From a virus, in IMG/VR virus record IMGVR_UViG_3300035034_000835, positions 1 through 30,402 of that record: 30,402 bases of DNA, one strand, 5' to 3'. Below, piece by piece: positions 1 through 30,402 of this stretch. Both the position numbers and the translations under genes were made by a program. How positions within the stretch are numbered: the first letter of the stretch is position 1; every line of letters begins with the position of its first letter. The notes beneath the pieces were generated by a model. That model searched no databases and had not been told where the DNA came from. It saw only the letters and a program-made list of their open reading frames with translations.

Positions 1-135
1 CAACACGGCAGCCACCTCCCGCTCGTAGTCCTCCCGCAGCGGCTCCCACATCCGACCGCAAGGGCAGTAGCGCGGAGCGGCCATAGCGTTCCGTGCTGCT
101 TCGACCATCCGGTCCATCGTGTCGTCGTCAGTCAT
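1..135 (-). CDS. Small phage protein, 3' end cut by the window edge
   Basis: The visible 45 codons start at an ATG at 135 and run off the left edge. An AAGGAG ribosome-binding site lies just upstream. The start is very acidic (MTDDDTMDRM), followed by a CPCGRMWEPL stretch whose two cysteines could be half of a zinc site, although the partner residues are not in view. The gene overlaps the end of the upstream 57-aa gene (stop TGA at 130-128), so the two are probably translationally coupled. I do not recognise a family. The call as a gene rests on the strong ribosome-binding site, the coupling and the tight packing of the leftward operon. Confidence 0.6.
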   Translation of the reverse strand, partial: MTDDDTMDRMVEAARNAMAAPRYCPCGRMWEPLREDYEREVAAVL

Positions 136-301
136 CGGTCTGCTCCTTGTCGGTGCGCGAAGCACGCGCCCACCGGACGGAGTTGCCGGAGGTGAGGGCG
201 GTGGGGATGAGGCGGCCGCAGCCGGCTTGGGGGCACCACCGGTGGATGCCGAGGAGCCAGCCGCCGGCGGCGACGAGCGCCCATGAGGCGGCGACGGTCA
301 T
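128..301 (-). CDS. 57-aa small membrane protein
   Basis: ATG at 301, with AAGGAG seven to eight bases upstream inside a 25-bp repeat that also precedes the next gene. The N-terminus has one hydrophobic, alanine- and tryptophan-rich segment at about residues 2-19 that could cross the membrane. A CPQAGC pair follows, and the hydrophilic end is DKEQTDD. The last codons are made by the second copy of the repeat read as coding sequence, which suggests the C-terminus arose when the segment was inserted or duplicated. It overlaps the next gene's start. Function is unknown. A longer version starting at GTG 355 exists but has no ribosome-binding site, so 301 is preferred. Confidence 0.55.
   Translation of the reverse strand: MTVAASWALVAAGGWLLGIHRWCPQAGCGRLIPTALTSGNSVRWARASRTDKEQTDD
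131..155. repeat. 25-bp direct repeat, copy 1 (RBS plus start codon module)
   Basis: Identical to 297-321. On the minus strand it supplies AAGGAG and the ATG of the left-edge gene. The two copies are 166 bp apart and bracket the 57-aa gene. Confidence 0.9.
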
Positions 302-512
302 CGGTCTGCTCCTTGTCGGTGGGCGCCACGTCATCCGTGAGCGCGTCGCATTCAACGGTGTTGAGTCGGTCGGTCAGATTCGCAGCGAGGTCGTACAGGC
401 CCAGTTCTTCGCTGATTCGCACCAGCCGGTCAAGGGCAGCGTCCGTCTCGTCCTTGCCGATGTCTCAGCGGAAGCAGCCGGGGACGATCTCCCGGTGGGT
501 GTGTGTGCTCAT
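132..512 (-). pseudogene. Disrupted gene: 15-codon start, in-frame TGA, then an open frame that has lost its stop
   Basis: An ATG at 512 overlaps the stop of the preceding gene (ATGA), as expected for a real coupled gene. After 15 codons (MSTHTHREIVPGCFR) a TGA at 467-465 interrupts the frame. The same frame then continues with coding-like sequence, including RISEELGLYDLAANLTDRL and CDALTDDVAPTDKEQTDD, and runs into the repeat at 321-297. There the other repeat copy would give a stop, but this copy lacks it. The frame instead continues to 132 as arginine- and proline-rich nonsense across the 57-aa gene. I read this as a decayed 64- to 65-codon gene with a nonsense change and a lost stop. A 15-aa peptide, TGA readthrough or a sequencing error are alternatives. 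A GTG at 422 could restart translation but has no clear ribosome-binding site. Confidence 0.4.
297..321. repeat. 25-bp direct repeat, copy 2 (RBS plus start codon module)
   Basis: Identical to 131-155. On the minus strand it gives the AAGGAG and ATG of the 57-aa membrane-protein gene, and it is also read as coding sequence by the disrupted upstream frame. Confidence 0.9.
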
Positions 513-751
513 GCGTCACCTGCCTGCGCCCTGAGCGCGGCAGCGAGCGAGTGCGCTACGTCTTCGGCGCTGAAGAAGGGACACTCGGGGTCGCATCCGC
601 CGTAGGCGTCGTAGTGTGCTTGCTGGAAGGCGACAATCATCGCGTCGGAGACAACCGGCTCAGGTTGAGGTTGGTGAATCGGCCCATGACACCAAGCGGT
701 GGAATGGTTGCCGTAACCGTTGCAGTTCTTGCACCAGCGTGTGTCGCTCAT
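509..751 (-). CDS. 80-aa cysteine-rich (zinc-ribbon-like) protein
   Basis: ATG at 751 preceded by AGAGGA. Cysteines at residues 7, 10 and 21 with His 16 and His 22, and a second pair at 53 and 57 (GGCDPEC), suggest metal binding. The C-terminal third is helical and alanine-rich. It is the first protein gene after the tRNA in the leftward operon and its stop overlaps the next ATG (ATGA). No family is recognised; small zinc proteins are common in actinophage replication arms and may bind nucleic acid, which is inference only. Confidence 0.7.
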   Translation of the reverse strand: MSDTRWCKNCNGYGNHSTAWCHGPIHQPQPEPVVSDAMIVAFQQAHYDAYGGCDPECPFFSAEDVAHSLAAALRAQAGDA

Positions 752-827
752 GCGTCGTCCTCTTGTGTCGTGGGGTCAACGTGAGGCGTCGCGCCTACTA
801 CAACCCCTGCTATAAAGACGAACATAG

Positions 828-901
828 TACCCCCGGTGAGAGTCGAACTCACAACTATGCGTTCTTGAAACGCACGCCTCTGCCAGTTGGGCTACGGGGG
901 C
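828..901 (-). tRNA. tRNA, anticodon CAA (Leu by codon table), short variable loop
   Basis: Reading the minus strand from 901, the acceptor arm GCCCCCG pairs with CGGGGGT (one G-U pair). The D arm is GCC/GGC with GG in the loop. The anticodon arm TGCGT/ACGCA is a perfect 5-bp stem around the loop TTCAAGA, giving anticodon CAA. The T arm GTGAG/CTCAC closes the loop TTCGACT. The discriminator is A and CCA is not encoded. CAA reads the leucine codon UUG, which is frequent in the large structural gene here. The variable loop is only about five bases, whereas normal bacterial tRNA-Leu has a long variable arm, so charging identity is uncertain. It lies within the leftward operon, a few bases after the VRR-NUC gene. 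Confidence 0.9.
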
Positions 902-906
902 GTGAG

Positions 907-1209
907 TTAGTCGAGACCCAGAACGTACAGCGCGTCCTCGACGGATTCCACCACGGCAGCGGTTCCGCCTGCTGCGGTGATGCGGTCGATGATGTGCTGC
1001 TGGATCTTGCTGACCGGATGAGACTGGTCCGGGTGCTTCACCTCTAGGGCGATGAACAGCCCGTTGACACAGCCGATGAGGTCAGGGAGGCCCGCCTGTT
1101 GGAACGGGCCTCCGTGAACCTTGAAGACGAACGCACCGGACCCAAGGCGTTCCTCGATGGCACGCTTGATGCGCTTCACGAGACGTGTCTCAGGTCCGGT
1201 GCGTGCCAT
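907..1209 (-). CDS. VRR-NUC domain nuclease
   Basis: A 100-aa protein with the compact PD-(D/E)xK fold signature of the VRR-NUC family. G-L-P-D-L at residues 40-44 supplies Asp 43, and E-V-K at 56-58 supplies Glu 56 and Lys 58, preceded by a K-V-H-G-G-P segment. A helix with Q-Q-H-I follows. Stand-alone phage VRR-NUC proteins are thought to act as structure-specific (Holliday-junction-type) nucleases in replication and recombination; cleavage of branched DNA is inferred here. Its ATG overlaps the TAA of the upstream gene by one base. The neighbours (ssDNA-binding candidate, Sak4-like ATPase, Cas4-like nuclease) support a recombination role. Confidence 0.85.
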   Translation of the reverse strand: MARTGPETRLVKRIKRAIEERLGSGAFVFKVHGGPFQQAGLPDLIGCVNGLFIALEVKHPDQSHPVSKIQQHIIDRITAAGGTAAVVESVEDALYVLGLD

Positions 1210-1679
1210 TAGGCGAGGCCCGTCTCGTCGTCGTTCTCGTCCTGCGACTCGTCCCCCATCGCGGAGGCCGGGAAGAACGAGTTGACGTTCGCGTAGATCT
1301 TGCTCTCCGGACCCACCGGGTCGGAGTTCACGACCTCCACGCCCAGACGCTTGCCGACCATCTGGTCGCCGATCTTCACGGCGTCGAACTTCCCCGGCTT
1401 GAAGCCAACGGCCTCAAGCAGGTGGAACCAGTTGTCGAGCGTGGCACCCCGGTGGCCCTTGGACCCCGTGAAGTTGTCGTTGATGATGTAGAGCGTGGCA
1501 GCAACGGTGCCGCCCTCGCTCTCGCCCTCGACGCTCTTGAACGTGAACCGCAGGGACTGACCCTTGGGCGCCTCCTCGTTGTACTCCACAGCGTCGACCA
1601 CCACGAGGTAGTTCCCCGGATTGAGTCGGCGTCCGAAGCGGGGCGTGTGCCCCGTCAGGTCCATCTTCGTGTCTGCCAT
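1209..1679 (-). CDS. DUF669-like candidate ssDNA-binding protein
   Basis: A 156-aa protein with ATG at 1679 and an upstream AGGAAG. The body has the pattern of DUF669-type phage proteins, with alternating hydrophobic strands such as GNYLVVVDAVEY, LRFTFKSVEG and AATLYIINDNF, then an aromatic NWFHLLEAVG segment. The last 15 residues (DESQDENDDETGLA) form a strongly acidic tail like that of single-stranded DNA-binding proteins, which recruits partners. DUF669 genes usually sit beside a Sak4- or Erf-type recombinase, and here the Sak4-like ATPase gene is directly upstream. Binding of ssDNA during replication or recombination is inferred from family and context. Confidence 0.7.
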   Translation of the reverse strand: MADTKMDLTGHTPRFGRRLNPGNYLVVVDAVEYNEEAPKGQSLRFTFKSVEGESEGGTVAATLYIINDNFTGSKGHRGATLDNWFHLLEAVGFKPGKFDAVKIGDQMVGKRLGVEVVNSDPVGPESKIYANVNSFFPASAMGDESQDENDDETGLA

Positions 1680-1733
1680 TGTTCTGTCTTCCTGTGCGTG
1701 GTTGTTCGCGCACTTAGCGGATGAGGTCTAGGA

Positions 1734-2513
1734 TTAGACCCCGGCGACACCCAGCACCGAGAGGTACTTGAGAAGGGTGACGCGGTTCTGCACTCCCATG
1801 ACAGAGGGGATCTTGTCCGCCACCGCAGGGGAGCATCGAGTCTTCGCCACGATAGACGAAGAGGGCTTGACACGCACTACGTGCTTCTGAGAATCCCAGT
1901 CATCTGGGTCGTCCATCATGTGCGTGTAGAGAATCTGGTCGGAGCGAGAGACGGCAGGCGCCAGCGGACCCTTGTGGAGATCCGGCTGCATCTTGCTGTC
2001 CCCTGCCGCGTCATCGATAGCCTTGGTCTGGCTCGTCATGACGACGTGGATCGGCTTCTTGGCCGTGTGAGATGCGAGCCCGTACCAGAACGTGAACAGG
2101 TCGGTGAACCCGTCGGCCAGCGATCCCCAGAAAGCGAAGTCGGTGGCCGGGCGCTCCTTGGCAGGGGCGTCCATCGGCAGGCGCAGGAGGTACTTCTTCC
2201 ACATCGTCTGTAGGGCGGACACGGAGTCGAGTACCACGGCGTTGTAGTCGTGGTCACCCTTGAGGAGTTCGTAGTACAGCAACTCCATCTCTGGGATTCC
2301 AGACAACTGGTGAATCACGAGGTTCTCGTCGTGGTCTGTGCCGTACAGGGAGCCGATGCCCTCCTCGCCCTTGACGTACAGGTAGAGCGTGAGGCCCGTC
2401 TCTGCGATGGTTCCGGCGAGGGTCGTCTTCCCGGTGCCGGGCTGCCCGTGGATGAGCACGCGAGCGTGGTCAGCCTGTCGTGGTTGGTTGCGGATGTCTC
2501 CGAGCAGGCTCAT
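1734..2513 (-). CDS. Sak4-like RecA-fold ATPase (recombinase)
   Basis: A 259-aa P-loop protein. Walker A is GQPGTGKT at residues 23-30, Walker B ends in VVLDS (Asp 96), and a VVMTSQTKAIDD segment resembles the sensor strand of RecA-core ATPases. Size and layout fit phage Sak4/AAA_24-type single-strand annealing recombinases, which load on ssDNA together with a phage SSB-like protein. The next gene downstream encodes such a candidate, 54 bp away. Its ATG overlaps the stop of the 34-aa membrane protein (ATGA). The nucleotide-binding fold is certain; Sak4 activity is by family resemblance. Confidence 0.8.
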   Translation of the reverse strand: MSLLGDIRNQPRQADHARVLIHGQPGTGKTTLAGTIAETGLTLYLYVKGEEGIGSLYGTDHDENLVIHQLSGIPEMELLYYELLKGDHDYNAVVLDSVSALQTMWKKYLLRLPMDAPAKERPATDFAFWGSLADGFTDLFTFWYGLASHTAKKPIHVVMTSQTKAIDDAAGDSKMQPDLHKGPLAPAVSRSDQILYTHMMDDPDDWDSQKHVVRVKPSSSIVAKTRCSPAVADKIPSVMGVQNRVTLLKYLSVLGVAGV

Positions 2514-2614
2514 TCGTCATCTCCGTTGTCGTTGCGTCCGTACATGACCCACACCACGAAGGCGAGGAATCCGTAGAACAGCAGGTTGTTGATAACTACA
2601 ACGTAGGGTTCCAT
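2510..2614 (-). CDS. 34-aa single-pass membrane protein
   Basis: ATG at 2614 shares its A with the TGA of the upstream gene (TGATG), and its own TGA overlaps the ATG of the Sak4-like gene. Such perfect packing on both sides argues that it is translated. The peptide begins MEPYVVVINN, has a hydrophobic run at about residues 11-25 (LLFYGFLAFVVWVMY), and ends in an acidic tail with charged residues NDNGDDE. Function is unknown; small membrane proteins inside replication operons are frequent in actinophages. Confidence 0.65.
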   Translation of the reverse strand: MEPYVVVINNLLFYGFLAFVVWVMYGRNDNGDDE

Positions 2615-2958
2615 CAGCGTGTCTCCGATACAGGCCCGCCCAGTTGGACGGTTATACAGTTGAGTTCGTGTGCAATGACGTAGTTGTACTCCCGAGAATT
2701 AGAATTGAAGTACCACTTCTCGCCGCAGTACGAGCACATGTCAGGGCCAGCGCAACAGCCGCAGCCGGAGTCCGTCTCCACAGAGTTCATGAGGACCAAC
2801 TTGGCGAGGGTCGTGACGGTGGCCGCCCACTCTTCGACTCGGTGAACACTGAGATGAACCCAGAGAGTCGCTTCGGTATCGGCGGGCTTGCTGGCCGAAC
2901 CCGTGATGTGCTTCCATTCGCAGTCGAGGAGCAGGCACGAGTAGGGGAGGGTACTCAT
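2614..2958 (-). CDS. 114-aa cysteine-cluster protein, unknown
   Basis: ATG at 2958 overlaps the TGA of the Cas4-like gene (ATGA). The central part has six cysteines in a short stretch (CGCCAGPDMCSYCGEKW), a likely zinc-binding knuckle, followed by an aromatic YNYVIAHELN segment. The N-terminal half is a mixed helical region. No catalytic motif is recognised. Sitting between the nuclease and the recombinase, it may be a DNA- or partner-binding accessory factor, which is inference. Confidence 0.75.
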   Translation of the reverse strand: MSTLPYSCLLLDCEWKHITGSASKPADTEATLWVHLSVHRVEEWAATVTTLAKLVLMNSVETDSGCGCCAGPDMCSYCGEKWYFNSNSREYNYVIAHELNCITVQLGGPVSETR

Positions 2959-4052
2959 GTGTCGCTCACGATCTGGTAGAACTCACGGATGGGAGTGGCG
3001 TCGTTCCCGTACATCTCCGCCACGCAGAGATCGCTGTACTCGCACCACCCGCACGCGCGGCCCGGCGCTGCGATGGGCAGCGCGGAGCCGTTGTCGAGCC
3101 GGGTGGCCCGGTCGACCAACTGCACCTGCTCGTCCAGCAGGCGAATGATGACCGTCTCGTTGATCGGCAGGAGGTTGCGGGAGAAGAACTTCTCGTCCCC
3201 CTCCTCGCGCGCAGCCTCGTAGTGGTCAGCGAACCGCTCGTCGTCGTAGGCGTGGTCGTGATCCGACGCTCGCAGTTCTTCACTGAGCAGATACTCAAGA
3301 GCCCGGTAATCCATGACGGACTGGTTCTTGTAGAGAGCACCCGCCTTCGTGAGACGAACGCGGGGCTCACGAGTGATGGCGTAGTCGTACTCGACAGCGT
3401 CGACCGACAGGCCATGCATGTCGAGGAACGGTGCGACGCCCCATGCGTACAAGTGCAGTTGACTGTTCGTGAGTCGGAAGTCGGTGGTCGGCTTCTGGCC
3501 CGTCGTCTTGTAGTCACGCAGGATCAAGAGCCCGTCTTCACGAAGGATGATCTTGTCGATCTTCCCGACGTAGGTGATGCCCGATGCCTCGTCGGTGCGC
3601 TGCCACTCGTACTCGACGGCCAGCACCTTGTCGGTGAGCAGGCTGCCTTGCGTAAACCATCGGGCGACGTAGCGGTCGAACAGGAACCACGCACGCTCAG
3701 GGATGGCGTCGAGGTCAGGGGACATGCCGCCAACCTTGGCCAAGAACTGTGACGTGAGGTAGTCCTGCACCTGCGTCACGAGTGTGCCGTCGTACTCTGT
3801 CGGCACTGGCATCGGGTCGATGAAGTCGAAGCCGAGGTTCATCGTGTCGGGCACCGGGTGCAGGAGTGACTCCTGCACCATACCCTGTCGGAGCCCGTGT
3901 GCGTACATGAGCGCGTGGAACCACGAGCCCAGCAGCAACTTCTCGTCGGTCGGATTCGTCGGAGTGTTGAGTCCCTCGACGTAGCGGTACACGAACTTCT
4001 GCTCGCAGGACCGGAGCGTCGAGAAACGACTGTTGTTCCAGAGGTCAGTCAT
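2955..4052 (-). CDS. Cas4/RecB-like PD-(D/E)xK exonuclease with Fe-S cluster
   Basis: The start is placed at ATG 4052, preceded by AAAGGAGG; a frame extension to 4175 has no such signal. The 365-aa protein has Cys 16 near the N-terminus and Cys 334, 337 and 343 near the C-terminus, the four-cysteine pattern that holds a 4Fe-4S cluster in Cas4/AddB-type nucleases. Catalytic elements are His 46 (GSWFHAL), Asp 166 (GKID), Asp 180 and Lys 182 (RDYK), and the QLHLY motif with Gln 198. Family members degrade DNA ends to give ssDNA, so it probably feeds the Sak4-like recombinase two genes downstream. Its own promoter is proposed at 4098-4127. Confidence 0.88.
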   Translation of the reverse strand: MTDLWNNSRFSTLRSCEQKFVYRYVEGLNTPTNPTDEKLLLGSWFHALMYAHGLRQGMVQESLLHPVPDTMNLGFDFIDPMPVPTEYDGTLVTQVQDYLTSQFLAKVGGMSPDLDAIPERAWFLFDRYVARWFTQGSLLTDKVLAVEYEWQRTDEASGITYVGKIDKIILREDGLLILRDYKTTGQKPTTDFRLTNSQLHLYAWGVAPFLDMHGLSVDAVEYDYAITREPRVRLTKAGALYKNQSVMDYRALEYLLSEELRASDHDHAYDDERFADHYEAAREEGDEKFFSRNLLPINETVIIRLLDEQVQLVDRATRLDNGSALPIAAPGRACGWCEYSDLCVAEMYGNDATPIREFYQIVSDT

Positions 4053-4097
4053 GACCCCTCCTTTGCGTGGTAGTGGACGGCGGAGGCCGGACCGCCC

Positions 4098-4127
4098 AGT
4101 GTAGCACAGCCCGGCTCGCCGTGTCTC
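4098..4127 (-). promoter_or_regulatory. Promoter for the Cas4-like/Sak4-like sub-operon
   Basis: On the minus strand GAGACA (4127-4122), an 18-bp spacer and TACACT (4103-4098), with TGTGC before the -10 as in several middle-region promoters. The upstream gene's TGA overlaps the -35 box, the same arrangement as at 11494 and 12317. The -35 is weak (4 of 6). Confidence 0.45.
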
Positions 4128-4227
4128 AGGACTCGATCTCGTCAAGTGCCTCACGGATCTTGGTGTCACGCGCACGGCGTGCGATGATGGAGTCGATGAG
4201 TCCCGCAGCCGCCTGCTCCGTGTTCAT
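4126..4227 (-). CDS. 33-aa small helical protein
   Basis: ATG at 4227 preceded by GGAG nine to ten bases upstream. The peptide starts MNTEQAAAGLIDSIIARRA and continues as a charged helix ending EALDEIES. It is predicted to be a single amphipathic helix with a basic centre. It stands alone between a strong hairpin (4269-4295) and the promoter of the nuclease gene. No function can be assigned. Confidence 0.5.
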   Translation of the reverse strand: MNTEQAAAGLIDSIIARRARDTKIREALDEIES

Positions 4228-4268
4228 GTTGAGTCTCCAGATTTACGGCGTGGTAGTGGTGGGGGGAG

Positions 4269-4295
4269 GGAGGAGAGGCTCACGGCCCCTCCCCC
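4269..4295 (-). terminator. Strong GC hairpin after the 120-aa gene
   Basis: Eleven continuous pairs (4285-4295 with 4269-4279, two of them G-U) around the 5-base loop 4280-4284. It lies nine bases past the stop of the 120-aa gene. No U-run follows on the minus strand, so it may be a weak terminator or an RNA-stability element. Confidence 0.5.
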
Positions 4296-4303
4296 GGTGC
4301 GGC

Positions 4304-4666
4304 TCAGGCGTCAGCCTTGGCCTTCGACGCCTTGCGTGCGGCGGTGACCTCACTGGCGGTCAGCGCGCGGACGTAGACGTCCTTGCCGCGCTGCTTCACC
4401 TCGATGTCATCCGAGGAGATGCGCCGGATGTAGCCCGCCTTGGTGGCGGCCGAGGCGTTGTCCTCGAACCCGTTGAGGACGATGGCCTCGTGGGTGCCGT
4501 CCTCCGTCAGCGGCATGTCGTGCGCCGCCGCGAACAGCGGGCTGTAGACGGATGCCTGCTCCCCACGGGTGACGCCGGGGACCTCCTTGGCGGCGGAGAC
4601 CTTGCCGACGCCGGGGAGGTTCAGACTGGAGAGGTCGGGCGTGGTGTTCTTGGTGGCAGTTGCCAT
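4304..4666 (-). CDS. 120-aa protein of unknown function
   Basis: ATG at 4666 with AAGGAG upstream; the start lies one base beyond the stop of the DNA polymerase gene, so it is cotranscribed with it. The N-terminal third is low-complexity and threonine/serine-rich. A mixed central part follows (EAIVLNGFEDNASA), then a basic, helical C-terminus rich in Lys and Ala (ARKASKAKADA) that could contact nucleic acid. The protein is near neutral overall with a basic tail. I recognise no family. Its position directly after the polymerase and before a strong hairpin suggests it is made in quantity with replication proteins. Confidence 0.75.
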   Translation of the reverse strand: MATATKNTTPDLSSLNLPGVGKVSAAKEVPGVTRGEQASVYSPLFAAAHDMPLTEDGTHEAIVLNGFEDNASAATKAGYIRRISSDDIEVKQRGKDVYVRALTASEVTAARKASKAKADA

Positions 4667-4667
4667 G

Positions 4668-6509
4668 TCATGTGCTCCTTAGTGAGCGGGTTGTGTGATA
4701 CTCCCCCCAACGGGGGCCGAGGCTGATGTCAACCTCGATCGGTACAGACACTATATCCGAACTGGTCAGCAGATCGCAAGCCGCAGACTCTGCATCGTGC
4801 GCTGACCGCACAAGTAGTAGTACCGAGTCGTGCACGGTCCCGACGATCTGGATGTCCTCACGTCGATCAATCTGGGTCAGCCCTCGCAGCATGAAATCGC
4901 TGGCGGTGGACTGGATCGGGCTGTTGATCGCCTGTCGGATCGCGCCCGCCCGGACGAAGTCGTCCGTGCTGAATGCATCCGGCAGCCGCCGTCGCCTCCC
5001 GAAGATGTTAGTCACGAAGCCGCCACTCTGCACGAGTCTCGCTTGGTGAATGTGCCACTCCGCCAGCCCCTCCCACCGCTGGAAGAAGCGGGTCCGGATC
5101 TCGCGCGCCTCGCTCTCTGTGAACTTGACCCCGTAGGTGTCCTCCGCGTACGCCACGAACTTGCGGTGCCCCATGCCGAACAGGAAGCCGAAGCCGATGG
5201 CCTTCCCGGCTTGACGCTCGCCGGGCGTCACGTCCTCGACGCTCCCCCCGGTCGCCAGCGTGGCGTTCATCCGGTGCAGGTCGAGCCCCTCCAAGTAGGC
5301 CATGAGCAGGGGGTTGTCCGGCAGCACGTCCCGGTGGATGTACTCCGCCATGACTCGCATCTCGATCTGGGAGTAGTCAATCTCGCAGAACTCCCAGCCC
5401 GGCGGCGCTGCCCAGACAGGCTTGAGCGAGCGCTTGACCTGCTGCATGTTGGGGTCCGACGAGGACAGCCGGCCCGTCCTGACACGAGCGACGTGGTACT
5501 GGCCGTGCACCCGCGCCTCCCTGTCCGCAGCGTCGATCCACGACTCTAGGAACTGGGCCTCCTTTGACCCGTCCCGGTAGTCGAGGATTTCCTGCGCCAC
5601 CCCGTAGCCCTCGCGCGCCAGCCTGTTGAGGACCCCGCTGGCCCACGACGCACGACCAGAAGGTGTAGTGTCCTGTACATAGAGATCACCGTGCTCGACC
5701 GCTGCCCCGGTGAAGGCGAGGAACCACTTGGACGTCGCCTCCCACGAGAGCGTCGGATAGTCACCCGGATCGAGCCCGTAGTACCCCGCCAGCGCCAGCA
5801 GGTTCATGGCAGCGGTGCCTGAGCGTGTCTGAGCGTGGCGGAGAGCAGCGCGAGCGGTGTCGAGGTCGAGTGGCATCCCCGTGGCGCTCACGCGCGTGAG
5901 AACAGCCTGCGCAGGGCGCACCGTGGACATGTACAGGTCGAGCAGGGCGGGCGGCAGGGCGGGGCGCTGCTCGTGGTACAGCCGGGCGGTCGCGATGGTG
6001 TCCAGTGCGTTGTACGGCGCGAGATCGAACCACGGCACGCGGGCCGCATCCTTCACGTCGATGCCCCAGTCTCCACCCATGAGGTGTGCGGCGTTGTTCT
6101 TGAGCCGCTTGCTCTCATTCTCATTGCGGAGGTGGGCAACCGTCATGGTGTCCCAGTAGATCGAGTCTGACAGGTTTACGTCAGTGTGCTGGCGGAACCA
6201 TGCCACCTCGAACGGTGCGTTGTGGGCGATGAGGTCGTGACTGAGAGAGAACACAGCGATCTCCTGCGCCATCTGCCTCCACTTGTAGCCCCACGAACCG
6301 TGCGAGTGGCCGAGTGGTATGACCCACGTCTCCTCACCCGGAGCCGTCGTCGTGTAGGACACGGAGAGGATCTGCGCACCCCGCTCTGTGTGATCCAGCC
6401 CCGTCGTCTCGATGTCGAACGCGACCGGGTCGCGCAACTTCGCCATCCACAGGAGGAACGACTTGTAGTCCTCGTCTGTCATGACGTTGTGGTAGTGAGC
6501 GTGACTCAT
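4668..6509 (-). CDS. polA-like: Family A DNA polymerase with 3'-5' exonuclease domain
   Basis: A 613-aa replicative polymerase. The N-terminal DnaQ-like exonuclease has ExoI at Asp 32/Glu 34 (FDIETTGLD), ExoII at Asn 97 with Glu 101 where Asp is usual (HNAPFEVAW), and ExoIII at Tyr 166/Asp 170 (YNALD). The polymerase half has motif A (DYSQIEMRVMAEY), motif B (RQAGKAIGFGFLFG, with Phe in place of the usual Tyr of YG) and motif C (VHDSV instead of VHDE). There is no 5' nuclease domain. Length fits T7-like/actinophage PolA enzymes. The start at 6509 overlaps the helicase stop (ATGA). It copies the phage genome together with the PrimPol and helicase upstream. Confidence 0.95.
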   Translation of the reverse strand: MSHAHYHNVMTDEDYKSFLLWMAKLRDPVAFDIETTGLDHTERGAQILSVSYTTTAPGEETWVIPLGHSHGSWGYKWRQMAQEIAVFSLSHDLIAHNAPFEVAWFRQHTDVNLSDSIYWDTMTVAHLRNENESKRLKNNAAHLMGGDWGIDVKDAARVPWFDLAPYNALDTIATARLYHEQRPALPPALLDLYMSTVRPAQAVLTRVSATGMPLDLDTARAALRHAQTRSGTAAMNLLALAGYYGLDPGDYPTLSWEATSKWFLAFTGAAVEHGDLYVQDTTPSGRASWASGVLNRLAREGYGVAQEILDYRDGSKEAQFLESWIDAADREARVHGQYHVARVRTGRLSSSDPNMQQVKRSLKPVWAAPPGWEFCEIDYSQIEMRVMAEYIHRDVLPDNPLLMAYLEGLDLHRMNATLATGGSVEDVTPGERQAGKAIGFGFLFGMGHRKFVAYAEDTYGVKFTESEAREIRTRFFQRWEGLAEWHIHQARLVQSGGFVTNIFGRRRRLPDAFSTDDFVRAGAIRQAINSPIQSTASDFMLRGLTQIDRREDIQIVGTVHDSVLLLVRSAHDAESAACDLLTSSDIVSVPIEVDISLGPRWGEYHTTRSLRST

Positions 6510-7945
6510 GCGGCAATGCCCTTTGTGATTTGGTCGAGTCGTGCGAGGATGAAGGCTTCCAGCCTGCCCTTTTCAGCGTGAGCCTGCATGATGATCTCGT
6601 CAATGCTGTCCCGCACGATCATGTGATGCAGCGTGACAGGATTCTCCTGCCCCTTGCGGATGAGCCTGTCGCGGGACTGGATGTAGTCGTCCCGGCGCTC
6701 TGACATCGAAAGGTACACAGCGTGATTTGCAACGACGAACTCGTTGATGGCGAGAGACACCGTCCGCATCTGGGCAACGACGACCTGCGTGCCACCATCG
6801 TAGAACGACTTGCGGATGTCACGGCGCTCCTCTCCCGGCGTAGCCCCGTAGATCATCTGGACGTTGATCTTAGACTTTTCCAGTGCAATAGTCATGCGGC
6901 GAATGTCGTCCACGAAGTGAGCGAACACCACCACTTGCTGCCCGGCTGAGACGAGGTCCGATACGAGGTCGGCTGCGTGCTTGATCTTGCTGTCACCCAG
7001 ATGCTTGACGGCATCACCATCGGTCAGATGACCAGAGGTGAGTTGGCGAAGACGGAGCCACTGAGTCAGAGCGTTGGCCGAGATGTACGGCTCACCGTCC
7101 GGCCCCTCGTCCAGCATCATGTGCGTGGCTAGATCGTTGTACGCCTTGCGCTCCTTCGGAGTGAGCGTGACGTGGTGCGTTGTTGAGGTCACAGGCGGGA
7201 GGTCGAGGGCGTCCTTCTTGAGCACGACCACTGAGTCCATGCTGCGCTTGCGGTTGAGTTCCTTCTGGTTCTGAAAGCCGATGACCTGCTTCCCGTGCCA
7301 GCCTCCAAGGATCGCATACCTGCCCTCGAAAGAAGCCTTGCGCGTGCCGAACCGCTCCGGGTTGAGGAACCTCCACTGTGCGAAGATGTCGAGCGGGCTG
7401 TGTGGTGCGACCGTGCCCGTGAGAATAATGCGTTGAGGTAGGAAGCGAGCGAGGGAGCCGATGGCCCTGCTCATGTTGGAGTTGTGCCCCTTAATTCGGT
7501 GCGACTCGTCCACAACCATGAGGTCGAAGCCCCATCTACGGATCACGTCACAGAACTTGCCCCGGACTGTCTGAGATGAGGTGTACTTGTGAGACTGGGA
7601 GAAGATGTCGAGGTTGACCACGATGACGTCGAGCCCACGGTCGAGCGGCTCCAGATCGTTGAGTGTCTCGATCTTCTTCTTGCCCGAGCCCGTGAGCACG
7701 GTGACCCGCACGTTGGGCAGGTTGAGGTGCTTGGCGATCTCGTCCGGCCATGTGTCCACGGCGGAGAGCGGGGCGGTGACGAGCACCGCTGCCCTGTCGT
7801 GCACGTCCACGAGGTAGTCGAGGTAGGAGATCACGGTCAGCGTCTTGCCGGTGCCCGGCTCCCAGAGCAAGCCGCCACCCTCGTGCGAGATGAGGAACTC
7901 GACGCCCTGCCGTTGGTGCTGCATAAGAGGTGTGAGGATGCTCAT
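6506..7945 (-). CDS. SNF2-type superfamily 2 DNA helicase/translocase
   Basis: A 479-aa protein with a full SF2 set: Q-like MQHQRQGVEF at the N-terminus, Walker A WEPGTGKT (28-35), motif Ia LVTAPLSAVDTW, motif II DESH (146-149) and motif III LTGT (about 175-178). The C-terminal lobe has VVVFAHFVDD and a motif VI-like QSRDRLIRKGQ, which is typical of SNF2/Rad54-like phage helicases. ATP-driven movement along double-stranded DNA is known for the family; whether it remodels proteins or opens the replication fork here is not known. It overlaps the genes on both sides by four bases. Confidence 0.92.
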   Translation of the reverse strand: MSILTPLMQHQRQGVEFLISHEGGGLLWEPGTGKTLTVISYLDYLVDVHDRAAVLVTAPLSAVDTWPDEIAKHLNLPNVRVTVLTGSGKKKIETLNDLEPLDRGLDVIVVNLDIFSQSHKYTSSQTVRGKFCDVIRRWGFDLMVVDESHRIKGHNSNMSRAIGSLARFLPQRIILTGTVAPHSPLDIFAQWRFLNPERFGTRKASFEGRYAILGGWHGKQVIGFQNQKELNRKRSMDSVVVLKKDALDLPPVTSTTHHVTLTPKERKAYNDLATHMMLDEGPDGEPYISANALTQWLRLRQLTSGHLTDGDAVKHLGDSKIKHAADLVSDLVSAGQQVVVFAHFVDDIRRMTIALEKSKINVQMIYGATPGEERRDIRKSFYDGGTQVVVAQMRTVSLAINEFVVANHAVYLSMSERRDDYIQSRDRLIRKGQENPVTLHHMIVRDSIDEIIMQAHAEKGRLEAFILARLDQITKGIAA

Positions 7946-8436
7946 GCGTTCTCCAAGTTGAGCGCCACGATGCGCTTCTTCTTGCCGCGTCCGGACACAT
8001 CAACCATCTGCGCGGCCTTGAGATCATTGAGCACCCTCTTAAATACTGAGGATGAGTTGTACTTGCTCGCCACAGCGCTGTACCGTGGGTTCGGATACTC
8101 TGACAGGTACCGAACCATGTCGTGACGGATCTCCCGGTACTTAGGAGTGAACGGATCGAACGCACCCTCGACAGTGAACCGCTGGATGTCGGCCGGAGAC
8201 TGGTACCGGATGAGCACCTCGTTGCGGAGGTGCCACATCACTCGATACGAGTTGCGCTTGATGGCCTCCTCGTTGCCTTCGTCACACGCAAAGTCGCAAA
8301 TCATCCCGAGCATCTCGCTCGTGATACCGTGGGTACCACCGATGCGACTGAACGCTCTTTCCAGTAGCCTTTGGGCGTGGTGAACGTACTGAGCCTCGAC
8401 TCTGAGTGGTCCACGAGGTGTCTGCACTTCGTACAC
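7942..8436 (-). CDS. 164-aa protein with C-terminal winged-helix-like segment
   Basis: The start is GTG at 8436 with AGGAG six bases upstream. The N-terminal two thirds are helical with CDFACDEGNEEA and a WHLRNEVLIRY segment. Near the C-terminus, VASKYNSSSVFKRVLNDL followed by a basic GRGKKKRIV strand looks like helix-turn-helix and wing, suggesting DNA binding. The stop overlaps the start of the SNF2 helicase (ATGA), so the two proteins may act together, for example as loader and motor. It is the first gene after the hairpin-rich spacer at 8437-8567. Confidence 0.75.
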   Translation of the reverse strand: MYEVQTPRGPLRVEAQYVHHAQRLLERAFSRIGGTHGITSEMLGMICDFACDEGNEEAIKRNSYRVMWHLRNEVLIRYQSPADIQRFTVEGAFDPFTPKYREIRHDMVRYLSEYPNPRYSAVASKYNSSSVFKRVLNDLKAAQMVDVSGRGKKKRIVALNLENA

Positions 8437-8458
8437 AAGGATCTCCTATCTCACAGGG

Positions 8459-8543
8459 GGTAGGGGCCGCCAGCGACCCTACCAGAACCGCTCCTCGGAT
8501 GTGGTATGCTCCGGTCCTCTCACCTTACGGGGGGGACCGGAGC
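8459..8543. other. Two hairpins in the spacer between the PrimPol gene and the next gene
   Basis: An outer hairpin pairs 8508-8517 perfectly with 8534-8543 (10 bp, GCTCCGGTCC), and four further pairs including G-U are possible inside. A second one pairs 8459-8465 with 8477-8483 (7 bp). No U-run follows on either strand. Together they could reduce read-through from the PrimPol gene, protect an mRNA end, or serve as protein-binding sites. No convincing promoter is seen in this spacer. Confidence 0.5.
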
Positions 8544-8567
8544 AACCCCTATCCACTCACGGAGGGG

Positions 8568-10370
8568 TCACGAGAGCCCGTTGAGGCTCCGCCCGCTGCC
8601 GCCGGACCGTCCCATAGCCTCCACGAGCGCGTTGCGCTGCTCGTAGGTGTCCCGGTAGTCGAAGACCACCTCCGGGCTGTCCGTGGCGCAGTCAGCGAGA
8701 ACGTGGCGGGCAGAGCCGTGCGCGCCCAGCCTCCCGGTGCGATCCTTGAGCAGTGAAATCGTGAATGCGCCCGACACGCCCTGTGAGATGCCCTCGTCAG
8801 AGGTTGGAGAGCCGAACCGACACGGATAGTTCATCGAATCCCGCTTGACCTCGTTGATGTCCCAGATGACTTGCAGCAGGTTCTCCTTTTCGCCCGCACC
8901 CTTCGGCCGCGCGTCGTTGGAGGCGGGCTTGTGATCGTGGACGATGAGCGTTATGCCCATGTTGAGGATGTCGTTGAGCCGCGTCGTCATCTGAGCCATC
9001 TCTAGGTTGTCGTTGATCGACACCCCGGCTTTGTGAGCAAGATCGGTGAAGGCGTCGATGATGACCACCGTGATCTCGTGCTCCTCGATGACCGCTGCCA
9101 GCCTCGACACGCCCTGTGGCCTCATGATGTTGACTGGGGGATTGATCCACGGTGCGACCCAGTGGTCGGAGCCGAGACCCAGCGCCGTGAACCTGTCTTG
9201 CACGATCCAGTCGGCGTTCTCATAGTCCATGATGAGCACGCGCTCACCCTTCTGGGCCATGCGCTTCGCCCAGTCGAACGTCACGAACGACTTGCCGATG
9301 CCCCGCCTGCCGATGAGAGCCGTAGCGACGTTGCGGACGACGAACTTGTCGAGCACAAACTCGATAGGCGGAAACTTGGCTGACTGGATCTCACCCGGTA
9401 GCCAGAGGCGCGAGTTGGGGGCGACTTCCGGAGGCGTCTCCTCCTCTTCACCAACAGCAGGGATGACCTCGAACAGCAGGTCGAGCGCCTTGGAGATCGC
9501 TGCCACGTTGGCACCGTCGGTGCCCAGCACCGTCGCTCTGCTCTTGATCGTCTCGCCCTCACGCACTCTCTCCGCACGAATACGGATCTCCTCCCGGCGC
9601 TCGTAGTTGTTGTCCTCGGCAGCCTCGCAGATCATGGTGGCGAAGTCGGAGAACTTGAGGTGGTGCTCGTTCCACCACCCGGGATTGCGCCCGTAGATCA
9701 CATCCCAGAGCCCGTGGAGCACCTCGTTACGAGCGCCCGACGGCGGGTAGTTGCGGATGAGCAGGCTGGCAGCGCCGATGAGGTGGTGGGCAGTGACGAT
9801 CTCCTGCCATCGGAGCGTCTTGACGCTTTCCAACGGACGGTCCCAAATATAGGTGTCCGGCATCCCGTCCTTGCGAATGTAGGTCGTAGTCGGAGGCGCG
9901 ACGACGTACTGGAAGTCAGCAAACAATTCGACCAGAGCAGGCAACTTCTCCTTGTGGCCAACTAGGTTGCCGTCGTCGTCGTACTGTTCGACCTCAATCT
10001 TGACTACGTCAGAGATCGGATCGCGCTTCTTGACCCCGTCTGGAACGTCGTCGCATCGGTAGTAATAGTGAGTGCCCGGTCGGCGCGTTCGCCCAGCAAT
10101 GGCCGTCGTCCACTCCGGAACAATGGCCGGCGCCACCTGCACTGCCTCATCACAGTCGAGGTCGAGAATGACGAAGCCGAGACCGGAGCGAACTCCTACG
10201 CCCTGTGAGTATTGAGCGTGGTAGGAGTCGAGATCGGAGGAATTGATCGGACGCTCGTGCCACGAAGTGATGTCGGTACGCTTGGCCGCTGTGATCGGGA
10301 CGGTAGATAGACCTATTTCGTTGTAGTGGTCTACCCAGTCTGCGTGGCTGGATTCAGTCGTCAGAGACAC
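8568..10370 (-). CDS. PrimPol-AAA fusion: primase/polymerase with RecA-like helicase domain
   Basis: A 600-aa two-domain replication protein. The N-terminal bifunctional primase/polymerase domain shows the metal-binding VILDLDCD (Asp 70, Asp 72), the GTHYYY histidine (His 101) and the QYVVAPP turn (about 154-160). After a linker, a RepA/DnaB-like ATPase has Walker A GRRGIGKS (354-361), the MDYEN segment with a Glu, a Walker B in VVIIDAFTD, and TLIVHDHKP as the sensor strand. Such fusions make primers and unwind the fork in phages and plasmids. The start (ATG 10370) lies inside the end of the upstream 75-aa gene (17-bp overlap). It is the key initiation protein candidate for the origin-like island at 16.1-16.6 kb. 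Confidence 0.92.
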   Translation of the reverse strand: MSLTTESSHADWVDHYNEIGLSTVPITAAKRTDITSWHERPINSSDLDSYHAQYSQGVGVRSGLGFVILDLDCDEAVQVAPAIVPEWTTAIAGRTRRPGTHYYYRCDDVPDGVKKRDPISDVVKIEVEQYDDDGNLVGHKEKLPALVELFADFQYVVAPPTTTYIRKDGMPDTYIWDRPLESVKTLRWQEIVTAHHLIGAASLLIRNYPPSGARNEVLHGLWDVIYGRNPGWWNEHHLKFSDFATMICEAAEDNNYERREEIRIRAERVREGETIKSRATVLGTDGANVAAISKALDLLFEVIPAVGEEEETPPEVAPNSRLWLPGEIQSAKFPPIEFVLDKFVVRNVATALIGRRGIGKSFVTFDWAKRMAQKGERVLIMDYENADWIVQDRFTALGLGSDHWVAPWINPPVNIMRPQGVSRLAAVIEEHEITVVIIDAFTDLAHKAGVSINDNLEMAQMTTRLNDILNMGITLIVHDHKPASNDARPKGAGEKENLLQVIWDINEVKRDSMNYPCRFGSPTSDEGISQGVSGAFTISLLKDRTGRLGAHGSARHVLADCATDSPEVVFDYRDTYEQRNALVEAMGRSGGSGRSLNGLS

Positions 10371-10581
10371 TGATGTACTCCTTGTGAATCTGGTACGGTC
10401 GAGTGCGTGTTACGTTCGCAGCATCTGCCATGACAGCACCGGGGAGCGTGCCGTACCACTCCACGAACAGTGCGTCCCTGTCTTTGCGCGCCTGCTCCCC
10501 TCGTTCGATCCGACCTGCCAACATGCGGAGTCTCTCCAACACGAGGTTCATCTCTGTCACGGCGTCCAAGACGCCCTCCAT
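10354..10581 (-). CDS. 75-aa helical protein, first gene of the replication operon
   Basis: The ATG at 10581 has no clear ribosome-binding site. A TAGTGT -10-like box at 10604-10599 would put the transcript start only about a dozen bases before it, so translation from a very short leader is possible; an internal ATG at 10551 is the alternative. The first half is a heptad-like helix (MNLVLERLRMLAGRIERG) fit for dimerisation. The second half ends with MADAANVTRTRPYQIHKEY, which resembles a helix-turn-helix. It could be a small DNA-binding regulator or a helicase partner. The 17-bp overlap with the PrimPol gene implies joint expression. Confidence 0.65.
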   Translation of the reverse strand: MEGVLDAVTEMNLVLERLRMLAGRIERGEQARKDRDALFVEWYGTLPGAVMADAANVTRTRPYQIHKEYISVSDD

Positions 10582-10714
10582 CCGGTAGCGGACGCGCTAC
10601 ACTAGCCTCTCCGGACACCCCGCGCGAGGGGTTGGACCGCAGTGGAAGGACTCGCTACCTTGGAGAGCGCCGCGTCATCCCGTGTACCGGCTGCTCATGT
10701 GGTAGTGGGCACAA

Positions 10715-10750
10715 GAGAGCCCCCGCCGAATTCTTCCGGCGGGGGCTCTC
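10715..10750. terminator. Perfect 14-bp hairpin, probable bidirectional terminator
   Basis: 10715-10728 pairs perfectly with 10737-10750 around an 8-base loop (AATTCTTC). It lies just past the stop of the 56-aa leftward gene. The rightward side is followed by a T-richer stretch (GTCTTGCCGTTCT), the leftward side by TTGTG. It separates the divergent control region from the replication operon. Confidence 0.75.
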
Positions 10751-10761
10751 GTCTTGCCGTT

Positions 10762-10932
10762 CTACGGGTTCAGAGCCGTGAACGCCCATCCCCTGTCACT
10801 GCCGCGCCCGTCGTCCATGAGGCGGTCGACGGTGGACGGGTGCAGCCGTATCGCTGCCTCGCGTTCGTTCATGGCACGGCGGTACGCCCAGCGACCCGCC
10901 ACGACGACGCCGATGATGATGAGCAACTTCAT
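10762..10932 (-). CDS. 56-aa membrane-anchored small protein
   Basis: ATG at 10932 with GGAGAGAAG upstream. The peptide begins MKLLIIIGVVVAGRWAYRRA, a short hydrophobic anchor followed by positive charges, which predicts the rest faces the cytoplasm. A charged soluble part follows (EREAAIRLHPSTVDRLMDD). It is a one-gene unit between its promoter (10959-10988) and the hairpin terminator. Function is unknown. The end of the soluble part (STVDRLMDDGRGSDRGWAF) has no recognised motif. Confidence 0.7.
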   Translation of the reverse strand: MKLLIIIGVVVAGRWAYRRAMNEREAAIRLHPSTVDRLMDDGRGSDRGWAFTALNP

Positions 10933-10958
10933 GTCTTCTCTCCGGGTAGGGGCTCACT

Positions 10959-10988
10959 ACTCTACCATTTAGAGTCTCTTGTCGTCAA
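10959..10988 (-). promoter_or_regulatory. Leftward promoter of the divergent pair
   Basis: Minus strand TTGACG (10988-10983), an 18-bp spacer, TAGAGT (10964-10959), followed about 26 bases later by the start of the 56-aa gene. It is back-to-back with the rightward promoter at 11025. Its -35 region is part of an 18-bp tandem duplication. Confidence 0.65.
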
Positions 10989-11009
10989 GTAGTCTCTTGT
11001 CGTCAAGTA
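10974..11009. repeat. 18-bp perfect tandem repeat spanning the leftward -35
   Basis: The unit GTCTCTTGTCGTCAAGTA occurs twice in direct succession (10974-10991 and 10992-11009). Each copy holds a TTGACG box on the minus strand, so there are two candidate -35 elements or two binding sites 18 bp apart. Confidence 0.9.
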
Positions 11010-11019
11010 GTTGGAGACG

Positions 11020-11077
11020 CCGACTTGACAACTCACAAACAGTGTGCTAGCGTTACTCTCACATCGCCCCACTACCA
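11020..11077 (+). repeat. 58-bp exact duplicated promoter-leader, copy 1
   Basis: Identical base for base to 11489-11546. It contains the -35, the -10 and the whole early leader as far as CACTACCA. The copies diverge exactly where each gene's ribosome-binding region begins. Confidence 0.92.
11025..11053 (+). promoter_or_regulatory. Middle-region promoter 1
   Basis: TTGACA (11025-11030), 17-bp spacer, TAGCGT (11048-11053), with TGTGC before the -10. It drives the 135-aa gene. It is the prototype of nine similar promoters and is divergent from the leftward promoter at 10959. Confidence 0.85.
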
Positions 11078-11089
11078 TAAGGAGCCGCG

Positions 11090-11497
11090 ATGAGCCTCAA
11101 TTGGAACGCAGCAGATACCGAGGTCTACGCTGACCTCATGACCCGTGGCGAGGATGCCACCTACACCGACATCGAGGGTGCTGTCCTCGATGCGATCATC
11201 TGGACCACTCTCGCGGTCGACCTCCCCGGCATCCCGAACAAGGGGGATGTGGAGGAGTTCGTCTGGCGGGCAGGACTGCTCGCTGCCATCGGGCACCACT
11301 GCTGCACCGTGAAGGGGCAGCCGTTCGCCCCGACCGCCGACGACCTCACTCGCTACATCGGGCTCACGACGAACGTGAGTCGCAAGACTCGACTCCAGTT
11401 CGTAAAGAAGACCCTGCTGCACGAAAGGGTGTCGTGGAGCCCGAAGACGCACCGAATCTTCGACTCCGTCGAGGAGGGGGCCGAGACTCCGACTTGA
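11090..11497 (+). CDS. 135-aa protein of unknown function
   Basis: ATG at 11090 preceded by AAGGAG. It is the first gene of the rightward middle region, with its own promoter and a 58-bp duplicated leader. The protein has a helical central part (VEEFVWRAGLLAAIGHH) with a CC pair and a basic stretch (NVSRKTRLQFVKKTLLHERV) that could bind nucleic acid. The last codons are Pro-Thr followed by TGA, and this TGA lies inside the -35 box of the next promoter. No family is recognised. Its first position downstream of the divergent promoters would suit an early regulator, which is inference. Confidence 0.75.
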   Translation: MSLNWNAADTEVYADLMTRGEDATYTDIEGAVLDAIIWTTLAVDLPGIPNKGDVEEFVWRAGLLAAIGHHCCTVKGQPFAPTADDLTRYIGLTTNVSRKTRLQFVKKTLLHERVSWSPKTHRIFDSVEEGAETPT

Positions 11498-11546
11498 CAA
11501 CTCACAAACAGTGTGCTAGCGTTACTCTCACATCGCCCCACTACCA
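11489..11546 (+). repeat. 58-bp exact duplicated promoter-leader, copy 2
   Basis: Identical to 11020-11077, placed so that the first gene's stop codon falls in its -35 box. Lack of any mismatch points to recent duplication or gene conversion. Confidence 0.92.
11494..11522 (+). promoter_or_regulatory. Middle-region promoter 2
   Basis: TTGACA (11494-11499), 17-bp spacer, TAGCGT (11517-11522). It drives the RadC-like gene and perhaps the two small genes after it. It overlaps the stop codon of the preceding gene. Confidence 0.85.
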
Positions 11547-11563
11547 AAGAAAGGCCATAAATC

Positions 11564-12007
11564 ATGTGTTACGACCCACTTGCCGGAGAAGCACCCGGCG
11601 CATATGTAGAGACGAGGCCGGTGATCGACGCGCCAGTGAAGGCCGCAACGGCTTTCTTCAAGGTGCTGCGTGACATGCCGGTTGACCGCGAGGTTTGCCT
11701 CATGCTCGTGCTGGACACCAAGCACGCCCTCATCACTACAGAGGTCGTGAGCCTTGGCAGCGTTGATCACACTTTCATGGCACCGCGTGAGGTGTACCGC
11801 TCTGCTCTGACGCACGGGGCGGCGGCCATCGTTCTCTGCCACACCCATCCGAGCGGAAGCACTGAGCCGTCGTCCGATGACGAAGCAGTGACCCGCAGGC
11901 TCGCCAAGGCAGGCGAGACCCTTGGTGTCAACCTGCTCGACCACCTCGTTATCGGTGGCCAAATCTGGACCTCAATGGCCCGTCGCGGGTCGCTTGGAAA
12001 CAACTGA
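11564..12007 (+). CDS. radC-like: RadC-like JAB/MPN domain protein
   Basis: A 147-aa protein consisting of the RadC-type JAB domain alone. The metal site is complete: Glu 43 (DREVCLMLVLD), His 93 and His 95 (HTHPSGS) and Asp 106 in the following SSDDE, the H-x-H-P-S-G...D pattern of RadC/JAMM metalloproteins. The helix-hairpin-helix region found at the N-terminus of full-length bacterial RadC is missing. The name reflects an old link to DNA repair that has since been questioned. Stand-alone RadC domains are frequent on phages and plasmids, where roles in DNA processing or anti-defence have been suggested. It follows an AAAGAAAGG ribosome-binding site and its own promoter. Confidence 0.9.
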   Translation: MCYDPLAGEAPGAYVETRPVIDAPVKAATAFFKVLRDMPVDREVCLMLVLDTKHALITTEVVSLGSVDHTFMAPREVYRSALTHGAAAIVLCHTHPSGSTEPSSDDEAVTRRLAKAGETLGVNLLDHLVIGGQIWTSMARRGSLGNN

Positions 12008-12042
12008 TAGGCACGACCACCACCACTACCGAAGGGCAGACC

Positions 12043-12189
12043 ATGACTACCGCAACGACCTACGCACCACTCGCTGACGACGTCGACGCGATCCGCGAGG
12101 CGGGGCGGGTGGGTCGGGACGACTACGACGGCATGGCCGACCCGCTTTACATGCGCGTCCCCGATCACGTCACGGAGTATGCACCATGA
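12043..12189 (+). CDS. 48-aa small acidic protein
   Basis: ATG at 12043 preceded by AAGGGCAG and, further up, the local leader motif CACTACC. The peptide begins MTTATTYAPLADDVDAIREA and ends with VPDHVTEYAP. It is acidic and has no membrane segment or cysteines. It follows the RadC-like gene by 35 bp with no promoter of its own, and its stop overlaps the next ATG (ATGA), so the three genes probably form one transcript. Function is unknown. Confidence 0.6.
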   Translation: MTTATTYAPLADDVDAIREAGRVGRDDYDGMADPLYMRVPDHVTEYAP

Positions 12190-12320
12190 TCTTCCTCCGC
12201 TACCTCATGTTCATCGGCCTCGTGCTGGGCGTTGGGGCAGGGGTCCACGACGCCTCGTGGCTCATCCTCGCCGCCGTCTCCGCCTTCGGCCTCATGAAGA
12301 CTCACTCTGACTCGACTTGA
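12186..12320 (+). CDS. 44-aa protein with two membrane helices
   Basis: ATG at 12186 overlaps the stop of the 48-aa gene. Two hydrophobic segments (about residues 2-18, FLRYLMFIGLVLGVGAGV, and 24-38, SWLILAAVSAFGLM) are joined by a short HDA turn, giving a small helical hairpin in the membrane. The terminal TGA lies in the -35 box of the next promoter. Size and topology recall holin-like or superinfection-exclusion peptides, but location among early-type genes and lack of an adjacent endolysin leave the function open. Confidence 0.65.
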   Translation: MIFLRYLMFIGLVLGVGAGVHDASWLILAAVSAFGLMKTHSDST

Positions 12321-12345
12321 CAAACTTGACAAGGTCCGGTAGCGT
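12317..12345 (+). promoter_or_regulatory. Middle-region promoter 3, with doubled CTTGACAA
   Basis: TTGACA (12317-12322), 17-bp spacer, TAGCGT (12340-12345). A second CTTGACAA starts 9 bp after the first within the spacer. This may be an operator half-site pair. It drives the 155-aa gene. Confidence 0.85.
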
Positions 12346-12379
12346 ACTCACTACCGCATCTACCACGACAGGAATCACG

Positions 12380-12847
12380 GTGACTGACTTGATCCACTAC
12401 CACTACTACAGCGGCCTTCCCGGTGGCTACGTCCCCAATCAAGCCGTCGTTCACTCGACCCTCATCGGGGCCGTCGAGGACATGCTCTACGACATGGAGA
12501 ACACGGCCGACAATCTGGCCGGCATGCGCGTCATGGAGAGTTTCGAGAAGAACGTCGTGACGGCGCTCGACATCTACGAAGACACGATCGAAGCGATTCG
12601 CACGATCACTGAAAACGAGGCGTTGGACGACTACGAGCACCTGTCGGCCATGCTCATGGAAGGCGAGTTGCAGGTGGTGGAGCCCGGCCCCTACGGGCAG
12701 CACTACTACTACGAGGTCACGGCCTGCCGGTGCGTTGATGTACTGCTGCACGACGAGTGCGGACAGGTCATCACTACCGACGACGGGATCGAGGGCTACT
12801 GCCAGACTTGCGACGAGGTTCTGTATCCGATTTCGGAAGTGCGATGA
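12380..12847 (+). CDS. 155-aa protein with C-terminal zinc ribbon
   Basis: The start is placed at GTG 12380, since it follows GACAGGAATCAC at proper spacing and lies about 30 bases after the predicted transcript start; extending upstream would run into the promoter. The body is acidic and helical (EDTIEAIRTITENEALDDYE). The last 45 residues have CRCVDVLLHDEC and, 13 residues on, CQTCDEV, a probable zinc ribbon. There is also a YYYEVTA strand. Zinc ribbons of this kind often mediate binding to RNA polymerase or nucleic acid, so a host-takeover role is possible but unproven. Confidence 0.75.
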   Translation: MTDLIHYHYYSGLPGGYVPNQAVVHSTLIGAVEDMLYDMENTADNLAGMRVMESFEKNVVTALDIYEDTIEAIRTITENEALDDYEHLSAMLMEGELQVVEPGPYGQHYYYEVTACRCVDVLLHDECGQVITTDDGIEGYCQTCDEVLYPISEVR

Positions 12848-12858
12848 TAAAGGTTGAT

Positions 12859-12887
12859 TTGACAAGTGCGATCGGCCCCGGTAGCAT
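12859..12887 (+). promoter_or_regulatory. Middle-region promoter 4
   Basis: TTGACA (12859-12864), 17-bp spacer, TAGCAT (12882-12887), 35 bp before the ATG of the 121-aa gene. Confidence 0.85.
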
Positions 12888-12921
12888 CTCTTTTACCCCC
12901 TCATCTACCACGGAGGTTCTC

Positions 12922-13287
12922 ATGAACTGGCTCTACTACTTTGACGGCTCTGACGGGGAGAACCCGTCTGCGTCTGACGACATGGTCGACTCGATCATTG
13001 CGCTCATGGAGCGACTCAAGACTGACGTGCCCGGCGCGATCATCGCAATGGGCGCTCCGGAGCCCCGCTGCAGCGGGCAGTACGCACACGTTCGGATCGC
13101 ATGGCTCGCTGCGTCAGGCCGCTTCCCGGAGGGCGTCCTGCCCGACGGCACCCTCGCGGCGCACGTCTCGACGTGGCACTACGACCCGGAGGAGGATCGC
13201 GCCGTGCAGGGCGGAACCGAGTACGACCTCACTCCGCAGCAGGCGTCTACGTTCGTCCGGACCGGGAGCATCCCGGCTAAGGCATGA
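12922..13287 (+). CDS. 121-aa acidic protein of unknown function
   Basis: ATG at 12922 with ACGGAGG upstream; the frame is open further left, but that part overlaps the promoter and the previous gene. The protein begins MNWLYYFDGSDGENPSASDD and is strongly acidic at the N-terminus. A mixed beta-rich core follows with HVRIAWLAASGRFPEG and an HVSTWHYDPEEDRA segment. It has one cysteine and no recognised motif. A one-gene unit, it lies between promoter 4 and a clear hairpin at 13304. Confidence 0.75.
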   Translation: MNWLYYFDGSDGENPSASDDMVDSIIALMERLKTDVPGAIIAMGAPEPRCSGQYAHVRIAWLAASGRFPEGVLPDGTLAAHVSTWHYDPEEDRAVQGGTEYDLTPQQASTFVRTGSIPAKA

Positions 13288-13303
13288 CCTAGGCTCTGAG
13301 GGG

Positions 13304-13324
13304 AGTGTGCGGAGAGCGCACACT
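13304..13324 (+). terminator. 8-bp hairpin between the 121-aa gene and promoter 5
   Basis: 13304-13311 (AGTGTGCG) pairs perfectly with 13317-13324 around GAGAG. It ends three bases before the next -35 box. No U-run follows, so termination is only probable. Confidence 0.5.
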
Positions 13325-13327
13325 GAC

Positions 13328-13356
13328 TTGACGCTCACTCCCCCGGCTCCTACTGT
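13328..13356 (+). promoter_or_regulatory. Middle-region promoter 5
   Basis: TTGACG (13328-13333), 17-bp spacer, TACTGT (13351-13356). It drives the 183-aa gene after a leader of about 50 bases. Confidence 0.8.
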
Positions 13357-13415
13357 TCTACTCACGAGGTCGCTCCGCAACCTCATCACTATCACATCCA
13401 CAGACAGGGACACAC

Positions 13416-13967
13416 ATGAACACCTTCACTGACGAGGCCATCAAGGTTCTCATGAACGCGCCGATTGCTCCCCCAGAGGTCGGGAGAGTCACGGCCCTGC
13501 TGGACGACATCCGCCGTCACCTGCCTCACGGTGCTTCCATCGATCACACATACGACCCCGATCTGCACAACCTCGTGATCACCCTTGACCCGGTCGCGGT
13601 CAGTGAGTCCGGACGGCTCGTGCAGCCGACCGTCGAGGCCACTGCCCTTGTCCGTATCGAGGCCAGTGGCAACCCCGAGGTCATGATCGAGGAAATCCCC
13701 GACATGGAAGGAATTCTGTTCCCCTACGGCATCACCCACCGAGAGGGTGTGCTCGACGCCGACTTGGTCGAGTACAACACCGAGACGTACAGCGTGACGT
13801 TCCCCGTGTCGCTCGTCATCGAAGTGGGCGTGGCCTGCATGACTAGCGACGGCAGGCTCACTGCTCAGGAGCAGGAGCGCGTCGAGTCGCTCGCCGCCGA
13901 CGAGATCGACCTGCCCAACAACGTCTACGTTGACCGCGCAACGCTCAACTCCGTTGAGATTGACTGA
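13416..13967 (+). CDS. 183-aa acidic protein of unknown function
   Basis: ATG at 13416 after GACAGGGACACAC. The product is rich in Asp and Glu and in beta-type segments (NLVITLDPVAVS, ATALVRIEASG, TYSVTFPVSLVIEVGVAC). A short helical N-terminus and a C-terminal DRATLNSVEID frame this core. No cysteine cluster, membrane segment or catalytic motif is seen. The single-gene unit architecture matches its neighbours. A surplus of acidic residues is compatible with a DNA-mimic or protein-binding factor, which is a guess. Confidence 0.75.
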   Translation: MNTFTDEAIKVLMNAPIAPPEVGRVTALLDDIRRHLPHGASIDHTYDPDLHNLVITLDPVAVSESGRLVQPTVEATALVRIEASGNPEVMIEEIPDMEGILFPYGITHREGVLDADLVEYNTETYSVTFPVSLVIEVGVACMTSDGRLTAQEQERVESLAADEIDLPNNVYVDRATLNSVEID

Positions 13968-13987
13968 CTCACTTGTCGGGGGTCGAT

Positions 13988-14016
13988 TTGACAACGGCTC
14001 CCGACTCCGGTACTGT
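13988..14016 (+). promoter_or_regulatory. Middle-region promoter 6, -35 inside an inverted repeat
   Basis: TTGACA (13988-13993), 17-bp spacer, TACTGT (14011-14016). GTCGGG at 13975-13980 and CCCGAC at 14000-14005 form an inverted repeat that flanks the -35 box. This could be an operator or a terminator stem. Confidence 0.82.
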
Positions 14017-14055
14017 TCTCAGTGCACGGCCTCACTACCACACTAGGAAATCAAA

Positions 14056-14433
14056 ATGACACCCCGCGACCTGCTCCACTCCACCGGCTTCCCAACCACT
14101 CCGGAGGCGCAAGCGTTCGCCACCCGGGTGCTCGACGCCGTCCGTGAAAACATTGACTACGGCACCGACGCCGCCGACATTCCGCACGAGGCAGCCGACT
14201 CCGCTGCAAACCTCGTCTACACCCTCGACATCCGCGAGGCGTTCGACGCTATGGGCGGACTCGCCCTGCTCGATCTCGTGACGTTGGAGCATGGGGACGA
14301 GATCGTGGGCCTCGCGTTTCAGCAGGGCTCCGGCCAGTACCCCGGAGGCACCGACGCGGTCGGCGTGTTGGCGCTCTACACAGCAGCCCTCGCCCTCGCT
14401 AATGAGGCATTCCGCGCCCTCGATCTCGCATAA
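14056..14433 (+). CDS. 125-aa helical acidic protein of unknown function
   Basis: ATG at 14056 after CTAGGAAATCAAA. The protein begins MTPRDLLHSTGFPTTPEAQA and is mostly alpha-helical and alanine-rich (ATRVLDAVRENIDYG, EAADSAANLVYTLDIREAFD, LALYTAALALANEAFRALDLA). Charged residues lie on one face, which suggests a helical bundle. It has no cysteine and no known motif. Two strong hairpins follow the stop. It is another one-gene unit of the promoter array. Confidence 0.75.
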   Translation: MTPRDLLHSTGFPTTPEAQAFATRVLDAVRENIDYGTDAADIPHEAADSAANLVYTLDIREAFDAMGGLALLDLVTLEHGDEIVGLAFQQGSGQYPGGTDAVGVLALYTAALALANEAFRALDLA

Positions 14434-14436
14434 CTC

Positions 14437-14510
14437 ATGGGGGCCGGGCGATCCCCTGTCGGATTGGAGCCCCCCATCCGGCCGCGCGTAGTGCCCGGGG
14501 CGCGCGACCG
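14437..14510 (+). terminator. Two consecutive GC-rich hairpins
   Basis: First hairpin: 14437-14444 (ATGGGGGC) pairs with 14469-14477 with one bulged C. Second: 14479-14488 pairs with 14501-14510 with one C-A mismatch. They fill most of the 174-bp gap before the next gene. The gap also contains an open frame from 14437 without a ribosome-binding site, which I do not count as a gene. Confidence 0.5.
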
Positions 14511-14535
14511 TCTCACTTTCTCGACTCACTTCGAT

Positions 14536-14564
14536 TCGACAAATTCGACAGAACGTAGTAACGC
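14536..14564 (+). promoter_or_regulatory. Middle-region promoter 7, degenerate
   Basis: TCGACA (14536-14541), 17-bp spacer, TAACGC (14559-14564). The spacing of the family is kept but both boxes are off-consensus. TTCGACA is doubled 9 bp apart, as CTTGACAA is in promoter 3. Expected to be weak or activator-dependent. Confidence 0.5.
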
Positions 14565-14607
14565 CCTCACTTCGGCTTCCGGCCACTTCTGATGACAGGA
14601 ACACAAA

Positions 14608-14985
14608 ATGAAAACCTTCACTACCACGTCGACCGAAATGGTCTGCACCGATTGCTATATTGCGCTTGTCAATGGTGATCCGCTCAGTGACGATTTGGAA
14701 CGGGCGCACCGCGAGGCCGGGCACGCCGACGAGGACGGGTCGCTGCAATGCGGCTCGCTTGACAGGCTCAACTACGCCGACGACGTGACGCCGGGCCTTA
14801 CCCACGAGGCCGTCGCCGATCGCTTGGGGATCACCGAGTCCGAGGCGTGGGAACTGATCAACGACGATCCGGACGCTTTTTATGCCGCGGGACGGGACGA
14901 TTTCTACCGTCCGTGGGGCGGGTGCTCCGGGTGCGGGTGCCCGTGGGCAGGCGTGTACGAAGGGGCCACCGTTTGGCACTACTGA
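14608..14985 (+). CDS. 125-aa cysteine-rich protein, probable zinc binder
   Basis: ATG at 14608 after GACAGGAACACAAA. An N-terminal CTDC pair, a single CGS cysteine near residue 48, and a C-terminal CSGCGC cluster could form one or two zinc sites. The middle has a helical HEAVADRLGITESEAWELI segment that reads like a helix-turn-helix, which suggests DNA binding. The product is acidic overall. It is a one-gene unit with a weak version of the array promoter and a hairpin beginning at its stop codon. Confidence 0.75.
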   Translation: MKTFTTTSTEMVCTDCYIALVNGDPLSDDLERAHREAGHADEDGSLQCGSLDRLNYADDVTPGLTHEAVADRLGITESEAWELINDDPDAFYAAGRDDFYRPWGGCSGCGCPWAGVYEGATVWHY

Positions 14986-15021
14986 AGTATCCTTCCCCCG
15001 GCTCCGGTCCGAGGAATACTT
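14985..15021 (+). terminator. Hairpin after the 125-aa zinc protein gene
   Basis: 14985-14993 (AAGTATCCT) pairs with 15012-15021 (AGGAATACTT) with one bulged A. It begins at the last base of the stop codon and ends nine bases before the next -35 box. Confidence 0.45.
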
Positions 15022-15030
15022 ATGCTCGAC

Positions 15031-15059
15031 TTGACAAACCCTCACGAGTGTGCTAGCCT
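15031..15059 (+). promoter_or_regulatory. Middle-region promoter 8
   Basis: TTGACA (15031-15036), 17-bp spacer ending TGTGC, TAGCCT (15054-15059). The leader ends GACTCCAAACAACAGG then ACAGAAACATG, nearly the same as that of promoter 9. Confidence 0.85.
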
Positions 15060-15103
15060 CACTAATGAGCACTTCGCTTGACTCCAAACAACAGGACAGA
15101 AAC

Positions 15104-15694
15104 ATGACAGACCGAACCTACTTCCTCGCCCTCACCATTGATTCGATGACTGGCGATCACATGCTTCGAGAGTGCAGCATCTTTGGTGTCGACCGAGCGC
15201 TCGCGGACGGCGGCTACGGGGACCTCGTGGACGTGGAGTACGACGTCCCAGCCGAAGATTCTGAGTATGGGTACCTGCACTTGGAGAACGGGTGCGAGTG
15301 CAACGGTGAGAACGACGAGGATGGCGATCCGGTCGACTCGTGCACGGCTCCGGACGATTCGATGCGACGCTGGGACATTCTGTCATTTTTCGGTGAGGTC
15401 GACGGTGACACTCTTCGCGAAGTGGTTTGGCAGGCGGGAGGCTACGTCCGTGACGAGCGAGACCTTGGCGCCACTATGGGTGTCCTGTCCGCCGACGGTG
15501 TCGCTCCGGCCGTATCGGTGGGATGCAGCGCGCAGGACGGGATCGCAAGCATCTATATCACTCCTGCTGCGACTCACGCGGAGTCGTTGTGTCTCGCTAT
15601 GACTGGCGGACGGCGGGGGCTCGGTCCTGTGGACGACGAGCACGGTATCCCGGTGAGGATGCTCGCGGACCTCGCTGCTGCACTCCGCCAGTGA
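15104..15694 (+). CDS. 196-aa very acidic protein of unknown function
   Basis: The start is placed at ATG 15104 after GGACAGAAAC; the frame is open to 15050 but that lies over the promoter. The N-terminal half is highly acidic and holds a cysteine group (CECNGENDEDGDPVDSC). A DILSFFGEVDGDTLREVVWQAGG helix and a region similar in style to substrate-binding folds follow (SVGCSAQDGIASIYITPA). No motif is recognised. The large negative charge, own promoter and early-type location make it a candidate DNA mimic or inhibitor of a host factor, an inference only. Confidence 0.75.
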   Translation: MTDRTYFLALTIDSMTGDHMLRECSIFGVDRALADGGYGDLVDVEYDVPAEDSEYGYLHLENGCECNGENDEDGDPVDSCTAPDDSMRRWDILSFFGEVDGDTLREVVWQAGGYVRDERDLGATMGVLSADGVAPAVSVGCSAQDGIASIYITPAATHAESLCLAMTGGRRGLGPVDDEHGIPVRMLADLAAALRQ

Positions 15695-15739
15695 CCGATC
15701 ACTGGTGAGTGAACGCGCGGCACCGATCACCGGTGAGTG
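15694..15739 (+). repeat. 18-bp direct repeats with palindromic core before promoter 9
   Basis: ACCGATCACTGGTGAGTG (15694-15711) and ACCGATCACCGGTGAGTG (15722-15739) differ at one base. The second holds the perfect 10-bp palindrome TCACCGGTGA. They end seven bases before the next -35 box, so they look like an operator pair 28 bp apart. A GGTGAGTGAACGCGCGGCACC segment here (15703-15723) recurs at 16066-16086. Confidence 0.75.
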
Positions 15740-15745
15740 CTCGAC

Positions 15746-15775
15746 TTGACAAGACGGGCACTCATCTGCTAAACT
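15746..15775 (+). promoter_or_regulatory. Middle-region promoter 9
   Basis: TTGACA (15746-15751), 18-bp spacer ending CTGC, TAAACT (15770-15775), the -10 closest to consensus in the array. It drives the 84-aa gene. Confidence 0.85.
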
Positions 15776-15820
15776 CATAAGTGAGCCGCACGGCTCGACT
15801 CCAAATGACAGGACAGAAAC

Positions 15821-16075
15821 ATGGCAACTTCTCCACTAGTTATCGTGACGGTCGAGGTCGTCGCCCCGGGATATGCGTCTCTCGTGGACGTGCCAATGGT
15901 GCCGAGTGACACCTACCTGAACCGCGCGGAACGCCGCGCCCGTATGGCAGTGGCGGTGAACGCCCTTCCCACTATGGACCTCGATGCGATCCGAACAATC
16001 GCAGTCGAGATCGACGGCGTGTCCGTGGCCTCCGGATGGGTCGTGGACGAGGGGTGGACCGCGATCGGTGAGTGA
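15821..16075 (+). CDS. 84-aa protein of unknown function, last of the promoter array
   Basis: ATG at 15821 after GGACAGAAAC, with a leader nearly identical to that of the preceding unit. The peptide starts with a beta-rich MATSPLVIVTVEVVAPGYAS, then a basic YLNRAERRARMAVAVNAL helix, and ends with VASGWVVDEGWTAIGE. It is the smallest unit of the array, and it carries the 21-bp repeat at its 3' end (16066-16086). No homology is recognised. Its leader and end repeats suggest it was copied with its control region from the unit before it. Confidence 0.7.
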   Translation: MATSPLVIVTVEVVAPGYASLVDVPMVPSDTYLNRAERRARMAVAVNALPTMDLDAIRTIAVEIDGVSVASGWVVDEGWTAIGE

Positions 16076-16090
16076 ACGCGCGGCACCCCG

Positions 16091-16114
16091 GGCCCTCGCC
16101 TCACGGCGGGGGCT
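16091..16114 (+). terminator. 9-bp tetraloop hairpin ending the middle region
   Basis: 16092-16100 pairs with 16105-16113 (one T-G pair) around TCAC, extendable by one G-U pair. It starts 16 bases after the 84-aa gene and precedes the repeat array. Followed by TCGCTCGTG, not a clean U-run. Confidence 0.55.
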
Positions 16115-16140
16115 CGCTCGTGTGCGGAGAGCGATGGCGG

Positions 16141-16263
16141 GTCACGGGCAGGGGTCCACGAGGGGTCACGGGCAGTAGGCGCAGTGCCACGGGCAGTAGT
16201 GTCACGGACAGTCACGTTCGACCGGCGGGGCAGTCACAGGGAGTCACTGGGAGTCACGGGCAG
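16141..16263. repeat. Iteron-like array: eight degenerate 11-mers, consensus GTCACGGGCAG
   Basis: Copies start at 16141, 16165, 16186, 16201, 16211, 16233, 16243 and 16253. Copies 1, 2 and 8 match GTCACGGGCAG exactly. Copies 3 (GCCACGGGCAG) and 4 (GTCACGGACAG) differ at one base, and 6 and 7 (GTCACAGGGAG, GTCACTGGGAG) at two. Copy 5 keeps only GTCACG. Spacings of 24, 21, 15, 10, 22, 10 and 10 bp are mostly near whole helical turns, so bound proteins would line up on one face. Such arrays bind initiator proteins at plasmid and phage origins, or regulators. Confidence 0.8.
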
Positions 16264-16354
16264 CGGCGGCCTTGGAGCGCGCCTGCGCGACTCGATTCGT
16301 CTGCTCGATAGTGGTAACCAACCTCACACCGTTTCATAAGGGGCCAGCCGAACT

Positions 16355-16390
16355 TATGTACGTACAATGTACGAATGTCCGGACAATGTA
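16355..16390. promoter_or_regulatory. Two 10-bp perfect palindromes 19 bp apart in an A+T-richer stretch
   Basis: TGTACGTACA (16357-16366) and TGTCCGGACA (16376-16385) are both perfect palindromes, and each runs into ATGTA so that ACAATGTA repeats at the same 19-bp interval. They look like operators for a dimeric DNA-binding protein. The region 16310-16412 is visibly richer in A+T than its flanks and could be a DNA-unwinding element. Confidence 0.7.
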
Positions 16391-16424
16391 GTTGCATATC
16401 GAACGATCAGATGCATGGGTCGGT

Positions 16425-16442
16425 GGGAGGGCGGGGCGGGGG
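16425..16442 (+). other. G-quadruplex-type sequence with one-base loops
   Basis: Runs of 3, 3, 4 and 5 G are separated by single bases A, C, C (GGGAGGGCGGGGCGGGGG). This meets the strict G3+N1 pattern for a very stable parallel quadruplex when single-stranded. Confidence 0.75.
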
Positions 16443-16446
16443 TGCA

Positions 16447-16523
16447 GGGGGCGGCAGCCCCCGCTGGGGGGTACGGGGGGCGAAGCCCCCCGGAGGTTAG
16501 GTTTGTGTCCGCGCGAAGCGCGG
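16447..16523. other. Three GC hairpins, two with GCGAAGC cores
   Basis: Hairpin 1: GGGGGC (16447-16452) and GCCCCC (16457-16462) around GGCA. Hairpin 2: CGGGGGGC (16474-16481) and GCCCCCCG (16485-16492) around GAA. Hairpin 3: CCGCGC (16509-16514) and GCGCGG (16518-16523) around GAA. GCGAAGC is known to form unusually stable mini-hairpins in ssDNA and occurs in single-strand origins and in Streptomyces telomere palindromes. Confidence 0.75.
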
Positions 16524-16551
16524 TCCTCACAAGCCCCTTGGGCGTAGTGAG

Positions 16552-16584
16552 CCCCTTGGTGCCGAGGGGTCGGGTTGTGACCCC
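16552..16584 (+). promoter_or_regulatory. Two overlapping, mutually exclusive hairpins
   Basis: Hairpin A: 16552-16569, CCCCTTG closed by CGAGGGG around a 4-base loop (one T-G pair). Hairpin B: GGGGTC (16566-16571) and GACCCC (16579-16584) around 7 bases. They share 16566-16569, so only one can form. This is the layout of an attenuator or switch, but no U-run and no regulator is seen. Confidence 0.4.
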
Positions 16585-16626
16585 GCGGTGTTAACCGAGG
16601 GGTGAGCGTCGTAGTATGGAGTGCGC

Positions 16627-16632
16627 TAACCT
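16627..16632 (+). promoter_or_regulatory. Probable late promoter, -10 only
   Basis: AGTGCGCTAACCT resembles the AGTGTGCTAGCGT -10 region of the middle promoters, and CTTTGTCAC follows as in their leaders. TAACCT is the -10. No TTGACA-like -35 is present at 16-18 bp. It lies 32 bases before the ATG of the first virion-module gene, so it may need an activator. Confidence 0.5.
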
Positions 16633-16664
16633 TTGTCACTGATACCCCTACACACGGAGCCGCT

Positions 16665-16961
16665 ATGCCGATCTCGAAGATCTACGTCGATTGCCCCGAC
16701 TGCAAGGGTCCCGGCCGGGCGGAGGTTCTGACGGACCGAGCGACCGGGGCGCGGCTGCAGATTGGCTGTCAGGACTGTGGACTGGATGAGATGTACCCGG
16801 AGGGCGGCCAGATGGACACCGCGTCCAACCAGTCCGCTGTCGCCCCTGCCAACACCCGCTCGTGGCCGGAGCACATCGGCGCGGGTTGGTACCGGCTGTC
16901 CAACGGACAGAAGGTGAGAGGTGGACCTGACGCGCGGAAGATGCAGGCAGCATTGGCGTGA
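16665..16961 (+). CDS. 98-aa zinc-ribbon-like protein opening the late operon
   Basis: ATG at 16665 after ACGGAG. The frame is open to 16602, but that would cross the proposed promoter. CPDC at residues 10-13 and CQDC at about 35-38 form a typical two-knuckle zinc ribbon. The C-terminal part has a short RSWPEHIGAGWYRLSNGQKVRGG stretch seen as a small beta motif (WYRLSNG). Its stop overlaps the GTG of the WhiB gene. Possible roles are DNA packaging accessory or transcription factor working with WhiB; neither is shown. Confidence 0.75.
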   Translation: MPISKIYVDCPDCKGPGRAEVLTDRATGARLQIGCQDCGLDEMYPEGGQMDTASNQSAVAPANTRSWPEHIGAGWYRLSNGQKVRGGPDARKMQAALA

Positions 16962-17272
16962 CACACCCACCTGTCTCCGCCCCATCGGCACTTCACATGG
17001 TCCCCTCGCACAATTGCCCCCGCGCCTGCTGCAACCACGACACTCTCTCGTCCAACACATGGTTCGAGCCCCCGCTCTCCTCGGCGGGTCGCAGCGCCAC
17101 ACAAGTCTGCATGTACGACTGTCCGGTGCGCGACACGTGCTTGCAGGACGTGATGACGCACTCACCCCAGCCTCCCGGTATCTGGGCGGGGCTGAACGAG
17201 AGGGAACGCATCACCCTGCACCGTAGAATGAAGAGGCGCACAAGCACAAGCACAAACGGGACGCCAGCATGA
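16958..17272 (+). CDS. whiB-like: WhiB-family Fe-S transcription factor
   Basis: The start is GTG 16958, overlapping the previous stop (GTGA); a later ATG at 16997 has no ribosome-binding site. The 104-aa product has an N-terminal cysteine group (Cys 20, 24, 25), then Cys 51, Cys 55 and Cys 61 in CMYDCPVRDTC, the G-I-W-A-G turn (about 74-78) and a basic tail (HRRMKRRT). This is the WhiB plan, a 4Fe-4S cluster plus SigA-binding turn and DNA-binding tail. The middle cysteines are spaced C-x3-C rather than the usual C-x2-C. Actinobacterial WhiB proteins bind region 4 of SigA, so it could activate or block promoters that lack a -35, such as the one just upstream. Confidence 0.88.
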   Translation: MTHPPVSAPSALHMVPSHNCPRACCNHDTLSSNTWFEPPLSSAGRSATQVCMYDCPVRDTCLQDVMTHSPQPPGIWAGLNERERITLHRRMKRRTSTSTNGTPA

Positions 17273-19449
17273 AGAGGATGTGCTCAGCGTGGGGCTGCGA
17301 CGAGGCGATCCCGCCTACATCCCGTGCTGACCGCATCTACTGCTCCCCTCAGTGCCAGCGCCGCGTGACCACCGCCCGAAAGCGCGCACGCCAGCGTGAG
17401 GCAGAGGGCGAGACTCCCACGCGCACTGACCTGCTGCTGCGCAAGATGGGTCTGGACGACGGTCCCAGCCCATCCCGTCCTCTGGCCACGGCAGCCACCA
17501 CCGTCGTGAAGAACCAGACGACCGCTGCCGATGCCATCTCCGCCACTACCCACCATCACATCGGGGGCGCAGGGTTCGACAACTTCGTCGCCTCCGGCTA
17601 CCCAGAGGACATCGCAGCACTGCGCCTGACGCAGACTGAGGTCTCCGCACACCTCTCAGTCTCTCAGCCCACGGTCGCAGCGTGGATGAGTCTCTGGCGT
17701 GCAGCCGCTGCCCACGAGGCAACAGCGCGAGAGTGGGCGAACAACCACGGCGCTCAGACTCTTCGTGAATTCTGTTTGTCATCGTTCGAGAACTTCTCCA
17801 GCACTCTGTTTCCCGACGAGTTGGTGCCGGACTTCCACGAGGAGTGGGATGGGGAGATCACCCAAGCCCTCAATGACGGGCAGCGCACGATGCTTCTCGC
17901 ACCGCAGCGTCACGGCAAGACCTCCTTCATGGTGCGCCAGTGCCTCTACCGCATTGCGAACAGCCCCAACATCCAGATCATCATTGTCGGCAAGACCCTC
18001 GACCTCGCGAAGAAGGTCGTCGGTGTGATCCGGCAGTATTTGGAGAACGACCCCCGGTTCGCGGAGATTTTCCTGCCCCCGGACACGTCGTTCCGCCCTC
18101 CGGGCAAGCGCGGCCTCTCGTGGACCAACGAGGAGTTCACGGTCAGCACTCGCACCAAGATTCTCAAGAGCCCTACGATGGTCGCCATCGGCATCGGCGG
18201 CTCCATCCTTGGTCGTGACGCTGACCTCATCGCAATTGACGACCCCATCGACCGCAAGATGTGTCTGAGCCCGACGGAGCGCGCCAAGGTCAAGGAGTGG
18301 TTCTTCACCGACTTCAACTCTCGTATTGAGAGCCACACAGGTGTCATCTACATCGGCTCTCGCCAGCACAAGGAAGATCTCCCCGCTGAGATCATCAAGA
18401 ACAACGCCAGTCGCATGAGCACAGGCTCAGAAGCGGACTGGAAGGTGCTCATCTACCGGGCACACTCCTCTTCCTGCCACATCAACCTCGATCAGCACCC
18501 CGAGGACCCGGAGGATGGGGACAACGACTGCATCCTGTGGCCTCAACTGCGCACAGCGCGGTGGCTCGCGGAGCAGGAGAGGAACAACCCGGAGCACTTC
18601 CAGCGCAACTACCTCAACAACCCGTCTTCCACTGCGTTCATGCCGGTCAAGGACGATGACATTCAGTGGTCCTATGCCTACGACGAGTGGATCTCGATTG
18701 CTACAGAGTCCCCGCACTCCAACAAGGGCCACAATCTCCCTCGTACGTTTGGTTCTCCCCACTCAGGCACTCACTTTGTGGCCTCTGTAGACCCAGCCGT
18801 GGCGAAGAAGAACGCAGCAGTGCTCTGGTGCTACTCCACCCTGCCGGTTCTGGTGCCTACTGACCCTGCAAACTCTGCAAGCAAGAAGATTCCCCTCACT
18901 TTGCGTGCTGTTGTGGACTACGCAGAGCCTCGCCCCGGCTCGCCCGGCGTCACAGACATCCTAAAGCAGTGGCACGAAGAGTATCGTGTCACTGATTGGG
19001 TGTTCGAGACGAACTACTTCGCGGACCAGATTGCCAATGACACAGACATCAACGACTTCCGAGCCTCCCGAGGGCTCAAGTTCCACACTCACTACACTTC
19101 CAAGCACAACAAGCACGACCCCCGTGCAGGCTTGCTTGCTATGCTATCTAGCATGGGAGCAAGGCCGACAGGAATACTCCTTCCGGGGACAACTACGGAG
19201 TCACAGCGAGCACTCACACGGTTCGTGAGCCAAATGCTCAACTACGACCCCGAAGCAACGCATCATTCGTCCGGTGCGAAACGCTCTCACCTCGATGATG
19301 ACCTTCTCATGGCCGCATGGTTCGGGTGGTATTGGATCGAAAGTCGCGTGAAGGCCCGGCAGGACACCATCGTGTTCGACTACGGGTCTGGTTGGAATGA
19401 CTTCGCACCGTCACACTGGCACAACGTGCCGTGGAAGGACATCGGGTGA
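17269..19449 (+). CDS. terL: Terminase large subunit with N-terminal zinc finger and HTH
   Basis: A 726-aa packaging motor. Residues 1-40 carry Cys 5, 10, 25 and 29 (C-x4-C...C-x3-C) followed by a very basic helix. Residues about 119-141 (LRLTQTEVSAHLSVSQPTVAAWM) form a helix-turn-helix. Then comes the ATPase with Walker A APQRHGKTS (211-219) and Walker B LIAIDDP (about 320-326), and a C-terminal RNase H-like nuclease starting at SVDPAVAKKN with a late acidic DDDLLMAAW motif. The family usually has about 450-600 residues. The extra N-terminus resembles small-terminase DNA recognition. No separate small subunit is recognised. The start overlaps the WhiB stop (ATGA). Confidence 0.92.
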   Translation: MKRMCSAWGCDEAIPPTSRADRIYCSPQCQRRVTTARKRARQREAEGETPTRTDLLLRKMGLDDGPSPSRPLATAATTVVKNQTTAADAISATTHHHIGGAGFDNFVASGYPEDIAALRLTQTEVSAHLSVSQPTVAAWMSLWRAAAAHEATAREWANNHGAQTLREFCLSSFENFSSTLFPDELVPDFHEEWDGEITQALNDGQRTMLLAPQRHGKTSFMVRQCLYRIANSPNIQIIIVGKTLDLAKKVVGVIRQYLENDPRFAEIFLPPDTSFRPPGKRGLSWTNEEFTVSTRTKILKSPTMVAIGIGGSILGRDADLIAIDDPIDRKMCLSPTERAKVKEWFFTDFNSRIESHTGVIYIGSRQHKEDLPAEIIKNNASRMSTGSEADWKVLIYRAHSSSCHINLDQHPEDPEDGDNDCILWPQLRTARWLAEQERNNPEHFQRNYLNNPSSTAFMPVKDDDIQWSYAYDEWISIATESPHSNKGHNLPRTFGSPHSGTHFVASVDPAVAKKNAAVLWCYSTLPVLVPTDPANSASKKIPLTLRAVVDYAEPRPGSPGVTDILKQWHEEYRVTDWVFETNYFADQIANDTDINDFRASRGLKFHTHYTSKHNKHDPRAGLLAMLSSMGARPTGILLPGTTTESQRALTRFVSQMLNYDPEATHHSSGAKRSHLDDDLLMAAWFGWYWIESRVKARQDTIVFDYGSGWNDFAPSHWHNVPWKDIG

Positions 19450-21257
19450 GCCTACTGCTTCCCAGTAACGTCGATGAGATTCTCAATCGCGTAGATGAAC
19501 TACGAGATCTTAACGAACCTCACCTCCGGATGCGTCAAATCACGCGCGCAGTCATGAACGGAGGTGCGGAGGCAGTCTCCTACATGATTGCTGACAGTGA
19601 GATGGAGCACCTTCCCAGTGCCAACCTCATGCACAGCGCCATTGAGCGCGCTGCGCAGAAGTTGGGCAAGCCTCCGCAGGTCCGCGTGGACGCTCCGTCC
19701 ACACGAGACAGTGCCCGGAGTCGTAACTCTGCCGAGAAGCGTGAGAGGATCGTGGAGGCGTACGATCGTGCGGTGCGTCTGGACATGCAGATGCCACAGG
19801 CTGCCCGGTGGATGCTGGGCTACGGCTTCTGCGTCTGGGTGATCGAGTCGGGGATGACTCACGACAACCAGCCATTCCCCTCACTGCAACTTCGTGACCC
19901 CTACGGCTGCCTGCCCGGCCCGTGGACCGTGCACCAGCAGCCGGAGGACATGGCTTTCATTCGTCGTGTGCCGGAGACGTATTTGAGGAAGTTGTACCCG
20001 AACCTCCCTCGCAATCTGCGTGCTCCCCGGTACTCCATTGGTGGTGTGCAGATCCTCGATCAGACGTACTCTGGACTCTGGGAGAACCAAGAGCAGGCGT
20101 CCATGATGCGTGTCATTGAGTACCGAAACAAGAACGGCGTTTACATGGTGCTGGAGGATGCTCAGATCCTCCTTGACTTTGAGCCGGTGCCCGAGGGTGT
20201 CGACATGCCCTACGTCGTCGCCAAGAGGTTTGCGTTCGACCAGTTGATTGGTCAGTACGAACATATCGTCGGGCTTCAGCAGTTGATGACCCGCATGAAT
20301 GTGCTGGCGTTCTTGAGCGTGCAGGATGCCGTCTTCGCAGAGACGAACGTCTACGGCGAACTTCAGAGCGACGAGTACCGCCGTGGGCGTGGTGCTGTCA
20401 ATGTGTTCAGCCCCGGCACCCGTGTCGAGAGGCCCACGGACGGCAACGTGTTCCCTCAGTTCCAGCAGATCGACCGTCTTGAGCGCCAGTTGCGGATGAC
20501 CGGCGCGTACCCGGTGACTGACGACTCCCAGAGCCCCAACTCCTACGTCACAGGTGCAGGTCTACAGGAACTGACCCAAGGGTCTGACGCCGTCGTGCAG
20601 GAGTACCAGACCGTCTTCAAGAACGCATTGGAGATGGCTGACACCAAGCGTCTCATGTGGGACGAGAAGATGTACGGCAATCTCGATCGCGCGCTCCCCG
20701 GTTATCATCGAGGCTCTCCGTACGTTGAGTCGTATCGTCCTGACCGGCACATCAAGGGCAACCACATGACCCGGAGGATGTACGGCCTCCTCAGTGGTCT
20801 GGATTCGTCGTCCAAGTTGGTGGGTCTTCTCCAGATTGCACAAGCAGGTTGGATGGACAACATCACTGCGATGGAGAACCTCGACGGCATTGACAACATC
20901 CAGTTGGTGCGCGAGCGAATGGAACGCCAGAAGGCGGAGAACCTGTTGGAGCAGGCGATGCTCGCAATGGCGCAGGGACAGCCGCCGGACCCTCGGCTCA
21001 TGCAGGTGCTCATCGAGCAGTTGGAGCCCGGTCCTGTGCGTAACAAGTACGAGGAGGTGTTCTTTCCGGAGCCGGAGGAGCCTGAGATCGACCCCGCAAC
21101 CGGGCAGCCGGTTGGGGGCGTTCCGGGTGAAGAGCCCATGCCGGGTAACACTGATCCTCTGAGCGCGCAGGATGACGCCCCGCAAGCGATTCTGAGTCGT
21201 CTGTTCGCCTCAGGCGGCGCCAACGCCACAGCAAGAACGATCCAGCGACAGGACTGA
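19446..21257 (+). CDS. Portal protein
   Basis: The start is GTG 19446, overlapping the terminase stop (GTGA), with AAGGA at proper distance; this gives 603 aa. The protein follows the terminase directly, has the size of portal subunits, and shows the expected mix: a helical N-terminus (ILNRVDELRDLNEPH), a conserved-looking LRDPYGCLPGPW loop, a long helical section (YEHIVGLQQLMTRMNVLAFL), and an acidic, proline-rich tail (PEPEEPEIDPATGQP). Portals form the ring through which DNA enters and leaves the capsid. Assignment rests on position, length and general pattern, not on a catalytic motif. Confidence 0.8.
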   Translation: MSLLLPSNVDEILNRVDELRDLNEPHLRMRQITRAVMNGGAEAVSYMIADSEMEHLPSANLMHSAIERAAQKLGKPPQVRVDAPSTRDSARSRNSAEKRERIVEAYDRAVRLDMQMPQAARWMLGYGFCVWVIESGMTHDNQPFPSLQLRDPYGCLPGPWTVHQQPEDMAFIRRVPETYLRKLYPNLPRNLRAPRYSIGGVQILDQTYSGLWENQEQASMMRVIEYRNKNGVYMVLEDAQILLDFEPVPEGVDMPYVVAKRFAFDQLIGQYEHIVGLQQLMTRMNVLAFLSVQDAVFAETNVYGELQSDEYRRGRGAVNVFSPGTRVERPTDGNVFPQFQQIDRLERQLRMTGAYPVTDDSQSPNSYVTGAGLQELTQGSDAVVQEYQTVFKNALEMADTKRLMWDEKMYGNLDRALPGYHRGSPYVESYRPDRHIKGNHMTRRMYGLLSGLDSSSKLVGLLQIAQAGWMDNITAMENLDGIDNIQLVRERMERQKAENLLEQAMLAMAQGQPPDPRLMQVLIEQLEPGPVRNKYEEVFFPEPEEPEIDPATGQPVGGVPGEEPMPGNTDPLSAQDDAPQAILSRLFASGGANATARTIQRQD

Positions 21258-21260
21258 CCC

Positions 21261-21650
21261 GTGGTACGCAAGAAGCAGACGGCCGCAGTGAGCGGTCCCG
21301 GTCGAATGAGTCGGAGGACTGACTTGACACCCGCAGGTAACAGCGGCCAGCCCAATCGTGTCCCCTCCGGGGGTGAGTACGGTGAGCGCAAGGCCATGAG
21401 TCAGCAGCAGAACGCCGCACCCATGCAGCGCGCTGCCCCTCCCGGGATGGTGGAGGGCGCGTTCGGCCCGACGCGAGCCTCCAACGAGCCGATCACGGCG
21501 GGAGCCCCGATGGGAGAGGGTCCCGGCCCATCTGCGGGTCAGCAGAACCCCCTCATGAACGACCCTGACATGATGCTTCGGGCGATCTACCGGGCGTACC
21601 CGCACCCGGACATCGCACGGATGCTCATGCGTCGACGTCCGGGGGCCTGA
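21261..21650 (+). CDS. 129-aa Pro/Gly/Gln-rich low-complexity protein
   Basis: GTG at 21261 with AGGACTGA upstream. The first 100 residues are rich in Gly, Pro, Gln and Ala with no clear fold (GGEYGERKAMSQQQNAAPMQ). The last 30 residues form a likely helix, AIYRAYPHPDIARMLMRRR, rich in Met and Arg. It lies between the portal and the giant gene. A disordered chain ending in a docking helix would suit a scaffold or portal-associated linker, but the function is not known. Confidence 0.7.
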   Translation: MVRKKQTAAVSGPGRMSRRTDLTPAGNSGQPNRVPSGGEYGERKAMSQQQNAAPMQRAAPPGMVEGAFGPTRASNEPITAGAPMGEGPGPSAGQQNPLMNDPDMMLRAIYRAYPHPDIARMLMRRRPGA

Positions 21651-21651
21651 G

Positions 21652-24600
21652 ATGGCGTGGTACGACTTCCTTCCGTTCGTCGGTCCCTCCGAAGAGGAAG
21701 AGATCCGACAGAGTGACCAGTACAACGAGGTCATCTCCACAATCCAGAGCGGTGTGAGCACAGAACAGGCCGCCCGCGCTGTCCAGTTGATCCAGCAGAG
21801 GCCGAACTCTTCGCCCGGAATCATTCAGGCGGCGCTCACGACTGACATGAGCGATGAGCAGTTCCAGTTCCTCGCTGACCAAGACCCCGGCGAGGACGAC
21901 TTCGACTGGTACAACCCGCTAGACTACCTTGCCGTGGGTGCCGATGTGGCTACTTCGATCGGCTCTGGTCTGTACGAGTACGGCCTCAAGCCCCTCGTGC
22001 GCGGCGCGTTTGCTGTGAGTGAAGGTCTGTCGCAGGAAGCCATCCAGCGACCGTTGTCTGCCGCCGCTGCGGCAATGGGCGGTACTGACCAAGAGGTTGG
22101 GTTTCGTGAGGCGTACAACCAGTACGGCACGTCCGGCTTCTTTCAGGCGCTAGGTGACCGCTTCGGAGATGTACAGGAAGGTGAGACGGGTAAGTTTGAC
22201 CTTGGCACCGGCTTCTTCACCGGAGGCGCGGCGTACGAGCAACAGGAGGACGCTCGTCAGTTGACCGTGCAGGGCGAGCGCGCCGATGTGGGCCACCTGT
22301 TCGCCAACGCGACGGTGGGCCAGATGGGAGGCGACCCGGGTGAGGGTGCGTACGACTGGACCGCTGGGCTCATGCAGTTCGGCGTCGAGGTGCTGACGGA
22401 CCCTGCCAACCTCGTGACCGGAGGCACTGGCATCCTCGCGCGTGGCGCGGGTCGTGTCGTGCGCACCGGCCAGCGGGCCACCCGCATGACTCGGGCTGGC
22501 GGGCGCGTGGGCGACGAGGTGGTCGAGGCTGGGGCAGAGGCCGTCACGAGCGCTCGCTCGCGCCTCGCGGCGGCTGGGGAGCGCGTGACGCCGGAGCGGG
22601 TTCGTGAGGTTCTGCGCGGCAACGTGGACATGAACGACAAGGCCACCGCCGTGGTGGTGCGTGATGAGATGCGCGCGCAGGACATCGTGGACAGCCTCAC
22701 GGTTGACGGCGTCGGAACTCGCTTCGCCCGGAGGCGTCAGTACGACTCCGACACCTCACGTCAGATCGGCGTCGAGGCTCGCGCTGTCATGCAGGCCATC
22801 GACACTGGCGACGAGGTGGACCCGAACCGGGTCGAGAACTTGTTGGGCCTCATGAACGGTCCGACGGGTCGTGGCTTCTTCGCTCGTCGTGCGGCCCAGA
22901 ACCTCAACACTGACGAGATGCTGGACGCACTAGTAGATGCTGACTTTGGACAGTTGCTCTCCTCGTTCAACCGCTCCGCTGCGATCACGTTGCCGGTGAA
23001 CCGCCTCGCACGCATGTCGCAGGCGAAGACTCGTGAGGAGGTCGCGGCGATCATCGGTGAGGGCATCGGTCTGGGCCAGATCAACGACGCGAACTTCTAC
23101 AGCGGGTTCACCCAGCGGGTGAAGCAGCCCATTGCAGAGGGTAAGTTCCGCGCAATCTTCCGCACCGCTACCGGCGACATCAACCCAGAAGATGTGCGCG
23201 GTCCCGGTGCCCGCTTCACGGGCATCGCCCCGGAGGGCATCGTCAGTGCCGACGACATGCAGATGGCTGTCGCAAAGGCTGACACCCTCATGCGTCAAGG
23301 TTCAGTCGCGCGCTCTGAGCGTGTCTCTCTGTTGGAGGAGTTGGCCCTGCTGCCGGAAGGTGACAACGCTTTGTTCGCCGGGGTCATGCGGCGCATCTTG
23401 CAGCGCACCGCCGACAGCGCGCACGCCGTTGCCAACGATCTCGACCCTGCCGACATCCAATACGACACCGGGTCGCTGGACGAGGTCTTCCAAGGGAAGA
23501 TGTACGAAAACCTGTTCCAGACGTGGGACAACCAGATCACGCAGTTGCAGGAGTTCGTTCGCAACGAGATGAACGAGGTAGAGATCACCCCGCTCACGCG
23601 CTTTGTGCGTCGGTGGAACCCCTCGACAGCCTCGTACGAGAAGATCCCAACTACAAGTCCGCAGTTGGCGTCAGAACTCATCGACATTGACTTCATTATT
23701 CCCGATGCTTCTAACTTGCGTCGCATGACCACGCGCTCGCGCATCATGCAGCAGGTCTTCGCCAACGAGCGTCTGACCGCTGGGTTCGAAAACACGACTC
23801 GTGCGATGCGGTTTATCACCCGCGACGTGTTCAAGCCGCTCGCACTGCTGCGACCGGCCTACATCGTGCGTACGCAGTTGGACGACCAGATGCGTATGAG
23901 CGCAGCGGGTCTGTCCTCTATTGCGTCTAGCCCGACACAGTTGGTGCAGTTGTTCATGAGCCGTGGCCCAACGGCCGTAAACGACTTGATGGGTACCAAC
24001 CTGCGCGCTCGACGCGAGGCCATGCGAGTCATCTCTGAGCAGATCGTGGACATCGGTCAGGAAGCCACCAGTGGCAACCGTCGGAGGTTCTTCTCCAACG
24101 TTACGCGCCCGGCAGGCGACCTCGATGAAGTGTTTCTCAACGGCTGGCGTCAGGAGTTGGCGCAGTTGAAGCAGAGCGAAATTGCTCACTTCATGATGAA
24201 GCACAACCTGAGCCCTGAGCAGATGCTCCGCTTCTTCCGGGGCTCGTCGGTCAAGGGCGAGGAACTCGTCCGTGAGTCGGTGCGTCGTGATTTGCTCACG
24301 CAGATAAACCGTCGGATGACCAACGAAGCGATGTTCACCTCGCAGTCCGGTCCCGGCCTCCTGCGTGAGATGATCGACGCCGACGACAACCCGCTCGCAG
24401 CAGGCTTCAACGTCGAGGACATTGCTCCCGTCGTGGGACGTCTGCTGGACGACGTGTCGACCGAACTGGGCATGACCCGTGAGGCCACCAACCGCCTGTT
24501 TGATGAGTTGGGCGAGGGGGGAGATCTGGCTGACACGATTACTCGTGAGATGACGGATCTCATCCGCAACACCCCCGCCAGCGAGACGTTGTCGGAGGGC

Positions 24601-27600
24601 TCGATCATCATGCAGATGGCCGACAACGGCGTCCCGTGGCGCGACGTGAAGATGGCCGACGACGCCTCCAAGATCAACGGAGACGAGACGGCCCGGGTCC
24701 CCGGAGCCGACGACGCTGTGCGAACTGGCAGCCGGCTGACACGCGGGTTCCGCATCCCGCTGTCAGAGGTGTCGAAGGTGTCCAACAGTGGGCGTGTCGT
24801 CCGGGCCTACTCGCCGGGAGACAACTTCGACCTTATGCACAGGTTCGATCGAGCCACTGACGCTGACAGCGTGAGCGGGTTCTACTCCAAGGAGTTCAGC
24901 GAGAATCTCCCTGAAGGCGGTGAGAACGTCAACGTCATTGTGGAGTACCACCCCGACACAAAGGTCAGCAACATGTCGTGGGCCACGGAGGATTCTGACG
25001 TGCTCATCTCTCGGAACCAGAACTTCACCGTGGAGCCCGGTCAGAGCCGTTACGGGTCGAGAAGCCTCACCAAGAACGAGGACGGCGAGTACGAGATGGT
25101 CATTCGTGTCCGCCCGGAAGTGGAGGACAGTCTCGCCGCCCGAGCGCGGCGAAGTGGTCACGACTACTGGATGTACGACTTCCACCGCGAGTGGAACGGG
25201 TCGCGTGAGCAGGCGATGGAGTTGGCCGACGAAGGCATGTCCTCGTGGTCGACAGCACAGCGAGTCAAGCAGGAGGAGTTGGTTGCGCGAGCCCGTGAGT
25301 TGGGCCGCAACTCTGGCGTCGACCCGGACCTCCTCGCAGAGCGTGTGGCTCGCCGTAACCCGGAGGCTGTGCGCGGACAGAACATGGCTGAGTGGGAGAG
25401 CCTGCTCGACCAGATGGACTCCTTCCGGGCAACGGGTGAGGTTGGTGACGACCTCGCCCAGATGGTGCGGTTCGCCCCGGTTCAGCGGTTCGGTCGCGGC
25501 AATTACATCTACGTCAACGCTTCGGACGTGGACATCGACCTGAGCGGCGATTTCGCCAACACGGTCGCAGGCCGTCGCGCGAGCACTACTGGCAACACCG
25601 TGCGGGCTTACACCCGGCCCGGTGACGCTCCTGCGGACGCGCAGTTGCTTCGGATCAAGAGCCCGTCGCAGGCCATGAAGATCGGCAAGGACGAGTTCGC
25701 ACTTCCTGCCAGTGACCTGCGCTTCGACCGGATGCGCGGCATCGGCTACTCCAAGGACGGCCAGAGCGTTTCGCGGCAGGTCATGGAGGTCGAGGTCGTC
25801 GGTCAGCCCCGGCTCGCTGGGATAGCGGATGATGTTGGAGGTGATGGCCGGTTCAGCGAAGAGTTGCGACAGATCGCCGCATCTGGCGACATGCGTGCAG
25901 AGGAGTTGCTCTACAACGACGACCGCCTGTTGGAGTACCTCTACAGCATTCAGGATCGCACACGTCGTATGACGAACAACAACCCTGACCTTGTCGACTT
26001 GGTGACCCACCGTGGGTACGAGACCGAAGAGGTCTACAACACGATGCGCGAGAGCGCGGAGCGTCAGTTCGATGAGGCGGAAGAGGTTCGGCGTTTGGAG
26101 GCGGAGGCCAACGGTGAGGAGTTCGCCTACAACAAGTTCGAGTACCCGCGTCGTGACAAGGGCTGGGACGAGTTGACCCCCGGCCAGCGCCGCCGCCTGC
26201 TGCGCACCCGGTTCGGTGACGACGCGCCTCAGTCAGTGAAGTCGGAGTACACCCCGGAGTCGGCCAACTCGATGCGCGGCAAGTGGCGCGCGTTCGTAGA
26301 CTCGGCGGCTGAGAGCATCATCGCCAAGCCCGCCAACGAGTTGTCGCGGTACCCGACTTGGCGACAGGCTATCGTCAACAACGTGGGCGAACTTCTCTAC
26401 ATGGCGAAGGACGACGCACTCCGTCGTGAGGTGTTCGACGCCGCAGTCAACAACATGAATCTGACTATGCAGCAGCGGGGGGCGCTCCAGCGCCAGTTGG
26501 ACCGTGCGCTGGGCTCTGGTGAAGGCTTCATTGAGAGCGTAGACGAGATCAACCAAGTCGCAATCGCCAATGCGACGAACTTGATCGAGGACATCCTGTT
26601 TGACACTTCGACCAAGAGCGCGTTTCAAGGCGCGTTCGATGCGTGGGTTCCGTTCGTAGACGCATGGCGTGAGGGAATCGAGATCTGGTCGCGCTTGGTG
26701 TCCCAGAACCCGGCGATCCTCACCGGCGGCATGGCCCGGCTGCGCGCTGTGGAGTCCTCTGGCCTGCTGCACACCAACGAGCGTGGCGAGCGGGTCTTCT
26801 CCGCTCCCATGTCCGGCACGATGGGCAACTTCATCGAGAACCGACTCGATGACCGGGGCAATGTCGTCACAGACGCAATCGGAGCCGTCGGTGAGTCTGT
26901 CGGAGATGCGTTCAGCGCAGGGAACGACGGCGACTCAACCAACTTGGAGTTCGAGTCGCGCCTCACTGGCGTGAACCTCATCCTCCAGTCGGTCGGTCCG
27001 GGCTTCGGTCCGATCATTCAGTGGCCTGCTGGCGCGTTCCTGCCGGATACGGCTTCGTTCACCGGGTTGCAGGAACTCATCAACCCGTTCGGTGACCCGT
27101 TCGATGAGCCCGGCGACATCATCAACCCGACTGCCTACACAGAGTCGCTCATGCCGTCGTGGGCTCGCACGGTCATCTCCGCGATGACGCAGGGAGATCC
27201 CGACCCGATCCAGTGGAACTCGATGATGCACGACACTCTGCGTGCGTTGCAGATGTCGGGCAAGTATGACCAGTCCAGTGAGGTTGACCGGGCTCGCATC
27301 GAGGAGGACGCCCAGCGCGGCACGCAGTGGATCATGCTTCTGCGTGGCATCGTGCAGGGCGTGTCGGTAACTAGCGCCGACATCAAGTGGCAGATCGCCT
27401 CTGATGGTCTGAACCCGGAGTACGAGCCCGGTGTCGAGGGCTGGGACCCGGAGGCTGACCCCGACGGTGTGTGGCACAGCATCGACATGATGGCGCAGGA
27501 GTACCGCCGACTGCTGGAGGCCAGCAATGACATCGGCGTGGCGATGGATGAGTTCATTTCCGCGTATGGTGTGCAGCCCGCCTACCTGTCGGCCAAGTCG

Positions 27601-28239
27601 GAGACGCAGTCGCCCCTCGTCGGCTCCATCGCAGAGCAGGAGTGGGTCGACAACAACAGCGCGGTCTTCACCAACTACCCGGCGGTGGCGGGCTACTTCG
27701 CACCTCCGGGTACGTCAGATGATTTCGATTACCGAGTCTGGCTCGACCAGTACGCGCAGGGTTTGCGTAAGCCTGTGAGTTCCGCCCAGAAGATTGCTCT
27801 GGACGAGCAGGCCATCGCTCGCCAGTCGTACTACCGGGTGCGAGATCAGATCGAGAACAGCGATATGTCTGGCTCTGTTCAGCGTCGCGCTCTGAACCAG
27901 ATCAAGGGAGTGCTGGAGCAGGAGTACCCCGGCTGGCAGCGTGCTGTGCCGGGCCTGTCTGGAGTGACCACGCAGGATCGCATCTTGGAGTTGGAGCGCG
28001 CATCCAACGACCCACTGCTCAACGGCAACCCGCTGACTGAGCCTCTCCAGACCTATTTCTCCGCTCGTAATAGCCTTCTGGGGCAGTTGCGCGCAGAGAC
28101 GGGCGAGCCCTCCGCCGGGTTGGGCCGCGAGGACGCGGACCGCTATCGACAAGCACTACAGCAGATCGGCACACTGCTCATGAACGAGTCCGACTACTTT
28201 GCCGGGGCATGGACGATTCTCCAGCGAGAGGTGAACTGA
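21652..28239 (+). CDS. 2195-aa giant virion protein, probable internal/ejected protein
   Basis: ATG at 21652, one base after the preceding stop. The largest gene in the window, placed between portal and lysozyme genes as in phages that eject internal proteins. Visible parts: an acidic N-terminus; a hydrophobic helix near 95-125; a VEVLTDPANLVTGGTGILAR segment and Arg/Ala-rich helices near 250-330; a FKPLALLRPAYIVRTQLDDQ segment (727-746) and long helices around it; a beta-rich central region (about 1030-1400) with a weak ADP-ribosyltransferase-like pattern (Arg 1051, Glu 1113-x2-Asp 1116); and a C-terminal AWVPFVDAWREGIEIWSRLV segment, typical of large phage virion proteins. No Walker or protease motif is seen. 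TTG is a common Leu codon here. Confidence 0.75.
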   Translation: MAWYDFLPFVGPSEEEEIRQSDQYNEVISTIQSGVSTEQAARAVQLIQQRPNSSPGIIQAALTTDMSDEQFQFLADQDPGEDDFDWYNPLDYLAVGADVATSIGSGLYEYGLKPLVRGAFAVSEGLSQEAIQRPLSAAAAAMGGTDQEVGFREAYNQYGTSGFFQALGDRFGDVQEGETGKFDLGTGFFTGGAAYEQQEDARQLTVQGERADVGHLFANATVGQMGGDPGEGAYDWTAGLMQFGVEVLTDPANLVTGGTGILARGAGRVVRTGQRATRMTRAGGRVGDEVVEAGAEAVTSARSRLAAAGERVTPERVREVLRGNVDMNDKATAVVVRDEMRAQDIVDSLTVDGVGTRFARRRQYDSDTSRQIGVEARAVMQAIDTGDEVDPNRVENLLGLMNGPTGRGFFARRAAQNLNTDEMLDALVDADFGQLLSSFNRSAAITLPVNRLARMSQAKTREEVAAIIGEGIGLGQINDANFYSGFTQRVKQPIAEGKFRAIFRTATGDINPEDVRGPGARFTGIAPEGIVSADDMQMAVAKADTLMRQGSVARSERVSLLEELALLPEGDNALFAGVMRRILQRTADSAHAVANDLDPADIQYDTGSLDEVFQGKMYENLFQTWDNQITQLQEFVRNEMNEVEITPLTRFVRRWNPSTASYEKIPTTSPQLASELIDIDFIIPDASNLRRMTTRSRIMQQVFANERLTAGFENTTRAMRFITRDVFKPLALLRPAYIVRTQLDDQMRMSAAGLSSIASSPTQLVQLFMSRGPTAVNDLMGTNLRARREAMRVISEQIVDIGQEATSGNRRRFFSNVTRPAGDLDEVFLNGWRQELAQLKQSEIAHFMMKHNLSPEQMLRFFRGSSVKGEELVRESVRRDLLTQINRRMTNEAMFTSQSGPGLLREMIDADDNPLAAGFNVEDIAPVVGRLLDDVSTELGMTREATNRLFDELGEGGDLADTITREMTDLIRNTPASETLSEGSIIMQMADNGVPWRDVKMADDASKINGDETARVPGADDAVRTGSRLTRGFRIPLSEVSKVSNSGRVVRAYSPGDNFDLMHRFDRATDADSVSGFYSKEFSENLPEGGENVNVIVEYHPDTKVSNMSWATEDSDVLISRNQNFTVEPGQSRYGSRSLTKNEDGEYEMVIRVRPEVEDSLAARARRSGHDYWMYDFHREWNGSREQAMELADEGMSSWSTAQRVKQEELVARARELGRNSGVDPDLLAERVARRNPEAVRGQNMAEWESLLDQMDSFRATGEVGDDLAQMVRFAPVQRFGRGNYIYVNASDVDIDLSGDFANTVAGRRASTTGNTVRAYTRPGDAPADAQLLRIKSPSQAMKIGKDEFALPASDLRFDRMRGIGYSKDGQSVSRQVMEVEVVGQPRLAGIADDVGGDGRFSEELRQIAASGDMRAEELLYNDDRLLEYLYSIQDRTRRMTNNNPDLVDLVTHRGYETEEVYNTMRESAERQFDEAEEVRRLEAEANGEEFAYNKFEYPRRDKGWDELTPGQRRRLLRTRFGDDAPQSVKSEYTPESANSMRGKWRAFVDSAAESIIAKPANELSRYPTWRQAIVNNVGELLYMAKDDALRREVFDAAVNNMNLTMQQRGALQRQLDRALGSGEGFIESVDEINQVAIANATNLIEDILFDTSTKSAFQGAFDAWVPFVDAWREGIEIWSRLVSQNPAILTGGMARLRAVESSGLLHTNERGERVFSAPMSGTMGNFIENRLDDRGNVVTDAIGAVGESVGDAFSAGNDGDSTNLEFESRLTGVNLILQSVGPGFGPIIQWPAGAFLPDTASFTGLQELINPFGDPFDEPGDIINPTAYTESLMPSWARTVISAMTQGDPDPIQWNSMMHDTLRALQMSGKYDQSSEVDRARIEEDAQRGTQWIMLLRGIVQGVSVTSADIKWQIASDGLNPEYEPGVEGWDPEADPDGVWHSIDMMAQEYRRLLEASNDIGVAMDEFISAYGVQPAYLSAKSETQSPLVGSIAEQEWVDNNSAVFTNYPAVAGYFAPPGTSDDFDYRVWLDQYAQGLRKPVSSAQKIALDEQAIARQSYYRVRDQIENSDMSGSVQRRALNQIKGVLEQEYPGWQRAVPGLSGVTTQDRILELERASNDPLLNGNPLTEPLQTYFSARNSLLGQLRAETGEPSAGLGREDADRYRQALQQIGTLLMNESDYFAGAWTILQREVN

Positions 28240-28240
28240 C

Positions 28241-29173
28241 ATGGGCATTACCGACGTCCCCTCCCAAGAAGAGATGTCTCCGGGCAACTCTGACATCAAC
28301 TCTCAGATTCAGCAGGTTTTGGAAGGGCTTCAGACTCAGCAGACTGTGGCTGAGGTCGATTACATCGGCAACGTTCCTCCTCAGTATTTCAACCAAGGAG
28401 GTCCGTTCGGCCCAGACCCTCGTGGTGCGGGTCAGTTGGGTCCTGCGCAGGAGATGTCGCGGTTCAAGGCTGGCGTCGGCCAGCGTAACCCGTACATCGA
28501 GGGTGAGGAGTCCGCCCTTCTCGCCAACATGCGCCCGGAGCAGATTCGCATGTTGCAGGACCGCCTCGCGTTCACAGGGTTTCTCGACCCCGGCGACTAC
28601 CAGCCCGGCCTAGTGCGCGGCACCACTCGTACCAACTCCAACACGGTGTCCGCAATGTACAAGTTGCTGGACATGAGCAACTTCTACGGAGAGTCGTACG
28701 ACAACTTGTTGGGTCGCATGGAACAGGGAATCAACAGCGGGGATCTCACACGAGAGCAGGTGGCCGGGTCAGGTGACGAGTCGGAGGAGCAGAGGCCCAC
28801 GTTCTCAACTCCGGACATGGCGAGTCTGCGCAACAGAGTCAAGGCTCAGTTTCGTCAGTACCTCAAGCGCGAGCCCACCACCGCCGAGGTCGCACGATTC
28901 GCAGAGGAGATGGTCTCTGACTACCGGGGCATGGCGGGCGACCGGCAGGCCCAGTTCGAGGACCCCTCACAGTTCGACCAGAATGTTGGCGCGGGTCGCG
29001 TCGCTTCCGTCCGCGAGGAAGTAGACCCCGAAGCGCGCTTCATCGAGCGCATGGAGACCATGTACACCGGGCAGCGCAACGTGGTCGAGGACTCCGAAGA
29101 GTCCCGTGAGGCAATGGGCAACGCTGCCAACGTCGTCGGTCGTCCTACCGGCCCAATCTCACGAGGTATTTGA
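28241..29173 (+). CDS. 310-aa virion-module protein of unknown function
   Basis: ATG at 28241, one base after the giant gene's stop, with GAGAGGTG upstream. The N-terminal third is Gln- and Pro-rich and probably disordered. The centre has helical EQIRMLQDRLAFTGFLDPGD and SAMYKLLDMSNFYGESYDNL segments that resemble peptidoglycan-binding-type helices of phage tail or internal proteins. The C-terminal region (RQYLKREPTTAEVARFAEEMV) is a helix-rich domain. Acidic overall. Its stop overlaps the lysozyme ATG (TGATG), so both are probably made in similar amounts and may act together in cell entry. Confidence 0.72.
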   Translation: MGITDVPSQEEMSPGNSDINSQIQQVLEGLQTQQTVAEVDYIGNVPPQYFNQGGPFGPDPRGAGQLGPAQEMSRFKAGVGQRNPYIEGEESALLANMRPEQIRMLQDRLAFTGFLDPGDYQPGLVRGTTRTNSNTVSAMYKLLDMSNFYGESYDNLLGRMEQGINSGDLTREQVAGSGDESEEQRPTFSTPDMASLRNRVKAQFRQYLKREPTTAEVARFAEEMVSDYRGMAGDRQAQFEDPSQFDQNVGAGRVASVREEVDPEARFIERMETMYTGQRNVVEDSEESREAMGNAANVVGRPTGPISRGI

Positions 29174-29961
29174 TGACGGCACCCTCCGACAGCGAACTCC
29201 AGACATTCATGGCGGCCATCCGCCGGATCGAGTCGTCCGACAACTATCGGGCGACGGGTCCTGCTTCGCATGGCAAGTATGGGCGTGCACGCGGCGCGTA
29301 CCAGATCATGTCCGGTATCTGGGGAGGCTGGGCTCGTGAGGCGGGCATCGGCGCAAACGCCGATCCGTGGGACCCGTGGAACCAAGACAAGGTCGCCACC
29401 TACAAGATGAGCCAGTATTTTGACAAGTACGGGTCGTGGGATCTTGTTTCAGCAGCATGGTTCGGAGGCATGGGCGCGGCCAACAAGATTCGCGATGAGG
29501 GCATGAACTCTGTAGCCAACCGTACTGACGGGTTCTCCTCGATCCCTCAGTACGTTGACAAGGCCATGTCCACCATGCGCAACATCGGCGGCGCTGACCT
29601 GCCGACGATGGCGACTCGACCAGCGGGCACGACTCGTAGTCAGGATGCTAGCGCCGGGAGGTACGAGGCACAGGCGCAGGGTGCGATGAATGATTCACAG
29701 TCGCCGGGTAAGGAACAGCAGGCGGCTCCGCAGCAGACACAGGCTCAGATGCAGCGGGGCAAGGCGTTCCGACTCTCTCAGCAGGTCTTCCGCTACGCTT
29801 CGCAGGCTGCTGCCACGGCCCCGGACGACGACCCGGAGATCCAGAATGACATTAACAAGATGATTCGCACGATGTACGGACAGGCAACAGGTCGCAAGCC
29901 TACAGTCGAAACGACAACTCCGACTGAGACCGGCAGTGTGACGACACGAGGTATGCGATGA
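29173..29961 (+). CDS. Virion-associated transglycosylase/lysozyme
   Basis: ATG 29173 overlaps the previous stop; a TTG three bases earlier is less likely. The 262-aa product begins with an SLT/transglycosylase-like domain: catalytic Glu 20 in AIRRIESSDNY, then GAYQIM (41-46), the typical second motif, and YFDKYGSWDLVSAAWFGG near residue 90-105. The rest is a Gln/Ala-rich, low-complexity linker (QQAAPQQTQAQMQRG) and a helical end. Such enzymes cut peptidoglycan glycan strands. The late location beside the giant protein and lack of a signal peptide or holin indicate a virion enzyme that opens the wall at entry rather than a lysis enzyme. Confidence 0.88.
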   Translation: MTAPSDSELQTFMAAIRRIESSDNYRATGPASHGKYGRARGAYQIMSGIWGGWAREAGIGANADPWDPWNQDKVATYKMSQYFDKYGSWDLVSAAWFGGMGAANKIRDEGMNSVANRTDGFSSIPQYVDKAMSTMRNIGGADLPTMATRPAGTTRSQDASAGRYEAQAQGAMNDSQSPGKEQQAAPQQTQAQMQRGKAFRLSQQVFRYASQAAATAPDDDPEIQNDINKMIRTMYGQATGRKPTVETTTPTETGSVTTRGMR

Positions 29962-30402
29962 GCATGAACCCACGAGACATCGACGCCACTACTGGCGTTC
30001 GCTATGACGAGACTAACGCTCGCACTCGTCTGCCGTCATGGATTTCTCCTACGTCTCTTGTGGGCCGGTACCTCCTACAGAAGTATGGCGATCGGTGGGA
30101 ACAGGAGATCATTGACGAGCGGTTCGATGAGATCTCGCGGCTTGGCTCTAACCGCGAATTCGTCACTGCCCTACAGGCTGTGCTGGGTAACGACTACGTC
30201 GGAGACGACTCCGAAGAAGCCATCATTTCCAACCTCGCTAAGTTGCGGTACATGGTGTTGGACGGCAGCGTCTCCGAGGAGGAGATGGATGTTGTCTTCA
30301 AGGCTGGTGAGGGCAGCGAGTTCACTGACGAAATGCAGACGCTCAAGTTTTACTCGATCAGTGACATCGAGGAACAGAACGCACAGATCGCACAGAACAA
30401 CA
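29958..30402 (+). CDS. Virion-module protein, cut by the right edge
   Basis: ATG 29958 overlaps the lysozyme stop (ATGA), and at least 148 codons are open to the end of the window. The visible part is acidic and helical, with RLPSWISPTSLVGRYLLQKY, NREFVTALQAVLGNDYVGDD and EEAIISNLAKLRYMVLDG. A second in-frame ATG lies two codons on. No family is recognised from this fragment. The position suggests another structural or ejected protein. Confidence 0.75.
   Translation, partial: MSMNPRDIDATTGVRYDETNARTRLPSWISPTSLVGRYLLQKYGDRWEQEIIDERFDEISRLGSNREFVTALQAVLGNDYVGDDSEEAIISNLAKLRYMVLDGSVSEEEMDVVFKAGEGSEFTDEMQTLKFYSISDIEEQNAQIAQNN

Follow-up and report, generated by a model that had tools for sequence, protein, structure and literature searches.

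Gene organization of the window

The stretch of DNA analysed here, which we call the window, is the whole of an IMG/VR record, a linear fragment of 30,402 bases, and a nucleotide-level comparison gave no match to it among annotated phage genomes. Genes with AAA_24, PD-(D/E)XK, DNA polymerase A, SNF2 and PrimPol/AAA_25 domains lie on the minus strand as far as 10,370. The phage's own PrimPol-helicase and polymerase, which the preliminary description of this DNA had noticed, were recovered as a PrimPol domain with an AAA_25 ATPase and a family A polymerase, and, in agreement with that description, no separate initiator was recognised among the genes scanned. Small plus-strand genes reach 16,075; the last of them (15821..16075, + strand), which ends the predicted right arm, encodes 84 aa of unassigned function, and its codon usage supports coding. 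Then comes the region of a repeat array, and to its right lie the genes for a small zinc-ribbon-like protein (16665..16961, +; the gene that opens the predicted left end), a WhiB-like protein (16958..17272, +; PF02467, 1.9e-11), the terminase large subunit (17269..19449, +; 726 aa; phrog_38, 1.7e-55) and a portal-like protein, followed by very large structural genes. The C-terminal part of the zinc-ribbon-like protein matches phrog_6480 (Arc-like repressor). The GC skew tracks gene direction across much of the window and was given no weight in judging an origin.

Other features lie away from the array. A tRNA-Leu (CAA) gene is at 827-901 (-), and a RadC-like JAB-domain gene (11564-12007, +; PF04002, 8e-37) opens the rightward block of small genes. 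Between the leftward and rightward gene blocks, beside a TTGACA-type promoter, the 19-bp sequence AGTCTCTTGTCGTCAAGT is repeated twice in tandem (10970-11008), forming a second candidate regulatory site. The small right-arm gene block at 11090-13983 is inverted relative to the related record IMGVR_UViG_3300023049_000088 (hereafter G004; L007, 4697-5742), and the window therefore has an extra divergent promoter region.

The direct-repeat array and the adjoining non-coding stretch

The longest clearly non-coding stretch in the window is 16076-16664 (589 bp). It had been described as the only gap over 300 bp, which is doubtful; 12008-12316 (309 bp by the listed ORFs) is also largely empty, as is 10371-11089, which is interrupted by two small ORFs alone. 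Within the longest stretch lies a direct-repeat array (16141..16263, +) with the consensus GTCACGGGCAG. Exact copies start at 16141, 16165 and 16253, copies with one mismatch at 16186 and 16201, and copies with two mismatches at 16233 and 16243, all on the plus strand. Thus, seven of the eight degenerate copies reported previously are within two mismatches of the consensus, whereas the eighth (16211) is a weak copy with four mismatches, having only GTCACG in common with it. The successive copy-to-copy distances are 24, 21, 15, 10, 22, 10 and 10 bp, and the tandem part of the array can be written as AGTCACNGGS with a period of 10 bp. The earlier impression that the copies are spaced by one or two helical turns was not borne out by a test of 10.5-bp phasing (p = 0.47).

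The 10-mer repeat-density score was 51 at the array and 14 at the runner-up place in the window, and no score above 14 arose when the full window was simulated 60 times (Markov-2). The array is identical in the strain contig L005. No other phage of this group showed the GTCACGGGCAG unit; among other viral contigs, two unrelated ones, without similarity to the window, have two copies, and no DNA match to the junction was found among phage and plasmid records. The array, its non-coding nature and its position are features of the sequence itself, and the array stands out as an unusual element that looks cis-acting. Around the last two right-arm genes, we also found a perfect 21-bp duplicate (GGTGAGTGAACGCGCGGCACC; 15704-15724 and 16067-16087) and a near-perfect 22-bp duplicate (15610-15631 and 16103-16124), suggesting a local duplication adjoining the array.

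The A+T-richer stretch and the strong single-strand structures noted previously to the right of the array are both present. The GC content of 16300-16419 is 45-50%, compared with about 62%, and the part at 16356..16390 contains the palindromic words ATGTACGTACAATGTACG and GTCCGGAC. G+C-rich hairpins then occupy 16447-16584: GGGGGCGGCAGCCCCC (16447..16462), CGGGGGGCGAAGCCCCCCG (16474..16492; single-strand DNA fold stronger than that of shuffles, z -3.3), CCGCGCGAAGCGCGG (16509..16523) and GGGGTCGGGTTGTGACCCC (16566..16584), the last of which overlaps the motif described in the next section. The three hairpins at 16447-16523 have loops of three or four bases and are of the GCGAAGC type, a motif that forms very stable single-strand mini-hairpins.

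Comparison with Beephvirinae and the predicted terminal repeat

A related portal is encoded on more than 500 viral-contig stretches, and no relative of the portal was found in bacterial genomes. Among named phages, this portal is confined to Streptomyces podoviruses of the Beephvirinae type and one unnamed record pair, and phages of this type are also among the longest matches of the terminase. The window resembles Beephvirinae (Immanuel3, FlowerPower, Stella, WRightOn and Manuel) in the kinship of terminase and portal, in gene order and in a long non-coding junction, although the protein identity is about 25% over part of the terminase. The gene order of Beephvirinae is that of the window, with terminase, portal, giant protein and capsid genes running rightward and replication genes running leftward on the right arm. 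Five of the six Beephvirinae records examined have direct terminal repeats (DTRs) of 253-276 bp, and the sixth, Abafar, reads 396 bp. The distance from the left end to the start of the terminase gene is 624-679 bp, and at the right end up to about 1.4-1.7 kb is without an annotated gene in most of them. Since Beephvirinae with this gene layout end in DTRs, the gap between the right arm and the terminase should be the place where the ends meet if such a genome was assembled as a circle. The array sits in the corresponding junction of the window, 1.0-1.1 kb before the terminase gene, and this junction lies in the middle of the contig. Unlike Beephvirinae, the window has the zinc-ribbon and WhiB genes before the terminase, and Beephvirinae do not have the GTCACGGGCAG array.

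At the right edge of the Beephvirinae DTR, a conserved GACCCGGGGGTTGTTAA is followed by GGGGGAGTG, after which the cut is made, and then by AGTCCCC. The best match of the window to this motif, GACCCCGCGGTGTTAACC (16579..16596, +), has one base missing and lies on the expected strand and at the expected place, scoring 19.0 bits, compared with 10.8 bits for the next best match. When any single gap was allowed, one of 300 shuffled windows contained a match as good, for a motif that had first been spotted by eye. Two near-identical contigs from other metagenomes, L004 and L006, start at 16309 and 16316, which is 46-53 bp to the right of the array. The contig starts give the left edge of a predicted DTR and the motif match its right edge (about 16600-16610), leading to a predicted repeat of about 290 bp (16309..16606), both edges of which are uncertain by tens of bases. 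The DTR is thus predicted in the window, whereas in Beephvirinae it can be read directly from the records. The predicted repeat would be present only once in the window because the two ends were joined in assembly.

When the likeness of 6-mer composition to Beephvirinae DTRs was compared, the segment 16301-16590 of the window only tied for third. At the right edge of the predicted DTR, L005 was the only right-arm contig, and it reads straight through. Such reading through the junction, seen in both the window and L005, is what DTRs would give, but a circular genome would give it as well. A precedent is the cyanophage P-SSP7, which was assembled as a circle although its end junction contains DTRs of 206 bp (PMC3350473). 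Synteny and the match to the edge motif can, like the array, be read from the sequence, and from them we infer the physical ends; the genome is probably linear, with DTRs of roughly 290 bp.

Proposed role at the genome ends and in packaging

Genome ends and packaging are favoured by where the array lies with respect to the terminase, by the gene order shared with DTR-ended Beephvirinae, by the match to the DTR-edge motif and by the starting points of the two contigs, and we consider it fairly likely that the array is a genome-end (packaging) element. In phage T7, the arrays SRL and SRR flank the terminal repetition, and a role at the genome ends has been proposed for them. Our repeat score, applied to the T7 record, finds the SRL array beside the DTR (98 at T7:261). 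Like SRL and SRR, the window array consists of short degenerate direct repeats, some of them about 10 bp apart, beside a terminal repeat, which is a predicted one in the window. However, the T7 repeat unit (CCTAAAG) is unrelated to GTCACGGGCAG, T7 belongs to another family and has early genes at its left end, and its arrays lie on both sides of the repeat, whereas the window has an array on one side only. Between 16600 and the terminase gene no second array was found, the sole repeat peak of the region being 16141-16263, and we therefore do not file the element as a member of the T7 SRL/SRR class. From the analogy, we propose that the window array works in a way similar to SRL and SRR.

The terminase itself could be what reads the array. 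A separate small terminase subunit was not recognised among the genes scanned, and residues 1-160 of the large subunit include a zinc finger and a helix-turn-helix (HTH), conserved in 28 relatives. The zinc-finger/HTH region (17569..17742, +) matches Pfam zf-CGNR (5e-4) and, weakly, HTH families, and has an AlphaFold2 pLDDT above 90. Structural matches of the N-terminus to HTH domains were modest (Z 4-6), and a Foldseek search with it gave no match at E 0.001 or better. We infer that this region may bind the array and that the array may have a role in cutting. Terminases with a fused N-terminal zinc finger and HTH (17269-17835 in the window) are conserved in a marine clade with more than 500 portal relatives.

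In the proposed mechanism, the window would show both ends fused, which could mirror a replicating concatemer or be an artefact of assembly, and would be laid out as the right arm (to about 16300), one DTR (about 16309-16606) and the left end with the zinc-ribbon, WhiB and terminase genes. This would put the array directly on the inward side of the right-hand DTR, where SRR lies in T7. Head-to-tail concatemers would arise by replication and recombination, and the terminase, either through its N-terminal zinc-finger/HTH region or through a partner, would bind the repeated GTCACGGGCAG sites, so that the bound array would mark each concatemer junction. Cleavage at the DTR edge near 16600, which is rich in hairpins, would complete the terminal repeat and start the packaging of the next genome. 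Under such a scheme, what was supposed to be a replication origin would become a map, open to testing, of where the genomes of a large and mostly uncultured group of phages end. The scheme would also suggest how a terminase for which no small subunit was recognised might locate its cutting site, and would add a further case of assembled viral genomes that hide linear ends.

Alternative explanations of the array

The preliminary description had interpreted the array as a replication origin, in which iterons would be bound by an unrecognised initiator or by the PrimPol-helicase, and 16300-16419 would unwind for replication to start there. The direct repeats, the adjoining A+T-richer stretch and the hairpins are all present, as in iteron plasmid origins (RepA/iteron), which have at least three close direct repeats next to such a stretch; moreover, the phage encodes its own PrimPol-ATPase and family A polymerase, and genome ends and origins can coincide. 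However, unlike the iteron plasmid origins, the array has no neighbouring initiator gene, DnaA boxes or helical phasing. No Rep-type family was found among the neighbouring genes scanned, while in plasmids and prophages a RepA origin usually lies close beside repA (PMC7157519), and the replication genes of the window are 6-15 kb distant. Near-matches to the DnaA box numbered five in the window, compared with 5.6 expected, and none was at the array. Plasmid sequences also gave no match. The absence of the repeats from close relatives with the same replication genes had been named in advance as evidence against an origin. This objection holds in part: G004, whose terminase is 61% identical to that of the window, keeps the polymerase (55%), the SNF2 helicase (59%) and, in diverged form, the PrimPol (24%) and does not have the GTCACGGGCAG array, but a different repeat cluster is found at the same place. 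What stands of the earlier interpretation is the unusual and cis-acting-looking character of the array; nothing specific was found in favour of an origin, which now appears unlikely. Since the array is at the probable meeting point of the ends of a linear genome, it is more likely a tag for cutting and packaging, and the origin interpretation is the weaker of the two.

An operator array, through which a phage regulator (WhiB, the zinc-ribbon/Arc-like protein or a right-arm HTH protein) would switch the terminase/structural operon, seems more doubtful. The array is indeed upstream of the late operon, and the next two genes resemble those of transcription-associated proteins; nevertheless, it is about 400 bp upstream of the first of them, with hairpins in between, and there is no recognisable promoter beside it, the only promoter-like match of the region being at 15746-15775. 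Eight direct copies without dyad symmetry would also be unusual for an operator.

We regard a partition (parS-like) or a recombination/attachment array as very improbable. Direct repeats act as parS in some actinobacterial prophages (PMC7157519), but neither ParA/ParB nor an integrase was recognised among the window genes examined, and Abafar, the single published relative that was checked, is reported to be virulent. It is scarcely credible that the DNA repeat is a by-product of a gene, the 79-aa ORF at 16072-16311, which overlaps the preceding stop by 4 bases and has the first four copies in one frame, because its codon score is negative (-0.32 bits/codon, compared with +0.2 to +0.5 for most window genes), GC3 bias is absent, the later copies fall out of frame owing to their 10-bp spacing, and it has no family match; the ORF was disfavoured as a gene on the codon test.

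The junction in G004 and marine relatives

The strongest repeat cluster of the whole G004 record is at the same junction as in the window (score 43; next, 14), upstream of the zinc-ribbon, WhiB and terminase genes, and a homologue of the zinc-ribbon gene occupies the same place. The units of the G004 array are, however, the hairpin-like GAGACCGACCGACCTC and GAGAACGAACGAACTCG, not GTCACGGGCAG, and the Beephvirinae DTR-edge motif was not found in G004. Between close relatives, the arrays therefore differ in sequence (GTCACGGGCAG in the window, GAGACCGACCGACCTC in G004) but not in position. A lineage-wide way of marking ends, in which a terminase with a built-in zinc-finger/HTH reader and without a separate small subunit would recognise a fast-changing junction array whose sequence is replaced and whose position is kept, is a tentative extension of the packaging interpretation and on balance unlikely.

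G004 and nine marine relatives with long upstream sequences share the order of leftward right-arm genes, a largely non-coding stretch and the terminase cassette. A clear iteron-like array is absent from the junction of most of the marine relatives. Contig starts are commoner 350-830 bp upstream of the terminase in these relatives, at non-homologous positions, and the breaks there may therefore only reflect variable sequence; for this reason, we dropped the clustering as evidence of ends.

Other features of the marine junctions were also observed. In L099, a long tandem direct duplication with a unit of about 85-90 bp is found in the end junction (6250-6450). The largely non-coding junctions before the terminase (for example, in L026, L053, L063 and L064) are about 1.3-2.0 kb long, have the words AAAAAAATTTTTTT and TTGTTTAAACAA in common and contain a small plus-strand ORF of constant length (85 aa).
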